Part shown: positions 1 to 64,000 of the stretch, piece by piece
How the letters are laid out: every line of letters starts with the position of its first letter
Position numbering within the stretch: the first letter of the stretch is position 1
From: a bacterium
GTDB lineage: Bacteria; Sumerlaeota; Sumerlaeia; SLMS01; JAHLLQ01
Direction of reading: 5' to 3'
NCBI GenBank assembly: GCA_020444065.1
Contig: JAHLLQ010000001.1
Coordinates: forward strand, 744,001 to 808,000
DNA length: 64,000 bases
Notes under the pieces: generated by a model
The model's input: the letters and a program-made list of their open reading frames with translations, nothing else
The model's database searches: none
Told to the model about the DNA's origin: nothing
Position numbers and translations under genes: made by a program

Positions 1-4
1 AAAT

Positions 5-33
5 GGGCCCGGAGCAGAGTGCGCTCCGGGCCC
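5..33 (-). terminator. Rho-independent terminator of the M16 protease gene
   Basis: Two perfect 11-base arms (5-15 and 23-33, GGGCCCGGAGC and its complement) enclose a 7-base loop. Read on the minus strand the stem lies about 30 bases past the M16 stop codon and is followed by ATTT at the very edge of the window, so the T-tract is cut off. Position and stem strength fit an intrinsic terminator. Confidence 0.75.
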
Positions 34-61
34 GTTGCTGCTACTTGTTATGTGCAGGAGG

Positions 62-2872
62 TCATTTGACGACGGTGACCGGCGCGATCTTCTCCAGATC
101 GGCCTTCAGATCATCCGCCGGTCCGACGACGACAATGACAAGCTCATCGTCGTTCATCAGCTTGTTGGCGGCGCTCTTCACATCTTCGGAAGTGGTGGAG
201 CCGATGCCGGCGAGATAGTTGCGCAGGTAATCGTCGGGCAGATTCTGCGTCTGGATCATCCAGAGATCTCCGACGATCGATTGAGGAGTCTCGCGAGAGA
301 TCACGAAGTTGCCGGCCAGGTACTTCTTGGCCATATCGAGTTCCTCGTCGGTCGGCGCCTTCGTCTTCATACTGTCCATCTCTTCTAGAATGCCAACGAT
401 GGCTTCCGCCACGGATTCGTTCTTGCTGAAGGTTGTGACGTAGAACGAACCGGCGAAGCGCTGTGCCCAGAAGCCGCCAAAGACTGCGTAGGTCAGGCCC
501 TTGTCGACGCGGATGGACTTATTGAGGCGCGAGCCGAATCCACCTCCGAGCACCTGGTTCAGAATGCGCGTCGGGAAGTAGAGTGGATCGCGACGCGTGA
601 TGCCGCGCTGTGCGATGCGGATCTGAGACTGATCGCCCGACTTGTCCACGAGGTAGATGTGCGTGGGCTGTGACGCGGGGACATCCGGCACAGAAAGCTC
701 GGGGGCTTCACCCTCGGTAGTCCACTTGGCGAAGTACTTCGTGGCAAGCGCGAAGGCCTTGGCTTTGCTGACGTCGCCGGCGATGTAGAGCGTTGACAGG
801 TCGGGGCGAGCGTACTCGCCATACCAGGAACGAAGGCCTTCGGCAGTGATATTGTCCAGATCGGCCAGCTCGGGATCGGCGCTGCGCGAGTATGGATGAT
901 CGCCATACAGGCGGCGACGCACCTCGCGGTCGGCCAGGTAGTCGGGGTTCTTCTCCTCGATCGCCTTGCCGGTGCGCGTCTGGGTGATCAAGTCCTCCAG
1001 TTCCTCTTTCGGGAAGGTCGGCATCATCGCGACTTCCGCCAGGAATTCCATGCCGCGATCAAGTTGATCGGTCACGGCGCCCATGTTGATGTCGGCCGTG
1101 TCCATGCTGGCAGAACCAGCGATGGAGATCGCGTAACGATCAAGTTCATCGGTCAGCTCTTCGTACGTGTGCAGATCGGTGCCGCGCGTCAGCATCTGGT
1201 AGGCAATCGACGCTGCACCGGGCATTTCCGGGGGATCCGTGAAGGCGCCTGCCTGCATCCCAAGAGTTGCGGTGACGTAGGGGACTTCGTGATTCGGAAT
1301 CGCGACAACGCGAAGGCCATTCGGCAGCGTGATCTCGTAGGTTTCGACGTCGAGTTCCGCCTGCAGCATGTCCGCCATCGGCGGCGTGTCCGGCAGGTAG
1401 TCGGGACGAACGAGGCCGGGCTTGCCAACCTGGCCTTCGGAAGTCGTCGAGGTGGCGCTTTCGGTCTCTTCTTCCTCTTCGGGTGCGGTCTTTGAAATCT
1501 GGTTCATCAGGAAGCCCAGCATGCTCGGCTCGATGATAACTTCCATCTGGCGCTCGGGAAGGAGGTATTCCTGGGCGACGCGCTGGATGTCGTCAGTCGT
1601 GACGGCGCGGATCCGATCGAAGCGCCGGTTCACGCCTTCGAGATCATGCTCGACGACGGCGGCACTGCCGAGGACCTGCGCCTTGCTGGAGATTGACATC
1701 TGCGATTTGACGGCGTCGCGAAGGGCGTTGTTCTTGGCCTTCTCGAGTTCTTCCTCAGTCGGGCCTTCAGCGCGCAGGCGCTCGATTTCCTCGCGGAGTG
1801 CGGTGAGAGCGCCATCCTTGTCCGCACCGAATGGGCTCAGGACAGCACCGACGGCTGCGAGGCCATCGATTTCGAGAGAGAACGCAGCGCCCATTGCAAC
1901 AGTGGCGAGTGCATCTTCGGTGACGAGACGACGATAGATGCGGCTGGATTCGTTTCCGCCGAGAATCGTTCCCATCAGCTCGAGCGGAAGCTCGTCTGGG
2001 CTGCCGGCCGAAACGGTGCGATAGGCGATACCGACGATCGGCGCGGGGCCGTTCTTCTCCTTGATCTTGATCTTCAGCTCTTCCGTGTTGATCGGTCCGC
2101 GGGGAACTGCCAGTGCGGGGGGATCATCGTAGCGAGGCATCCAGCCGAAGTACTTCTCGGCTAGATCCTGGACTTCATCGTGCTTGATGTCGCCTGCAAC
2201 GACGAGAGTCGCATTGTTCGGGACGTAATAGGTGTTCCAAAATTCCTGAAGTTCGGCGGCCGTGGCGGCGTCCAACTCGTCCATCTTGCCAATGGGAGTC
2301 CAGGAATACGCTCCGCCCTGGAAGAGTTCCGCCAGAAGCTTGTCGGCGACGGTGCCGTAGGGCTGCTCGGCGCCCATGCGGTACTCTTCTTTCACGACTT
2401 CGCGCTCGGTGTTGAAGCCCTCCTCGTCGATCCGCAGGAAGCCCATGCGCTCGGCTTCCAGCCAAAGGACGAGCTCAACCTGGTTGGAGGGGACTTCCTG
2501 GACGTAAACCGTCTGGTCGAAGGCAGTGTAGGCGTTGTTATTTCCGCCGCTGGCCTGGATGTACTTGAAGTGATCTTCCGGACCAAGGTGATCCGTGCCG
2601 CGGAACATCATGTGCTCGAACATGTGAGCAAAACCGCGACGGTCCGGCTGCTCGTTCTTGGAGCCGACGTGGTACCAGACCTGGACGGCCGCGATGGGGG
2701 TGGAGTGGTCTTCCAGTGTGATGACGTTCATTCCGTTCTTGAGGGTGATGACCTCGTAGTCGAACGGCTTGTCGGCGCCGCCTCCGGACTTCCCAAGCCC
2801 GGCACAGGCGCTGAGCAGGACGGCCAGTGCCGCAACTACTCCCCACGCTCCAGTTCGTTGAAACCGCTTCAT
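62..2872 (-). CDS. M16 family zinc metalloprotease, double-domain lipoprotein
   Basis: 936 residues. The N-terminus is a lipoprotein signal (hydrophobic run, then L-S-A-C with Cys23), so the protein should be anchored facing the periplasm. The first M16 domain carries the inverted zinc motif HMFEH (His83, Glu86, His87) and the downstream acidic pair in EVVKEE (Glu162/163), as in pitrilysin/insulinase-type peptidases. The second M16 domain (about residues 500-900) has no HxxEH at the equivalent place, which is normal for the structural half of two-domain M16 proteins that form a closed chamber. An acidic linker rich in Glu and Ser/Thr near residues 465-485 joins the halves. A GGAGG lies 6 bases before the ATG. 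Likely role: degradation of small peptides in the cell envelope. The family assignment is firm; the substrate is unknown. Confidence 0.93.
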   Translation of the reverse strand: MKRFQRTGAWGVVAALAVLLSACAGLGKSGGGADKPFDYEVITLKNGMNVITLEDHSTPIAAVQVWYHVGSKNEQPDRRGFAHMFEHMMFRGTDHLGPEDHFKYIQASGGNNNAYTAFDQTVYVQEVPSNQVELVLWLEAERMGFLRIDEEGFNTEREVVKEEYRMGAEQPYGTVADKLLAELFQGGAYSWTPIGKMDELDAATAAELQEFWNTYYVPNNATLVVAGDIKHDEVQDLAEKYFGWMPRYDDPPALAVPRGPINTEELKIKIKEKNGPAPIVGIAYRTVSAGSPDELPLELMGTILGGNESSRIYRRLVTEDALATVAMGAAFSLEIDGLAAVGAVLSPFGADKDGALTALREEIERLRAEGPTEEELEKAKNNALRDAVKSQMSISSKAQVLGSAAVVEHDLEGVNRRFDRIRAVTTDDIQRVAQEYLLPERQMEVIIEPSMLGFLMNQISKTAPEEEEETESATSTTSEGQVGKPGLVRPDYLPDTPPMADMLQAELDVETYEITLPNGLRVVAIPNHEVPYVTATLGMQAGAFTDPPEMPGAASIAYQMLTRGTDLHTYEELTDELDRYAISIAGSASMDTADINMGAVTDQLDRGMEFLAEVAMMPTFPKEELEDLITQTRTGKAIEEKNPDYLADREVRRRLYGDHPYSRSADPELADLDNITAEGLRSWYGEYARPDLSTLYIAGDVSKAKAFALATKYFAKWTTEGEAPELSVPDVPASQPTHIYLVDKSGDQSQIRIAQRGITRRDPLYFPTRILNQVLGGGFGSRLNKSIRVDKGLTYAVFGGFWAQRFAGSFYVTTFSKNESVAEAIVGILEEMDSMKTKAPTDEELDMAKKYLAGNFVISRETPQSIVGDLWMIQTQNLPDDYLRNYLAGIGSTTSEDVKSAANKLMNDDELVIVVVGPADDLKADLEKIAPVTVVK

Positions 2873-3031
2873 GCAATGCCTCCGAAACCTTGCCGCTTCA
2901 ATGATGTGCGGCTAAAAAATGCCAACTGCCCAGAACAAGTCTGGGCCGTAACTTGGAGATTCTACGCTCCTGAGTTCGGGACCTTCACTACTATTTAATG
3001 GGATTTATGACAAATCTTTTGCCGCGGCAGC

Positions 3032-4171
3032 TCACAGACGCGTCTTATCGAAGATCTTCTGATCCACCTGGCGCTGCAGCCGGGTGTTCTTTCCGGCATC
3101 GATTGAGTGTCCGAGGTTCACGCAGTGGGTGCAGGAACAACGGGCCTCTGTGATCCAGCGCCGTTGGCGGTTGGCTTCCTCTGAGAAGAACACCCGTTTC
3201 CAGTCCAGCCCGTTCTGACGCAAGTCGCCGACTTCGTCGAGCAGTTCGCAAAGGCGAACGCGCCCGTCGGGCTCCAGGACGGCGAGATTCACTCCGGCCT
3301 GGCAAGTCGTCGGGATCTTGCCGCCGACGAGGTGTTCGCGCTGCATGCGGTAAACGCCACGAACATACGCGAGGCGCGCGGGACGATCATCGGGAAAACG
3401 GCGCCCCATCAGGTCGCTGTTCACTTCCATGGATTTCTGGATGATGCGATCGAACTGCGCAGGAGAGGGCGGCGCAAGGTCTGGGTCTTTCGGCTCGCCG
3501 CGCAGGCATTCGAACATCATGCCGTCGACATCCTTGTTCGCACTGACCCAATCGGCCAGCGCCTCGACTTCGTCCAGGTTCTGGTTGTTCACGCAGGTCA
3601 ACGTCAGAACGCGAAGCATCGGGTACGGGCCCTCCCCCGCTTCCGCGGCCTTGACCCGTCGATAGCGCATCTCGTTCAGCGCATCGAGCGTTTGCCAGAG
3701 CTTCTGGAAGTTGCCAGGGACAGCGCGCAAGCGGTCGTGGGTTTCTTCGAAGCCGTCGAGTGAAAGACCTACGGTAATGAGCAGTTGGGGGTGCAGGTCG
3801 AGCAAGCGCTCGACGCCTTCGACGACCTTGCGACCGAGCAGTCCGTTGGTCGGCATGTCGAGCGTCTGGACACCGGCTTCGCGGACGAAGATGTCGACAA
3901 TCTCCGGCATCTCCTTGCGCATGATGGGCTCGCCGCCGCTGATCAGCAGGTGCGGGAAGTTGGGCATCCCGCGGGCAATCCGGGTGATTTCATCGAGCGT
4001 CAGGTTATTCGCGTCGGGATCGTTGAGGTGCTGCCAGTAGAAACACGTCTCGCATCGCGCATTGCAGACGGTCGTAATGAAGAACGTCACAACTTTGAGA
4101 GAATTGAAGATAGCCTGCTGGCGTTCATCCAGGGCGAAGTCTTCCGTGGCGGGCGCGATGGGGGGATTCAC
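3032..4171 (-). CDS. Radical SAM protein with C-terminal Cys cluster
   Basis: 379 residues, GTG start 8 bases after GAGGAG. The canonical radical SAM cysteines are C36-x3-C40-x2-C43 (CNARCETC), followed by an SGGEP motif (SAM contact) near residue 100. The C-terminal part (about 290-360) holds further cysteines, C-x(18)-C then CSCTHC, resembling a SPASM/twitch auxiliary cluster region. Such enzymes modify peptides, cofactors or other substrates by radical chemistry; nothing in the sequence identifies the substrate. It follows the transporter-thioesterase fusion gene by about 100 bases on the same strand, so the two are probably co-transcribed. The radical SAM fold is certain and the reaction is not. 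Confidence 0.9.
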   Translation of the reverse strand: MNPPIAPATEDFALDERQQAIFNSLKVVTFFITTVCNARCETCFYWQHLNDPDANNLTLDEITRIARGMPNFPHLLISGGEPIMRKEMPEIVDIFVREAGVQTLDMPTNGLLGRKVVEGVERLLDLHPQLLITVGLSLDGFEETHDRLRAVPGNFQKLWQTLDALNEMRYRRVKAAEAGEGPYPMLRVLTLTCVNNQNLDEVEALADWVSANKDVDGMMFECLRGEPKDPDLAPPSPAQFDRIIQKSMEVNSDLMGRRFPDDRPARLAYVRGVYRMQREHLVGGKIPTTCQAGVNLAVLEPDGRVRLCELLDEVGDLRQNGLDWKRVFFSEEANRQRRWITEARCSCTHCVNLGHSIDAGKNTRLQRQVDQKIFDKTRL

Positions 4172-4274
4172 AGGCGGTTCTCCTCAAGTTTCGGCACGGC
4201 CGAGCAGATCAGCCGACAGCCCCGATTAGTCCATTGGGGAGCAGGGGTAGTGCCAATGGGGCAGGCCATCGCGG

Positions 4275-6197
4275 TTACAGGTAAGGCAGGAAGGCCGTGT
4301 GCAGTTCGCCTGGAACGTCGATAATGTGGTAGTCCTTCGATGATACGAAGAGAAGCACCTGTTTGCCCTTTCCGAGAAGCGTTCGGGCGGAGTCGAAGAT
4401 CTGGTGCTCCATAGTCACGAACTTGCGGTTCACACTCTGGATCCGAACCCAGACCTCGATCTGTTCGAACTCCTTGGTTTCCTTCAGGAATTTGTGTTCG
4501 AACGCGCGGGTCAGGATGTACCACGGGGAGGTCTTCAAGTCGAAGTCCGGCAAGGCGTGCGCGAAGAAAAGCTCGCGCGTCTTGCCAACCCACATACCAT
4601 ACTGGGCGAAGTAGACGTTCCCGACGGAGTTGGTATCCTGGTAAGTCGCAGTGAGCGAATGGACGAACCACTTGCCTTCGATCCAGGACGACGCGCCCTT
4701 CGAAATGGAGGAAACGTGCGGCGAAAGATCCGGCGCGGGCTCCATCTCGCGAGCCTGCGCGTCACGCTCGGCGGTCTCCCGTTCGCTTTGCGGACCTTCC
4801 TTCGGTCTGAACCGATTGCTGACCGCCTTGCCAATCTCACCTTCCGCAATACGATCCATGACACCGCTGCGCTTAATTTCTTCCACGGCTTTGCGGCTCA
4901 TGATCGTGACGATCGCGTGGGTCAGTGGGATCAATGAACCGACAATCATCAGCAGCGGGAGACTCTCAAAATACCCCAGCCCGAAAATGCCAATGGATAG
5001 CGCGGCGAGAGAGAGCAGGGTTGTCTGCGTAAAGGCCGTAAAGCGCGGTTTGAAAGTCGTCCGGAACAGGAAGACCATCGCGTAGCCCACCAGGAACGAG
5101 CCGTAGAGGGCCATGAAGTACTCGAGCTCGAACCCGAGCGGAATGGCGATGAAGGCAACCGCGGCAGCCAGAAGGAACGGGGGCAGCGGGGAATTGAGCA
5201 GGCTGTTCGGGATCAGAGCCATCAGGATGTGATCGCTCTTCTTCACGGCGTCGGCCTGGAACCAACGCAACGCCACGTAGCCGCTGTCCAGCGTGGCGAC
5301 GATGCAGAGGCACAGGAACGTGACGTACATCACGCGGAACAGGACCGGTGTGTCGACGCCACTCAGGAACAGGAAGCGCACGATGGCATCCTTCGCATGG
5401 AAGAGGCCGTCGGGGCTAATCTGGGCCAATGGAATGCCGAGGCGAAGGCCTTCGCCCCAGATCGCCAACGCGAGCGTTCCGTGGAAGAGGAGGATTCCGA
5501 AGAAGATGATCCCACCGACCGTGTACGAGATGCCGATGTTGGTGTGCTCGCGTCGGATCTGGATGGCGCGCTGCCATTGCTGGATATCCAGCCAGGGGCC
5601 GAGCAGAAAACCGACGACGATGGGGACAAAGTACCCGAGATAGCTGAATGAGATCACGCTCTGAACGCCTTCGTACTGCCGCGGCAGAACATTGGCAGCA
5701 TGGAAGTACGATCCGCCGCCCCATCCGATGAGCAGGACGGAAAGCAGAATGACGGCGCTCATGCCGAGGTGGGACCACTTCAACTTACCGATGTTGAATT
5801 GCTCGCCGAGCAGAAGGCTGGCGCCGAGCACCAGCAGGCCGATCATCGGCAGGGAGATTCCGAGCGGGAAGAAGACATACTTGAAGAGCGCGAAGAACGT
5901 CAGCGCGATGGCGACGACCTGGTAGAACAGGAAAACCCACCGCAGATTGCCGACCGTGGCCAGGAAGTGTTTCTCGAATTCCAGGCTGCTGGCGGCCTTC
6001 TTGGCGATGTGCTGAGTGAACCAGCCAAACGCGATCAGGCCGAGTGCGTTCGGAATCGCGAAACCGAGCAGGCCCGCCAGACCAAACTGGATCGCAACCT
6101 GGACGGAGAAGAAGAGCCCCAGTCCCCATGTCCAGGAAAGGGCGATCGAGAAGCCCCAGAAGAAGGGGTTGATTGCTTTCAGACGCAAGATGGTCAC
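4275..6197 (-). CDS. SSS-like membrane transporter fused to a hotdog thioesterase
   Basis: 640 residues. Residues 1 to about 450 hold roughly a dozen hydrophobic helices. The segments LDIQQWQRA and ATLDSGYVAL resemble the QR-containing and TADS-like regions of sodium:solute symporters, so the SSS/APC fold is my best reading. After a charged linker (about 455-505), the last 130 residues form a soluble hotdog domain whose DTNSVGNVYFAQY and following T-R-E-L match 4-hydroxybenzoyl-CoA/enediyne-type acyl thioesterases (D-x-N/D-x-x-G-x-V-Y). The start is a GTG with only a weak upstream GAGG. The fusion is unusual: substrate uptake, or a membrane platform, tied to hydrolysis of an acyl thioester. 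It lies upstream of the radical SAM gene. The hotdog call is strong and the transporter family call moderate. Confidence 0.75.
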   Translation of the reverse strand: MTILRLKAINPFFWGFSIALSWTWGLGLFFSVQVAIQFGLAGLLGFAIPNALGLIAFGWFTQHIAKKAASSLEFEKHFLATVGNLRWVFLFYQVVAIALTFFALFKYVFFPLGISLPMIGLLVLGASLLLGEQFNIGKLKWSHLGMSAVILLSVLLIGWGGGSYFHAANVLPRQYEGVQSVISFSYLGYFVPIVVGFLLGPWLDIQQWQRAIQIRREHTNIGISYTVGGIIFFGILLFHGTLALAIWGEGLRLGIPLAQISPDGLFHAKDAIVRFLFLSGVDTPVLFRVMYVTFLCLCIVATLDSGYVALRWFQADAVKKSDHILMALIPNSLLNSPLPPFLLAAAVAFIAIPLGFELEYFMALYGSFLVGYAMVFLFRTTFKPRFTAFTQTTLLSLAALSIGIFGLGYFESLPLLMIVGSLIPLTHAIVTIMSRKAVEEIKRSGVMDRIAEGEIGKAVSNRFRPKEGPQSERETAERDAQAREMEPAPDLSPHVSSISKGASSWIEGKWFVHSLTATYQDTNSVGNVYFAQYGMWVGKTRELFFAHALPDFDLKTSPWYILTRAFEHKFLKETKEFEQIEVWVRIQSVNRKFVTMEHQIFDSARTLLGKGKQVLLFVSSKDYHIIDVPGELHTAFLPYL

Positions 6198-6217
6198 CTC
6201 GCACAGGCACGCCTAGA

Positions 6218-6243
6218 AGCTCGGAGGGGAGCCCCTCCGAGCT
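6218..6243 (-). terminator. Hairpin terminator after the giant repeat protein gene
   Basis: Perfect 12-base arms (6218-6229 and 6232-6243, AGCTCGGAGGGG and complement) with a minimal loop. It sits about 70 bases past the stop of the 2,880-residue exoprotein and before the GTG of the transporter fusion gene. The following minus-strand sequence is only weakly T-rich, so termination is inferred mainly from stem strength and position. Confidence 0.6.
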
Positions 6244-6312
6244 CAGGCTGAGACAATTGGACCACGCATCCCGAACCCCGGCAACGGTTTTCGGGACCTC
6301 GCGTCATTCTAA

Positions 6313-9300
6313 CTACTCTATCAGCAACCACATATCCGCCACATCGACAACGTGATCATCGTTCCGATCAGCGTAGACGATGCCCGTAGGCTCGAACTCG
6401 GCCGTGCCCAGGAGGTGATCCAAGACGCCGGACGCGGTCATGACGATTGTATGGGCATCGGCGGTGCTGGGCGACGTTTCGCGGTTTCCGGCCACGTCTC
6501 GGGCCACGGAGTAGAACGAGTACAAGTGTCCAGATGGCTCATTGAAGTCGTATGTGGCTTCGGTTGTGGTGGCATACAGGCTGAAAGGCCCGTAATCGGT
6601 GGACATGAAGATTTCGTAATGGTCGATGCCCGAGCCGCCGGAATCGTCGCTGCCTGTGATGGAGAGAGTAACCGGTGTCTGGGTCGACATTTCGGGCAGC
6701 GCATCGATCTCGCTGGTTGGGGCGATGACGTCCAGCGTGTGGACCGTCTCGTTGGTGATGATCGAGTCGTTCAGGTCGAACACGATGGTCGCCTTGTTCT
6801 TGATCACGGTGCCGGAAGGCAGATCCGCCTTCGGAGTGATCGTGAAGTACATGATCCCATCGCCCTCCGGCGGATTGACGTTCGGAGGCAGGAAGCCGTC
6901 GACCGGATCGTCGATGACATTCAGCGTCTCGGGATCTAGCGAGCTGAAGATCCAGGAGAGAACACCGGTTTCCTTATCGAGTGCGCCCTCAATGCGGACA
7001 ACCATGTCCTTGTCGGGTCGCAAATCGACGTCGCCGACGTAATCACTGCGACCGGCAGGAGGCGTCAGCTTGTGCGAGCCGAAGCTCATGTCTCCGAGTT
7101 CAAGGGTATCGAGATCGAATGCATTCACGTCGAGCTGATCGGTGACGGTGACGACCTGGGCAGGCCATGGAGCCTCGGCCATGTTCTCGAACATGACGGT
7201 GTAGAGGATCGGATCGCGGGAGAGGATGTAGTCCCCGTTGGGCCCGTGCTTCTCGTTCGGATCCTTGCCGCCGCCGCTTTCTGTATCGAGGCTGCTGTCG
7301 TCCCCGTAGTCTCCCCCACCGTCATTGTCACAACATGGCGGATTGGGCGGTTCGGAGTGGTCTTTGCAGAAGGCGATGACGTCCTTGGAGACGGACTTGG
7401 ACTCCAACAGATACAGGCCGCAGCCCTCCAGCTCGAAGCGCTGGCGCCACAGAATGCCGAGCCATCCGGAATCGATCAGTCCGGCGACCGGCTCGATCGC
7501 TGCACCCACCCAGCCGGTCTGGTCCGGCGCAGAGATGACATCCGTGGCGATCTTGAAGTAGATCACGTTATTCGCGAATCGCTTCAGATTTCCATAGGTC
7601 GTATCCTGGAGACACCCCTTCTTTTTGAGGCACTCGGTCAGTGCATCCTGGGTGACCTTGTTGTAGGCCGCATTGCCGTAGTCGTAGGCCTTCTTTGCAT
7701 TGTCGTATTTGCTCTTTGCGTCACTGCCCCACGTCCACAGCCATGAGATCTTGTCGTAGAGAGTGCCGTCGATACGGGAGGAACTCGTCTTCGGGACAGT
7801 GAGGGTCATCTCCGTCAGTGTGAAGCCGCCTCCGAGATCCGTCTCGGTCATGGAGATGGGAACCGGCTCTGTGACTTCCGTGATGTGGAGTTCATATACG
7901 GTGGATGACACCTCGGTGCCGTCATCGATCAGGATGCGGCCGATAACGTACTCGCCCGGGACATTTTCGTCGATGACGGCGGAGAGTGTGATCTCCGGAT
8001 CGGGGTCCGGCAGGGCGTAGGATGGTGGAGCGACTCCGATGGTTCGAATCCAGGCGTCGAGCGTGAAGTTGCCGAAGTCCTGGGATGCAACGGCGATCTG
8101 GAAGGAGCCGCTGGAGTTCGCGGGAATGCGAGACAGGGAGAAGACGAACTCGGCAACACTGCGATCGTCGGTCTGGAACGTGGCCATCGGAATGTCGGAG
8201 AGATTCGTGACGGTCCAGTTTCCGGGGGCCTCAAATCCAATCACGGCCGGAGGAGAATCCACGTTTGCACGATTACCGTAGTGGACGGTGTAGGTCTCTT
8301 CGGCACGATAACGCACCTGGTTACGGCCAACGATGTCGACCCAGAGATCGGGACGTTGGCCTTCCACGATGGTGAGCGCATCGGGAAGAGTGAAGGTATC
8401 ACCATACAACACGCGCAGATCGTAGGAGCCGGTTGGCAGATCGTACAGATCGAAGCCGACGCGAGCGACGGCCGGGTTGAGGATCTCGACGAGCGTGGAG
8501 TCGTACACGGTCGCGTCCGGCCCGATCAGATTGAAGGTCGCGGCGGATGTCAGCCCGCCACCGCGGACGTTGAAGACCACGTGCCCGGTATTGCCGGCCT
8601 GGGGAGGCGACATGCCAGTGAGTTCAAAGCCGAGTTCGCTGGCTTGCAGGGTCACTGCCCTCGGCCCACCGGTGACTTTATTTGCGTAGGCGAATACATA
8701 CCAGGTTCCCGGATCGACGGCCGGGGCGACTGTACTGACGTCGGCGGAAGAGGTTTCGACCTGACGCGCATCGAAATCATTGCGTGTCGGCACGCGACCA
8801 TCGCCGAGATAGAGTTCCATCACGCCGGTGTCGAGTGCGCTGTCGAGTGTGACGAGCACGTCCTGTCCCGGTGCGGCGTCGAACTGATACCAGAGCGAAT
8901 CGCCTTCAGCGCCAATCAGTCGCGTGTCGGAATCGCCATCCACCGGCAGGACTGGAATGTCCAGTGCCACGAGCGATGTGGAATCCGCCGTGTTGTTGCC
9001 GTAGTTTTGTCCCTCGAAGATGTCCTTTCGGGCGTTCAGTTCCACGCGCCAGTTGTAGTCACCCGGAAGGGCGCCCGGAACGCGGACGAGAGACTCGGCG
9101 GTATAGCTCTGTCCCGGACCAAGGGTCACGCCGGAGCCAACGAGTTGATCGCCGGCCATCACGGGATCGCCTCCACCATCGGGGACGACCCACACGCGGT
9201 CGCGCCACGGGCCAAAGACGGTGCCCATGCCAACGTTATTGACAGTCCAGGTGACCGGGACGCTTTCGCCTGCGATGGCGCTCGAGGGTCCAAGAACGTC

Positions 9301-12300
9301 AGAGACCGAAACGTCGATATCTGAATCCGCCGTCTCGACGAATTCGTAGGGACCGATGTCGGCGACGACGCCAAGGGACTCCACGCCGGTGTTCGGCGTG
9401 CGCGGATCGTCGTAACGAGGCGCCCCTGCGAAGTCATTGTCCATGCCCGCTGTCGTGTCGGCCGCATCGATGCAGGGACTGATGTAGTTGAGGCGATAAT
9501 CGTAACGCGTGGGATCCTTGAACCGCGGATTCGCGGAGATGTTCCCATTCGTTCCAATCACGTCGGTCACGCCGTTGAAGTTATCTCCATCGGGGTTCCA
9601 GATGTTGCAGTACAGGATATCCGGCTGCGGCGAACCGCAGCAGATTCCGAACCCACGATCGGAGCAGTTGCTGACAATGGAGTTGGTGATGCTCAACGTG
9701 CCGCCGTGCGGGAACACGCCCCATCGCATGTTGTTGATGAGGCAGCCAATAATCTCCACGTCGCTGCCGGATTCGTTCATCACGCCGCGGTCGGCATCAT
9801 CCAGGATGCAGTTAACCAGAAGGGCATAAGAACCCGAGCCATAGAGATAGACCGCGTCGAAGAAGGTGTGGCGGACCACGCATTCACGCATCCCAAACTC
9901 TCCGCCGTTCGATGTGCGAATGACGGCCGTGTTGTTCCAATTCCCATCCGAGGTTCCGCCGCCGTAGAGGACGTTCACATGCTGCAGGTTGATGCTTCCG
10001 CCACTGGCATGGAGCCAGCGCCAATCGCCGACACCGGGGACGGACTCATCGCCGTCCCCATTAGTGTCTCCACCGACGGAATCGTCACGTGAGGACGTGA
10101 AGGTGATCGGCTGTGCGATGGTGCCCAATGCGTTCAAGGTGGCGCTGGCCTGCACCTCGATGCCGAGATCTGCGGCCGGGTCGAATTTGATGACGGCGCC
10201 CGGTTCGATGACCAGCGATGTACCGCTTGGCACAGTGACGAAGCCAGTGACGTGATGCACCGAGTTACCGAGCCAGGTTTCGCTGGCCAGCAATGTCCCT
10301 TCGTGATTCATCTGCAGGTAACGCATCTCGACGTATTCGTTGACATTCACGGTGCCCGCACCAAGCGCCTGGATTCCGTGCCAGTCGCCCGGCAAGGGAT
10401 GCGTAGCCGTGCCGTCGAGGTTCGTATCGCCACCTGCCGCATCGTCGCGCAACGAGGTCATCAGGATGGGCGATCCTGCAGTTGCAGGGGCATCAAGCGT
10501 ACCTTCGACGGTGACTCCAACGCCGTAAACGAACTTCACGATCACCCCGGCAGGGATCGTCAGCATTCCGGTATCCGCAATGTGCAGGTCTTCCTCAACG
10601 ACGATGATCTTGTCGGATGGCCAGGTAACCGCGCCTGTGATCTCTCCACCAGCGTAGAAGATATCCGAAGAATTATTGATGGACGCAGCAAGGCCGAGGT
10701 CGCCGATAGGCGTGCCATCAAGGAGACTCCAATACGCGCGCAATTCAATGGGCCCGTCTGCATAGGAGGTCGTATCCAGAGTGGAGGTTCCTGCCGCGGC
10801 GAAGCCGGAACCGAGGGAATTCTCGACTCCGCTTTGCTTCGCTGTGACTTCCACTTCGGTGTTGGGACGATCGACGCCGAAAGCGCTCCACTCGATTGTT
10901 TCAACGTCGTGAATGAGATAGCGGGATGGACGAATCCACTCGAATAGTGCTGTTCCAACTTCAATTGTTCCAGGATCGCCATCGTCGACGTTTCCAGTCC
11001 CGCCGGAGACATCGATGTTCGACATCGGGAAGCTGTTTGTCCCGCCGCAGTAGATGGCCACGCGACCGCCACCGCCGCCACCGCCACCATCGCCACCGGT
11101 GACGTCGATGACGCCGGAACCGGCGAAGCCGCCGATTCCAAGAAAGACGCTGCCGCCAGAACCGCCGCCGCTCAATGTGTTGGACGCCTGGATGCCACCA
11201 AGTCCCTTGGCAGTGATCGAGCCGTTATTGGTGAGAGTCCCATAGACTTCGAGCTTCACAGCACCACCACCAGCAGCGCCGGGCTCGTAGTAGCTGCGTC
11301 CGCCTCCACTGCCGATGTCGGTCGGCTGGCTCCAGGATCCGTAGCGATCGCCTCCTGGAGCTCCGCTCCCACCCTGGCCGCCCTGGCCGCCGTAACCACC
11401 ACCGGATCCGTTGTAGAAATCGTACGAGCCCTTGCCAGGGCCGGCATCCCCGATGTGTCCCATACCATCGATGTCGATCAAACCATCTTCCTGAATGGTC
11501 GCATCGGTCAGGACGGTGAAGTCCAACGTCTCTCCCGGATCGTGCGAAATAATGCCGCTGGTCTGAATATCGAGGCTCTGCACCTGAAGACCATGCACGG
11601 GATACGCGCGGCCGTCATCGGCGAGCACAAGGTGGGAGATGTCTTCCTGTTCAAGAGGCGTCACCCACTGCTGTGCCAGGCCATTATTGGCGACGAGGAT
11701 CGTGCCGTAGGCGTCGCCGGTCAGTTTTGTGTAGATCGTACCGGCTCCGGCACCTTGCTGGCCGTCACCACCGAAGGCAGTGACTTCGCCGATGTAGTTA
11801 TTTGTGTTTGCGTAGACTGCGATGCGTCCGCCGCCGCCGGCACCGCCGAGGTGCGCGCTGACATCTCCATCGGCGCCGTTCGCGTTGATCTGACCGGAAC
11901 CGGCCAGGGTTGCGCAATTCAACCAAAGGCTACCGCCGGATCCTGCGCCGGAGCGTGTGTTACTCGCGACGATGCCTTCACTTCCATTGGCAGAAACAAT
12001 GCCATCGATCGTGAGCGTACCGCCGACGTTGACCTTCATCGCGCCGCCGCCGGGGGAGCCGTTCTTATAGTAAGAGTGCCCGCCACCGCTGCCGTAGTCG
12101 ACAGGCTGTGTGATGGAACCGTATGTCAGGCCAGCGGTGTCGTCGTAGCCATTGCTTCCGCGCCCGCCGTAGCCGCCGCCGGATCCGTAGTAGAAATCAT
12201 ATCCGCCGGCTCCCGCGCCGGTTTCGTTCGGATAACCGCGTCCATCGAGATCGACGCTGCCGCCGGAGTTCACCGTCATGTCATTCAAAACAGAAAACTC

Positions 12301-14955
12301 AAGGGGATCGGCATTCGGATCGTGGGACAAAATGCCGCCGCTGTTGATCGTCAGGTTCACCAGAGACATCCCCGGTTGTGGGAATGCCATTCCGGCATCA
12401 GCGAGAGTGAGATTCGTGAGTGTCGGTGTCGTGATGAGCGTCACCCACTCCTGGAAGAGTCCGTTGTTGTCGACGACTACTTCGCCGTAGGTCTCGGAGG
12501 TGAGTTTTCTGTAAACGGTTCCTGCGCCGCCGTTTTGCAGGCCTTCACCGCCGTATGCCGTGATGACGCCGGTGAAATTGTCCGTATCCATGTAGGCGGC
12601 CACACGGCCACCGCCACCGGCGCCGCTGAAGACAGTGGCGATATTGGCTTGGCCGCCATTGGCTGCGATCTCGCCATCGCCGGCAAGAGTGGAACAGATC
12701 AGCCAGAGGCTACCGCCAGCACCGGCGCCGGAGGCCGTGTTGGAGTATTGCGTCGAGTCATCGCCATCGGATGTGATGATGCCGTTCACGGTCAGTGTGC
12801 CGCCGACCGTCAGCTTCATTGCGCCCCCACCGGGCTCGCCGGCCTCGGTGTAAGGACGACCACCCCCACTTCCGAAGGCCGTAGGTTCCGAGAATGAGCC
12901 ATAGGTCAGACCGCCGGCTTCCAGATTGCCGCTGCTGCCTCGCCCCCCATGCCCACCGCCGGAGGGGAAGTAGAAGTCATAGGCGCCGGCGCCAAGACCC
13001 TCTTCGGAGATGTGTCCGCGCCCATCAAGATCGACCGTTCCCCCAGGGTAGATGGTGGCATCGTTCATGACGCTAAATTCGAGGGCTGTTGCGTTCGGAT
13101 CGTGAGAGATGATGCCGTCCTGGAGGACTTCAAGGCTCGCGAGTGAAATGCCGGGTTCAGGGAAAGCCATACCGGCGTTTGCAACGCGCAGATGGTATGT
13201 CGGTGTGTCGCCAAGCGGAGTCACCCACTGCTGCGGAAGGTCGTTGTTGTCGATATCGACCGTGCCGTAGGTCGCAGAGTCGAGCTTGCGATAGATTGTG
13301 CCGGCACCGCCGCCTTGTTTGCCTTCGCCGCCGAGGGAAAGGACCTGACCACCGAAATTATCCGTGGCGGCGTAGATGGCGATACGACCTCCGCCGCCGG
13401 CTCCGGCGAAGTAGCTGGGAACCGTGGAAGCTCCACCGTTCGCGCCGATTTCACCAAGGCCTTCGAGGGTCGAACAGATGATCCAGACACTACCTCCCGA
13501 TCCCGCACCTGAGACGGTATTCGAAGCGTTCTGAGAATCCAAACCATCGACAGAAATCGCCCCATCAACGGTAAGGGTGCCGCCAACCTGCAGTTTGACG
13601 GCGCCGCCGCCGGGCTCGCCATCAAGGTAGTAACCGTGGCCACCACCGCTGCCGAAATCGGTGGGTTCATGAATAGAGCCGTAAGTCATTCCTCCTGAGT
13701 CATTTCCATCGCTGCCTCTGCCGCCGTAGCCGCCGCCGGAAGGATAATAAAAATCATATCCGCCGGCACCTGTGCCGGTTTCATTCGGATAGCCTCGTCC
13801 ATCGAGATCGATCATGCCGCCTACGCCAATCATCGCGTCGTTGACAACGCTGAAGTCGAGCGCCGTGGCGTTCGGATCATGGGAGATGAGCCCTCCGCTT
13901 TGAACGTCAAGACTGATCAGAGCGACACCAGGCTCCGGGAAAGCCATTCCTGCATTCGCAACGTCGAGTTCAAACTGGGGAGTGCTGCCGAGCGGCGTGA
14001 CCCATTGCTGGGCGAGGCCATTGTTGTTGATCGCCACGACACCGTAAGAAGCCGCGTCGAGTTTTGTGTACACCGTACCGGCGCCGCCGTTCTGCAAGCC
14101 TTGTCCGCCGTAAGCGGAAGCGGTGCCGCTGAAGTTGTTGGTGGCCATGTAAAGAGCGACGCGTCCGCCGCCGCCCGCGCCGGCGTTGTAATCCGGAATG
14201 GCCGCGCTGCCACCGTCTGCCGAAATCGTTCCGGAGCCTGCCAGCGTTCCGCAATCAACCCAGATACTGCCGCCAGAACCTGCGCCGGAGACAGTATTAG
14301 AGCTTTGATTGCTGCTTAGTCCATCTGCGGAAAGCGATCCGTTGATCGTGGCAGTGCCCGAGACCGTGAAACGCATCGCGCCACCGCCAGGCTCGCCGTC
14401 ACGGTAGTAGCAATGGCCACCGCCGCTGCCTGGAGACGTTGGCTCGTGGATTGATCCGTAGGTCAGGCCGGCAGTATCGTCGTTGCCGTTGCTGCCGCGT
14501 CCACCGAATCCAGCGCCAGATGGGCGGTAGAAATCGTAGCCACCCGCCCCCGGGCCTTTCTCGTTGATGTAGCCCGTACCGTCAGCGGAAATCGTCGAGC
14601 CCGAATCAACGGATAGCGATCCGGCTGTGAAGGTCACGCCTATTCCCGCCCAGAGCCCTCCGACCTGGGCCGTGTTGTCCTTGGTCTTGCAGACAATGAA
14701 CGAGTTGCCGGTAACCGAGATGCCGCTCGTGACATTGACTGTCGAGCCACCGTCGATCGTCAGCACTGCGCCGCTCTGCACGGTCAGGCTGTTCATGTTG
14801 TAAGTGTTCTCGGTCCAGTTTGTGTTGGTCGAGATGACCGTATCCTGGGCCTGAACAGAATAGACGGTTAGAAAACTGAAGGCGAGGAGCGCCGGAAACG
14901 GGCGCCTCCGCATGAAATCGCGACAAAGCGCCAGACACTCCCGGACAGCACCCAT
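6313..14955 (-). CDS. Giant secreted repeat protein with beta-helix, CARDB and dockerin-like tail
   Basis: 2,880 residues from the ATG at 14955, chosen because AGGAGG lies 6 bases upstream; an in-frame GTG at 15000 is possible. A Sec signal ends near V-Q-A-Q. Five glycine-rich repeats of about 259 residues follow (roughly residues 110-1330), each with G-x-YDFY, SGGG-x-GG, GEPGGGA, GAGSGGS and GAGGGGR blocks. Next come a right-handed beta-helix region (about 1460-1850), a CARDB-like domain (about 1880-1990), a pre-peptidase-C-like and an IPT-like stretch, a DPNEK-starting domain of the kind common in surface proteins (about 2565-2745), and an Ig/FN3-like domain. The extreme C-terminus, DRNDDHVVDVADM, is half of a dockerin-type EF-hand. 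Likely an extracellular or surface-attached structural/adhesive protein. No catalytic motif is visible. Confidence 0.85.
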   Translation of the reverse strand: MGAVRECLALCRDFMRRRPFPALLAFSFLTVYSVQAQDTVISTNTNWTENTYNMNSLTVQSGAVLTIDGGSTVNVTSGISVTGNSFIVCKTKDNTAQVGGLWAGIGVTFTAGSLSVDSGSTISADGTGYINEKGPGAGGYDFYRPSGAGFGGRGSNGNDDTAGLTYGSIHEPTSPGSGGGHCYYRDGEPGGGAMRFTVSGTATINGSLSADGLSSNQSSNTVSGAGSGGSIWVDCGTLAGSGTISADGGSAAIPDYNAGAGGGGRVALYMATNNFSGTASAYGGQGLQNGGAGTVYTKLDAASYGVVAINNNGLAQQWVTPLGSTPQFELDVANAGMAFPEPGVALISLDVQSGGLISHDPNATALDFSVVNDAMIGVGGMIDLDGRGYPNETGTGAGGYDFYYPSGGGYGGRGSDGNDSGGMTYGSIHEPTDFGSGGGHGYYLDGEPGGGAVKLQVGGTLTVDGAISVDGLDSQNASNTVSGAGSGGSVWIICSTLEGLGEIGANGGASTVPSYFAGAGGGGRIAIYAATDNFGGQVLSLGGEGKQGGGAGTIYRKLDSATYGTVDIDNNDLPQQWVTPLGDTPTYHLRVANAGMAFPEPGISLASLEVLQDGIISHDPNATALEFSVMNDATIYPGGTVDLDGRGHISEEGLGAGAYDFYFPSGGGHGGRGSSGNLEAGGLTYGSFSEPTAFGSGGGRPYTEAGEPGGGAMKLTVGGTLTVNGIITSDGDDSTQYSNTASGAGAGGSLWLICSTLAGDGEIAANGGQANIATVFSGAGGGGRVAAYMDTDNFTGVITAYGGEGLQNGGAGTVYRKLTSETYGEVVVDNNGLFQEWVTLITTPTLTNLTLADAGMAFPQPGMSLVNLTINSGGILSHDPNADPLEFSVLNDMTVNSGGSVDLDGRGYPNETGAGAGGYDFYYGSGGGYGGRGSNGYDDTAGLTYGSITQPVDYGSGGGHSYYKNGSPGGGAMKVNVGGTLTIDGIVSANGSEGIVASNTRSGAGSGGSLWLNCATLAGSGQINANGADGDVSAHLGGAGGGGRIAVYANTNNYIGEVTAFGGDGQQGAGAGTIYTKLTGDAYGTILVANNGLAQQWVTPLEQEDISHLVLADDGRAYPVHGLQVQSLDIQTSGIISHDPGETLDFTVLTDATIQEDGLIDIDGMGHIGDAGPGKGSYDFYNGSGGGYGGQGGQGGSGAPGGDRYGSWSQPTDIGSGGGRSYYEPGAAGGGAVKLEVYGTLTNNGSITAKGLGGIQASNTLSGGGSGGSVFLGIGGFAGSGVIDVTGGDGGGGGGGGRVAIYCGGTNSFPMSNIDVSGGTGNVDDGDPGTIEVGTALFEWIRPSRYLIHDVETIEWSAFGVDRPNTEVEVTAKQSGVENSLGSGFAAAGTSTLDTTSYADGPIELRAYWSLLDGTPIGDLGLAASINNSSDIFYAGGEITGAVTWPSDKIIVVEEDLHIADTGMLTIPAGVIVKFVYGVGVTVEGTLDAPATAGSPILMTSLRDDAAGGDTNLDGTATHPLPGDWHGIQALGAGTVNVNEYVEMRYLQMNHEGTLLASETWLGNSVHHVTGFVTVPSGTSLVIEPGAVIKFDPAADLGIEVQASATLNALGTIAQPITFTSSRDDSVGGDTNGDGDESVPGVGDWRWLHASGGSINLQHVNVLYGGGTSDGNWNNTAVIRTSNGGEFGMRECVVRHTFFDAVYLYGSGSYALLVNCILDDADRGVMNESGSDVEIIGCLINNMRWGVFPHGGTLSITNSIVSNCSDRGFGICCGSPQPDILYCNIWNPDGDNFNGVTDVIGTNGNISANPRFKDPTRYDYRLNYISPCIDAADTTAGMDNDFAGAPRYDDPRTPNTGVESLGVVADIGPYEFVETADSDIDVSVSDVLGPSSAIAGESVPVTWTVNNVGMGTVFGPWRDRVWVVPDGGGDPVMAGDQLVGSGVTLGPGQSYTAESLVRVPGALPGDYNWRVELNARKDIFEGQNYGNNTADSTSLVALDIPVLPVDGDSDTRLIGAEGDSLWYQFDAAPGQDVLVTLDSALDTGVMELYLGDGRVPTRNDFDARQVETSSADVSTVAPAVDPGTWYVFAYANKVTGGPRAVTLQASELGFELTGMSPPQAGNTGHVVFNVRGGGLTSAATFNLIGPDATVYDSTLVEILNPAVARVGFDLYDLPTGSYDLRVLYGDTFTLPDALTIVEGQRPDLWVDIVGRNQVRYRAEETYTVHYGNRANVDSPPAVIGFEAPGNWTVTNLSDIPMATFQTDDRSVAEFVFSLSRIPANSSGSFQIAVASQDFGNFTLDAWIRTIGVAPPSYALPDPDPEITLSAVIDENVPGEYVIGRILIDDGTEVSSTVYELHITEVTEPVPISMTETDLGGGFTLTEMTLTVPKTSSSRIDGTLYDKISWLWTWGSDAKSKYDNAKKAYDYGNAAYNKVTQDALTECLKKKGCLQDTTYGNLKRFANNVIYFKIATDVISAPDQTGWVGAAIEPVAGLIDSGWLGILWRQRFELEGCGLYLLESKSVSKDVIAFCKDHSEPPNPPCCDNDGGGDYGDDSSLDTESGGGKDPNEKHGPNGDYILSRDPILYTVMFENMAEAPWPAQVVTVTDQLDVNAFDLDTLELGDMSFGSHKLTPPAGRSDYVGDVDLRPDKDMVVRIEGALDKETGVLSWIFSSLDPETLNVIDDPVDGFLPPNVNPPEGDGIMYFTITPKADLPSGTVIKNKATIVFDLNDSIITNETVHTLDVIAPTSEIDALPEMSTQTPVTLSITGSDDSGGSGIDHYEIFMSTDYGPFSLYATTTEATYDFNEPSGHLYSFYSVARDVAGNRETSPSTADAHTIVMTASGVLDHLLGTAEFEPTGIVYADRNDDHVVDVADMWLLIE
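10945..14600 (-). repeat. Five in-gene tandem repeats, period 777-780 bp
   Basis: The YDFY codon block recurs at 11413, 12190, 12970, 13747 and 14527, giving spacings of 777, 780, 777 and 780 bases. Units differ by substitutions and small in-frame changes; the copy nearest the C-terminus (around 11413) is the most divergent and has an extra glycine-rich insert. Such long direct repeats permit copy-number change by homologous recombination. Outer boundaries are approximate. Confidence 0.9.
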
Positions 14956-15043
14956 GATGGGCCTCCTGAACAATTGAGGACTATGGGCAGGATTCTGCAC
15001 GCTTTACGTGCAGGCGGCAAGGAGTATCGGGTCTTCGAAGAAA

Positions 15044-16792
15044 TCAGGCGATGGACTGCATTTGGACGAGCCGAGCGTAGAGCCCGCCTTGCTCGACCAG
15101 GATTTCGTGGCGCCCGTCTTCGACGATTTGACCTTCGTCGAAAACCAGAATCCGGTCCGCGTTGCTAATGGTGCTGAGGCGGTGGGCGATCACGAAAGCT
15201 GTGCGTCCTTGAAGAAGGGTCTCAAGGGCGCTTTGAATCTGGCGCTCGGATTCGCTGTCCAGCGCGCTGGTGGCCTCGTCGAGCAGAAGCAGACGGGGTT
15301 TGCGGAGAATTGCCCGCGCAATAGACAGGCGTTGCTTCTGGCCTCCAGACAGCCTAACTCCACTAGAACCAATGGATGAGTCAAAGCCGTCCGGCATCGC
15401 TTCGATGAAGTCGAGCGCATTGGCGTCGCGGGCTGCCGCGCGAAGGTCGTCCTCACTGACGTGCTCGAGTCCGTGAGAGAGATTCTCCCGGACCGTGCCG
15501 TTGAAGAGGAACGTGTCCTGGGTCACGATGCCGATCTGCCTGCGGAAACTGCGAATGTCGATCTCTGTCAGTGGCCGGCCGTCGACGAGAATGCGTCCCT
15601 GGATGGGCTGGTAGAGGCCGAGGATGAGCTTCACCAGTGTCGTCTTCCCGCCGCCGCTCGCGCCGACTAGAGCGATGGTCTGCTGCGGGTCCACCTTGAG
15701 GTCGAGGTTCTTCAGAACGGGACGATCGGTACCCGGATAGGTAAACCAGACATCCTGGAACTCGATCTCGCCGACAAGCGGTCCGATCTCGGGCTTTCCA
15801 TCGTTTTCTTCCAGATCGGGGACGGAGAGGATTTCGTTGATGGATTTCACCGCTTCGTTCGATTCGTAGACGGCAATCATCTGGGCCATGATTCCCGAGA
15901 GACCGCCGATCGTCATGCCGACGAGCGAAAGGAACATGACCACTTCGCCGATGCTCATGCGGTTGGTGATGACCAGGATGGCACCAACGCCCACAACTGC
16001 GATGGTGATGAGTTGAGAGGAGGCCCAGATTTGAGATTGAAGGATGTTCGTCAGCCAGTCGGCTCCGATGCCACGGTTGCGGAGTGACTCCAGTCGCCGG
16101 TTGATGCGATCGAGATCGTGGGCCTCTGTGGCGTGGGCGCGTGTGACGGGCAGCATCGAGAGCATCTCGCTGACTTCGGCGTTCAGCTTCTCCTGTTCCT
16201 TGCGGAGGGACTCGAATTCCTGCGCAATCCGGCGGCGCAAGATGCGGTTTTGCACATAAACCACAGGCAGAAACGCCAGTACGACGAAGAGGAAGTAGGG
16301 CTCCGTCACCACGATGATGACGAGCGCCGCAACGACCGTCAAAACCGCCAATGCGAGCGGATCGATCAGCAATTTGCCGAAGTTGTCGAGGCGCTCGACG
16401 TCCTGCATGACCTTGCTGTGAAGGCGTCCGGGCGATTCGCGATCGTGATACGAGAAGGCCAATTGCTGGATTCGTGTGCAGAGCCGAGCGCGCAATCGTA
16501 AGGCAACGTCCCGGCGCACGGCGCAATAAAGCCGCGCAAAGAGCGGATGAACCGCCACATTCATGAGCAGCATGGCCGCCATTCCAAGCAGGCAAAGCCC
16601 GACACCCACAAGGTCCCGGGCGGGGATCACGGTATCGATGATGTAGCGTGTATAGACGGGGATGAGAACAACCGGCGAGTGCTTAACGATCGCAAGACCA
16701 AGCGCCAGCAGGACGCGCCACTTCGCGTGACGGAATTCGTCAAGATAGACCAGAACGGGGAAACGTTTGCGGTAAGCGGTTGCTGCGCTCAT
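15044..16792 (-). CDS. ABC exporter, fused permease and ATPase (MsbA/lipid-exporter type)
   Basis: 582 residues from the ATG at 16792 (MSAATAYRKRF). A longer in-frame start would run through simple-sequence DNA and add a Pro-Glu repeat tail, which I reject. The N-terminal half has six transmembrane helices of the type-1 exporter fold. The ATPase half has Walker A GASGGGKTTL, signature LSGGQKQRL, Walker B LLLLDEATSALD and the H-loop IAHRLSTI, all intact. It should work as a homodimer in the inner membrane; lipid, peptide or drug export cannot be told apart from sequence. It is divergent from the four-helix-bundle gene, and its upstream region contains a 9-bp tandem repeat and one arm of the inverted repeat around that gene. 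Confidence 0.9.
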   Translation of the reverse strand: MSAATAYRKRFPVLVYLDEFRHAKWRVLLALGLAIVKHSPVVLIPVYTRYIIDTVIPARDLVGVGLCLLGMAAMLLMNVAVHPLFARLYCAVRRDVALRLRARLCTRIQQLAFSYHDRESPGRLHSKVMQDVERLDNFGKLLIDPLALAVLTVVAALVIIVVTEPYFLFVVLAFLPVVYVQNRILRRRIAQEFESLRKEQEKLNAEVSEMLSMLPVTRAHATEAHDLDRINRRLESLRNRGIGADWLTNILQSQIWASSQLITIAVVGVGAILVITNRMSIGEVVMFLSLVGMTIGGLSGIMAQMIAVYESNEAVKSINEILSVPDLEENDGKPEIGPLVGEIEFQDVWFTYPGTDRPVLKNLDLKVDPQQTIALVGASGGGKTTLVKLILGLYQPIQGRILVDGRPLTEIDIRSFRRQIGIVTQDTFLFNGTVRENLSHGLEHVSEDDLRAAARDANALDFIEAMPDGFDSSIGSSGVRLSGGQKQRLSIARAILRKPRLLLLDEATSALDSESERQIQSALETLLQGRTAFVIAHRLSTISNADRILVFDEGQIVEDGRHEILVEQGGLYARLVQMQSIA

Positions 16793-16913
16793 CAGGCATC
16801 CACCGAGAAAGAGGATGGTCCCGATGTGATGCCCTGAGAGGAGTTGCGTGCAAGAAGTTTCCCGGAGTGCATGGTCCAAAAGGGCGTCCGTTCTTGTCAT
16901 TGGAGGAAGGGAT

Positions 16914-16949
16914 GGGGGCTCGGGGGGCTCGGGGGGCTCGGGGGGCTCG
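16914..16949. repeat. Four perfect copies of a 9-bp repeat
   Basis: GGGGGCTCG is repeated four times without change at 16914-16949, in the upstream region of the ABC exporter gene and 17 bases before the left inverted repeat of the S23-type gene. Copy number of such repeats is often unstable, so it may vary between strains and could alter exporter expression. Confidence 0.9.
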
Positions 16950-16966
16950 GATAGCGTGCTCGAACT

Positions 16967-16986
16967 CGTACTCGAACTCGTACTCG
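16967..16986. repeat. Left 20-bp inverted repeat of the four-helix-bundle element
   Basis: This 20-base segment is the exact reverse complement of 17511-17530. It sits in a slightly longer run (from 16959) made of alternating CTCGAA and CTCGTA hexamers. Together the two arms enclose the S23-type gene. Confidence 0.9.
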
Positions 16987-17068
16987 ACATATTGCAATTG
17001 ACCACTTCAATGAGGGATACGTTGCTGGAGCGGGATCTCTCAGCCAATCATGTCGAAGGGGAACCGGC

Positions 17069-17509
17069 ATGGGAAGCGTTGGAAGAACACCGGCATTCGA
17101 TCACGAGCGACTGGATGTCTATCGAGTGTCCCTGGAATTCACAGGCTGGGCCTGGAAGTTGTGTGGCGGACTGACTGGCCAGGATCGGCACGCGCGGGAT
17201 CAATTGCTGCGCGCTTCTCAGTCAATTCCTCTGAATATTGCAGAGGGTAATGGCAAACTCCCCTCTCCGGATCGGATTCGATTTCAGCGAATCGCGCTAG
17301 GATCGGCACTGGAGTGCGCGGCGATCCTGGATGTGCTCAAGGTCTGCGGCAGTATCCAAGAGACCCGGGCAACGGAGGGGAAGATAATGCTGTCCCGAAT
17401 AGTCGCGATGCTGACCAAGATGACTTCGCAATGCGGGATCCGTGTACGAGAGCACCAGGAGTCAGGATACGGACTAGTCGAGGATGATCCGGTAGAATTA
17501 GGATACTGA
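17069..17509 (+). CDS. Four-helix-bundle protein (S23 / 23S rRNA intervening-sequence protein family)
   Basis: 146 residues. The family signature is unmistakable: FDHERLDVYR at the start, DQLLRASQSIPLNIAEG in the middle, then RIALGSALECAAILD. These proteins were first seen inside 23S rRNA intervening sequences of Leptospira and Coxiella and are relatives of Avd, the accessory subunit of diversity-generating retroelements; they form small pentameric four-helix bundles with a basic surface. AAGGGG lies 7 bases before the ATG. The stop codon ends 1 base before the right arm of a perfect 20-bp inverted repeat, and the left arm lies 82 bases before the start. No rRNA or reverse transcriptase gene is nearby, so this is a free-standing copy. 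Molecular function is unknown. Confidence 0.93.
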   Translation: MGSVGRTPAFDHERLDVYRVSLEFTGWAWKLCGGLTGQDRHARDQLLRASQSIPLNIAEGNGKLPSPDRIRFQRIALGSALECAAILDVLKVCGSIQETRATEGKIMLSRIVAMLTKMTSQCGIRVREHQESGYGLVEDDPVELGY

Positions 17510-17574
17510 GCGAGTACGAGTTCGAGTACGTGTACGAGTGCGAGGGATCCCGGTGGCGGTGCACTCGTACTCGC
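17510..17574. repeat. Right inverted repeat and nested palindromes of the S23-type element
   Basis: 17511-17530 is the exact complement of the left arm 16967-16986. In addition, 17510-17520 pairs perfectly with 17564-17574 (11 bp), and 17532-17541 pairs with 17561-17570 (10 bp), so the right end can fold on itself. On the plus strand this fold begins immediately after the stop codon and could also stop transcription, although no clear T-tract follows. Confidence 0.85.
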
Positions 17575-17683
17575 CCCCTCTGATTTGCGTTGTCGCTGCG
17601 GGAAGAGGCGTCATAGATTGTTGGAGTCACTGGGAATCGGTTATCGCAGGGACGGATAGATCATCTTTGCCCGGAGAGATTCG

Positions 17684-18001
17684 ATGGGACTTGAAGTCTG
17701 CAAGAACCACCCCGGCCGCAAGGCGGTTGGGATTTGTGCAACGTGCCATGTTCCAATCTGCCAGGAGTGCGCGGTGAAATCGCCGGCGGCGCCGAAGCAG
17801 GTTTTCTGCTCGAAGGAACACATGCAGCAGTTCATCTCCTTCGAGGAATCCGGCCGCGGGAATATCCCGAAGCTGCCAGGAAGAAGCCTGGTGAAGCGCA
17901 TCCTCTCTATGATCATCGCACTGGTCGTGATCGCGGCGATCCTCCACGTGATGGGGTGGATTCCGAAGCTGATTCCGCTTCCATTCTACGATATGTTCTG
18001 A
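17684..18001 (+). CDS. Small B-box-like zinc-binding membrane protein
   Basis: 105 residues. The N-terminal 50 residues hold paired Cys/His ligands: C-x2-H, C-x2-C, C-x4-C-x2-C and finally C-x3-H, a B-box/zinc-ribbon-like arrangement seen at the N-terminus of many bacterial membrane proteins. One hydrophobic helix (about residues 73-95, ILSMIIALVVIAAILHVMG) follows, so the zinc domain is probably cytoplasmic and tethered to the inner membrane. GGAGAG lies 5 bases before the ATG. The TGA shares its last base with the ATG of thiL, so the two are translationally coupled. Function unknown. Confidence 0.75.
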   Translation: MGLEVCKNHPGRKAVGICATCHVPICQECAVKSPAAPKQVFCSKEHMQQFISFEESGRGNIPKLPGRSLVKRILSMIIALVVIAAILHVMGWIPKLIPLPFYDMF

Positions 18002-19011
18002 TGCAGGAAAACACCACCATCGGCGAATTGGGCGAACAGGGCTTTCTTGACCTGTTTCGCGACCGATTTGCGGAGCACACAAGCGGACTGGTGCTGGGGA
18101 CGGGTGACGATGTGGCGATCACACCGGAGCCGGAGTCGGGACGGCGCTTTGTGTGGACCGTCGATACGATGGTGGAGAACACGCATTTCCGTTTCTGGGA
18201 CGATGTCTCTCCCCGAGTCATTGCGGCGAAACTGGCCGCCAGCAATCTGAGCGACCTGGCCAGCAAAGGCGCGCGGCCGTTATACGCGCTGCTTTCGCTG
18301 GGTGTGCCGTCGGCGACGCGTGTTTCTGATCTGGAGAGATTCTACGATGGCCTGGATGAAATGCTCCTCCGCTTCGGAGCCCGGCTGATCGGGGGGGATA
18401 CGGTTCGGGCAGACTCGTGGGCGCTGACGTTGACCTTGGTTGGCGATCTGAATACAGACGCGACGGTGGCCAGTCGGGATCGCGCAACACCGGGGCAAAA
18501 CATCTACGTCACCGGATGTCCCGGGGAGTCGGGCGCCGGATTCCTGGTGCTGGAGAGCGACCAGCAGGGGTGGCGGGAACGTTTCGCGGACCTTGTCGGG
18601 CGTCATCTCTCCCCCACCCCGCGCGTCGGCGAGGGTCAGGCACTGGTGGCGCAATTCGATGATCTGGCGATGCTGGATGTCAGCGATGGGATCGTGACGG
18701 ATTCGGCCCGAATCGTCCGCGCCAGCGGCGTGCGCCTGGCGCTGGAACTGGAGCGCCTTCCTATCTCGGCTAAATTGCAGGAATTCGCCACTGAGGCCGA
18801 AAACGATGCGCTAGGGCTTTTTCTGCATGGCGGCGAGGACTACGAATTGCTATTCATGACGGCAGCGGATGAATCGTCTGTCCGCGCGGCTTGCGGCGGC
18901 ACTCCGGTTCATCGAATCGGCCGGGTCGAAGCAGGCAGCGGCCTGATACTATGCGACAAGAACGGCCGCGAACACCCCATTGAGCAAAGAGGATTTGAGC
19001 ATTTCGCATGA
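18001..19011 (+). CDS. thiL: Thiamine-monophosphate kinase
   Basis: 336 residues from the ATG overlapping the upstream TGA by one base. ThiL phosphorylates thiamine monophosphate with ATP to give thiamine diphosphate, the last step of cofactor synthesis in the cytoplasm. Family motifs occur in order: GTGDDVAI, DTMVENTHFRF (usually D-x-x-VE-x-xHF), LSDLASKGARP, LIGGDTVRA, MLDVSDGIVTD and GGEDYELLF near the C-terminus. Length matches the family. It overlaps the next gene by 4 bases (ATGA). A long in-frame extension upstream (to 17734) only reads through the zinc-protein gene and is rejected. Confidence 0.95.
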   Translation: MQENTTIGELGEQGFLDLFRDRFAEHTSGLVLGTGDDVAITPEPESGRRFVWTVDTMVENTHFRFWDDVSPRVIAAKLAASNLSDLASKGARPLYALLSLGVPSATRVSDLERFYDGLDEMLLRFGARLIGGDTVRADSWALTLTLVGDLNTDATVASRDRATPGQNIYVTGCPGESGAGFLVLESDQQGWRERFADLVGRHLSPTPRVGEGQALVAQFDDLAMLDVSDGIVTDSARIVRASGVRLALELERLPISAKLQEFATEAENDALGLFLHGGEDYELLFMTAADESSVRAACGGTPVHRIGRVEAGSGLILCDKNGREHPIEQRGFEHFA

Positions 19012-19481
19012 GCGACGACCTGACCATCGAGACGCTGGATCTGCTGCAGGCAGACCTGGATGACGAGTCGCCGGAGGTTCTGGCGGCGGCGTGCGAGGCG
19101 TTGCTGGCGGCGGGTGCGCTGGATGTCGTCTGTCTGCCGATGACCATGAAGAAAGGTCGCCTTGGAACGCGGCTGGAGGTACTCGCACAACCGCAGGATT
19201 CCGCTCGCTTGATTCGAATGATGCTGACGGAGACGTCAACACTCGGAGTGCGTCGTCTGCCCGTGGAGCGCACCGCCATGGCGCGCCGATTCGCGGAAGT
19301 TGAAGTGTTCGGCGAATCGGTCCGCGTGAAAGTCGCGTTGTTGGATGGGAAACCACTGAAGGCCAAACCGGAATTTGACGATTGCCGCCGAATCGCAGGA
19401 GCCACAGGCCAGCCGGTACGCACAGTCCTGGCGGCTGCCCAGGAAGCCATTCGCCGTGCCGGTCTTCTGGATGGATCGTGA
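19008..19481 (+). CDS. Stand-alone LarC C-terminal domain (LarC2/DUF111-like)
   Basis: 157 residues matching only the C-terminal half of LarC, the CTP-dependent nickel insertase that finishes the nickel-pincer cofactor of lactate racemase. Diagnostic pieces are AGALDVVCLPMTMKKGRLGT, TLGVRR and PEFDDCRRIA (MKKGRPGT, TTLGVRR and PE-YDDCR in full-length LarC). In Lactiplantibacillus plantarum LarC is made from two frames, larC1 and larC2, by frameshifting; here no larC1 half precedes, since the upstream frame is the intact thiL, and no larB or larE is in the window. The start overlaps the thiL stop by 4 bases. Either the N-terminal half is elsewhere, or the domain has an independent role. Confidence 0.8.
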   Translation: MSDDLTIETLDLLQADLDDESPEVLAAACEALLAAGALDVVCLPMTMKKGRLGTRLEVLAQPQDSARLIRMMLTETSTLGVRRLPVERTAMARRFAEVEVFGESVRVKVALLDGKPLKAKPEFDDCRRIAGATGQPVRTVLAAAQEAIRRAGLLDGS

Positions 19482-19490
19482 GGTGCCCGG

Positions 19491-21272
19491 ATGAACCAGA
19501 GGCACCTGTCTCAAATTGTCGCTGACGTTTATCGCCTGTTTCTCCTGACAGTCCTTACGTTCCTGATCTCCGCGATCGCGTTCGCGGCGAATCCAATCGG
19601 ACTTGCGGATGATGGCCAGCCCTTGCGATGGGCGCCGGGGAGTCCAATCGTCCTGCGCCTGGATCAAGGGACGCTTGGACTCATGACCAATGAAGAGGCA
19701 GAGCAACTCGTGCGTGATGCGACCGCTGCATGGTCGGAGCACGCGGAGTTGAACATTCAGTTTGAAATCGGCAAGAAGCTCGGACGCGACGTGACGGTGG
19801 ATGACTTAGCGGAGTATGGACCGGGCGTGCTGCAAGGCTACAACTCAGTGATCTTCGACGATGATGGTTCGATCCTCCAGGCACTAGGGTATTCGTCCGG
19901 AGTCGTCGGATTGTCTGGTATTGAAAATGCCGACGCCGCTGGCCGCATCACGGAATCCTACGTGATTCTCAACGGCACTGCGATGGATGGTATCAGTGAA
20001 GCCGGCAACATCGAGGTCTCGCGCGAGGAGTTTCTGTCGATCATCGTCCACGAGTTGGGACACCTGCTGGGACTCGGACATTCCGATCTGAACGGCACTG
20101 CCGCCGGATTCGATATGGAGATCCCCGGTTACGGCGTTCCGCCAAGAGAATCGATCGAGACAATGTACTCCTACCTGACGGCCTACGGGGCGACTCCGGA
20201 ATTGGACGACCTTGCGTATCTTGCCCAACTCTATCCGGCGGATGCCCCGACATCGGCGACGCTGTTCGGCAACGTGACGAACATCGACGGAGCCGGCGTG
20301 CCGGGAATTCACATCTCTGCCCGCAGTGAGTCCGATCCATTCTTCGGCGCCGTCGGAACGATCACGGGGGCACGAACGACGCCGGTGATCGGCAGCGCAG
20401 GTGCTGGCGAGTTCGTTCTGGCAGGTCTGACACCAGGACATGGGTATTCGCTGGGCGTGACGCAAATCAAGGCGGGGAGTTTCCCGCAATTCGTGTATAC
20501 GGATTACCTGAATGTGGTCGGCACGCCGGTGTTGGGACTCTATCCTGGTCCCGACGAATATTTGAGCGATCCGGAAACGGAATTGGACACGGGAGCTCTG
20601 CCGATCTTTCTCGTCGGGCAGCCGGGCGAGATGGTCGGCCCCATCGAGTTATTGATGAATAACGTCGCGCGGGAGCGGCAAATCACGCAAACGGTCGCGA
20701 AGCTGGCTGATATTCATACTACGCCGACGGCGCAGTCTGTGCCGTATCCGGTCCTGATCGAAGGCAGCGTCTTCACGTCGGACCAGGGCGAGATCATCAT
20801 CACAACGCCGGCGGGGGCCGTGGATGACATCGAAGACTACTATCACATTGTGATCCCGGAAAATCGGCGTGCGCGGTTCATCCTGGAGGGCCAATCGGGC
20901 GGCGCGCTTACAGATTTGGACCTGTATCTCTTCCGTCCAGATTCCGGTGCACTGGCACGCTGGAGTGCAACCACCGGCAGTCGCGAGGTCACGTTCCTCT
21001 GGAACATCCCGGGCGAGTTGTTGATCGGCGTCTCGAGCTATGATCCCGGCAATGTGCCGGAGGAAACGCCGTTTCGACTATGGATCACGGACACCGAACC
21101 TGTTCGGAGCGGCCTGACGATTGCGGCGTTGGAAGACGCAACTCTCGGACAACGTGAGCTGATTCCGCTGGAGGTCGTGAACGCGGATCGCAATGAAGAT
21201 GGCGTGATCGATGGCGCGGATGTGATTCTGCAGACGATCGATCCGGCAAAGCCTCAACGGGTTCCGCAGTGA
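19491..21272 (+). CDS. Secreted matrixin-like zinc metalloprotease with dockerin-like tail
   Basis: 593 residues. A Sec signal occupies about residues 1-33 (hydrophobic run ending AIAFAAN). The catalytic motif is HELGHLLGLGH (His187, Glu188, His191, His197), the HExxHxxGxxH form of metzincins, and a plausible Met-turn follows in ETMYSYL. Downstream come a carboxypeptidase-regulatory-like beta domain (about 260-340) and a pre-peptidase C-terminal domain (about 450-540) typical of exported bacterial proteases. The C-terminus has DRNEDGVIDGADV, a dockerin/EF-hand calcium loop very like that ending the giant protein at 6313. It starts 9 bases after the larC2-like stop, and the uvrC ATG comes one base after its TGA, so a secreted protease sits in a housekeeping operon. 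Confidence 0.87.
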   Translation: MNQRHLSQIVADVYRLFLLTVLTFLISAIAFAANPIGLADDGQPLRWAPGSPIVLRLDQGTLGLMTNEEAEQLVRDATAAWSEHAELNIQFEIGKKLGRDVTVDDLAEYGPGVLQGYNSVIFDDDGSILQALGYSSGVVGLSGIENADAAGRITESYVILNGTAMDGISEAGNIEVSREEFLSIIVHELGHLLGLGHSDLNGTAAGFDMEIPGYGVPPRESIETMYSYLTAYGATPELDDLAYLAQLYPADAPTSATLFGNVTNIDGAGVPGIHISARSESDPFFGAVGTITGARTTPVIGSAGAGEFVLAGLTPGHGYSLGVTQIKAGSFPQFVYTDYLNVVGTPVLGLYPGPDEYLSDPETELDTGALPIFLVGQPGEMVGPIELLMNNVARERQITQTVAKLADIHTTPTAQSVPYPVLIEGSVFTSDQGEIIITTPAGAVDDIEDYYHIVIPENRRARFILEGQSGGALTDLDLYLFRPDSGALARWSATTGSREVTFLWNIPGELLIGVSSYDPGNVPEETPFRLWITDTEPVRSGLTIAALEDATLGQRELIPLEVVNADRNEDGVIDGADVILQTIDPAKPQRVPQ

Positions 21273-21273
21273 G

Positions 21274-23127
21274 ATGATTGAGATCACCGACGAGTTCCTG
21301 GCAACGCTGCCGACCAGCCCCGGCGTGTACCTGATGAAGGACAAGGCCGACAAGATCATCTATGTTGGCAAGGCACTGAATCTGCGCTCTCGCGTGCGAT
21401 CGTATTTCCGCGAGGCCGGCGATGAGCGATTCACGGTGCCGTTCATCCGACGGCGCGTCGCTTCCATCGAGACGATCCTGACGGACTCCGAAAAAGAAGC
21501 GCTGCTGCTGGAGAACACACTGATCAAGCGCCACAAGCCGCGCTACAATGTGAAGCTGCGCGACGATAAGACTTACATCTCACTCCGGCTGGATGTCGCA
21601 CACAAATGGCCGCGCTTGCATCGAGCACGAAAGCGCAAGCGCGGTGACAAGGCATTGTACTTCGGTCCTTATTCGAGCAGCAAATCGGTGAACGAGACGA
21701 TACGCTTTCTGCAGCGCCTGTTCCCGATTCGGTCGTGTTCGGATCGAGAGTTGGAAGGCCGCGTTCGGCCGTGCATCCTGCACCAGATCGATCGTTGCAG
21801 TGCTCCGTGCGTGGGGTTGGTCACACCGGAGCAGTACGAGAAATACGTCGAGAAGACACTGCTCTTTCTGCGCGGGCAGAAGAAGGAAGTCGTCGATCTG
21901 CTGAACGAGAAGATGGCCGAGTACAGCGAGGAGTTGCTTTTCGAAAAGGCTGCGATGGTGCGCGACAAGCTGCGTGCTCTGGAGCTGACGGCCGAGGAAG
22001 AGAAGGTCCACAGCCACAGAACGTTCGAGCAGGACGTCATCGCAATGTGTCGGCGCGGCGGAAAGATCGCCGCGGCGGTGTTGCACTTCCGGCGCGGGAA
22101 ACTCGTAGATGTGCGCACGTATCACTTCCCGGATCACGATCTGGAAGACGCGGAGGTCATGGAGGACTTCCTGTCTCGATTCTACGAGCCCCCGCGTGTT
22201 GTGCCGTCGGCCATACTAGTCTCGGCGATGCCGATGAACGAGGACTTGCTGAGGCCGATGCTTGAGGAACAGCGAGAGGGTCCTGTCGAAATCCGACAAC
22301 CCCAGCGCGGCGAGAAGCGGCGCATGATGGAGATGGCGGCACAGAATGCCGAGGCGGCACTCGAACGCGCGCTGACTGGTCAGAAGACGATGGAGGAGAC
22401 GCTCGCGAACCTGCAATCGGCACTGCATCTCGAGAAGTCACCGCGGCTGATCCAATGCTTCGATATTTCCAATCTGCAAGGCAGCTTCCCTGTCGGGTCG
22501 ATGGTGACCTTCCGCGATACGGAGCCGGAGAAGAGTCGCTATAAGCGGTTCCGCATCAAGACCGTCGAGGGGCAGAATGACTTCGCGATGATGGACGAAG
22601 TCCTGCGCCGCCAGTACGGGCGATTGAAACGCGAGGAGGGGGAATTTCCCGACCTCGTCATCATCGACGGCGGTATCGGGCAATTGAACGTGGCGCGGGA
22701 GGTGTTCGCCGACCTTGGGCTGACAAAGGACGTCCCGGTGGTGGGGCTGGCGAAGGCACGGCTGAAATCTCGCGACGGAGAACAGGTGCGGACCGAAGAG
22801 CGAATCTTCCTGCCCGGCCGCAAGAATCCCGTCACATTCCGGCGCGCGGACCCGGCGCTCCATCTGATCGAACGAATCCGGGACGAGACGCACCGGTTCG
22901 CCGTAACGTACCACCGCCTGCTGCGGTCGCGGCGGGCTCTGCGGACGGGTCTGGAGGACATCCCCGGGGTCGGTCCGAAACGTCGCGGGTTGCTGCTGAA
23001 GCGCTTCGGCAGCCTGGCGAAGATCCGCGCCGCGAGCGTAGAAGAACTGGCTGGCGTGGACGGAATTCCACCACCGATTGCCGAAGCGGTGTACCTGTTC
23101 CTGCACCCGGAAGATTCCGGGGATTAG
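21274..23127 (+). CDS. uvrC: UvrABC excinuclease subunit C
   Basis: 617 residues, the usual length. UvrC makes both incisions around a DNA lesion in nucleotide excision repair. The N-terminal GIY-YIG nuclease domain (GVY at 17-19, IYVGKA at 29-34) makes the 3' cut. A Cys-rich patch and the UVR motif (about 200-235) bind UvrB. The RNase H-like domain with DLVIIDGGIGQLN (about 460) makes the 5' cut. Tandem helix-hairpin-helix motifs (IPGVGPKRR and VDGIP) close the protein. The ATG lies one base after the protease TGA, suggesting re-initiation, and tRNA-Ser follows 49 bases downstream. Confidence 0.97.
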   Translation: MIEITDEFLATLPTSPGVYLMKDKADKIIYVGKALNLRSRVRSYFREAGDERFTVPFIRRRVASIETILTDSEKEALLLENTLIKRHKPRYNVKLRDDKTYISLRLDVAHKWPRLHRARKRKRGDKALYFGPYSSSKSVNETIRFLQRLFPIRSCSDRELEGRVRPCILHQIDRCSAPCVGLVTPEQYEKYVEKTLLFLRGQKKEVVDLLNEKMAEYSEELLFEKAAMVRDKLRALELTAEEEKVHSHRTFEQDVIAMCRRGGKIAAAVLHFRRGKLVDVRTYHFPDHDLEDAEVMEDFLSRFYEPPRVVPSAILVSAMPMNEDLLRPMLEEQREGPVEIRQPQRGEKRRMMEMAAQNAEAALERALTGQKTMEETLANLQSALHLEKSPRLIQCFDISNLQGSFPVGSMVTFRDTEPEKSRYKRFRIKTVEGQNDFAMMDEVLRRQYGRLKREEGEFPDLVIIDGGIGQLNVAREVFADLGLTKDVPVVGLAKARLKSRDGEQVRTEERIFLPGRKNPVTFRRADPALHLIERIRDETHRFAVTYHRLLRSRRALRTGLEDIPGVGPKRRGLLLKRFGSLAKIRAASVEELAGVDGIPPPIAEAVYLFLHPEDSGD

Positions 23128-23176
23128 GCCTTGACTTGCCCGCAGTCCCTCCCCAAATTGCTGCCCCTGCCGCAAC

Positions 23177-23269
<93 letters not shown>

Positions 23270-23661
23270 TATACAATACTGAAACCGTTGCACTTACAGC
23301 CTTCAAAAAAACGGTTTTGGGACCAAGTGGGACCATACAATGGAAGAAGCCCCTGGGAACAGGGGCTTTTCTCGTTTTAGCTCGTGATTATTTGCCGCCG
23401 TCTTCGCCTTACGCCGCTTTCACCGTCGCGTAAGGAACCGGGGGCATACCAACCTTGACATTCGGTGATTCTGTGGCTTGCATATTTGCCAAGACACCTT
23501 TTGATGGGGCAAGTGATAGAGGAGGGCAGCGCTGAAAATTGCCGAGACGAGTCTATCAGATACGATGCCACGCGATAGACTGACCTAACTGACAGTCGAT
23601 CCCAATAGTGACCCCGGTCAGCATTAGTTTCGTATGCCTAACCCAAAGCAGGAGAAGAGTA
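23270..23661. other. Gene-free junction between tRNA-Ser and the TIR/NYN cassette
   Basis: 392 bases with no supported gene. Besides the terminator it has a direct repeat of TGGGACCA (23318-23325 and 23328-23335) and a 7-bp hairpin CTTACGC/GCGTAAG (23408-23434). I could not find a second copy of the tRNA 3' end further right, nor an integrase gene, so integration at the tRNA is suspected from position only. Confidence 0.5.
23347..23370 (+). terminator. Rho-independent terminator downstream of tRNA-Ser
   Basis: Nine-base perfect arms (AAGCCCCTG at 23347-23355, complement at 23360-23368), a GGAA tetraloop and a following T-run make a textbook intrinsic terminator about 80 bases past the tRNA. 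It should end the uvrC/tRNA transcript. Confidence 0.9.
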
Positions 23662-24510
23662 GTGCAAAGCGAATCCGACAGGGCTGAATACGATCTAGCC
23701 ACCAAGGGCTTGGACACCTTGAAGAGATTGCTCAACGAGTTCCCGGAATCTGGGGAGCCCGCGCAGTTCAAATTGTGGCACAGATCGTTGTTCGCGATGG
23801 TTGAGTATATCTTCGGTCCTCGTTCGACGGAACTTGATGATCTGAAGACGATGGAACTGCCTTGTTACTGTCCTCCAAGGTCCACCGAGGACTCAATGTA
23901 CTATGAAGAGGACTTGGCAAAAGCAAGAACCTACATTCAGGAGCTCGTCAACGTACAGGAATACAAGATTCGGCTGTTTGCTCCGAGTACCCCTGAAAGG
24001 GCATCCTTTCCGGAAACTGCCACTGCACTTACTAGCGATGTCTTCATTGTCCACGGTCACGACAACGCTCCGAAGGAGGAAGTCGCCCGCTTTCTTGAAA
24101 AAGGTGGACTCAACGCTATCATCCTTCACGAAAAACCGAACGAAGGTAAGACCATAATCGAAAAGTTCGAGTCCAACACGGAAACAGCCTGCTTCGCTGT
24201 AATACTGCTTACCCCCGATGACGTTGGTCTGTCCAAGAAGGAGTACGATGCCAAGCCCGATAAGAACAACCCAGCGATGAATTCACGTGCCAGGCAGAAT
24301 GTCGTCTTCGAGTTCGGCTACTTCGTCGGGAAGCTGGGCAGGAGCCGCGTTTGCCCCTTGCTCGTCGATGGAGTCGAGAAGCCATCCGACATTGACGGCG
24401 TCGGATACGTCTCGCTTACGAGTGGTTGGAGAAGACTCCTTGCAAGGGAGATTGCTGCCGCAGGGGTTCCATTCAACTCCGATAGAGCATTGGGCGTGAG
24501 GGAATCCTAG
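23662..24510 (+). CDS. TIR-like domain protein (PF10137-type), putative NADase effector
   Basis: 282 residues from a GTG at 23662 with AGGAG 7 bases upstream; an in-frame GTG at 23608 has no such site. Residues 1 to about 120 form a helical domain without a clear family. The C-terminal TIR-like domain begins at DVFIVHGHDN (about 126), continues through GKTIIEKFE, whose first Glu (about 167) is in the place of the NAD-cleaving glutamate, and includes LLTPDDVG and QNVVFEFGYFVGKLGR. This is the domain used by Cap12/Pycsar-type TIR effectors that deplete NAD+ during abortive infection. Two NYN nuclease genes follow (27-bp gap, then overlap). Base composition is lower than in uvrC (26 of 60 G+C at 24121-24180, against 44 of 60 at 22921-22980). 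The defence role is inferred. Confidence 0.85.
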   Translation: MQSESDRAEYDLATKGLDTLKRLLNEFPESGEPAQFKLWHRSLFAMVEYIFGPRSTELDDLKTMELPCYCPPRSTEDSMYYEEDLAKARTYIQELVNVQEYKIRLFAPSTPERASFPETATALTSDVFIVHGHDNAPKEEVARFLEKGGLNAIILHEKPNEGKTIIEKFESNTETACFAVILLTPDDVGLSKKEYDAKPDKNNPAMNSRARQNVVFEFGYFVGKLGRSRVCPLLVDGVEKPSDIDGVGYVSLTSGWRRLLAREIAAAGVPFNSDRALGVRES

Positions 24511-24537
24511 TCTGATTCGCCTGAACTGGAGTAAGCT

Positions 24538-25113
24538 ATGCCAATGGTTGCATTGATCGACGGCGAGAACCTCACCTTTCGTTATCAGGCGATGCTTGAG
24601 GCTGAGGACGGGGACGTGCAGTATACACCATTTCCATACGTTCATCACATTCGGGACTCCTACGTTTGGTGCAATGGACTGATTCCGCCAATGCGTGTGT
24701 CAAGAGACCCCTTCCTTCGGGTTTCCTATTTCACGTCCACAAAGCAGCACAAGGTTTCGGAATTGAATCAGACGATAGCAGAACGTCATCAATGCTCCCC
24801 GGGGTGGGACGGCTGCGTGGTCCCACGAGTCTTCATCAAGAACCAACAGGACAAGAAGACGAAAGCGATCGACATCGCCATCTGCATTGAAGCGATGCAC
24901 TACATCAAAACGCAACGCTGTGAAGACATTGTCTTGGTTTCAGGAGATGGTGACTACATCCCCCTAATCAAGGAGCTGATGCGAAACGGAATCCGCGTCC
25001 ACTGCCGCGCTCTTTCCAGCGGCTGCAAAGAGGAATTGAAGTTCGTTTCTGACAGCTTCGAATACCTTGATTCCGCCCTCTTCCAGAATGCCGAGAACAA
25101 GGGGGTACGTTGA
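24538..25113 (+). CDS. NYN/PIN-like domain ribonuclease, first copy
   Basis: 191 residues, ATG with GGAG 6 bases upstream. The conserved acidic residues of the LabA/DUF88 NYN family are all present: Asp8 in VALIDGEN, Asp112 in KAIDIAI and Asp137/Asp139 in LVSGDGDY. NYN domains have a PIN-like fold and cut RNA with metal ions. A longer insert than usual (about residues 30-95) lies between the first strand and the helix that carries the second Asp. It is the second gene of the TIR cassette and overlaps its paralogue downstream. No RNA-binding domain is attached. Specific target unknown. Confidence 0.85.
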   Translation: MPMVALIDGENLTFRYQAMLEAEDGDVQYTPFPYVHHIRDSYVWCNGLIPPMRVSRDPFLRVSYFTSTKQHKVSELNQTIAERHQCSPGWDGCVVPRVFIKNQQDKKTKAIDIAICIEAMHYIKTQRCEDIVLVSGDGDYIPLIKELMRNGIRVHCRALSSGCKEELKFVSDSFEYLDSALFQNAENKGVR

Positions 25114-25649
25114 TTATGAGTCGAGGCGTTGTACTTATCGACGGTGACTACCTTCTGTCAAACTACGAGAAAATGAAGAATGACGGTTGGATCCGTGCCA
25201 GCGAGACCGTACATCACCCCGGCGAAGTTGTGTGGCACAGGGAGCTGTCTAGCATTGCCAATCGCTTGCGCGTGGAGTATTACGTACATACGGGAAAGGG
25301 GAAGTGTGAGGTGATGCGGGACTGCATCGCAGAGAGATGCATCTACGGAAAAAACGCGACATCCACGGCAACACCCATAGTGACTTGCTCTCCGATCAAG
25401 AGCACTGCGATTGATTTCTGTGTAAATGCGCTTCGCTATGCTCTCGAAAACATCTGCACCGACATAGTGCTTGTATCGGGAGACCCCGATTACCTGCCGT
25501 TGATGGAAGAACTCAAACGCTTGGGGATGCGCGTTCACGCTCGGTTCTTCGATTGCGGGACGATTGACCCACGCTTTCACTCCATTCCCGATACATTCAC
25601 TCCGCTGGAGCGGATTCTCTTCAGCGGAAGTCCACTGCCCCAAAAGTAG
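25110..25649 (+). CDS. NYN/PIN-like domain ribonuclease, second copy
   Basis: 179 residues if the TTG at 25110 is used; it overlaps the previous stop by 4 bases and has AGGGGG close upstream. The ATG at 25116 is the alternative. It is paralogous to its neighbour, with Asp11/Asp13 in LIDGDY, Asp102 in TAIDFCV and Asp125/Asp127 in LVSGDPDY, so the catalytic set is intact. The middle region differs clearly from the first copy, suggesting an old duplication and perhaps a heterodimer. It ends the TIR-NYN-NYN unit; about 700 gene-free bases follow. Confidence 0.83.
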   Translation: MIMSRGVVLIDGDYLLSNYEKMKNDGWIRASETVHHPGEVVWHRELSSIANRLRVEYYVHTGKGKCEVMRDCIAERCIYGKNATSTATPIVTCSPIKSTAIDFCVNALRYALENICTDIVLVSGDPDYLPLMEELKRLGMRVHARFFDCGTIDPRFHSIPDTFTPLERILFSGSPLPQK

Positions 25650-26191
25650 GGACGCAGGACGTAATTGGGCGCACTTCTGGCAGTAGCCACCTCGGAGGGT
25701 GAGGAACTCAGTCAAAAGCGATTCTGACAGCAGAGAAGGCTCCCAAGCCGGAGGGCGTTTAGCTTGGGAGCCCCAAGAGGGCGTTTGCCCGGTGCAGTAG
25801 GACTGCTATCAACCCTTCTGCTTTGATTTACGAAGAAGGTCTTCGTCTGACAGGTCTGCCTTCGCCAGCACAGGCACCTTGGTAATAAATTCGCGCATCT
25901 TAGCTATGATGCTCTCCCCTTTTCTGTGCTAACGGGGATGTTAGCTTTTCGCGGTTTGGGGCCGACCAGGGATGTGCCCGAGTCGGCCGACTTCCGCCGG
26001 AACATGGTTCCCGAGGGTACCGCGCGACCACACTTCGTTGTAGTCCTTGCATCGGGCTTCCACCTTCCCCCGCGCATCTGCCAGCGATAAGAATCAGTGG
26101 ATGTTCAAGGACTTCCCCCTCAGGTGTTGCCAATATCCCAGATGACTGGCGGTCGGTACGGAATTCGTAGAAGCTCATCACATCAAATCTT
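25650..26191. other. Gene-free region downstream of the NYN pair, with a strong hairpin
   Basis: No convincing gene. A perfect 11-bp stem, GGCTCCCAAGC (25738-25748) with its complement at 25762-25772, has no T-tract. GAGGGCGTTT is repeated at 25751-25760 and 25777-25786, and GGGC-GTTT-GCCC (25779-25790) can form a second small hairpin. A further 6-bp hairpin CGAAGA/TCTTCG is at 25831-25845. The first could end the cassette's transcript or belong to a structured RNA. A 93-codon minus-strand frame at 25900-26181 has no recognisable features. Confidence 0.5.
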
Positions 26192-26221
26192 TTGACACGA
26201 GTGAAGTAACGGATGGATACT
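26192..26221 (+). promoter_or_regulatory. Candidate sigma-70 promoter of the LacI-type gene
   Basis: TTGACA (26192-26197, perfect -35) is followed after 18 bases by GATACT (26216-26221, four of six to the -10 consensus). It lies about 150 bases before the regulator's ATG. Confidence 0.4.
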
Positions 26222-26359
26222 CCAGCGCCATGGGAATTGGCGAGAGCGACTGACCTGCTTTGAAAGCGAGGAGTGGGGACCAGAACTCTGTGAATACATG
26301 ACTTAGGCGCATCTCTGATGTGCTGTTGGTGGAGAAAGCCTCGGTGACTTGGTGTGGGA

Positions 26360-26369
26360 GAAACGTTTC
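26360..26369 (+). promoter_or_regulatory. Candidate LacI-family operator overlapping the translation start
   Basis: GAAACGTTTC is a perfect 10-bp palindrome with the central CG expected of LacI-family operators (AAACGTTT type). It fills the space between the GGGAG ribosome site and the ATG of the regulator, so binding here would suit autoregulation. I found no second perfect copy upstream of the fructan operon. Confidence 0.5.
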
Positions 26370-27386
26370 ATGCTCACGATGAGTGACGTGGCAAAGCTCT
26401 GCGGTGTTTCCCGGCAGACTGTCCACGCCGTGATCAATAACAAGCCCGGCGTCTCCGAGAAGACGCGCCAGAAGATTTTGCGCGTTGTGAAGGAGCACAA
26501 TTATCGCCCGAACAAACTAGCGGCTGCATTGAACACGAAGTCCATGCGACTTGTGGGTGTGACGATCCTGAATATCCGCAACCCGTTCTTCGCGGATCTG
26601 ATCCAAGGCATCAATCGGGTCCTGAAGAGCAGTGACTACCACCTGATGGTTTTCGAGGTCAGCACGAAGGATGAAGAGGAAGAAGCTATCGAGACTCTGC
26701 TCGCCTACCAGGTGACCGGCATCATCTGCTCGCCCTTCCAGGACCCTTCACGGACCGGACATCTCGAGGCAGTGCAGAAGCGCGGAATCCCGCTAGTGTC
26801 GATCGGTCCGGTCAGCGGACTCGGCACACACCACGTAGAGGCCGAACCTTTCGAGGTCGGCGCACAGGCGGCCCAGCACCTGATCGACATGGGGCATCAG
26901 AGGATCGCGTACCTCGAGGGACCAATGACTGTCATTTCTACTCAGGAACGCACTCTGGGATTCGTAACGACGCTCAGGAAGGCGGGGCACACGGTTGCCG
27001 AAGTTAACGTCGTTGCGTGCGGAGATACTTCCGATGATGGAAGGCGCGCAGCGATGGAACTGCTGAACCAGAGTTCGAGTTCACGCCCCACGGCGATCGC
27101 CTGCTTCAACGATATGGTTGCTCTTGGCGTTTACGAAGCCGCCGCGGCCCTGCAGCTCAAGATACCGAGGGATGTCAGTGTCACCGGCTGCGACGATATT
27201 CAGCTCGCCCCGCTTCTGGGTCCACCGCTCAGTACGGTTCGCATTCCGATCATCGAAATGGGCGAGACCGCCGCTTCCATGTTGCTGTCGCAGGTCGGTG
27301 TTGAAACGCCGCCGACTGTATACTCGACACAGAAATTCCGTCCAGAGTTCATCGTGCGCGAGTCGGTAAAGCGCATTAAGAGCTGA
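26370..27386 (+). CDS. LacI-family transcriptional repressor
   Basis: 338 residues from the ATG at 26370 (GGGAG 9 bases upstream); ATG at 26379 and TTG at 26349 are alternatives. The N-terminus is a standard LacI helix-turn-helix plus hinge (MSDVAKLCGVSRQTVHAVIN then YRPNKLAAAL), followed by a periplasmic-binding-protein-like sugar sensor domain (LVGVTILNIRNPFF onward; CFNDMVALGVYEA; PRDVSVTGCDD). It is convergent with, and directly abuts, the GH32 lipoprotein gene, so it most likely controls the fructan operon, with a fructo-oligosaccharide or phosphorylated fructose as effector. The ligand is inferred only from neighbours. Confidence 0.93.
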   Translation: MLTMSDVAKLCGVSRQTVHAVINNKPGVSEKTRQKILRVVKEHNYRPNKLAAALNTKSMRLVGVTILNIRNPFFADLIQGINRVLKSSDYHLMVFEVSTKDEEEEAIETLLAYQVTGIICSPFQDPSRTGHLEAVQKRGIPLVSIGPVSGLGTHHVEAEPFEVGAQAAQHLIDMGHQRIAYLEGPMTVISTQERTLGFVTTLRKAGHTVAEVNVVACGDTSDDGRRAAMELLNQSSSSRPTAIACFNDMVALGVYEAAAALQLKIPRDVSVTGCDDIQLAPLLGPPLSTVRIPIIEMGETAASMLLSQVGVETPPTVYSTQKFRPEFIVRESVKRIKS

Positions 27387-29384
27387 CTACTTCATCAGCC
27401 AGCCGATCAATCCATACTCATCGTTCCAGATCGATTTTAACTCCCAGGCATTGAGTTCTTCCAGACGCACGGCGCCATTGCTTGAGAACACCTCGACGCC
27501 CAGTGCCTCGGGCGACGGGAAGATCAGCGAGGTCAACACCGTTGCGCCGTCGTCTACGAAGACCTCGACTGAGAGTTGATCCACAAAGATATGGATTCGA
27601 ATGGAGTTGCCGGAGGTTTCTACGGGGCCACGCGAGACGATGTTGAAGTTCGGGATCTCAACACCGTTCGCGTTGGCGCGATTTACGTAGATCTCCGAGG
27701 AAGCTTCGTCGAAGCCAACGACTAGTTGCTTTCCATCACCGATGCACAAGTTGAGTCCGTAGTGGCCAGTTCGGGTAGTTGTCAGGCGGAAAGTCGCGTC
27801 GATCTCATAGGTATTCCGAGACGGTGAGAATCCCGAGATGGGACTCGTTCCGTTCAGCAATATGTTCTCGATGTGCACGCGATCTTTGCGCAGTGTCTTC
27901 AACTCCTCGATCGGTTGCTGCAGGATCTGGAATCCCTGAGTCTCCGACGTGACCAAGCGCAATTCACGGGGAATCGAGTGCGCCGTGCTCCCGCCCCACG
28001 TTGTCGGGATGCTGTTTGCGTAGTCCCAGCAATTCATCCACGCGATCCAGATCGTTCGGTCTTCCGTTCCGTCGAAATCTCGGAACGTCTTCGTTGCATA
28101 GAAGTCGTTTCCCCAATCGGCCCAGTACGTTTGCTCGCGATCCGTCTGCAGCTTTGTGTCGCTGAATCGAATCTCGTCCAGCAGAATGTGCCCCCAGCCG
28201 CCTTCCGCATCATCGATCGCACGAATGCAGGCCGTTTTGCCAATCAGGTCTCGAACGTCCCATCCTCTCCAACGCAGCGATTCCGACTCCGGTCCGGGGA
28301 TCGAGCGCACGATCTCTCCATCGATCAGAAGCTGCAGTTCCGTCTTGTTGGCAAACGCGCCGCCGCCTATCAGGAAATTGACGAAGGGTTTTTCGATTGT
28401 GAACTCTCGCGAGGTCATCGTGCCCTTTGTGTCGTCGCCACCGTGGAAGCTGTTTGCCAGGTGGTCGTCGAAGTAGCCGGTCACAGGGTTCTCTGTTGGA
28501 AGCGCTCCCCGGGCCGGCGCATCGCCGAAAGCCTCTCCCGTCGTCTTCCAGTCGCCGTACCCTTTCTCGAAATCCTCGAAGACCTCGCCAGGCACGCCGG
28601 CACCCTCGTCCAGGAATTTCTTCATCGTCGGATCCAGAACGAACGTGGTCCCAGTGAACTCGCCGACGAAGTATTGGGTCTTGTTGGGGCCAACGCCGCA
28701 GATCAAGACCCACTTGAGGTTCTTCGGGTCGCCATCCAGCGGCATCTGCAGCAAGTCCGGTACTTCCCACGCATTCTGCTGCGCGCCGACATTGCCGAAC
28801 TCGCCCATGTACGTCCAGTCTTTCAGATTGGGGGAGTAGTAGAACTCGAGCTTCTTCTCCGGCGGTCGAGCGATTACCATCACCCAACGCCCGCGAACTT
28901 CATCCCAGAAAATCTGTGGATCGCGGAAGTCCTTGCTGGTTGAATCGATAACGGGATTGCCGTCCCAGAATCGGAAGTTGCGGTAGTTCTGGCTGTAAGA
29001 GAGGCCCTGGCGCTGGATGCCGGTGGAGTATTCGTGCATCGTGTAGATCGCAACCATGGGCGGAATTCCATTCACGCCGAATCCGCTCGTATTATCCTTA
29101 TCAACGACAACACAGCCGGAGTAATATCCGAACGACCCATCGTCGCCCAGCATCGCCCAGCCCATGTCGTCCCAGTGCAGGAGATCCGGCGATGTCGCGT
29201 GGCCCCACCAGAAGACGTGGTACTTCCCATCATAGAGTAATGGGCCGTCCGGATCGCCGAGCCAACCGGACTGTGCCGAGAAATGGAATTGGGGACGGTA
29301 CTTCTCTTCGTACATGCCGCGCCTCGCACAAGCCATACTGCCCGCCATCGACAGCAGCATGACCATCCAGAGAACTCTCTTCAT
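27387..29384 (-). CDS. GH32 glycoside hydrolase lipoprotein (fructanase) with an inserted beta domain
   Basis: 665 residues from the ATG at 29384, preferred because AGAGGG lies 6 bases upstream; ATG 29399 is also in frame. The lipoprotein signal ends G-S-M-A-C (Cys19). GH32 landmarks are WLGDPDG (nucleophile Asp44; WMNDPNG in most members), the FRDP motif with the transition-state Asp, and WEVPDL with the acid/base Glu. Between about residues 268 and 408 an extra domain interrupts the beta-propeller (GDDTKGTMTSREFTI, FLIGGGAF, HILLDEIRF), resembling galactose-binding-like carbohydrate modules. The usual C-terminal beta-sandwich ends the protein. Anchored outside the inner membrane, it would cut fructans such as levan or inulin, or sucrose. 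Last gene of the operon. Confidence 0.9.
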   Translation of the reverse strand: MKRVLWMVMLLSMAGSMACARRGMYEEKYRPQFHFSAQSGWLGDPDGPLLYDGKYHVFWWGHATSPDLLHWDDMGWAMLGDDGSFGYYSGCVVVDKDNTSGFGVNGIPPMVAIYTMHEYSTGIQRQGLSYSQNYRNFRFWDGNPVIDSTSKDFRDPQIFWDEVRGRWVMVIARPPEKKLEFYYSPNLKDWTYMGEFGNVGAQQNAWEVPDLLQMPLDGDPKNLKWVLICGVGPNKTQYFVGEFTGTTFVLDPTMKKFLDEGAGVPGEVFEDFEKGYGDWKTTGEAFGDAPARGALPTENPVTGYFDDHLANSFHGGDDTKGTMTSREFTIEKPFVNFLIGGGAFANKTELQLLIDGEIVRSIPGPESESLRWRGWDVRDLIGKTACIRAIDDAEGGWGHILLDEIRFSDTKLQTDREQTYWADWGNDFYATKTFRDFDGTEDRTIWIAWMNCWDYANSIPTTWGGSTAHSIPRELRLVTSETQGFQILQQPIEELKTLRKDRVHIENILLNGTSPISGFSPSRNTYEIDATFRLTTTRTGHYGLNLCIGDGKQLVVGFDEASSEIYVNRANANGVEIPNFNIVSRGPVETSGNSIRIHIFVDQLSVEVFVDDGATVLTSLIFPSPEALGVEVFSSNGAVRLEELNAWELKSIWNDEYGLIGWLMK

Positions 29385-29442
29385 CTTCAACCCTCTCATC
29401 GATCACCATACTCTCTTATGTGCCTGACGCTGTAAATGTGAT

Positions 29443-30897
29443 TTACTCCTTGGGCATCAGTTGCTGACGAACATCCCCGTGGAAGATCGCGTCCAACTCC
29501 CAGACATCCAGCCGATCCAAGGCAATCGGCCCGTACGGGCTTGAAATTCGCAAGTCGATCATTCCACCGGGCGATACCGGATTGATGATCCGAGTCGCGA
29601 TCGTTCTATAATTCAGGTACACTTCGACAACCGATCTGTCCACGAAGACATGCAGCCGCATGGCTGAGGAACGCTCTTCCGCACCGAACTTGTAGATGGT
29701 TCCACCGACCAGCAATTCCTTGCGGGGATGATCGACAACGATAGAGAGATCCCGAGTAGCCAACTCAATTCGCGCATCGTCGGGTGCATCGTATTCCAGA
29801 AGGAGTTCCTGGTTTGCCGAGGCGATTCCTCTGAAAGTCTCTGCGCCATCCACTACCATCCGTCCAAATGACCGAGAGTTGCGGCGTAGTGCACTCAGTT
29901 CCGCGACGGGCGCCATGGAGAGTTTGCCGTCAGCGCACAGTCTGAGTTCACGCGGCAGCGCCAGGACACCGTTCCATCCTTCGCCCTCGTCGAAGCCACG
30001 AACCCAGGCCCACATGATGCGACGCCCCTGAGAATCCAGAAACACGTTTGGTGCGAAGAAGTTGCGACTCACATCCAGCGCGCTGGATGTTTCCACCTTG
30101 AAGGTCAAGGACTCCAGATTGAAATCGCCCACGTAGTACTCATTCACCGCAGGCGGAGTAATTGTCAGGATGAACTTCCCGCCCACCTGAAAGAAGCACG
30201 GCACTTCGATGTTATGCACGTTCGGGTCGGGATGCTCAAAGAGAATGCCACAGTACTTCCAATTCAGCAAATCGGGCGTAGTGGCCTCGTACAAGGTCAC
30301 AACGCCTCTGTGCTTGCCATCGGGCTTCTGAATATTGCCCGCCAGCACGCAGAACTGCCGCCCAGCGACCGAAAAGAACGCCGGGTCGCGCCACTCGTAG
30401 ACCTGAAGGCCATTGTGGATTTCCGGTGTCATGATCGGGTTTGCCGAGTGGCGTTTCCAGCGGATGAGATCATCGTCCAATGGCACCGCCACCATTTGCT
30501 CGGCGTATTCACGTGGAGTCCGATCGTTCTTGATCGATGTATAGAACAACATCGGACGACCATCCGGATCGAAGACGATACTGCCCGACCACACTCCTTC
30601 TTCACTGTAGTTCTCATCCGGTCCCAAGGCGATAGGCAGATGTTCCCACGAGACCAGGTCCCGGCTGCGCGCGTGGCCCCAGTGCATGTTCCCCCACACG
30701 TCGCCGAATGGATTGAACTGGTAGAAGATATGGTACCACCCCTTGTAGTAGACAGGACCATTCGGGTCGTTCATCCAGTTCGCGGGCGAGTGCACATGGT
30801 ACACGGGACGAGCCAACTTGCTCTCTGCATTTGGCAGTGCAGCAAGAACGCTCTCCAGTGGATTCCGAGATTCGAGACCGGTCATCTCCGCAGACAT
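29443..30897 (-). CDS. GH32 beta-fructofuranosidase, cytoplasmic
   Basis: 484 residues with no signal peptide. Classical GH32 motifs are intact: WMNDPNG (nucleophile Asp44), YEWRDP (Asp stabilising the transition state) and NIEVPCFF with the acid/base Glu in the usual E-x-P context. The five-bladed propeller is followed by a C-terminal beta-sandwich. It should release fructose from imported sucrose or fructo-oligosaccharides in the cytoplasm. It lies 12 bases after the permease gene and 58 bases before the lipoprotein GH32, so a single transcript is likely. Splitting the work between an outer lipoprotein and an inner enzyme fits a polymer-degrading pathway. Confidence 0.94.
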   Translation of the reverse strand: MSAEMTGLESRNPLESVLAALPNAESKLARPVYHVHSPANWMNDPNGPVYYKGWYHIFYQFNPFGDVWGNMHWGHARSRDLVSWEHLPIALGPDENYSEEGVWSGSIVFDPDGRPMLFYTSIKNDRTPREYAEQMVAVPLDDDLIRWKRHSANPIMTPEIHNGLQVYEWRDPAFFSVAGRQFCVLAGNIQKPDGKHRGVVTLYEATTPDLLNWKYCGILFEHPDPNVHNIEVPCFFQVGGKFILTITPPAVNEYYVGDFNLESLTFKVETSSALDVSRNFFAPNVFLDSQGRRIMWAWVRGFDEGEGWNGVLALPRELRLCADGKLSMAPVAELSALRRNSRSFGRMVVDGAETFRGIASANQELLLEYDAPDDARIELATRDLSIVVDHPRKELLVGGTIYKFGAEERSSAMRLHVFVDRSVVEVYLNYRTIATRIINPVSPGGMIDLRISSPYGPIALDRLDVWELDAIFHGDVRQQLMPKE

Positions 30898-30909
30898 AGT
30901 GCACCTACC

Positions 30910-32028
30910 CTAGTGGTTTTTGGGATCGAGAGCATCTCTCAGCCCATCGCCCAGCATATTGAAACTGACAACAGTAATCAGTACGGGAATTGCCGGGAGC
31001 AGCAGCCATGGGTACTGCACCAGCACTCGGACTTTCTGCGCGTCCTCCAGCAATGTTCCCCAACTGATCATCGGGGGACGAACTCCCAGCCCAAGGAACG
31101 ACAGCGCCGTTTCACCCAGGATCGTTCCTGGAATCGCGAGCGTCGCGACGACTACGAGGTAGCCTACGCAATTCGGCACGAGATGGCGAACGATGATGTA
31201 GGCATGCGAACCGCCGAATGTCTCCGCCGCTTTCACGTAATCCTGTCCGCGATACGAAAGCACCAAGCCGCGGATCTGACGCGCCAGTCCGCCCCATCCG
31301 ATGAGCGATAGTATGATCACAATTCCAAGGTATGTTTGTGTCGGCCCCCAGGTGGCGGGCAATGCGGCTGCCAGGGCAATCCACAATGGAATCGACGGGA
31401 AACTCATCAACAACTCGATCGAACGCTGCATCACGTTGTCCAGCCATCCGCCAAAGTAGCCGGATACCGCACCGATCAGCGTCCCAATGATCGTGGTGAT
31501 CGCGACACCTATGAGACCGATCGTCAGCGATACACGCGCACCGTGGAATATGCGACTCAGCAAGTCGCGCCCGAGTCGATCCGCCCCGATTGGTCGCCAA
31601 TCGATATCAGGCACGCTGACGAGGTGTCGCTCCGTCGGGATCAGGCCAATGAGCTTGTATGGTTCGCCCTTTGCGAACAGACGGATGGGGTGAGTCGCAG
31701 ACTGATCGATTGTGTAGACGCGTTCCATCCCGTCCTCGGAAAGCCCCATCTTCAAGTCGTACACGAATGGGCGAGTGAGCTTACCATTGTGGGAGAAATG
31801 TGGCATCATCGGCGGCGCGTAGATCCGATCCTTCACAACCGTGTTCGGCGCGACGGGCGACATGAATCCGGCCACGGCGGCCGAGACGTAGAGCAGCACG
31901 ATGATCACGGCGGAGATACGTGCCAGGCGATTGTGACGAAGCTCCCGCCAAACGCGTTTCCGTCGGCTGATCAAGCCTTCGGCTTCGACCGCAAAGGCTT
32001 CGGGATCTTTGTGCATTCGATCAGTCAT
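30910..32028 (-). CDS. ABC importer permease, OppC/DppC family
   Basis: 372 residues from the ATG at 32028, which overlaps the stop of the DppB-like gene by 8 bases. An N-terminal cytoplasmic tail and first helix (ISAVIIVLLYVSAAVAGF) lead to a large periplasmic loop (about residues 60-160), then the BPD_transp_1 core with the EAA-type loop around EAAKTFG-like KAAETFGGSHAYII. It ends WLLLPAIPVLITVVSFNMLG, DALDPK, as in DppC. It pairs with the DppB-like permease. Although this family mostly carries peptides, gene context points to oligosaccharide uptake. A decayed copy of its C-terminus lies at 41346-41531. Confidence 0.92.
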   Translation of the reverse strand: MTDRMHKDPEAFAVEAEGLISRRKRVWRELRHNRLARISAVIIVLLYVSAAVAGFMSPVAPNTVVKDRIYAPPMMPHFSHNGKLTRPFVYDLKMGLSEDGMERVYTIDQSATHPIRLFAKGEPYKLIGLIPTERHLVSVPDIDWRPIGADRLGRDLLSRIFHGARVSLTIGLIGVAITTIIGTLIGAVSGYFGGWLDNVMQRSIELLMSFPSIPLWIALAAALPATWGPTQTYLGIVIILSLIGWGGLARQIRGLVLSYRGQDYVKAAETFGGSHAYIIVRHLVPNCVGYLVVVATLAIPGTILGETALSFLGLGVRPPMISWGTLLEDAQKVRVLVQYPWLLLPAIPVLITVVSFNMLGDGLRDALDPKNH

Positions 32029-33010
32029 ATCGAATCCTCGGATCCAGAAGTGCCAGCGCGATGTCCGCGAGGAGATTCCCAACGAGCAGCATCGCGCTCA
32101 TCATCAGAATCAGCGATCCTGCCAGGTACATATCCTGCACCTGCAGCGACTCAAAGAGAAGCAGGCCAGCCGTTGGCAGGTTGAGGACGATCGAGATAAT
32201 CGCCGAGCCGGAGAGTAGTGACGGCAGGCTCATCCCCATGATCGAGACGATTGGATTGATCGCCATGCGCAGCGCGTGCTTGCCGACGATCTTGCGCCGC
32301 GAGAGCCCCTTTGCTCGCGCCATTCGGATATACGGCTGCGACAGAGTATCGATCACCGATCCACGCATGATGCGCATGATGCCGGCGGTTCCATTGATCG
32401 CGACAATCGCCGCAGGCACCCACAGGTGCTTCAGTAGATCGAGAACCTTGTGAATCGACCAAGGCGCAAACTCGTACTCGGGCGAGAAGAGGCCGAGGAA
32501 GCTGGTGTTCATGACGAAGATGCCAAACACCAACAGGGCCAATGCCACGAGGAACTCCGGCAGGCTCATGCCGATGAAGCTGACAATGCTGATTGCGACA
32601 TCCTCGCGCTTGAACTTCTTCATCGCCGCCAGAGTCCCCAGAGGGATCGCCAACAAGTACACGAAGATGAAACTCGTTCCTGACAGCAACAGCGTAAAGC
32701 CGATGTAACTCCAGATGATGTCTGTTACCGGCTCGTCGTAGATGAAACTCTCACCGAAGTCACCGTGTAGAACGATGCCCGAGACCCACTTGAAGTACTG
32801 CACCGGCATCGGCTGGTCCAAACCATAGCGGCGTTCCAATTGCTGCTTCTGCAGAATGGCCGAACCCGTTGCGCCTTGCGCTTCCAGTTCAGCGATCTTC
32901 TGATCGATAAAGGTGCCTTCGGGGAGCTGAATGATGATGAAGCTGATCAGCGAGATCGCGAACAGCATCGGAATGAAGACTAGAATCCGCCGGAGGATGT
33001 ACGTAATCAT
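32021..33010 (-). CDS. ABC importer permease, OppB/DppB family
   Basis: 329 residues. It begins MITYILRRILVFIPMLFAIS, the standard DppB start (first helix), then a periplasmic segment ending in YGLDQPMPVQYFKW, a DppB hallmark, and five further helices with the cytoplasmic coupling loop RMARAKGLSRRKIVGKHALR. It overlaps the binding-protein gene upstream by 4 bases (ATGA) and the DppC-like gene downstream by 8. It forms the transmembrane channel with the DppC-like protein. Confidence 0.93.
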   Translation of the reverse strand: MITYILRRILVFIPMLFAISLISFIIIQLPEGTFIDQKIAELEAQGATGSAILQKQQLERRYGLDQPMPVQYFKWVSGIVLHGDFGESFIYDEPVTDIIWSYIGFTLLLSGTSFIFVYLLAIPLGTLAAMKKFKREDVAISIVSFIGMSLPEFLVALALLVFGIFVMNTSFLGLFSPEYEFAPWSIHKVLDLLKHLWVPAAIVAINGTAGIMRIMRGSVIDTLSQPYIRMARAKGLSRRKIVGKHALRMAINPIVSIMGMSLPSLLSGSAIISIVLNLPTAGLLLFESLQVQDMYLAGSLILMMSAMLLVGNLLADIALALLDPRIRYD

Positions 33011-34974
33011 CGTGTCGCCTCCGCTCGGAAGCCATCGCTCTCACCATCTCCCTTGTAGTCCGGGTCGAAGAAGAACTGCTCGGGGTTACGGTTCGCCGGC
33101 TGCACAATAGCCCAGGGACCAATCACGCCGGACTTCGGAATGTTCCGAAGATTGCGCTTCGTCACGACGGGCGCGAACTGGCGACCCGTGGTGCCGATAA
33201 TCACTGGGCCTTCGCGAAGTTGTATCTCGATCGCATCCAGAACCAGATCGTGACGCTTCTCCTGATCCTTTGTGCGCTTGATCTCGTCGAAGATGTCGAC
33301 GAGTTCCTTCGTCCAACCCGTCGGCGCCTTCCCCTTGTCGCCGCCGGTGATGTACCACCGCCCCGTCTGGGGATGCCAGTAGTACGCGACCACTGGAAAG
33401 ACGTATCCCGGGAACGTGAACAAATCCATTTCGCTCATGTGTTGCATGTAGAGATCGAACTCCGCCTCGCGCACGCGACGATCGCGGCGTCCACCAATGT
33501 CGCGCTGCAGCAAGACGTTGAGGCCGACGTTCCGCAGCATCCCTTGCACGAGGATCGCCTCGTCCATCGCCAGCGGCCAATCCTGCACGTCGACGATCAG
33601 GGTCAGCGGCTTGCCGTCGTACATTCGATAGCCATTCTTGTCCCTCATTGTGAGGCCCGCTTCGTCCAACTTCGCATTTGCCTTGTCGACATTGAACTCG
33701 CTCCAGGCCTTTTTCCAGCGCTCCAGTACTTCCTGTCCGCGCGGACTCTGGAAGTGCCACGATTCATCCGTGATCGTCGCGCCGCGAGGCTCCGACAGAC
33801 CGCCCCAAATCACCTGGTTGATCAGTTCGCGATCGATGGCGTAGGCAATGCCCTCGCGGAGGCACTTGTTCGTCAGCAACTTTGCCCGTTCCGGATCCTT
33901 GTTTTCCATGTTCACGACGATTGCGAACAGGGCCCCGGTGCCTTCTTCCCAACGGCGAATCTGGTAGTTACCCTCATCCGCAAATTGCTTGAGCAGCCCA
34001 TAGTCCTGGCGCGAGACGTAGCGGAATTGTGCGTCGATATTCCCGCTCATGATCATTAGTACGCCGGTCTCGGACGATTGCACTCGCGTGCTCACGACCC
34101 GGTCGATGTAGGGCAACTGCCGCCCCAGCTTGTCCACGGTCCAATAGTACGGATTGCGTTCGAAGATGACCCGATCGCTCGTTCCGCTGATGTATGTCAA
34201 CATCCACGGCCCCAGCGTCGGTCGATTCACATCCGTGATGTCTCCGAACTTGCGATCGAATTCCGTGAAGTCCTCATACTCGTCCGTGTAGTCCGGATGA
34301 AACTGCTTCAGATAATGCGCCGGCCGAATCACCGTTTCCGGAACCCAGAAGCCTGTCGCCATCATCACTGGAAGCGTATAGAAGGGCTCCTTGTATTTGA
34401 AGACCACTGTGTACAAATCCGGCGTTTCCAACTCCATCAACTCGCCACCCGAATATGCCCACTCCTGTGGCATTTCAGAGGTCCGATCATCCGTGGCGAC
34501 ATCCCACCAGAATGCAATGTCTGAACTGTCGAACGGTTCGCCGTCGCTCCATCGAACGCCCTTGCGCAGATGAAACGTGATTTCATTACCGGCATCGTTG
34601 AATTCCCAGGAGGTCGCGATTCCGGGGATGATATCCGTTGTCTCCGGATTCCAGCGCGTCAATCCCCAGTAGTTATTGATCAACCGAAACGTCGGGAAGT
34701 CAGGATACAGGTGGAACCGCCGCCAGGTGCCCCCATACAGCCCCGGCGTTTCGACGGGCTCTACGATGCGGGGATCTTCCGGGAGGCGGTCTTCAAGCGG
34801 CGGAAGTTCGCCCGCGGCCACCTCCTTTGCCAAGAGGGGCGATTCCTTCAGTTGCAGGTTCTCTTCCCGACTGATATCGGCGTAGCTCGAATCGCCTTCG
34901 CTCTTCGGCTGGCAGCCGCCGAGCATGACTGCCAGCGCAATCGTCACAAGCAGGATGCTGAATCTCGCGGCCAT
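33007..34974 (-). CDS. Family 5 extracellular solute-binding lipoprotein
   Basis: 655 residues from the ATG at 34974, whose first base is shared with the OppF stop; a longer frame to 35079 only overlaps that gene. The lipoprotein signal ends L-G-G-C (Cys about 20). The SBP_bac_5 pattern is visible: PGIATSWEFNDAGNEITFHL followed by KGVRWSDGEPF. It is about 100 residues longer than typical DppA/OppA. Family 5 proteins of Thermotogales and some archaea bind oligosaccharides, so uptake of fructo-oligosaccharide is a reasonable guess from its place between a PfkB kinase and two GH32 enzymes. Binding specificity cannot be read from sequence. Confidence 0.9.
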   Translation of the reverse strand: MAARFSILLVTIALAVMLGGCQPKSEGDSSYADISREENLQLKESPLLAKEVAAGELPPLEDRLPEDPRIVEPVETPGLYGGTWRRFHLYPDFPTFRLINNYWGLTRWNPETTDIIPGIATSWEFNDAGNEITFHLRKGVRWSDGEPFDSSDIAFWWDVATDDRTSEMPQEWAYSGGELMELETPDLYTVVFKYKEPFYTLPVMMATGFWVPETVIRPAHYLKQFHPDYTDEYEDFTEFDRKFGDITDVNRPTLGPWMLTYISGTSDRVIFERNPYYWTVDKLGRQLPYIDRVVSTRVQSSETGVLMIMSGNIDAQFRYVSRQDYGLLKQFADEGNYQIRRWEEGTGALFAIVVNMENKDPERAKLLTNKCLREGIAYAIDRELINQVIWGGLSEPRGATITDESWHFQSPRGQEVLERWKKAWSEFNVDKANAKLDEAGLTMRDKNGYRMYDGKPLTLIVDVQDWPLAMDEAILVQGMLRNVGLNVLLQRDIGGRRDRRVREAEFDLYMQHMSEMDLFTFPGYVFPVVAYYWHPQTGRWYITGGDKGKAPTGWTKELVDIFDEIKRTKDQEKRHDLVLDAIEIQLREGPVIIGTTGRQFAPVVTKRNLRNIPKSGVIGPWAIVQPANRNPEQFFFDPDYKGDGESDGFRAEATR

Positions 34975-35999
34975 CACGATTGGCCTCCCCGTCCCGCGAG
35001 ATTCAGTTCCTCTGCATGGAAACAAGCAGCCTTTCGGCCCATCGCGATCTCGCGCAGGTCGGGCACGCGTGCTTCGCACTCCTTCGTCGCGTAAGGACAG
35101 CGCTGGCGGAAATCACATCCACTGTCTGACCTCGCCGGATCGGAGAACAGCGTCTCCTTCTTCTGTGGGTCTGTGCGCTGCGCGGGTGTGGCCACCGGAA
35201 TCGACTTCAGCAGCATCTCCGTGTACGGGTGCTTCGGGTTGCTGTAGACATGGTCGCGGGGACCTTCCTCAACGATGCGTCCCAGGTACATTACTGCAAT
35301 GCGATCGCTCATGTAGCGCACAACATCCAGGTTGTGGGCAATGAACAGGTACGTCAGTCCCCACTTGCTCTTCAGGTCTTTCAGAAGATTTAGAATCTGG
35401 GACTGCACGGAAACATCGAGAGCCGATACCGGCTCGTCGAGAATCAAAAGCTTCGGATTCAGAGCGATCGCGCGGGCAATGCCGATGCGTTGACGCTGGC
35501 CGCCGGAGAAGGCATGCGGATAGCGATTTGCATAAGACGCCCGCAGCCCCACTGCCTCAATCAACTCCTCGACGCGCTTATCGATCTCCTCCTTCGTCAT
35601 TCCCCCCTGCAGTTTCAGCGGCTCGCCAACGATGTCTCGAATCGTCAGCAGCGGGTTCATTGAACTCGTCGGATCCTGAAAGACCATCTGGATGAAGCGG
35701 CGGTACGGCTTCAATTCACGTCGCGTCGCGTGCGAGTAGAGCACTTCGCTGCCGTTGAATCGTGCGATGACTTTTCCATCCGTCGGCGCAAGAATTCGAA
35801 GCAGCGTCTGGACGAGTGTCGACTTCCCACAGCCACTCTCCCCCACCAGGCCAAGCGTTTCACCCTCGCGAATCTGCAACGACACGTCATCCACGGCGCG
35901 AACATGCCCGATCGTGCGCCGAAAGATACCCTTTGTAACAGGGAACCACATCCGCAGATTCTGCGTTTCAAGAATCGGGGGCCGCTCGCCTTCGCTCAT
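34974..35999 (-). CDS. ABC importer ATPase, OppF/DppF family
   Basis: 341 residues from the ATG at 35999 (ATGA overlap with the OppD stop). Walker A GESGCGKSTL, signature SGGQRQRIGIARAIA, Walker B LLILDEPVSALD and H-loop FIAHNLDVV are intact. The oligopeptide-transporter C-terminal extension with a Cys cluster (CDFRQRCPYATKEC) is present; in this family it can bind a 4Fe-4S cluster. It forms the ATPase heterodimer with the OppD-like protein. Confidence 0.93.
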   Translation of the reverse strand: MSEGERPPILETQNLRMWFPVTKGIFRRTIGHVRAVDDVSLQIREGETLGLVGESGCGKSTLVQTLLRILAPTDGKVIARFNGSEVLYSHATRRELKPYRRFIQMVFQDPTSSMNPLLTIRDIVGEPLKLQGGMTKEEIDKRVEELIEAVGLRASYANRYPHAFSGGQRQRIGIARAIALNPKLLILDEPVSALDVSVQSQILNLLKDLKSKWGLTYLFIAHNLDVVRYMSDRIAVMYLGRIVEEGPRDHVYSNPKHPYTEMLLKSIPVATPAQRTDPQKKETLFSDPARSDSGCDFRQRCPYATKECEARVPDLREIAMGRKAACFHAEELNLAGRGGQS

Positions 36000-37012
36000 G
36001 AGTCGCCTCCGTGGGCAGGGTCGCTCAGCCAACAGGCAACGCTGTGGCCGTCGCCCATTTCAAACTTGGGCGGCATCGTCGTGCACTGCTCCATCTCAAG
36101 AGGGCAGCGACCACGGAAGGGGCAGCCTTCAGGCGTATGGCTGATGTCCGGGACGACTCCGCGAATGTGCGAGAGCGGCGCATCCGGATCCGAGTCAGGC
36201 AGTGGGATGCTCGTGAACAAGCCCATCGTATAGGGATGCTGTGGATTGCGGAAGATCGTATTCGAATCGCCCGATTCAACAATTTTGCCAAGGTACATCA
36301 CGTGTACTTCATCGGCCATCTCTGCGACGACGCCCATATCGTGCGTGATGATTAGAATGGACATTCTCTTGTCACGTTGCAGCGCGCGGAGCAGGTTCAG
36401 CACTTGCGCTTGAATCGTGACATCAAGTGCAGTCGTCGGCTCATCTGCGATGAGCAGGCGTGGTCCGCAGGACAACGCCATCGCGATCAATGCGCGCTGA
36501 CACATACCGCCGGACATCTGATACGGATACTCGCGAACGCGACGCTCGGGGGCAGGGATTCCAACTTCGGCCAGCAAACTCACTGCGCGATTCCATGCGT
36601 CTGCTTTGCTCGTGGATTCGTGAGCGAGAATCATCTCCACGATCTGCTCGCCTATCGTGTATACAGGCGTCAGGGCACTGCGCGCATCCTGCGAAATCAG
36701 CGCGATCTCCCCGCCACGTAGTTTCATTAGTTGCTTCGAATCTTCATCGAGTGCAGCCAGATCTTCCGTCGACCCGTCTGAGTGGCAAAACCGAATTGCC
36801 CCTCCTGAAATCCGCCCGGGTTCTTCCAAAATGCGCAGAATCGCCATGCCGGTCAGGCTTTTGCCACATCCGCTTTCGCCCAGTAGTGCTACTGTCTTTC
36901 CCTCGGGAATGGACAGATCGATCCCGCGCACGGCTTTCACAAAGCCGGTCCGGAGGTCGAAACCGACTTCCAGATTCTCGACACGCAGGATGCATCCATC
37001 CTTCTTAGACAC
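35996..37012 (-). CDS. ABC importer ATPase, OppD/DppD family
   Basis: 338 residues from a GTG at 37012, chosen because AGGGGG lies 6 bases upstream; the longer frame begins with a TTG at 37036 without a ribosome site. Walker A GESGCGKSLTG (OppD-type, Leu after Ser), signature MSGGMCQRALIAMAL, Walker B LLIADEPTTALD and the C-terminal Cys-rich tail CPFRGRCPLEMEQC are visible. The start overlaps the PfkB gene stop by 8 bases, suggesting coupled translation of kinase and transporter. Confidence 0.92.
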   Translation of the reverse strand: MSKKDGCILRVENLEVGFDLRTGFVKAVRGIDLSIPEGKTVALLGESGCGKSLTGMAILRILEEPGRISGGAIRFCHSDGSTEDLAALDEDSKQLMKLRGGEIALISQDARSALTPVYTIGEQIVEMILAHESTSKADAWNRAVSLLAEVGIPAPERRVREYPYQMSGGMCQRALIAMALSCGPRLLIADEPTTALDVTIQAQVLNLLRALQRDKRMSILIITHDMGVVAEMADEVHVMYLGKIVESGDSNTIFRNPQHPYTMGLFTSIPLPDSDPDAPLSHIRGVVPDISHTPEGCPFRGRCPLEMEQCTTMPPKFEMGDGHSVACWLSDPAHGGDS

Positions 37013-37904
37013 GACAGTCCCCCTTGGATTGCTCAAGCAGTTCAGCGCTCAACTTCGGAGTCGCACCGCGCTGCGATGCCACGAAGGCTCCCGTTCGATT
37101 CGCAAGACGCAGAGCCTCCTTCGGATCGGCCATGCCCCCTTCGCTCAAGAGCGAGTGAATCATGGATGCCAGGAACGAATCTCCCGCACCAACCGCATCG
37201 GCAACCGTGACCTCGATTCCATCGGCCTCGAAGTACTCGCCCGCGTGAACCATAAACGCCCCATCGCCCCCGCGTGTCACAACGAGCGTCTCGATCTTCC
37301 ACATCTCTGCCAAGCGCTCTGCCACAAGGCGAGGCGCGCCTGCGATTTCAAACCACGCCGCGAGCTCATTCAACTCGGCGACATTCATCTTCACGAAGTG
37401 CGAATGCTGCAGTCCAAACTCCACAACCTCCCGATCAGTAAAGGGCGGCCTTAGGTTTACATCGAAGATGCGATAGCGGGCAGCCCGAACTGCCTGCTGA
37501 ATAGTGGCGCGCGAAATCTCCTCGCGCTGCCCAAGCGTTCCAAACACGAGTGCACGCGCGCTCCGTGTCTCTTCAAGAAGGCGTTCCGTCGCTTCAATCA
37601 TATCCCATGCGCTCGGCCAAAGGATTTCGTACGTTGGTTCGCCCCCTTTGCCGACCGCCACAACCACAAATCCGGTCTCGTGCTCCGACGAAATCTGCAC
37701 AAGCCCACAGGGAAACCCGACGCGTTCGAGTCGCCTCAAGACTTCCCGGCCCAACTCGTCGTTCCCCACGGCTGTCACCATCGAACTCTCGACACCGAGC
37801 TGGCGCAGATGGATCGCGACATTCAACGGCGCGCCGCCGAGGAAAAGCCCCTCCGGCAGGGCATCCCAAAGCACTTCCCCTACGCAGAGAACATCGCAAG
37901 CCAC
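37005..37904 (-). CDS. PfkB-family carbohydrate kinase, probable fructokinase
   Basis: 299 residues from the GTG at 37904 (GGAAGG 9 bases upstream); the TTG at 37913 is immediately next to the ribosome site and less likely. PfkB motifs: FLGGAPLNVAIHL (sugar-binding GG near the N-terminus) and the C-terminal signature DAVGAGDSFLASM with the catalytic Asp in GAGD. FDVNLRPPF fits the bacterial fructokinase subgroup. It would turn fructose released by the GH32 enzymes into a fructose phosphate for glycolysis. First gene of the seven-cistron transporter/hydrolase unit; a terminator lies just upstream, so the promoter must be within about 50 bases. Confidence 0.9.
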   Translation of the reverse strand: MACDVLCVGEVLWDALPEGLFLGGAPLNVAIHLRQLGVESSMVTAVGNDELGREVLRRLERVGFPCGLVQISSEHETGFVVVAVGKGGEPTYEILWPSAWDMIEATERLLEETRSARALVFGTLGQREEISRATIQQAVRAARYRIFDVNLRPPFTDREVVEFGLQHSHFVKMNVAELNELAAWFEIAGAPRLVAERLAEMWKIETLVVTRGGDGAFMVHAGEYFEADGIEVTVADAVGAGDSFLASMIHSLLSEGGMADPKEALRLANRTGAFVASQRGATPKLSAELLEQSKGDCRV

Positions 37905-37955
37905 TTCGATCAACCTTCCGATTCAGATAAAACCGTCTTGGAGAAACTAAGAGGA

Positions 37956-37983
37956 GGCTCCTGCGTGACCATCCGCAGGAGCC
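37956..37983 (-). terminator. Terminator between the beta-helix gene and the fructan operon
   Basis: A perfect 10-bp stem (GGCTCCTGCG at 37956-37965, complement at 37974-37983) with an 8-base loop lies 38 bases past the beta-helix gene stop. On the minus strand it is followed by a T-rich stretch (TCCTCTTAGTTTCT). Confidence 0.75.
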
Positions 37984-38020
37984 CCCGGGCGGATAAAGAA
38001 GGCACTATTGCCTGAGCAGA

Positions 38021-39823
38021 TCAATAGACCTCGTACAGTTCCCAATCGGCGATACCGGCCCAAGGAGGCTGAATCGCACCGATCGTAGTTCCATCGGATG
38101 AAGCTCCAACCGCGGGCGAGCCACTGCCAGGCGTATAATCGCCGCCGGCCGCATCCACGAAGAGCGGATCCTGGCCTTCGATGTCATTCGCGGCGGCACC
38201 CATAGAGTAAACGCCGGTATTATCCATCGGCCAACCGCCGTTCGTGTAATAGAGCGAGTAATCGCCCGACTTGATAATGTCGCCCGAGCCAGGGGAACCG
38301 AAGTCCTGCGCGACGATGCCGGAGTTGCTGCCGGCGAAGATCGTGTTGTTGACCTCTGCCGTGACGTCCTGAACCGAATTTTCGAGGCGCATGAACATTC
38401 CAGCGCAATCAAACGACGTCGACGCGAAGTCTCCCACGATGGTATTATAATTCAGCACCATGTCTGGGCCACCGCCATCCGTCGACACTGCAAGGATGCC
38501 CTTGCGATCCTCGCCCTCGATGATGTTGCCATCCATCGTTACTGCAATCTCGTGCAGGAAGTGGACCGCCGCGTCGAAGGCACCGGCAGCGCCAATATCG
38601 ATCCAGTTGTCCGTCAAAGTCGCAGACGAAGCCGTCGGCGAAGAGCCCCAGCGTCCGAAAATGCGGATCGCCCCAACGCCGGCGTTGTTGCTGATTGTAC
38701 AATTCTGGATCGTTGTCGAGATTTCCTCGCCACCACCATCGACCTCGATGCCGGTTCCCAGATTGCCAGAGATTGTAACGCCGTCGAATATCAAAGAGGA
38801 CGAAAGACCTGCAGATGTTGGCGATGTTACGGCGCGCTTGAAGGCGGCAATGTCATTGTTCATGATCTGGCCACCGGTCATCGTGAAATCCACCGGCAGG
38901 AACATGCCAAGAGCCTCGCCCCCCGCCACCGTATTGTCGACTTCGCAGTTGGTCAGCGAAATCGTCGAAACCGGCTGGCTGTCCGTACCGCCAGCGGCCT
39001 CCAGCAGGATCGCCCGGTTTTGGTTGCCGTTGAATGTGCAGTTTGTGAACGCCAGGTTCATGGAGGACCCGGTGCCCGGCAACAGATCGACGCCCTGAGC
39101 TTCCCAATCGTTCGCGGCGCCCAGGCCATTCGAATCGAAGCTGACGCTGGCGAAGGTGCCGCTCAGCGGCCAGAATGATTGCACACCCTCATTCGTATTT
39201 CCGCTCACGCTGCTGCCCGTCCAATCGAACGTGACAGCGCTGTCGCAGAAGACGCCCTGCAAGTTATTGTCGAACGATGATCCGACGTCCGTCCAGTTCA
39301 GAATTGTGTCACCCCAGCCGCCGCAGGAAGCCCCGCGCCCACCGTTGCTATCCACATCGCAGTCCGATGTATTCAGATTCAGTGTTCCAAAGACCTGGTA
39401 CACTTGAATTCCATGGCCGTCACTAACGGCGCCATTGCCCGTGATGGTCATGCTCGTCAGCGTCGTCGTCCCCGCCGCGTACAATGCAACGCCTGCAAAA
39501 TCGCAGTTCTGAACGGTCAAACCCTCCAGAACCACACCATCTGCATTGATCTGTACGCCTCCAAGGCCGCTGAGGCCGCCGGTGCTCGTAATGACCGCCT
39601 GGCTGAGATTCTGGGCCTGAATAGTCAGCGCCTTGTCTACATCAACCGTATCCTGTGTGTACGAACCGTCGGCAAGCACAAGCGTGTCGCCAGCCGTTGC
39701 ACCATTGATCGCAGTCTGCAGCGTCCCCGCACCGGGCGACACGTTGATCGTCGATGCACAGAGAGGCAGGCACAGAGCCAGACCGAACCCGACACCGGCG
39801 ATCGTTGAAAATGTTCTCTTCAT
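38021..39823 (-). CDS. Secreted right-handed parallel beta-helix protein
   Basis: 600 residues from the ATG at 39823 (AAGGA 9 bases upstream). A Sec signal (MKRTFSTIAGVGFGLALCLP...) ends near residue 25. It starts the mature part with the usual polysaccharide-lyase-like pattern SPGAGTLQTAINGATAGDTLVLADG, followed by many short rungs of alternating beta strands with N-x-T/S turns (pectate-lyase/NosD-like repeats). No catalytic residues could be recognised, so binding or structural roles are as likely as a lyase. The last residues are I-A-D-W-E-L-Y-E-V-Y, similar to the tail of the 3,480-residue protein. It follows the pseudopilin gene by 94 bases. Confidence 0.85.
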   Translation of the reverse strand: MKRTFSTIAGVGFGLALCLPLCASTINVSPGAGTLQTAINGATAGDTLVLADGSYTQDTVDVDKALTIQAQNLSQAVITSTGGLSGLGGVQINADGVVLEGLTVQNCDFAGVALYAAGTTTLTSMTITGNGAVSDGHGIQVYQVFGTLNLNTSDCDVDSNGGRGASCGGWGDTILNWTDVGSSFDNNLQGVFCDSAVTFDWTGSSVSGNTNEGVQSFWPLSGTFASVSFDSNGLGAANDWEAQGVDLLPGTGSSMNLAFTNCTFNGNQNRAILLEAAGGTDSQPVSTISLTNCEVDNTVAGGEALGMFLPVDFTMTGGQIMNNDIAAFKRAVTSPTSAGLSSSLIFDGVTISGNLGTGIEVDGGGEEISTTIQNCTISNNAGVGAIRIFGRWGSSPTASSATLTDNWIDIGAAGAFDAAVHFLHEIAVTMDGNIIEGEDRKGILAVSTDGGGPDMVLNYNTIVGDFASTSFDCAGMFMRLENSVQDVTAEVNNTIFAGSNSGIVAQDFGSPGSGDIIKSGDYSLYYTNGGWPMDNTGVYSMGAAANDIEGQDPLFVDAAGGDYTPGSGSPAVGASSDGTTIGAIQPPWAGIADWELYEVY

Positions 39824-39917
39824 GATCTCAAGTCCTTTCGACTTCATAGGTGGAACTGCCATTCAAGGAAGTGTTGTGACGCCACTCGCAGCGTCTCGGC
39901 TCACCCGCTGGTGCGGC

Positions 39918-40526
39918 TTAGTCTCCGTAGAACGAAATCTTGTTGCTGGATAGAATATCCCCGCTCGATACGGTTCCATTCGTTGGATCATAGATCGATG
40001 TTGTCGAGCCGTCATCCAGGTCGACGTAATCGACCGGGGAGACCCCGATGAAGTCGCGATCCAGATCCGGCCCCAAGGCCCCGATAATATATTGGAATCC
40101 GAGCGTGCTTCGGACATTCTGCAGGGCGGGGTAAACTTCAAAGAAGCCTGGTCCCCAATACTCAAAGGTGTTCTTATCGCCATTCGGATTATTGTCGTAC
40201 GATGGCGAATTGTTCTGGAATGGCGAGAAGATCACGCTCGTCATGTAGGCAATCGGAGTTGTCAGTTGAGTCCATGTGGCCACTTCGTCCACTGGGTTGT
40301 GCAACGGATGGCTCGGCATCCCGTTGATATCCAGAATGTAGGAGTTGTAATCTACCGCGTAGGCCTCGAGCCCCGTACGGAGCGAACGCATATCCGCCTT
40401 CGCACGAGAGACCTTAGAGCGCGTTTGCGCCTCAAGGAAGTTGGGCACCGCGATGGCGGCAAGAATCGCAATGATCGCCACGACGATCAGCAACTCGATC
40501 AACGTGAAGCCGCGACGTCGAATCAT
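39918..40526 (-). CDS. Type II secretion/type IV pilin-like pseudopilin
   Basis: 202 residues from the ATG at 40526 (AAAGGA about 9 bases upstream). The prepilin peptidase site is MIRRRG|FTLIELLIVVAIIAILAAI, that is Gly|Phe with Glu at +5, followed by the hydrophobic helix and NFLEAQTRSKVSRAKADMR, a pattern found in large families of pseudopilins in Planctomycetota, Lentisphaerota and related phyla. The C-terminal domain is G-type-like with Asp-rich loops (DLDRDFIG; DYVDLDDGS). Such proteins are processed at the inner membrane and become part of a secretion pseudopilus. No other secretion gene is near. Confidence 0.92.
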   Translation of the reverse strand: MIRRRGFTLIELLIVVAIIAILAAIAVPNFLEAQTRSKVSRAKADMRSLRTGLEAYAVDYNSYILDINGMPSHPLHNPVDEVATWTQLTTPIAYMTSVIFSPFQNNSPSYDNNPNGDKNTFEYWGPGFFEVYPALQNVRSTLGFQYIIGALGPDLDRDFIGVSPVDYVDLDDGSTTSIYDPTNGTVSSGDILSSNKISFYGD

Positions 40527-41345
40527 AATCTGTTTTCCTTTCAACCTGCCCGCTGCGGGGACATGAGTTCCGACTCTGGGATGGAGTTCCCCTTCCCCCG
40601 TCGAATGGGTGGATCGTGCGCATCTACTTTGCACGTGTCAAGAGCGAATTCGATCCGCTTCGAATCCTTCCATCAATTCTAAGCCGTCATCTCCCAGACA
40701 ATCGGCCGAGAGATTCCTGTAACTTGATATTCATCAGTGATTTAAGCTCGATTATTCCTGCTGGTCTATGTGCCGCGAAGTCGGTTGGAAGCATGCCGTA
40801 GCGTATATCGAATCGTTCCACTTCGACTGCCAAGTGATCTCGTGTAGGCCGATCTCTGGAGGAGGAGATCGCGAAGAAGAAGCCCCTGGGCCCGGCTGGT
40901 GCTTCCCGGTCCTCAGACGCCATGCTCGGGGCTTGCCGTGAATGATTTGAGTAGATCTTTGCGCTTTATTTGCAGCCGCTATAGGTGAATCGCTGCCTGA
41001 CTGAAGCAAGTCCGATGGATGGGATCTGCTGTCGTACTACGGATCTTCGGCATAGTATCAGAACAGCTCGATAAGTAGAACTGAGAGTTGGTCTGCTGGC
41101 CACCTTCTTCTGACACGTGTATGAATACACCCTGGTCCCATTCGGACTGCGGCAACAAGGTAGACCCTGGATTCCCAAGAGAGGCGATCCCCGTCGCCAT
41201 ACTTCATCGCGTTTCCTGACCCGGATCACGCTGCCAGTTCATTGTCCTGGTTCCGGATCCGTCCTACGAATTCAATGCGGCACAAAGCCAGGATTCCAGA
41301 TGTATCTCCGAAGATGGAGACGAAGGGTTGTCCCGGTGCTCTGCT
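40527..41345. other. Gene-free region upstream of the pseudopilin
   Basis: About 820 bases in which all frames are short and lack recognisable motifs or ribosome sites. It probably holds the promoter of the pseudopilin/beta-helix unit on its left side. On its right it leads into a decayed permease fragment, so part of it may be deletion scar. Confidence 0.5.
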
Positions 41346-41531
41346 CTATGCACTCGGATCGATTGCGTCGTGCAAGGCGTCGCCGAGCATGTTGAAGGAT
41401 ACCACGGTGAGCAGGACCGGTACAGCCGGAAGGAGCAGCCATGGAAACTGAACAAGTACTCGGACGTGTTGGGCCTTTTCGAGGAGCACCCCCCAGCTGG
41501 TCATGGGCGAGCGTATGCCAAGGCTAGACAA
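41346..41531 (-). pseudogene. Remnant of an OppC/DppC permease gene (C-terminal fragment)
   Basis: About 60 codons ending at a normal stop closely match the last residues of the DppC-like gene at 30910: SLGIRSPMTSWGVLL, QHVRVLVQFPWLLLP and SFNMLGDALHDAIDP line up with GLGVRPPMISWGTLL, QKVRVLVQYPWLLLP and SFNMLGDGLRDALDP. Similarity ceases abruptly around 41531, and no start or other permease domain exists upstream. It is a leftover of a second transporter locus or of a duplication, not a functional gene. Confidence 0.85.
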
Positions 41532-41725
41532 TGAACAAAAACACAGGCGCACCTGGTAAGATGGATGGTGAAACATTCATTTGTCTTGAGCATCTGAGCC
41601 AACTCTGCTCAGCCTTATCACTAGAACCCTGCGTTTTCGGATAAATGGGAGTAATCACTAAGGCCATTTGGATGGTTAACGCTCTTACGTAGTTCTTGTA
41701 GAGTGGTGTGGTAGACTCAGAGCAC

Positions 41726-42358
41726 ATGTCCAACATCCGACCACCAGGCACGACGGATGAGGAGCTCATTCGTCTCTTGCGGGGTGAGGAGACTCGCCCG
41801 CAAGGGATTCAGTTGCTTGTTACGATCCACGGACGGGAGATGGCACCGGTGCTCAAGACGACGCTGGAGCGACGCCTGGAGGTGAAGTTCACGCCGGAAC
41901 AGATCGGCTACTTCCTCAGCTATGGTGCCTGGAAGGCAGCCATATCGGTTCATCAATTCGATCCCGCCAGGGGCGACTTGAGAGGGTGGTACTGGAGGAT
42001 TTGCTTCCATGTGGCAGTCGACTGGTTACGGAGTGATACTGATAGATTCCTCCAAGTGGCTGATGATGAGGACAAAGGACTCTACGTACGCGGACTTATG
42101 AAGAAGACAAGCGAATCCTCGGAGGGGTCCAAACGTCGAGTGCGTCTCTTGCGCGAGGAAATCGAGGCTCTCGCTCCACTGCAAAGAGCGATCATTAGGG
42201 CCGATCTCGCGGCCGGCGGCAAGGCGTCTGCGGTGAAGTTGGCGAAGCTTCTTGGCAAGTCGCCGGAGAACATCCGTGTCTCACGACACAAAGCGCATCG
42301 GCGCATCCGAAGACGACTAGAAGAACGTTGGTCGGAAAATGAGGAGATGGAAGCGTGA
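41726..42358 (+). CDS. ECF-like RNA polymerase sigma factor
   Basis: 210 residues from the ATG at 41726; a GTG at 41708 is in frame. Region 2-like sequence (FDPARGDLRGWYWRICFHVAVDWLR) matches the F-D-P-x-R-G-x-F-x-x-W-L pattern of ECF sigma factors. Region 4-like sequence (REEIEALAPLQRAIIRADLA, then AVKLAKLLGKSPENIRVSRHKAHRRIRRRL) has the helix-turn-helix. It overlaps the following membrane protein gene by 4 bases (GTGA), a typical sigma/anti-sigma layout. Together with the giant exoprotein just downstream it suggests a dedicated surface-protein regulon. No matching ECF promoter could be assigned. Confidence 0.85.
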   Translation: MSNIRPPGTTDEELIRLLRGEETRPQGIQLLVTIHGREMAPVLKTTLERRLEVKFTPEQIGYFLSYGAWKAAISVHQFDPARGDLRGWYWRICFHVAVDWLRSDTDRFLQVADDEDKGLYVRGLMKKTSESSEGSKRRVRLLREEIEALAPLQRAIIRADLAAGGKASAVKLAKLLGKSPENIRVSRHKAHRRIRRRLEERWSENEEMEA

Positions 42359-43107
42359 CCGGCGAGGAATACAGAGAGCTCTGGGAGGAAGTTTCTCCGG
42401 CACTGCGCGAGGAGTTGGGTCTGAATTGCCCATCCTGGCAGAATGCTATGGCTGATTTCGAGGCGCTGGAAGCGAACCTTCTTACCGACGAGGAACCGGA
42501 ACGGATCGCGCAGGTCGCGACAGAACCCCTCGAGGAGGATGGACAGCAGGCAGCCATCGTCGCCAATTCCCCGGAGACACGGCAATTCCTGGATCGGAAA
42601 ATCGATCTGACGATGTTGATCGGCGTCGCGGCTGCATCGGTGTTCTTGTGCCTCCTGATCATGGTCCCCCAGAAGTACTTGCCGGACGTGTCTGTGGTTA
42701 GCATCGCTACGGAAGGGACTATTGCGGGCGAAGATACGGGGACCTTCGCTTCATACGAGAACTTATCCATCTCTGTAGAGGAGTCGGCGGTTAATCTGAC
42801 CGTCGACTATCACATCTACAATGTCGTTAATCCGCGAGAGATCGACCAGTTGATTGCGATGCTGGTGCACGAGAAGAGCAATGCGGTCGTGGCCAGCGAT
42901 TTGTTTTATCACGGTATCCCGGGGTATCGCCCGGGAGAGACAGGTGCGGGAATCGCCCACTTGTCCTTCAAGAACCGGGAGCAGGGCGAGTATACGCTCT
43001 ACTTGGTGAAAGTGGCAGCAGCGACAAAGGAACGGGCCATCGATCATGCCGTGAATGAACGTGGCGGATGGCCGGTGGAGGCGGCGAGGCTGAAAAAGAC
43101 TCGTTAG
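42355..43107 (+). CDS. Single-pass membrane protein, possible anti-sigma factor
   Basis: 250 residues from a GTG overlapping the sigma factor's TGA. The N-terminal 80 residues are acidic and soluble (probably cytoplasmic), one transmembrane helix follows (LTMLIGVAAASVFLCLLIMV, about residues 84-103), and the rest is an extracytoplasmic beta-rich domain. This topology and position match anti-sigma factors, but no zinc-binding HxxxCxxC motif is present and the sequence matches no family I know. The giant exoprotein starts 33 bases downstream. Confidence 0.7.
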   Translation: MTGEEYRELWEEVSPALREELGLNCPSWQNAMADFEALEANLLTDEEPERIAQVATEPLEEDGQQAAIVANSPETRQFLDRKIDLTMLIGVAAASVFLCLLIMVPQKYLPDVSVVSIATEGTIAGEDTGTFASYENLSISVEESAVNLTVDYHIYNVVNPREIDQLIAMLVHEKSNAVVASDLFYHGIPGYRPGETGAGIAHLSFKNREQGEYTLYLVKVAAATKERAIDHAVNERGGWPVEAARLKKTR

Positions 43108-43140
43108 CCGGCGCCTACTCAACACAACGGAGGCAGGACG

Positions 43141-46100
43141 ATGAGAGCGTGCGGAGCGAAACGAAGTGGTGAGACTTTACGAATACTGACTTTCTTGTGC
43201 TTGATTGCGCCGCTGTTACCAGCGCCGCTTCTGGCTGCCGGCGCTCAGCTCAAAGTCTACGGGTACGTACGCGATAGTGGCCAACAGGGCATCGCCGGTG
43301 CCCGCGTGGAGGTCTACGCCGATCGATACGATTCCACGTACACCAAATGGACCACCACCGAGGCCAACGGCTACTACTCCGTCTACGTCGACAAGACGAG
43401 CTCGCCCCGTGTGCTGAAAGTCCGTGCGCGATACGACAATGTCGAACGGGGAGCCTACTCGGACTCCGTGTCGCCCTCCGACACACACGCCTATGTCTCT
43501 GTTTCGTTGCCAATAGAGGTTGCTGGCGCGGGCGATTTGACGATCGGAGGCCGGGTCACAGAGGAAGGAACCGGAGCCCCTATCGGTAATGTGAAGGTTG
43601 CCCTGAAGTACTATCTCGGCGGCTGGAATCCGCTGAAGACCGTATCGACGAACGCGTCTGGCGCGTACGACTTCGGGCTCCAGAAGGACCGGACCTACAT
43701 GATTGTGGCCTCGAAGAACGGCTACAAGACGGAACTGGTCTGGCCGGAGGTCTCCCCAAATACGAGCAACATTGTGGATATCTCAATGGAGGCAGACGTT
43801 CCGCCGCCTCCCCCCGATGAAACCGAGTACTTCAGTCTCTCGCTGGATCGGTGGGATGGAGATAACGTGGAACTGGAACGGAACACTGTCGATTGGTGGT
43901 CCTTCTCAGTTCCAACGTATGGCCTGCTCGTCGTGAAGCTGGATTCAGATGACGGCCCGCTTTCAATCAGTGTGCATTCGTCGAAGTGGTCTCCGGAGAA
44001 ATGCCGTCTGGACTTCGAGGCTCCCAATTGGGACTCCGAATTCTCCTGCAACGTCTCTGAAGCAGACTATGCAGACACCAGTCGGTACTACCTTCGAGTT
44101 ACTGACATGAAGAGTGGATTGTCCGAATACAGGATCCACATCAGTCTGCAGCCGGCACAGGTCACCAATGATCTGGCTCCTTCGAAATTGGAGCTCACCC
44201 GGGAAGTCTTCCCAGCCGGCGATCCCATTGGCTTTCAGTATCGAGTCGATAACAAGGGCATGGAGAATGAAGGGGAACTGGACATACATGTCTATGCCTC
44301 GGACAATTCCAACACTGCTATTGCTGGAGACAACTTCCTTGGTTCATTCCGTCTAACCAACGGAGTGCCAGCGAATGGCAGCGTTTCTGAATCCAGGGAC
44401 GTCTCCTCCTCCGGCCTTCCGGAGGGCATTGACAAGTACCTGAAGCTCAAGATCGACGCGAACTCAGAGTGGTCTGGCGATCTTGAAGACAACAACATTG
44501 TGGTTTCTTCCACGACCTTCCAGATGGATTCGCTGCTGCCACCGGAAGAAGAGCGAATCGTAGGACAACTCAAACTCCAAGGCCGATTTTCTGATATCGC
44601 AACAGCACCAAGCTACGAGTTTGTTCAAGACGGCTCTATTCATGGATATCTGGTCATGCCCGCGGGCACCGAGGTTGTGACTGGTACGGAGAAGATTTCA
44701 ATCGATCCGGCTGATGCCGCCAATCTCCTCCTCCAACCGAACGGGCTGCCTGGATTCGACGAAGATGCGTGGGATATCCTCGACTTGGATGACTTGCTCA
44801 CAATCGATGCGGGCTCGGGAACTGTCGACCAGTTTGCGGATCTCTCGGAAACGGTGTTTGTCCTCTATCCGACGCTTATCCTCGACCTGACAAGTCTCGA
44901 GATCCTCGCTCACGACGACCCTGGTCATGCGGGGATGATTCATGCAGGAGTTCAGGTAGCCTTCCCCCTTTCAAAGCGCGCAGCATTGGAGGCCAGTTCC
45001 GAATTGAATAAGGCTATCAGCGGACAAAGCGACCTCTTCGATCCCAGATTAGGTCATTGGACCTACCTGGAACTCGAGTCGTACTTCAACGGAGATGGAT
45101 TCGAGGGTACGTTTGCAGTTGATAACAACCTGCCTGAAATCCCCAACCTGCTCGAGATGAGAAGTCTCTACGGAGGACTAAGCACCTTCGACGACCAGAA
45201 GGTCCACTTTGGCGGCAGCGCGAAGTTCCCGAAACTGCATGGCGTTACCATCACAGCGGATGTGTTCCTCATCCACTACACGACCCTGGATGGCGTAAAG
45301 ATTTCGGGCGAAGTGGAACACCCGATTCCAGTTCTTCCGACCAGCATTCCAGGAGTTTATGTGGTTGCTTTCAAGGGCCTCGGACTTGGCGTTCAAGGCC
45401 TCGCCAGCAATCCTGATAACATCGCCGTCAGCGGTGATATCGGGATGACGATCGGCTTCATACAGGCCCCGATCGGGCATACGAATATCCTGGAGGCTAA
45501 GTACCCGGATACAGGTGGCACGATCTGGCTTGGAACAGGCAATTTCGAGCTTCACGGCGCGCTGCGGCTATTCTACTCTGAAGTCTCCTTCGGAGGAGAG
45601 ACTGAAGTGTTGTTCGAAGGATTCGATCTCTTCAAGGCAGCCATACAGTACGACAATACGTGCCGTGTTCTTGACGGGCAGAGCGAGTTGAACCTGCTGG
45701 ATATCTACATCGCCGAGGGCAAACTGCACTACGACACGAAGGCGAACTCCTTCAAGATGACGTCCGAGGGCCGGCTGGTTGCTCCGGACGATTGGTGGTT
45801 GGTGGGAGGCGAGGTACTTGGCTACACCTACGGCGAAGTCGTACAGAATCCAGAAGAGGGCTATATCTTCTGTCGTGCAAACTTTGGTGGGATCCACGTT
45901 CACTGTCGCTTCAACAGCGATGGAACATTGGAGCCGCCGGGCATTGAATTAGAGATGCCCGTCTCGCTGTGGCGCGACTTGCGCGGCACCGACGGGTCCT
46001 TCTCCAGTCGTCGTGCCGGTCCATTGAACGAGACCGTTCATATTGCTTCGGACACGCCCTATGCCGTGATCCGGTTTGTCTACTCCTCCGGCAATGCAGG

Positions 46101-49100
46101 GGTCACCTTAACCGACCCCGATGGCATGGTCACTGACTCCTCCGATGTCTTTGCACCAGATCACATGGGGCCAGTCGTCTATCATGAAGACAACACCGCG
46201 CCTTGGCGCATCGACTCTCCGGGTACGGACAAGCGTGAAGTCGCCTTCCTGATTTCGCCACCGGAAGGATGGGACGCGGTGAAGGAAGGCGATTACACAC
46301 TGAGTGTCGCGGAGGTCTCGGGCCTGGGCGATTACGATGTGCAGTTGCTTGTCCCCAACGTCGCGCCGTCCCTAGAGATCATCGAGCCACAAAGCGATCT
46401 GTCCAATCCGGCACAGGTTAACATCACCTTCTCGGCCGACGATCCGGATGACAACGCGGATATTCGCCTCTTTTACGACGACGACTCTGAAGGATATGAT
46501 GGCCAGGAAATCACGCGTGACTACCTCACCACCGGCACGCTTACTGTTGGTCTTGGAACCAATCCAATCAAGGAAGATTCGAGCAGTGGCAGCTACACTT
46601 GGAACATTGTTGATGTGGCATCCGGCACTTACTACATCTACGGCATGATAAATGACGGCAGGAATATGCCAGTCTACTCGAATTACTCCAGTGCAAGCAT
46701 CAGTATTACACACCCCAGTGCGCCGAGCCCGCCAGCGGATTTTGCAGCAACAGCTCGCGAGTCCGCAATTGCGTGCGCTTGGACGGCCAGCGACACGGTT
46801 CCGACGACTAGCGTGCAGTACGTGTTGATGTACGATACGCTGCCCATCGGTTCAACTGAGCGATTCCAAAATCAGATTAACGCGGAAGATCTGACCGAGT
46901 GGGAGATCAGTAACCTGACGAACGGCCGCACGTATCGGGTAGCCGTCTGCGCGATGGATGTGGAGACCCTGGCACGCAGTCTGCCTACAGATCCTGTCGA
47001 GGTGCGGCTGCACTCTACGACCGGGAACAATGCGCCGCGAATTGTGTCTGTTCCGCTGGAACGAGGCCGCGTTGGTCTCCCATACGAGTATATCGTGCAA
47101 GCTGTCGACGACGATGGCGATGCGCTCAATTACGAACTGACCGAGTCGCCCCCCGGGGTATTCATCGATGCAGGTACGGGGCGAATTGCGTTCACGCCGG
47201 TCGATGGACATTTGGGCGCAAATCGGGTCGGCATTCTGGTGACCGATGGCAACGGCGGCAGCGACGTGCAGACCTTCTACCTGCTGGTCGACAACTGGAT
47301 GGCGCGGAATGGCGCACCCCTCTTCGACACAGCGGCCGATACAACTGCTGTGATCAATGAGGAGTATGTGTACGATGCAGATGCTACGGACCCAGATGAG
47401 GATGCCGTGTTGTTTGCTCTGGGTCGCGCACCGGCGGGAATGGCGCTCGATCGCGCCGAGGGCCGATTGCAGTGGCTCGTGACAGAGAGCGACGTCGGCG
47501 ATTATCCCGTGGACCTTGTCGCGTATGATGGGCGCGGCGGGGTAACGACGCAGACGTTTACACTTGAAGTCGATTATCCGGCACTGGTTGCGGACTTCTC
47601 GATCGCGCCGGATGCTGCCGAGCCTTCGCCCACCGAACGCCGTTTCCGCGCATTGCCGAACTCCGAGTACGTCACGAACTACGAGTGGGACTTTGGCGAC
47701 GGCGTCACAATCAGTGGCCCCGACAAGCCCACGGTCTCACACACGTTCCGAGACTATTCCACCGGCGACTTTCCTAACAACAAGACGTTCAATGTAACGC
47801 TCACCCTGACCGGACCAAGCCGCACAGGCACGCAACAGGACAGCGTCACAGAGCCCGTCACAGTCGAGCCTCCGAGGCCGGTCGCAGGATTCACCGCCGA
47901 TGTGGTTGTCGGCCAGAGCCCCCTCACCGTGCAGTTCACCGACGCGTCTCAGTGGACGACCACCGTCGTGTACGACTTTGGCGACGGTTCAACCACAACG
48001 ACGCTGGCAAATCCCCAGCATACATTCTCAACGACCGACCAGTTCGGCGAGAGCTTCAACGTCACGCAAACGGCCATCGGCCCGAGCGGCTCAACGACCG
48101 TGACGCGACGCATCACCCTGCAACCTCCTGAAGGGGCGCTCGAAACGATCACCTGGCCGCGCTCGAATGGCACGTGGCCGGGTTGGCACAAGGCGACGGC
48201 TTCCGAGATCGAGGAGCCCGTGGCGAGCGACTTCACTATGGCCGCCGGCGCCTCCGGCCTATCTCTCAGTACGGCTACGGCCGGCAAAGCGATCGCCCTT
48301 TCCAAGACTTTCGACCTGTACGATGGGGCCTGGGATCTGACGTATCAGGTGCCAATGGTGAGCGAGCACGACTGGACTCTTCTCGCGCCGTCCGCATCCC
48401 CGGCTGTGCGTCAAGGCACGGCGATGTGCTACGATTCCGCCCGCGGAGAAGTAGTCCTCTTCGGCGGATGGGATGATAGCCAGATTTTCGACGACACTTG
48501 GATCTTCAAGAACGGCGAATGGACACAGAAGTTCCCCGCTACGAGTCCCTCCCCTCGAGCCGCACACGCCATGGCATTCGACAGCTCACGCGGCGTCGTC
48601 GTGCTTTACGGAGGTGCCACAGAGAAGGGGTCCAACACTCCATCCTTCGAGACGTGGGAATGGAATGGTTCCAACTGGACAATGCGGAGCCTTGCCGATC
48701 ATCCGAATGCAGCGCACAGCGGGGCGATGGTGTATGACCAGTTGCGAAGCGAGTGTGTCTTCTTCGGCGGCATCGAGAAAGTGGGTGCAACTGAGTACCG
48801 CCGCAACGAAACATGGGTGTACGATGGAGTGGATTGGATCCAGAAAACTGGCCTCGCCACGAGCCCTCCGGTGCTTAAGGGAACTTCGATTGCCTATGAT
48901 ACATCCCGAGGCGTCACGGTGCTGTTCGGTGGAAATGAAGCAGACTTGCAGGATGTCGACCAGACGTGGGAATGGAACGGGTCAGATTGGTCGCAATCAA
49001 CACCGACCGTATCTCCTTCTAAACGAACCGGTTCGGGACTAGCCTTCTCTGCAACCTTTGGCGGCGTTGTGTTGTTCGGAGGATATCAGAGTATCGACTG

Positions 49101-52100
49101 GGGCGTTGGCAATAGCTTCGACGACACGTGGCTTTGGGATGGGGCCGACTGGCAGCAGTTGTCGCTCAACCTCTCTCCCGATGCCCGGGTCAATCTTTCT
49201 CTCTGCCCCGATAGCGATGGGAATCTCATCCTCTTCGGCGGCTCATCTCCCGAAACGAGCACTATCTTCGGCGATACGTGGAGTCTGGGGGTTCTGGGAG
49301 CCAGCAGCACGAAGCGAGGGATGGCTCGCGCCTCGACGTCGCTGACGGATTGGTTGGTTCTTGAGGTGGAAAATGCGGCGTGGAGCAATCCTGCCCTTGC
49401 CGTCGACGAAAACTCAGGAGCTGTTTATATTCTGTCCTACAAGGAGCCTGAGGCGAACCAACTGCGCCTTCGCAAGTGGGATGGTTCGCTTTCTGAACCT
49501 GTGGATTCCCCAATTATCGCAGCAGGCGCGCGGATGATTGACTGGAATCCTGTGGATGGAAAACTCGATGTCGCCTGTGCGGAAGGACTGGCAAAGGTCA
49601 GCATGGCCGGTTGGGAGACATTCAACAGTTTCGGAGTGGGTCTTTCCGAGTACAATCTCTCTTTGGACACCGATGCTCAGGGATACCGTCACATCAGCTA
49701 CCGCAACAGTGGACTATACTACTGGACTGATCGACCGGACCTCAGTGCAGCCGTGGGACTTGTGGATGGAACGGATACGCCAGGCCGCTACTCAACGATT
49801 CGATTCGATGGGTCGGCTCCGCAGATCGCCTATACCAAGTGGTCGACCGTGGGAACATACTTCGCCACCTGGAATGGGTCGTCGTGGGATGCCTCGTGGC
49901 CCTTGCCTGCAGTGAATTCAGCATCGCACAGACACGCTGGCCTGGCTTTGGATTCCGAAGGTGACCCGCACATTGTCTATCACGATTCAACTCGAGTGGT
50001 TGAAGGGTATTTGCACAAGACATCCTCTGGATGGGAGAGCAGCGATATCTACCCCGCTGAAGGACGCTACAGCAACATTGAGATCGCACCTGACGGCACG
50101 CCCTATGCCGCAGTGCGAAACAAGCTCTACCGCCGAGTCGGACCAGCTGCACCCTACACCTGGGAAGAGATTGACTTTGGCGCAACGGCCACAATGACCT
50201 GGGCCTGGGCAAATCGCCAGTACTACCGAATCTCTCCATCCGGCCGCCACTACATCGCATTCACGGATGGCGACGGCATCAAACTCGCAGTCTCAGGAAT
50301 TGCCCCAGCAAATCACACAAGCTACGTGGCATTCGCTCCGGACGACTACATGCGATTGAATGTGGATGGGAGCGAAGCCACAGTCGATCGCATCTCCAGT
50401 GGCTCTGGTTCGAACAGAGCGAGTGTAACCCTGAGCAACGACTCCATCACCTCACTCACACTGCGCCACTCCGGCGGCGAGGAATTCAAACTTATGCAGG
50501 ATGGCGTAGAATTGGCAAATTGGACGGATAGTTTCTCGACGGGGAGCATCACGGCAGGACTGGGAAACATGCCGTCTCTTCAAGTGAGAGACACGGCGAC
50601 AGTCAACGGCGGAGATTGCATCTACTTCGCGGGGCAATCCACGTCGGACGACACGATCGCCTATGGTTCGGATCGCGTCGGCGATCATATCCCATCCTTC
50701 ATCAGCGTGACCGCTGGCGAACCGTTGGAGATCACTGCAACGGGAACAGTTGATAACAACGTTGGACAGACCTCAGACCCGGACGGGCTTTGGGATGTCC
50801 AAAGCAACGCTGCCTATGAGTTGTACGGAATCAGCGCGATCACAGCTCCCACAGGTTCCCTTGTCGGACTGTTCGACAACCAGACCGAGCCGTTCTTTAT
50901 TGGTTCCTCAGGCACGTTGGTTGTGCCGGATGGAGCCACGAGACTCTATCTCGGCAATCACGATGGCAGCAACTGGTCCGACAATTCAGGGAGCTTCTCG
51001 GTCACCGTATCGGACTATTCCAGTGGGGATTCCGCCAACTTCTTCTCTGCCGCTCTCACCGTTCCGAATCACTCGCCCACACTGGCCCCCCTGCCGGACG
51101 TGACCGTTCTCGCCGGCTCCAGCGATGCCTCGCTCGATTTGGACGACTATGCAGATGATGATCACACGGAAGATTCGGAACTCGCATTCTGGACTTCGCA
51201 GGGCTCCATGGTCAGCGCCCGTGTCGACTCATCTCACCGCCTGGTCGCCTCCGCGCCACTTGGGTTCGAGGGAACTGAGACGCTGTCCGTGGAAGTGAGC
51301 GACGGTGGCGGGATGAAGGACACCGGCACAGTGGTCGTCAACGTTGTGCCACCGCCGGAGACGCTATTCACAGACATCACAGGGGACTCCGGCGTCACAT
51401 CAGCAGATGCCCCCTCCACGTGTGTTATTCTGACGGATGTTACGGACAATGGCGCAGTAGACCTGATGTTGTTGCCCGCCGGGCTGCGCCCCCACCTGAT
51501 GGAGGGCGACGGCAATCTGATGTTTGCCGATGTCTCTCCAGGCGTTGTCGCGGCAAGCGGAACTCAACACGCAGCGATGATCGACGTGGAGAATTCGGGC
51601 GATCCATTGCTCTTCCTTCTCTATCCGAATCTCGTCCGCGCTTATCGCCGCGGTGCGAGCGGGCAATTCGATGTCGTCACCACAGCGACAATCCCCTGCT
51701 CGAACGCGAACCAGATGGCTTGGGCGGATACCGATACCGATGGCGATCTGGATCTCTACATTGCTGGCGACGGCGCCGATGCGTTCCTCCGAAACATGCT
51801 GACCGAATCAGGAGTGGTGTCTTTCGTCGATGATACCTCAACGGCCGGCCTGGGCCTGACCGATGCGACGGAGATGGCGCGCTTCGCCGACTTCGATCGA
51901 GACGGCGATGCGGATCTGTATCTCGCGGTGCGTGATGCGGCCAATGCGCTCTACGCAAACGACGGTGCGGGGCACTTCACCCTGCTTGGCGCGACCGGCA
52001 CGGAGGATCCGCGCGACAGCTATGGCGTGGCCGTGGCCGATTTCGACAACGATGGCTGGCCTGACATCTTCGCGGCCAACGATGGTCGTGATTCGCTCTT

Positions 52101-53583
52101 CATTAACCGAGGCGATGGGACTTTCAACGACTCGACAAGTGCAATGCTCCCGGCGACGATCGCCGCCTCCCGCGGCGTCGTGGCATTCGATTACGACCAC
52201 GATGGATTCGTTGACGCGTTCGTATCGATTGACGGGACCGAGAACATTCTTCTCCACAACGATGCCGGTCTGGGATTCAGCGATTCGACGGACGCAGGTG
52301 GCGTGGATGGCACCCTGAACGGACCCGGAACGGCCGCCGCTGTGGCCGATCTGGATGAAGACGGAGATCTTGACCTCGTTCAGGCGCAGGCCACTCTTCC
52401 CGCAGCCACACTCTTTCGCAACAATCTAATCGTGCCGCAAGACGACCCGCACGGAATCGACGGATGCAATTGGTTGCAAGTCGATTTGGCGGGCACTTTA
52501 TCGAACGCGGAAGGAATCGGTGCGCGAGTAGAATTGTGGCAGGCAGATGCGCTGCTCCAGTCCCGAGACGTGAGTGCCGGGATTGGGTGGCGCAGCCAGC
52601 AGTCCCCCACTATTCACTTCGGCCTTGGCGAAGAGCAGTACCTCGACGAGTTGCGAGTGACGTGGCCCTCTGGCGTAGTGACGCGACGTCACGGAATCGC
52701 ACCAAACCAACGCATCGAGATCGTGGAGGAGAATACGATCGACACGATCGTGATCTCTCCCGACCTCGCGATTCTCTTCCCCGGCGAGACGTTCAGCTTC
52801 GCCACCGTCGCTCACTATGCTGATGGCACGACGGAGAGTCTCGAAAGCGAGGCGCTCTACTGGGAAGCCGCTCTGCCGAGTGTCGCAGCCTTCGATGCAG
52901 TGGGGACGATGTATGCCCTTCGAGAAGGCGAGACGCAAGTCTCTGCCAATCACCAGGGCATCGCCAGCAACTCCGCCACCGTCATCGTGGCATCACTCGT
53001 TGCGCAACAGATCGACATCACCCCAGCAGCGCCCGATCGGATCGCCGCCGGCGAGCAGAAGCTATTCATGGCAACCGCAACCTACACTGACGGCAGCAGC
53101 GGAGATGTTTCCTGGCTGTGCGAATGGTCTACGAGTGACGAAGAAGTCGCGCGAATGCTCCCGGGCGGCCGAGCAGTTGCCGCTCAGCCCGGCAGCGTCG
53201 CAGTCCGGGCCACATATCAGGGCGTCTTCGACGAAGTCTCTCTCAACATTCTGAACGCGGCCGACGTTTCTCTGCTTGCCGAGCCGACATGGCAGGAACT
53301 CGACATCACGATCAATCCGGTCACAGGCCAAGTGGAAGCCTATCGTCACTATGCCGACGCCACCCCAGATGAGAACGTGACCGCAAATGTGCAATGGACG
53401 CTATCTGATCCGTTCGTGGCCTCCATTGCGGCGGATGGAACGGTGACTGCACTAGCAGCCGGGACGACAACCGCAAGCGCCTCGCTCGGGACCCTGCAGT
53501 CCGAGGGGATCGAAATCACAGTCATCGATAACGGAGGAGAGCTTTCCACAATCATCGATTGGAGAGAATATGATCGTGACTGA
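43141..53583 (+). CDS. Giant multidomain exoprotein (3,480 residues)
   Basis: The ATG follows GGAGG by 7 bases, and a Sec signal covers about residues 1-33. Domains in order, positions approximate: two carboxypeptidase-regulatory-like domains (34-220), CARDB (340-460), a long unassigned beta region (460-950), pre-peptidase-C-like (960-1070), FN3-like (1190-1290), two cadherin-like putative Ig domains (1293-1480, NNAPRIVS... and QAVDDDGDALNYEL), two PKD domains with WDFGDG/YDFGDGS (1486-1663), kelch repeats (1746-2050, several VVLFGG-type strands), a propeller-like stretch (2060-2390), an NHSPTLAPLPDV cadherin-like domain, FG-GAP/VCBS repeats (2750-3085, many D-x-D-x-D-G-x-x-D loops), ASPIC/UnbV (3100-3193) and three Big_2 Ig domains (3200-3465). 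The tail is I-I-D-W-R-E-Y-D-R-D. Likely a calcium-binding adhesive surface or matrix protein. Confidence 0.9.
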   Translation: MRACGAKRSGETLRILTFLCLIAPLLPAPLLAAGAQLKVYGYVRDSGQQGIAGARVEVYADRYDSTYTKWTTTEANGYYSVYVDKTSSPRVLKVRARYDNVERGAYSDSVSPSDTHAYVSVSLPIEVAGAGDLTIGGRVTEEGTGAPIGNVKVALKYYLGGWNPLKTVSTNASGAYDFGLQKDRTYMIVASKNGYKTELVWPEVSPNTSNIVDISMEADVPPPPPDETEYFSLSLDRWDGDNVELERNTVDWWSFSVPTYGLLVVKLDSDDGPLSISVHSSKWSPEKCRLDFEAPNWDSEFSCNVSEADYADTSRYYLRVTDMKSGLSEYRIHISLQPAQVTNDLAPSKLELTREVFPAGDPIGFQYRVDNKGMENEGELDIHVYASDNSNTAIAGDNFLGSFRLTNGVPANGSVSESRDVSSSGLPEGIDKYLKLKIDANSEWSGDLEDNNIVVSSTTFQMDSLLPPEEERIVGQLKLQGRFSDIATAPSYEFVQDGSIHGYLVMPAGTEVVTGTEKISIDPADAANLLLQPNGLPGFDEDAWDILDLDDLLTIDAGSGTVDQFADLSETVFVLYPTLILDLTSLEILAHDDPGHAGMIHAGVQVAFPLSKRAALEASSELNKAISGQSDLFDPRLGHWTYLELESYFNGDGFEGTFAVDNNLPEIPNLLEMRSLYGGLSTFDDQKVHFGGSAKFPKLHGVTITADVFLIHYTTLDGVKISGEVEHPIPVLPTSIPGVYVVAFKGLGLGVQGLASNPDNIAVSGDIGMTIGFIQAPIGHTNILEAKYPDTGGTIWLGTGNFELHGALRLFYSEVSFGGETEVLFEGFDLFKAAIQYDNTCRVLDGQSELNLLDIYIAEGKLHYDTKANSFKMTSEGRLVAPDDWWLVGGEVLGYTYGEVVQNPEEGYIFCRANFGGIHVHCRFNSDGTLEPPGIELEMPVSLWRDLRGTDGSFSSRRAGPLNETVHIASDTPYAVIRFVYSSGNAGVTLTDPDGMVTDSSDVFAPDHMGPVVYHEDNTAPWRIDSPGTDKREVAFLISPPEGWDAVKEGDYTLSVAEVSGLGDYDVQLLVPNVAPSLEIIEPQSDLSNPAQVNITFSADDPDDNADIRLFYDDDSEGYDGQEITRDYLTTGTLTVGLGTNPIKEDSSSGSYTWNIVDVASGTYYIYGMINDGRNMPVYSNYSSASISITHPSAPSPPADFAATARESAIACAWTASDTVPTTSVQYVLMYDTLPIGSTERFQNQINAEDLTEWEISNLTNGRTYRVAVCAMDVETLARSLPTDPVEVRLHSTTGNNAPRIVSVPLERGRVGLPYEYIVQAVDDDGDALNYELTESPPGVFIDAGTGRIAFTPVDGHLGANRVGILVTDGNGGSDVQTFYLLVDNWMARNGAPLFDTAADTTAVINEEYVYDADATDPDEDAVLFALGRAPAGMALDRAEGRLQWLVTESDVGDYPVDLVAYDGRGGVTTQTFTLEVDYPALVADFSIAPDAAEPSPTERRFRALPNSEYVTNYEWDFGDGVTISGPDKPTVSHTFRDYSTGDFPNNKTFNVTLTLTGPSRTGTQQDSVTEPVTVEPPRPVAGFTADVVVGQSPLTVQFTDASQWTTTVVYDFGDGSTTTTLANPQHTFSTTDQFGESFNVTQTAIGPSGSTTVTRRITLQPPEGALETITWPRSNGTWPGWHKATASEIEEPVASDFTMAAGASGLSLSTATAGKAIALSKTFDLYDGAWDLTYQVPMVSEHDWTLLAPSASPAVRQGTAMCYDSARGEVVLFGGWDDSQIFDDTWIFKNGEWTQKFPATSPSPRAAHAMAFDSSRGVVVLYGGATEKGSNTPSFETWEWNGSNWTMRSLADHPNAAHSGAMVYDQLRSECVFFGGIEKVGATEYRRNETWVYDGVDWIQKTGLATSPPVLKGTSIAYDTSRGVTVLFGGNEADLQDVDQTWEWNGSDWSQSTPTVSPSKRTGSGLAFSATFGGVVLFGGYQSIDWGVGNSFDDTWLWDGADWQQLSLNLSPDARVNLSLCPDSDGNLILFGGSSPETSTIFGDTWSLGVLGASSTKRGMARASTSLTDWLVLEVENAAWSNPALAVDENSGAVYILSYKEPEANQLRLRKWDGSLSEPVDSPIIAAGARMIDWNPVDGKLDVACAEGLAKVSMAGWETFNSFGVGLSEYNLSLDTDAQGYRHISYRNSGLYYWTDRPDLSAAVGLVDGTDTPGRYSTIRFDGSAPQIAYTKWSTVGTYFATWNGSSWDASWPLPAVNSASHRHAGLALDSEGDPHIVYHDSTRVVEGYLHKTSSGWESSDIYPAEGRYSNIEIAPDGTPYAAVRNKLYRRVGPAAPYTWEEIDFGATATMTWAWANRQYYRISPSGRHYIAFTDGDGIKLAVSGIAPANHTSYVAFAPDDYMRLNVDGSEATVDRISSGSGSNRASVTLSNDSITSLTLRHSGGEEFKLMQDGVELANWTDSFSTGSITAGLGNMPSLQVRDTATVNGGDCIYFAGQSTSDDTIAYGSDRVGDHIPSFISVTAGEPLEITATGTVDNNVGQTSDPDGLWDVQSNAAYELYGISAITAPTGSLVGLFDNQTEPFFIGSSGTLVVPDGATRLYLGNHDGSNWSDNSGSFSVTVSDYSSGDSANFFSAALTVPNHSPTLAPLPDVTVLAGSSDASLDLDDYADDDHTEDSELAFWTSQGSMVSARVDSSHRLVASAPLGFEGTETLSVEVSDGGGMKDTGTVVVNVVPPPETLFTDITGDSGVTSADAPSTCVILTDVTDNGAVDLMLLPAGLRPHLMEGDGNLMFADVSPGVVAASGTQHAAMIDVENSGDPLLFLLYPNLVRAYRRGASGQFDVVTTATIPCSNANQMAWADTDTDGDLDLYIAGDGADAFLRNMLTESGVVSFVDDTSTAGLGLTDATEMARFADFDRDGDADLYLAVRDAANALYANDGAGHFTLLGATGTEDPRDSYGVAVADFDNDGWPDIFAANDGRDSLFINRGDGTFNDSTSAMLPATIAASRGVVAFDYDHDGFVDAFVSIDGTENILLHNDAGLGFSDSTDAGGVDGTLNGPGTAAAVADLDEDGDLDLVQAQATLPAATLFRNNLIVPQDDPHGIDGCNWLQVDLAGTLSNAEGIGARVELWQADALLQSRDVSAGIGWRSQQSPTIHFGLGEEQYLDELRVTWPSGVVTRRHGIAPNQRIEIVEENTIDTIVISPDLAILFPGETFSFATVAHYADGTTESLESEALYWEAALPSVAAFDAVGTMYALREGETQVSANHQGIASNSATVIVASLVAQQIDITPAAPDRIAAGEQKLFMATATYTDGSSGDVSWLCEWSTSDEEVARMLPGGRAVAAQPGSVAVRATYQGVFDEVSLNILNAADVSLLAEPTWQELDITINPVTGQVEAYRHYADATPDENVTANVQWTLSDPFVASIAADGTVTALAAGTTTASASLGTLQSEGIEITVIDNGGELSTIIDWREYDRD

Positions 53584-53612
53584 CGCCGTCTAATTGAGGT
53601 GCTGGGTCGAAC

Positions 53613-55649
53613 TCATTGAGCTGAATGAATCGCCAGGTTCTTGGCTGCTGCGATGCTCTCTGCCAGCGCGTTGTAGTCCGGATTCTCCGGGTAGGCCGCG
53701 AGGGGTTTCGCGATCTGCTCGGCGGCGGCGGTCAGGTACGATTGTGCCTTTTCGGAATCAACAGAACGCCAGTACTCGTAGAGGTAGTAGTGCGTGAGAG
53801 CCAGGTAGTGGTAGTGCGATACATGAGGATCGTCCGCGGTAGACAGATACTCTTCTTGCGCAAGAAGACTTCGCTCCAGTAGCTCGCGCGCCTCCTCCCT
53901 CCTGTCGAGTGAGAGCAGCAGCCCGGCGATCTTGTTCCACTGATTGAACAGTCCGCCGGTGTATGTCCGCCGAGGATACTGATCGACAAGGCCCTGTTGA
54001 ATGTCAGCGGCCTTCCTGAAGTGGTCCAGCGCTTGCTCCGGATCGTCGTTGCTGCGACATGCAGAGCCGAGAAGGTTATAGGCTTGGGCCGTGTCGTATT
54101 TCCGTCCTGGGTTTGTCGGATCAAGTTCCTCCAGGCGCTCGCACACATCGACTTGTTCCTCCGCCAGGTGCAGGTAGTACACAACTGGCGTCTCGTCATC
54201 CAGTGTTCTGATCTTCCAGCGAAGCGCAAAGGCATAGTCACTCAGCGCACAGAGATCGTTCGGGTGCTTTTCCAGAACATTCGTGCGCAACTCCACCTCG
54301 GCTTCGATGCATTCTCTTGCAAAGTCCAACTCGCCCAAATCGTAGGAGAGTTTCGTCAGGTGCAGGTAATGCGCGCCTGCTCGCTCGGTCGTTACAAGGA
54401 CCACCTGGGGCACGACGGCAACGGCTTCATCGTATCGGTGCTTTGTCTTGCGAAGGGCCTGCATGAACTCCTCGCGCGTTTCCGGTGTCATTTCCGATCG
54501 GTCGATGTCACGATACAGCCCGGAGTATGTGCTCAAGAGATCGGAGGTCTCCTCGATGACACCAACCATACGTGCGTTCCTGGATTTCACGTGAATCGTA
54601 TATCCGATCCCTCCGATCGCCGCGAATAGCAGAATGAGGATGATGGCATTCCGAATCCGCTGGCGCTGCCGGCCGCGGTGAACTGCTCGAAACAGGTCCG
54701 CCCGCTTCTCGGGTTCAGGAATTCTCTCGGCAAGTTGTTTTGCGGTCTTGAAGTCACCCCTCCCGAGAGCCAGATAGGCGCCGGACAGGTATGCCTCGAG
54801 AGCCGCAATGAACTCTCCTGTCGTCGGACGCAACTGCTGCGCCGCGGAAAGACTTGCGATCGCGAGTTGACGCAACTCTTCCGGCGCTTGCTCAAGAGCC
54901 TGCGAATTCAGATCACCGCGGCAAGCAATGGCGATGGCTTCGTAGGAATGGACTTCCCGATCTTCCCCCGGATGATGCGGTGGATATCCGGTCAGGATTT
55001 CGAAGAGGATCCCACCCAACAACCAGACATCGGTTGCCGTTGAAATCACCACGTGAGAATCTGCAAGTTCAGCTTCATTGCTCGGCATTGCTTCCGGCGC
55101 GACGTAGTACGGCGTGCCGTAGCAGAGGGTCGACCCAATGGGGATCTGCCGCGCGAAGAGTGCATCGTCCCCCAGCACAAGCAGCGCCGGCCCCCAACTC
55201 GCGCGGATCAGCTCATCTCGCGAGCCATTGAAGACGGCGTGTCCCCAATCGCACAAGTATACGCGGCCGTGGGGGCCAACGTAGATGTTCTCAGGCTTGA
55301 GGTCCGCGTGAACGATTCCGCGAGTATGAGCGTACTCGACCGTCTGCGCGATGGTCAGGAGTGTCGCGATGTGCGGGGCAAGGCTGTCGCCGGCGCAGAG
55401 ATCGCTTGATCGTTCGGCAAGCAACTCGCTCCACCACTTGCCATTATCATCCAGCCACTGCGTCAGAAGCAATCCATCTCGCCCACTTCGCGGCACGAGA
55501 TCATAAACCGGCAACACGCACGGATGCGCCAAGCCGGCCTGGATCAGGGCTTCCTGTTTTGCAGACGCTCTGGTCTTGGAGACGGTCTTGATCGCGAAGC
55601 ACCGTCGCAATGCAACGTGAGTGGCCTGGACAAGCTTTCGCGTTTCCAT
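53613..55649 (-). CDS. Ser/Thr protein kinase-like membrane protein with TPR-like domain
   Basis: 678 residues. Kinase features: CFAIKTV with the beta-3 Lys21, VHADLKPEN (HAD instead of HRD, catalytic Asp116), CDWG (DWG instead of DFG, Asp134) and APEAMP. The glycine-rich ATP loop that should precede Lys21 is missing: the frame upstream of the ATG reads ENRRRSSEAAQELVD to a stop. One transmembrane helix (about 330-352, AIILILLFAAIGGIGYTI) separates the cytoplasmic kinase from a helical C-terminal half with tetratricopeptide-like repeats, a layout common in planctomycete kinases. The gene starts 5 bases after the stop of the small helical protein gene, so they are co-transcribed. Activity is uncertain because of the missing loop. 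Confidence 0.82.
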   Translation of the reverse strand: METRKLVQATHVALRRCFAIKTVSKTRASAKQEALIQAGLAHPCVLPVYDLVPRSGRDGLLLTQWLDDNGKWWSELLAERSSDLCAGDSLAPHIATLLTIAQTVEYAHTRGIVHADLKPENIYVGPHGRVYLCDWGHAVFNGSRDELIRASWGPALLVLGDDALFARQIPIGSTLCYGTPYYVAPEAMPSNEAELADSHVVISTATDVWLLGGILFEILTGYPPHHPGEDREVHSYEAIAIACRGDLNSQALEQAPEELRQLAIASLSAAQQLRPTTGEFIAALEAYLSGAYLALGRGDFKTAKQLAERIPEPEKRADLFRAVHRGRQRQRIRNAIILILLFAAIGGIGYTIHVKSRNARMVGVIEETSDLLSTYSGLYRDIDRSEMTPETREEFMQALRKTKHRYDEAVAVVPQVVLVTTERAGAHYLHLTKLSYDLGELDFARECIEAEVELRTNVLEKHPNDLCALSDYAFALRWKIRTLDDETPVVYYLHLAEEQVDVCERLEELDPTNPGRKYDTAQAYNLLGSACRSNDDPEQALDHFRKAADIQQGLVDQYPRRTYTGGLFNQWNKIAGLLLSLDRREEARELLERSLLAQEEYLSTADDPHVSHYHYLALTHYYLYEYWRSVDSEKAQSYLTAAAEQIAKPLAAYPENPDYNALAESIAAAKNLAIHSAQ

Positions 55650-55654
55650 GTCGA

Positions 55655-56131
55655 CTAGCTCTTGCGCCGCTTCCGAAGACCGTCGCCGATTTTCTCAATC
55701 AAGTCCTCAACAGGCTCCAACGAGAGCTCGCGAATGTCCAACCACTCGTTAATAATCAGCCGCGCCAGCATCGCATCGGGCACACCGCGGAACGTGTACT
55801 GGTTCGCAAGAAAGATCAACTCCTCGTAGTTCTCCTCGGAAAGCGTTACCTGAATGCGCTTCTCCGTCGTGCCCGGGCGGACCGTCTTCGGCTCCTCGCC
55901 CAGGATCCGCAGAACATCCGTGATCATGATCGCCCCCAACTCCCGATGGATCTGCATCCACTCGAGGATTGCGACATTGAGAACGTCGGCCTCACGCTTC
56001 AAATAGCGCGTTGGGAGATATCCCTGCCAAATGCGTAGGAGACGATCGTAATCCTCGCCCGTGAAACTCGGCTGGAGCCTCGGTGCACGCGGGGGTATAG
56101 GATCATTCAGTGATTTTGAGGACTTGGGCAT
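55655..56131 (-). CDS. Uncharacterised small protein upstream of the kinase gene
   Basis: 158 residues if the ATG at 56131 is used; a longer frame reaches 56218 and no strong ribosome site decides. I do not recognise the family. The protein is charged and largely helical, with no signal peptide or membrane helix. A segment KRIQVTLSEENYEELIFLAN is reminiscent of a ribbon-helix-helix strand and helix, which would suit a DNA-binding partner, but this is weak. The tail is basic (GDGLRKRRKS). It is the first gene of a two-gene unit with the kinase, five bases apart, and is divergent from the giant lipase-like gene. Confidence 0.6.
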   Translation of the reverse strand: MPKSSKSLNDPIPPRAPRLQPSFTGEDYDRLLRIWQGYLPTRYLKREADVLNVAILEWMQIHRELGAIMITDVLRILGEEPKTVRPGTTEKRIQVTLSEENYEELIFLANQYTFRGVPDAMLARLIINEWLDIRELSLEPVEDLIEKIGDGLRKRRKS

Positions 56132-56308
56132 CGGCGGTGGAGGGTTTCCCTGGTGAATTGTTGAGGCAAGTGTGCCCCGGTGGCCACAGAAGTCAAGCAA
56201 AGCCTTCCATTTTGGCATTCACCTCAATTTGAGGCTTGACGCGCAAGAAGAGATTTGCAATGGATGCACCATCCTGATTGCAGACATATCTTGCAGGAGG
56301 CAGTTGCC

Positions 56309-59300
56309 ATGCGTCGGAGAAGTGCTCCCTGGACCAGCGAGGCCCGCATCCCGAGCCTGATCGAATGCAAGTCATCCAGAAGGTCGGGGCACGCAAGTCG
56401 GTCACTCCGCGCCTCCCTCATCGGCATTCTGGCACTCGTTTTCGTGCTCGTCCCGACATTGGGAAGAGCAGAGGAAACGCCGATTATCCTGGTGCATGGT
56501 GTGTACAGCGACTACAGGATGTGGGGAGAGTGGGATAAGAGCAACGGGGCTTGGGAATCAGGGTCTTTCTTGGACTTTCTGGGAGGTCGAGGCGTTACAT
56601 TCGGCGGAAGTTTGTACATCGATGGAGATTACAACTCGAGGATCCCGACGCCCTCGGATGTCGGTGTCCTGCTTCCGTACGATTGGAACGGTCGGAAGAA
56701 GAAAGGGACATTTCAGCAATTCAGAACGTACTACCCGATGTACCTCCGAGACCAGTCAACTCGGCATGTCTTCACGGTCACAACCAGTGAGGAATCGCGC
56801 ACATGGGGCAAGGACTACCGCGATGAAGCGACTGAGCTAAGGGCATATATCCAGTGCGTGAGAGAACTGACGGGAGCTTCGAAGGTCATCCTTGTAGGAC
56901 ACAGCAAGGGAGGGTTGGTCACTACGTATTATACACTGAGAAGGAAGTCTGGCGATCCCGTATATGTGGAGGACTTCCCTGGCGAGATCCTCTATCAGAA
57001 TGATGTCAAGGAAGTCATTACTTTCGGAGCCCCATTCCTCGGGCCGATCCGGCAAATCGATCCTTCCGGGCTCTTCCGCAGACTTCTCAATGAAATCTGG
57101 CGAAGTTTCTGGTTATGGCCCGGCGGCAAACTGCCCATGGAGAACTACAACCAATTCGCGTTCGACTCAGACGCAATGAGAGCCCTCAGGGAATGTTCAG
57201 CGAACACTGATGTGGAGTATGTTAATCTCGTCGTGGACGATGTCTACGAGAAGGCCGGGAACTCCGATCATGGGCTCGGAGGCTGGTCGCTTTTTGGGTC
57301 TCTCTCTCAAACAGGTAGGGAGTTCTTCCGCTATGGGTCTGATGACGTGGTCCCGGTCAGCAGCCAGATCCTAAGAAACGCGCTCAAAGAAGATATAACA
57401 AAGTTTGCCGTGGAATGGATTCCGGGGCACACATTCCTTCCGTTGGACTTTAGCGTCCTTCATATTCAGGAGTCGAACAGTGAACTGGTCCAATTGGCCG
57501 TCTGGAAGTACATCTCGGAAACAGGATTCTCGGTGAGCGGTATCCTGATTGACGAGGCATCGGGAGAGCCGCTTGGAGGGGCAAGATACCGACTCATCAA
57601 CATGTCCGATCGAGGAACTGTGCTCTACGAGAACACCTCCCACGATGTAGGTTCCTATTACATCAGCGTCTCATCGACTCCGTCTCAGCCGATCCTGATG
57701 CGCCTTGAGGCAGAATCTACAAGTGGAACAAAGGTCCATAGAGATTTTGCTGTCGAGCCTTCTGATCGAAGCATCCAGCTCTCGGAACTCATAGTGCCAA
57801 CGCCGAGGACGTATCCGTTGACCGGCCAAACCATCTACATGAATGCCGATTCCACACCTCCGATCATCGGGATAGACATGGACCCGAATGACCTCGATGA
57901 GTTCATTTCTATCAAGAGCTATCCACATTGGATGATCCCGTCGGCCAAAGAAGGCAATGGAAGGCTGGATGTCGAACTCCGAATCGATCGAAATACGATG
58001 CCCGAAGGGCACTCCTCGGATCGCATCCTGGTCTACACATCCGATGCAACTCCCCTCATCATCCCTGTCGAATTTGATAACGTTCATCCCGATAGCGATG
58101 CTCACTTCAAAGACGATCTCAGTGCGTTTGTCAAGTCTGCCCGTAACTCCCCCGGCGCCACCTTCAACAAGACCTGGCGCCTTCAGAACAGTGGCACGTC
58201 CACGTGGAACAGTTCATACCACCTGACGCACATCGGTGGGGACTTGCTGGGCACACCTACGTCGGTCTCAGTACCGATGTGTGGCCCCGGCCAGGAGGTG
58301 GACATCACTGTCCCCATGCGCGTCCCATCAACGCGCGGCGTGTATACAAGCCGCTGGAGAATGCAGGACCCTCAGGGGCGCCTCTTCGGCGACCCGATCT
58401 GGGTGACGATTCTTTCGGGCGACGCAAACGAGGCACGATTGGCTGGCCAGTACCCGGCTGGACCCAAGACACTGCTGCCCGGCCAGCGCGCCACGTTCCG
58501 AGCCGAATTCGAGAACACCGGATACAGTTTGTGGATGGAAGGTATCGCCGGGGTCGCTTCGGAGGGACATTGCGAGTTGAGAGCGTGCGATGCGAACGGA
58601 GTTGTCGGCCCGGACACGTCGCCCTTCGAAAGCCCTCTCTATCCCGGTGACGGCGATGCCCCGCTGTGGATCAACCGGAATCGCGTCGTGTCGCTTCCCG
58701 GCGAGGGAACGGCTCCGGGAAACATCGGAACATTTGAGTTCGAAGTCCAGATTCCGAGCACTCTTTCCCCCGGTCGACATGACTGCTACTTCCGGCTCTA
58801 CGTGACGGAGAATCGCGACGCATCCTACCCCGTTGGCGGAATCGTGAAGTACACGATCGATGTTCCAGCGGGCCAGGTGTCCGCACCGACGCTGGACAAC
58901 ACGCCGCCCTTCGTCGGGTATCTGCGACCCGCCGGCGGCGAGCAACTCCCCGCGGGGCAGATCAAACAGATTCGCTGGGCCGCCTATGACGAATCACGCC
59001 TGAGCGGTTCGCTTGTCGCCTCCGCCGGGATCGACCACGTCGTCGTGCAACTGGAGCGATCCGACAACAGCCTGGAGGAACTCGTCGATACTACAGGATT
59101 CTCCGATCGAAATCCGCTGTACTATAACTGGCTGGTCTCATTGCCGTCCGGCGATGCTCGACTGGTTGTGACGGCGAGCGATGCAGCGGGAAATACAACG
59201 ACGATTCGTGGCGAGTGGTTTGAGATCCTCCCCGACTGCGATGGTCTGGAGCGCCCTGTCCTGAGAGATTTCGGCCGCCCGATCGATGGCGATTCCTTCT

Positions 59301-62300
59301 TCCTGTACTGGCAGAGTGTGCAAGGGGCATCCTCCTATTCGATTCAGGAGAGCGCTTCCTCTGATTTCAATAGTGTGCGCGTGCTCACATCCGATGTTGC
59401 GCAATACCGAATCGCTGGTCGCGCTAATGACATCTACTACTATCGGGCAAAGGCCCACAGCGACTGCGGAGAAAGCGCATGGTCGAATACGATCGCCGTT
59501 GAAGTCCGCAAGAACCGTGCGCCGTTTGCCGCCTCCAATTTTGCACCAGCCGATGAGACGAGTCGAGTCTCTCTCGATTTGGAATGGCTGTCCTGGAGAG
59601 GAGGCGATCCGGACGGGGACAACCTCGAATACATCCTTGGATTTGGCATAGACGCTGATCCACTGCGCCTTGAAAATGGGTATCGCCCATGGCGTACGGG
59701 ATGGATGGACCAGCCGGCCTGGAGCCTTTCAGATTATGATCTGCAACCTGGAACGACGTACTACTGGTGGGTGGATTCCCGTGATCCGAGAGGCCTCATC
59801 ACGGAGGGGCCGCTTGTTTCGTTCCGCACAGAGGAAGTCTATCCCGACCTGGCCCCCCTCCACATCAACGTCACCGGAGAGATCTCTCTCACCAATCCCG
59901 TGACCGTTTCCGTCGAGGTGTATAACCTCGGCATTCTCGAGTCCTCTTCTTACATTGTGGACTTCTACTACTCGACGAGTCCATCCGAGAAACAACTGCT
60001 CCTCGGTACTCTCGTTGGCGCACCCGCGTTAGGGCCTAACGAGCACGTCTGGGTAAACCGCGACGTCACTCTTTCCAGTCTCCAATCGGGGCGCTCCTAC
60101 ATTCTCGCCGACGTCCGAATGAATGGGTCGACACCGGAAAGCAGCCTTGAGAACAACCTCCACTTCTATCCAATCGATTACGCGAATACACAAGCACCTG
60201 ACATTCACTATTTCTGCATCAGGGGATGCAGCTCCGCTCCGGTCAAAACGGGCATTTCATATGCTATGCAAGCGGCAGTTGAGGATGACATTGGACTGGC
60301 AAGCGCCGACTTCGAATACTCCTATGATGGCTTCACCTGGCTGCCGGGGGAGATGGATCGACAGTTGAGCGGTTGGTTCGACACGATTGATTACATCTGG
60401 ACCGTTCCTTCCAATGCACCCACCGGCGACGGCGCGTTGCAGCTCCGTATCCGCGTCGAGGATACGGATGGCAACATCTCGTCATTTGTGCAAATCAAGG
60501 ATGTCCGTGATGGCTCGTTGCCAATCGTTCACGTCCTGACTCCAAATGGGGGCGAGAGATGGCCGTTGGGATCGACTCAGACGATCAGCTGGGAATTCGA
60601 GTCGGGCAATCCACCAGTCGATCTCGATATTCGGGATAGTGGTGCAGGATTCGTCTGGGAGAATGTCTACGATGCACCGACGCAAGGCTCCATCGAGATC
60701 CAGGTCCCCAATTCCGGCGCTTCCGACGAACTCAAGATCGTAATTACGGCCACCGATTCAGAAGGCAACGAGGCGGCCGACGAATCCGATGGCTTCTTCA
60801 GCATCTACAATCCGGACAATCCTCCGCCCGCGCCTTGGGGTACGCCGGTAGTCGTCACGGCACCGCCGAGTCGTCCGGATTACTATGCGACAAGCAATTC
60901 GCTAAAGAATCCCTCCACAGCAACCGACCAGGCTGGAAACCTCTTCCTCCTGTACGAATACGAGCACCAGGACATCCGTGATTCCCAATCCGGAGACAGT
61001 ACACTGCACTATGAAACCCAACTGTTCGTTCAGGAGAAGACTTCCACAGGATGGCAACCGGCAGAGCAGATCACAAACTTCGCCGAGTGGACAGACAGGA
61101 ACGACTGCCCAACCCACGACGACAGGAAGTATTCGCTCTCCGATGCGCAGATCCAAATCGATTCCGATGGGAACCTGCATGTGATCTACATTTGGGGGTA
61201 TCGCGACAGTTATATGGTCCCGGGTGGTCCTTGCGCGGGACAGATCTATTGCAGTGCGCAATATCATGACGATGTCTACTACATGAAGCGGACAAATGGA
61301 ACGTGGACCTCTCCTGTCAATATCTCCTACGAATCCGACGCGGGCACAAACACGTCACGAACTAATGGGGCAAAGCTGTTAGTCTCCTCGAATGGGGAGG
61401 TTTGTGTCCTTTGGGAGGAAGAAGTCAGAGAATACATTCCCATCGAAGGGCAATGCTGGCGCTACGATTACAGCACTCTATACGCTTCGGAGGTCCTGTA
61501 CGAGAAGCGTTTCTCCGGGGGCAGTTGGGGATCGTTGATTCCGCATCCGGAGGAGGTCAGAAGGGCGGATTTCGCAATCGATTCGGCGGGCGAGTTGCAT
61601 GCCCTCATCATGGGCACTGACGTCTCCGGAAACTGCGAGTTGCACTACTACAGCCAATCTGCGGGTACTTGGGGACCGCCAGTCGCAGTGATGACGTACG
61701 ATCCCGATGGCACGGGCTGCTCATCCAACGTCTCCCTGGCACTCGATTCAAACGATGATCCCCACTTCCTGTGGACCGTGCCGAATATGTCGAATCTCGA
61801 TCTGTCCCAGGCCAATTATCGGTCGATGGATGGAACGGCTTTGAGCGATGTCCGTGTCGTCGAGACGGGTTGGGACCTTTCGATGTGGCTGGGTGACAAG
61901 ATGGTTCAAGTGGATGGAGACGACATTCCCCATTTCATCTTCCCAAGGCGGGAGTACATCGAAACCAGTGAAGTTCAATACATCGGCCACCGCCGCGCCA
62001 TCGAGGGCGTTCTGACCCCAAGTGTCTTGATCTCTGATCGGGGGGAAAGCGTGGCTGCCAGCACTCCCAGCTTCTCCTTTGCGCTTTCGGGAACTGATGT
62101 GCACGTCGCCTGGGAAACAAGCAATCAACTGATCGCGTACAACGGCGCGTCCTATACAATGGATGTCGTCGATCCACTGGTCAGCGGTGTCACTGTCGGT
62201 GATGGAGTGGGAGGCCTGTCGATCGGGGAAACGGTCGACATTCTCTGGGTGGCGAACGACGACACGGCTGTGTCTTCGCTTGATCTGGAGCTCTCGATCG

Positions 62301-64000
62301 ATGACGGACAGAGTTGGTCTGATATTGCTCTCGATCTTGAGAACACAGGCACTTACTCTTGGACGATCCCGTTGCTCGCGTCCGATCAGTGCATCATTCG
62401 CGTGACCGCCGAGGACTACTCGCTGAATCGCGGCAGTGCCAGTTCCTCGCGGTTCACAATCGGAGATTTCACATCGCCCGAGGTACTTCTCTCCAGTCCC
62501 TCTGGTGGCGAGACCTTTGTTTCCGGCGATGTCACCCGCATTGAATGGAGTGCTACGGATAACGTGGCAGTGACAAGTCAGAGTCTTGAATACTCCCTCA
62601 ACAATGGCTCGACATGGGCGCAAATCGCGGCGCCCATCCCCGGTAAAGGCTTCTTTGACTGGACGATTCCTACGGCCAACTCTTCGGCGTGCCTTGTCCG
62701 TCTTCGTGCGGTGGATTCCTCTTCGAACATCTCTGAGGATCGTTGTGACACGACCTTCACGGTCCGCATCCAGAATCAACCACCGATCGCTCCCTTTGAA
62801 CCCATTCCAGCAGATGGCTCCAAGGTCGACAACGCGGCCCCGACGCTGCAATGGCGGTCGTCCGACCCAGACTTAGATACCCTGTCCTACACCGTTTTCC
62901 TGGGAGCGCCAGCGCCGACGACTATTGCTTCGGGGCTCACGACACAGACCCTCGCGCTTGATCCCCTGCCCCGGAATGAAACCTACACGTGGCAAGTCGC
63001 CGCATTCGACGGAGTCACGACGACAACCGGTCCGGAATGGACTTTCGCGGTGTCGCAATCGTTGATTCCGCCTCGCTGGTTGAATGGCGAGGCGGCAGGT
63101 ACCGGCTCAATTCAATTGGTATGGGAAGACGACAATGAATCCAGTCCGACGGCCTTCCTCGATCGTCGACTAGCAGGCGCGGCCAATTATCAGAACATCG
63201 CCTCGCTCGATTCGCTCGATGAACAATTTGAAGACACCGGTCTCAACCCCAATACGATCTATGAGTATCGGCTCCGCAGCGTGTTCGGCGATGAAGAGGC
63301 GGAGAGCTCCAATGAATTCTCCGTCAGCACCCAGAACAGTCATCCCTCGCAACCAACCTGGATCTGGCCCGAGCCATACGCCGTCGATATTCCGACCAGC
63401 GCCTCCCTCTCCTGGAATGCATTGGATCCCGATCCTGGGGACTCGCTGGAATTCACTGTCTTCTTCGGTACCTCGAACCCGCCCGTCGAAGTGACCACCC
63501 AGACATTGCTGATCTTCACTTCGCCCTCGGAGTTGAACTATGGAACGGAGTACCACGCAATGGTGCGTGCGACCGACAGCCATGGCGACTTCACCGACAG
63601 TCCGCTGCTTTCCTTTGTGACCGAAACGGAGCCCCTACCTGACGCGCCGAGTGATCTTGTCGCGTCTCTGGATTCTGCGACAACGATTTCGCTGACGTGG
63701 AGTTCTCCCTCACCGCCATTCGTCGGAACCCGCATCGAGCGTGCGATCGGCGCTGCGTCATTTGAGCAAATCTCTGTCACGGATAAATCATCATTCATCG
63801 ATTCCAATCCTGGAGACTCGGGAGAGACAGTACGCTACCGCGTGAGAACCTTCAATGAATCCGGTGACTCATTGTACTCGAACGAAGCCTCTGTTACGAT
63901 TCCCTCTCCGACACCAACGCCCATCCCAACGCCTTCCCCAACTCCTTCCGTGGGTGAGCTGTGGATTGTGGTGGAGAATGGGCGTCCAAGCCTATGGGAC
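56309..64000 (+). CDS. Giant exoprotein with N-terminal lipase-like alpha/beta hydrolase (3' end beyond the window)
   Basis: At least 2,564 residues, open to the right edge. The ATG follows AGGAGG by 8 bases. A long basic n-region and a hydrophobic core (SLIGILALVFVLVPTLGRA) form the signal. Residues 55-400 are an alpha/beta hydrolase: oxyanion motif LVHG (His63-Gly64), nucleophile Ser199 in GHSKGG, Asp345/346 in YGSDDVVPV and His374 in PGHTF, a plausible complete triad resembling PGAP1/lipase-like enzymes. A carboxypeptidase-regulatory-like domain (about 412-480), a Nbr1-like/Ig region with TWRLQNSGTSTWN (about 610-700), CARDB-like, FN3-like and GPI-anchored-Ser/Thr-rich-type GGE-x-W/F domains (LTPNGGERWPLGS, SSPSGGETFVSGD) follow, then several FN3 domains and a Pro-Thr linker (PTPTPIPTPSPTPS) near the edge. 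Secreted lipase/adhesin role is inferred. Confidence 0.85.
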   Translation, partial: MRRRSAPWTSEARIPSLIECKSSRRSGHASRSLRASLIGILALVFVLVPTLGRAEETPIILVHGVYSDYRMWGEWDKSNGAWESGSFLDFLGGRGVTFGGSLYIDGDYNSRIPTPSDVGVLLPYDWNGRKKKGTFQQFRTYYPMYLRDQSTRHVFTVTTSEESRTWGKDYRDEATELRAYIQCVRELTGASKVILVGHSKGGLVTTYYTLRRKSGDPVYVEDFPGEILYQNDVKEVITFGAPFLGPIRQIDPSGLFRRLLNEIWRSFWLWPGGKLPMENYNQFAFDSDAMRALRECSANTDVEYVNLVVDDVYEKAGNSDHGLGGWSLFGSLSQTGREFFRYGSDDVVPVSSQILRNALKEDITKFAVEWIPGHTFLPLDFSVLHIQESNSELVQLAVWKYISETGFSVSGILIDEASGEPLGGARYRLINMSDRGTVLYENTSHDVGSYYISVSSTPSQPILMRLEAESTSGTKVHRDFAVEPSDRSIQLSELIVPTPRTYPLTGQTIYMNADSTPPIIGIDMDPNDLDEFISIKSYPHWMIPSAKEGNGRLDVELRIDRNTMPEGHSSDRILVYTSDATPLIIPVEFDNVHPDSDAHFKDDLSAFVKSARNSPGATFNKTWRLQNSGTSTWNSSYHLTHIGGDLLGTPTSVSVPMCGPGQEVDITVPMRVPSTRGVYTSRWRMQDPQGRLFGDPIWVTILSGDANEARLAGQYPAGPKTLLPGQRATFRAEFENTGYSLWMEGIAGVASEGHCELRACDANGVVGPDTSPFESPLYPGDGDAPLWINRNRVVSLPGEGTAPGNIGTFEFEVQIPSTLSPGRHDCYFRLYVTENRDASYPVGGIVKYTIDVPAGQVSAPTLDNTPPFVGYLRPAGGEQLPAGQIKQIRWAAYDESRLSGSLVASAGIDHVVVQLERSDNSLEELVDTTGFSDRNPLYYNWLVSLPSGDARLVVTASDAAGNTTTIRGEWFEILPDCDGLERPVLRDFGRPIDGDSFFLYWQSVQGASSYSIQESASSDFNSVRVLTSDVAQYRIAGRANDIYYYRAKAHSDCGESAWSNTIAVEVRKNRAPFAASNFAPADETSRVSLDLEWLSWRGGDPDGDNLEYILGFGIDADPLRLENGYRPWRTGWMDQPAWSLSDYDLQPGTTYYWWVDSRDPRGLITEGPLVSFRTEEVYPDLAPLHINVTGEISLTNPVTVSVEVYNLGILESSSYIVDFYYSTSPSEKQLLLGTLVGAPALGPNEHVWVNRDVTLSSLQSGRSYILADVRMNGSTPESSLENNLHFYPIDYANTQAPDIHYFCIRGCSSAPVKTGISYAMQAAVEDDIGLASADFEYSYDGFTWLPGEMDRQLSGWFDTIDYIWTVPSNAPTGDGALQLRIRVEDTDGNISSFVQIKDVRDGSLPIVHVLTPNGGERWPLGSTQTISWEFESGNPPVDLDIRDSGAGFVWENVYDAPTQGSIEIQVPNSGASDELKIVITATDSEGNEAADESDGFFSIYNPDNPPPAPWGTPVVVTAPPSRPDYYATSNSLKNPSTATDQAGNLFLLYEYEHQDIRDSQSGDSTLHYETQLFVQEKTSTGWQPAEQITNFAEWTDRNDCPTHDDRKYSLSDAQIQIDSDGNLHVIYIWGYRDSYMVPGGPCAGQIYCSAQYHDDVYYMKRTNGTWTSPVNISYESDAGTNTSRTNGAKLLVSSNGEVCVLWEEEVREYIPIEGQCWRYDYSTLYASEVLYEKRFSGGSWGSLIPHPEEVRRADFAIDSAGELHALIMGTDVSGNCELHYYSQSAGTWGPPVAVMTYDPDGTGCSSNVSLALDSNDDPHFLWTVPNMSNLDLSQANYRSMDGTALSDVRVVETGWDLSMWLGDKMVQVDGDDIPHFIFPRREYIETSEVQYIGHRRAIEGVLTPSVLISDRGESVAASTPSFSFALSGTDVHVAWETSNQLIAYNGASYTMDVVDPLVSGVTVGDGVGGLSIGETVDILWVANDDTAVSSLDLELSIDDGQSWSDIALDLENTGTYSWTIPLLASDQCIIRVTAEDYSLNRGSASSSRFTIGDFTSPEVLLSSPSGGETFVSGDVTRIEWSATDNVAVTSQSLEYSLNNGSTWAQIAAPIPGKGFFDWTIPTANSSACLVRLRAVDSSSNISEDRCDTTFTVRIQNQPPIAPFEPIPADGSKVDNAAPTLQWRSSDPDLDTLSYTVFLGAPAPTTIASGLTTQTLALDPLPRNETYTWQVAAFDGVTTTTGPEWTFAVSQSLIPPRWLNGEAAGTGSIQLVWEDDNESSPTAFLDRRLAGAANYQNIASLDSLDEQFEDTGLNPNTIYEYRLRSVFGDEEAESSNEFSVSTQNSHPSQPTWIWPEPYAVDIPTSASLSWNALDPDPGDSLEFTVFFGTSNPPVEVTTQTLLIFTSPSELNYGTEYHAMVRATDSHGDFTDSPLLSFVTETEPLPDAPSDLVASLDSATTISLTWSSPSPPFVGTRIERAIGAASFEQISVTDKSSFIDSNPGDSGETVRYRVRTFNESGDSLYSNEASVTIPSPTPTPIPTPSPTPSVGELWIVVENGRPSLWD

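Follow-up and report, generated by a model that had tools for sequence, protein, structure and literature searches.

A gene of the S23 family between mirrored tandem-repeat arms is probably a copy of a small and widespread transposable element

The window, the whole stretch of 64,000 nucleotides that was analysed, probably holds a copy of a small and widespread kind of transposable element, in which a single S23/IVP gene lies between mirrored arms of tandem repeats. The better-defined elements of this kind are inserted between neighbouring genes, and the window copy belongs to a branch with arm units of 6 nt, the other branches having units of 7 or 8 nt. This reading is carried by the layout of the arms, the inheritance of their unit length with the protein, orthologous sites that are unoccupied, two 5-bp target duplications, mini-elements made of arms only, selection on the gene, and a protein fold like that of Avd.

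The S23 locus of the window

The features of the locus, in window positions, are the following.

16955..16986, plus strand: left arm, hexamers CGTG CTCGAA CTCGTA CTCGAA CTCGTA CTCG
17069..17509, plus strand: S23/IVP gene, type B (hexamer-arm subfamily), 146 aa, four-helix bundle
17511..17544, plus strand: right arm, CGAGTA CGAGTT CGAGTACGTGTACGAG TGCGAG, inverted complement of the left arm
17510..17574, no strand: right-end palindrome, two nested pairings
16955..17574, plus strand: whole S23 element in its proposed extent, approximately 620 bp, outer ends inferred
16911..16950, no strand: nine-base tandem array GGGGGGCTC, which abuts the left arm and has the same CTCG core

The perfect inverted repeats that the earlier note had described around the gene are exact over 20 bp (16967-16986 against 17511-17530) and can be extended without gaps to 28 nt at 93% (16959-16986 / 17511-17538). 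The right arm begins 1 base past the S23 stop codon and the left arm lies 82 bases ahead of the start, which are the same distances as had been claimed. The nested palindromes reported at the right end are also real, with an outer pairing of 12 nt at 100% (17510-17521 with 17563-17574) and a second one at 92% (17529-17541 with 17561-17573), and this end is comparable to that of other S23 elements with palindromic ends (for example loci L324, L325, and L334). The nine-base array is possibly part of the left end of the window element. Read on the minus strand, the same array would lengthen the frame of the adjacent ABC transporter by EPPEPPEPPEPP. The S23 gene is flanked by this ABC transporter gene and by a B-box/AIRS gene pair, and the neighbouring genes examined encode, besides the transporter, a B-box zinc finger protein, an AIRS protein that is probably thiL, and a protein for nickel insertion. 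Elsewhere in the window, positions 6313-15000 of the minus strand encode a predicted secreted protein of 2895 aa with several long glycine-rich internal repeats.

The assignment of the gene to the S23 type is confirmed by matches to PF05635 (70.2 bits, cut-off 33.8) and TIGR02436 (E 1.8e-19, 69.9 bits against 24). PF05635 is the sole family match between the arms, and no transposase gene was found by family matches between the inverted repeats. The window's genome carries two PF05635 genes, the window copy and that of locus L001. The AlphaFold2 model of the window protein consists of four helices (pLDDT 82), and its nearest solved folds are 2gsc and 2rld, both of them S23 proteins, followed by the Avd chains 8ub7 and 4dwl, with target-normalised TM values of 0.81-0.87 and sequence identity of 5-9%. 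Given that 4dwl is free Avd and 8ub7 is Avd in complex with its reverse transcriptase, the modelled S23 fold resembles that of a protein which is the partner of a retroelement reverse transcriptase. The dN/dS of close S23 pairs is mostly 0.05-0.10, indicating that the protein is under purifying selection.

In the minimum-energy fold of the RNA of the window element both 28-nt arms pair (z -4.8). From the hairpin proposed in the earlier note, in RNA or DNA, the folding as RNA is therefore compatible with the prediction. The only hit of an Rfam scan of the window was one tRNA.

Arm architecture and unit length across the S23 family

For the arm score, the upstream flank of each locus was aligned locally with the reverse complement of its downstream flank and the best match was taken, with a threshold of at least 16. 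The sample comprised 80 named S23 loci, drawn from many phyla of bacteria and including two archaeal records; 78 of them were scorable. The threshold was reached by 56 of the 78 scorable loci versus 1 of 289 null windows, and, with 150-bp flanks, by 35 of 73 S23 ORFs versus 0 of the 207 control ORFs taken from these loci. Inverted repeats are therefore present at other copies of the family, the absence of which had been named as evidence against the mobile-element reading. Strong arms are absent in about a quarter of the named loci. The same layout is found in relatives within the window's phylum, in Acidobacteriota, in Spirochaetota, and in cyanobacterial plasmids.

The arms are tandem repeats of a unit whose sequence varies between loci, even inside one genome, while the two arms of any one locus are mirror images, even in the order of their unit variants, as in L168, where they are perfect over 39 nt (TCGTGC, then TCGTAA). 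In heptamer arms, the upstream side has AG at 0.92 per 7 nt (0.18 in the reverse orientation) and the downstream side CT at 0.89 per 7 nt (0.14 in the reverse orientation). Chance and independent slippage were rejected as the origin of the arms, since reversed patterns gave 0 and null windows and control ORFs were near 0.

The length of the unit depends on the type of protein. Where the period of the arms is clear, type A proteins are accompanied by 89 arms of heptamers, 11 of octamers, one of other or ambiguous period, and none of hexamers, while type B proteins, which are those like the window's, have hexamer arms in 14 of 14 cases (Fisher p 2.8e-18). On a tree of 114 proteins, which is a quick one with few columns and many unresolved forks, unit length requires 9 changes versus 24 for shuffled labels, with none of 200 shuffles as low, and the hexamer unit arises as a single change. 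These sequence comparisons show the unit length to be inherited with the S23 protein lineage.

Two loci have repeats of another kind. At L043, mirrored 9-nt repeats (1281-1336 and 1917-1972) surround a four-helix protein with a C-terminal extension, and the right repeat falls within the predicted reading frame. At L338, near-identical direct copies of one palindromic repeat with a common loop GGATGTCCGGCAAAGCAATTGAC stand at both ends of the S23 gene, a layout unlike simple mirrored arms.

Insertion sites and dispersed arms

S23 elements are found inside pairs of genes that are normally adjacent, namely nuoC/nuoD, carA/carB, guaB/guaA, argD/argF, and sdhA/sdhB, which were named from sequence, and the annotated pairs cas6/cas4 and cas10/cmr3. 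The earlier note would have counted it against its proposal if orthologous sites were always occupied; they are not, and empty ones are found in relatives. For nuoC/nuoD of Bosea, 20 of 61 genomes align with the joined flanks without interruption over the junction, the ones that were read among the rest have unrelated small genes at this point, and G040 is the sole genome in which the S23 element was seen. The clearest case is that of occupied and empty alleles of a conjugation operon on cyanobacterial plasmids that are approximately 97% identical. The empty allele reads AAAAAGTAATTAACAAATAA, and the occupied one AAAAAGTAAT, a 423-bp element that starts with AAATCAGAATTCAG and ends with CTGAGTTCTTCTTT, and then GTAATTAACAAATAA; compared with three empty alleles, the insertion has duplicated the 5 bp GTAAT. 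On another occupied plasmid, one of the arms differs by two heptamers, and a third plasmid (L345) retains arm repeats and a truncated S23 gene as a remnant. In Nostoc ATCC 53789, two plasmids that are 95.7% identical carry S23 in the same operon but at two different junctions, each plasmid being empty where the other is filled, and one of the junctions has a TTCTA duplication with a 1-nt difference adjoining. In total, a clean 5-bp duplication was obtained in 2 of 7 comparisons of occupied and empty plasmid sites. No duplication was readable in the other five (cas6/cas4, cas10/cmr3, traM, integrase/hypothetical, and the integrase of Nostoc C057), where the sites are too altered or diverged.

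The arms travel with the gene, given that the related S23 genes of L187, L351, and L352 keep the same arm units at three unrelated sites. The possibility that arms are taken from the target at each insertion was rejected on the same observation. In Spirochaetota, the S23 genes of L334, L335, L336, and L338 are 86-91% identical and at least one flank is unrelated in each pair; L334 and L336 are separated by 3 substitutions over 105 codons, and their common upstream region is 79% identical. Some S23 insertions are old and vertically inherited, such as that in sdhA/sdhB, which is common to three Flavobacteriaceae (L142, L148, and L154). For the window site no empty allele was found, and in 13 relatives the gene order upstream of thiL is not retained. 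Because the site lacks a comparable empty allele, the insertion and the mobility of the window copy are inferred from its relatives.

At the traM site of Nostoc plasmids (L362 compared with L350, L361, and L356), one plasmid carries an arms-only insert of approximately 230 bp, others S23, and another neither. S23 elements also lie inside CRISPR operons, in cas6/cas4 of a plasmid of Anabaena sp. 90 (L190), in cas10/cmr3 of Picosynechococcus PCC 7003 (L349), and in Pseudanabaena galeata (H69). A published survey lists the 23S rRNA IVP among new associations of CRISPR adaptation modules (PMC10910872); the association of CRISPR with S23 may be due to insertion rather than to function.

The arms of the window element are also dispersed in its genome. 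In the 5.2 Mb of this genome (G000), the 16-mer CTCGWACTCGWACTCG was counted 24 times, versus 0 for the control pattern read backwards, and the arm sequence is present at approximately 18 further sites. Most of these look intergenic, and at least one (L007) reads as a match within a coding frame. Beyond the bare hexamers, the dispersed sites have a conserved left end, GCGTACTCGTACTCAGCGAAGCGGYACTCGAACTCGTACTCG, and a conserved right end, CGAGTACGAGTTCGAGTACGTGTACGAG; both ends lie close together, as arm-loop-arm mini-elements, at six sites or more (L011, L012, L013, L015, L016, and L017), and the remaining sites are mostly single ends. The right arm of the window is identical to the dispersed right end over 28 nt, including the non-repeat step TACGTGTA. 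The counts of 24 versus 0, and the recurrence of this right arm with its TACGTGTA step elsewhere, indicate that the repeat is not due to chance. The left end GCGTACTCGTACTCAGCGAAGCGGYACTCGAACTCGTACTCG is found directly upstream of the S23 gene L166 of G019, a genome of the same class, whose protein is 63% identical and which has dispersed copies of its own. Among 40 genomes of the phylum, the pattern gave 24 hits in G000, 5 in G019, and 0-2 in each of the other 38. At L001, the second S23 locus of this genome, the arms are built from the 7-nt unit CGAGTGR, which is dispersed as well (40 matches versus 0 in the control). Other dispersed palindromic families (GAGGTGACTTGGGCATCCTTGCCCAAG; CCCAGGGCTTGCGCCCTGGGCTGGTAT) lie beside hexamer mini-elements at loci L008, L013, L018, L019, and L026 of the same genome. 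The compact mobile element proposed in the earlier note is supported, and in a wider form than the note gave it, by the family-wide arms, the empty orthologous sites, the two 5-bp duplications, and the arms-only mini-elements.

Alternative explanations, known systems, and proposed mechanism

Three other explanations were weighed. The gene could be stationary, with arms that serve for RNase III excision of the S23 mRNA and with a spread due to horizontal transfer and homologous recombination. The pairing of the arms in the RNA fold, the vertical conservation of some sites, and the cutting of Coxiella heptamers by RNase III (PMC4990558) are in line with this explanation; it is nonetheless improbable in view of the clean insertions with 5-bp target duplications at sites that are otherwise unoccupied, the same arm units at the unrelated sites of L187, L351, and L352, and the dispersed arms-only copies. 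RNA processing may be true in addition to transposition. An element of the MITE type, non-autonomous, with S23 as a passenger gene and moved by the DDE transposase of a co-resident IS that makes 5-bp duplications, would likewise have terminal inverted repeats, these duplications, arms-only derivatives, and no transposase between its arms. However, the arm sequence differs by locus even within one genome, so that no single transposase could recognise a fixed terminus; moreover, the unit length follows the S23 protein tree, and purifying selection is not expected for a mere passenger, all of which makes this origin unlikely.

The last explanation, that host repeats of the REP type are spread by RAYT transposases and that the S23 gene landed between two copies, has very little probability. 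The hexamer element is dispersed and palindromic, and the window's genome has four Y1_Tnp genes, yet hexamer arrays were found at 0 of these 4 loci, for which reason dispersal driven by RAYT was rejected. Furthermore, S23 loci of many phyla have arms, the unit length of which goes with the S23 lineage, and dispersal is high only in the genome with the window-type S23 and is less in that of its nearest homologue.

The preferred reading, a transposable S23 element, shares features with several known systems. As in REP/RAYT systems, a single small gene lies between repeats that have arms-only derivatives genome-wide, and the dispersed palindromic repeats of the window's genome are related to the flanks of its S23 gene; in contrast, RAYT is an HUH/Y1 transposase with catalytic residues, whereas S23 is a four-helix bundle in which no catalytic site can be recognised, and the S23 elements have tandem units of 6-8 nt. 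MITEs also have terminal inverted repeats, short target duplications like those at the two cyanobacterial sites, dispersed copies, and no transposase, but S23 elements contain a conserved gene under purifying selection, and their termini vary in sequence while keeping a unit length specific to the lineage. With Avd of diversity-generating retroelements the predicted fold is shared; no reverse transcriptase was found between the window arms or among the neighbouring genes examined.

The heptamer arrays of cyanobacteria known as STRRs have long been used as fingerprinting repeats for heterocystous cyanobacteria. The four cyanobacterial plasmid S23 loci that were examined first have heptamer arms, and the arms at L187-L190 and at other cyanobacterial plasmid loci resemble STRR heptamers. 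STRRs may be arms of S23 elements, a link to S23 genes that was not found in the open-licence papers searched.

The closest known relatives are the intervening sequences (IVS) of 23S rRNA that carry S23 ORFs, the mobility of which was suggested by Ralph and McClelland (1993), as cited in PMC4990558. The IVS of Leptospira and Coxiella resemble the window element in having a single S23 gene within terminal inverted repeats; that of Coxiella is 428 nt long with a 28-bp terminal stem, its ORF is preceded by tandem heptamers GACAGAT, 2-3 in number depending on the strain, the first of which is the site of RNase III cleavage, and no sign was seen of its S23 protein being made (PMC4990558). That account does not treat the heptamers as arms found across the family (PMC4990558), and in open-licence papers no description was found of these arms beyond the Coxiella heptamers, nor, for S23, of lineage-specific unit length, target duplications, or arms-only derivatives. 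The window copy differs from the IVS in its hexamer units and in its location, which is intergenic and not inside a 23S rRNA gene. Copies inside rRNA genes, for which the earlier note had proposed a search, did not appear when conserved 23S probes were applied to the S23 loci collected. The window element is related to the 23S rRNA IVS, but is not one of them.

The mechanism that we propose begins with the S23 protein, which would bind its own arms, given that the unit length is tied to the protein lineage. The mirrored arms, as a hairpin of DNA or RNA, would be the substrate of movement, and host RNase III would cut a stem of RNA, so that insertions into operons or rRNA could be tolerated. 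A strand-cutting enzyme or a reverse transcriptase would probably be supplied in trans, since none is recognisable between the arms, and the likeness to Avd makes a reverse transcriptase one candidate. A broader proposal is held tentatively, at somewhat short of an even chance: S23 elements would be a separate, nearly pan-bacterial class of transposable elements without a transposase of their own, in which an Avd-like protein recognises mirrored arms whose repeat length is specific to the lineage and delivers them, in the form of RNA or of a DNA hairpin, to a polymerase or nuclease that is resident or belongs to the host, giving 5-bp duplications, and of which the 23S rRNA IVS and many dispersed families of 6-8-mers, such as the cyanobacterial STRRs, would be descendants. 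There is a substantial chance that the S23 element should be regarded as a separate class.

In the genome annotations of very many bacteria, S23/IVP genes are listed as "four helix bundle protein" of unknown function. The present findings pose the question of which enzyme moves an element that encodes none, and warn that an S23 gene within a conserved operon, for instance a cas operon, may be a hitchhiker. They also suggest an origin for the intervening sequences of 23S rRNA and a source for dispersed heptamer repeats. Together, the arms, their inherited repeat length, and the target duplications give the S23 family a testable role as a mobile element.
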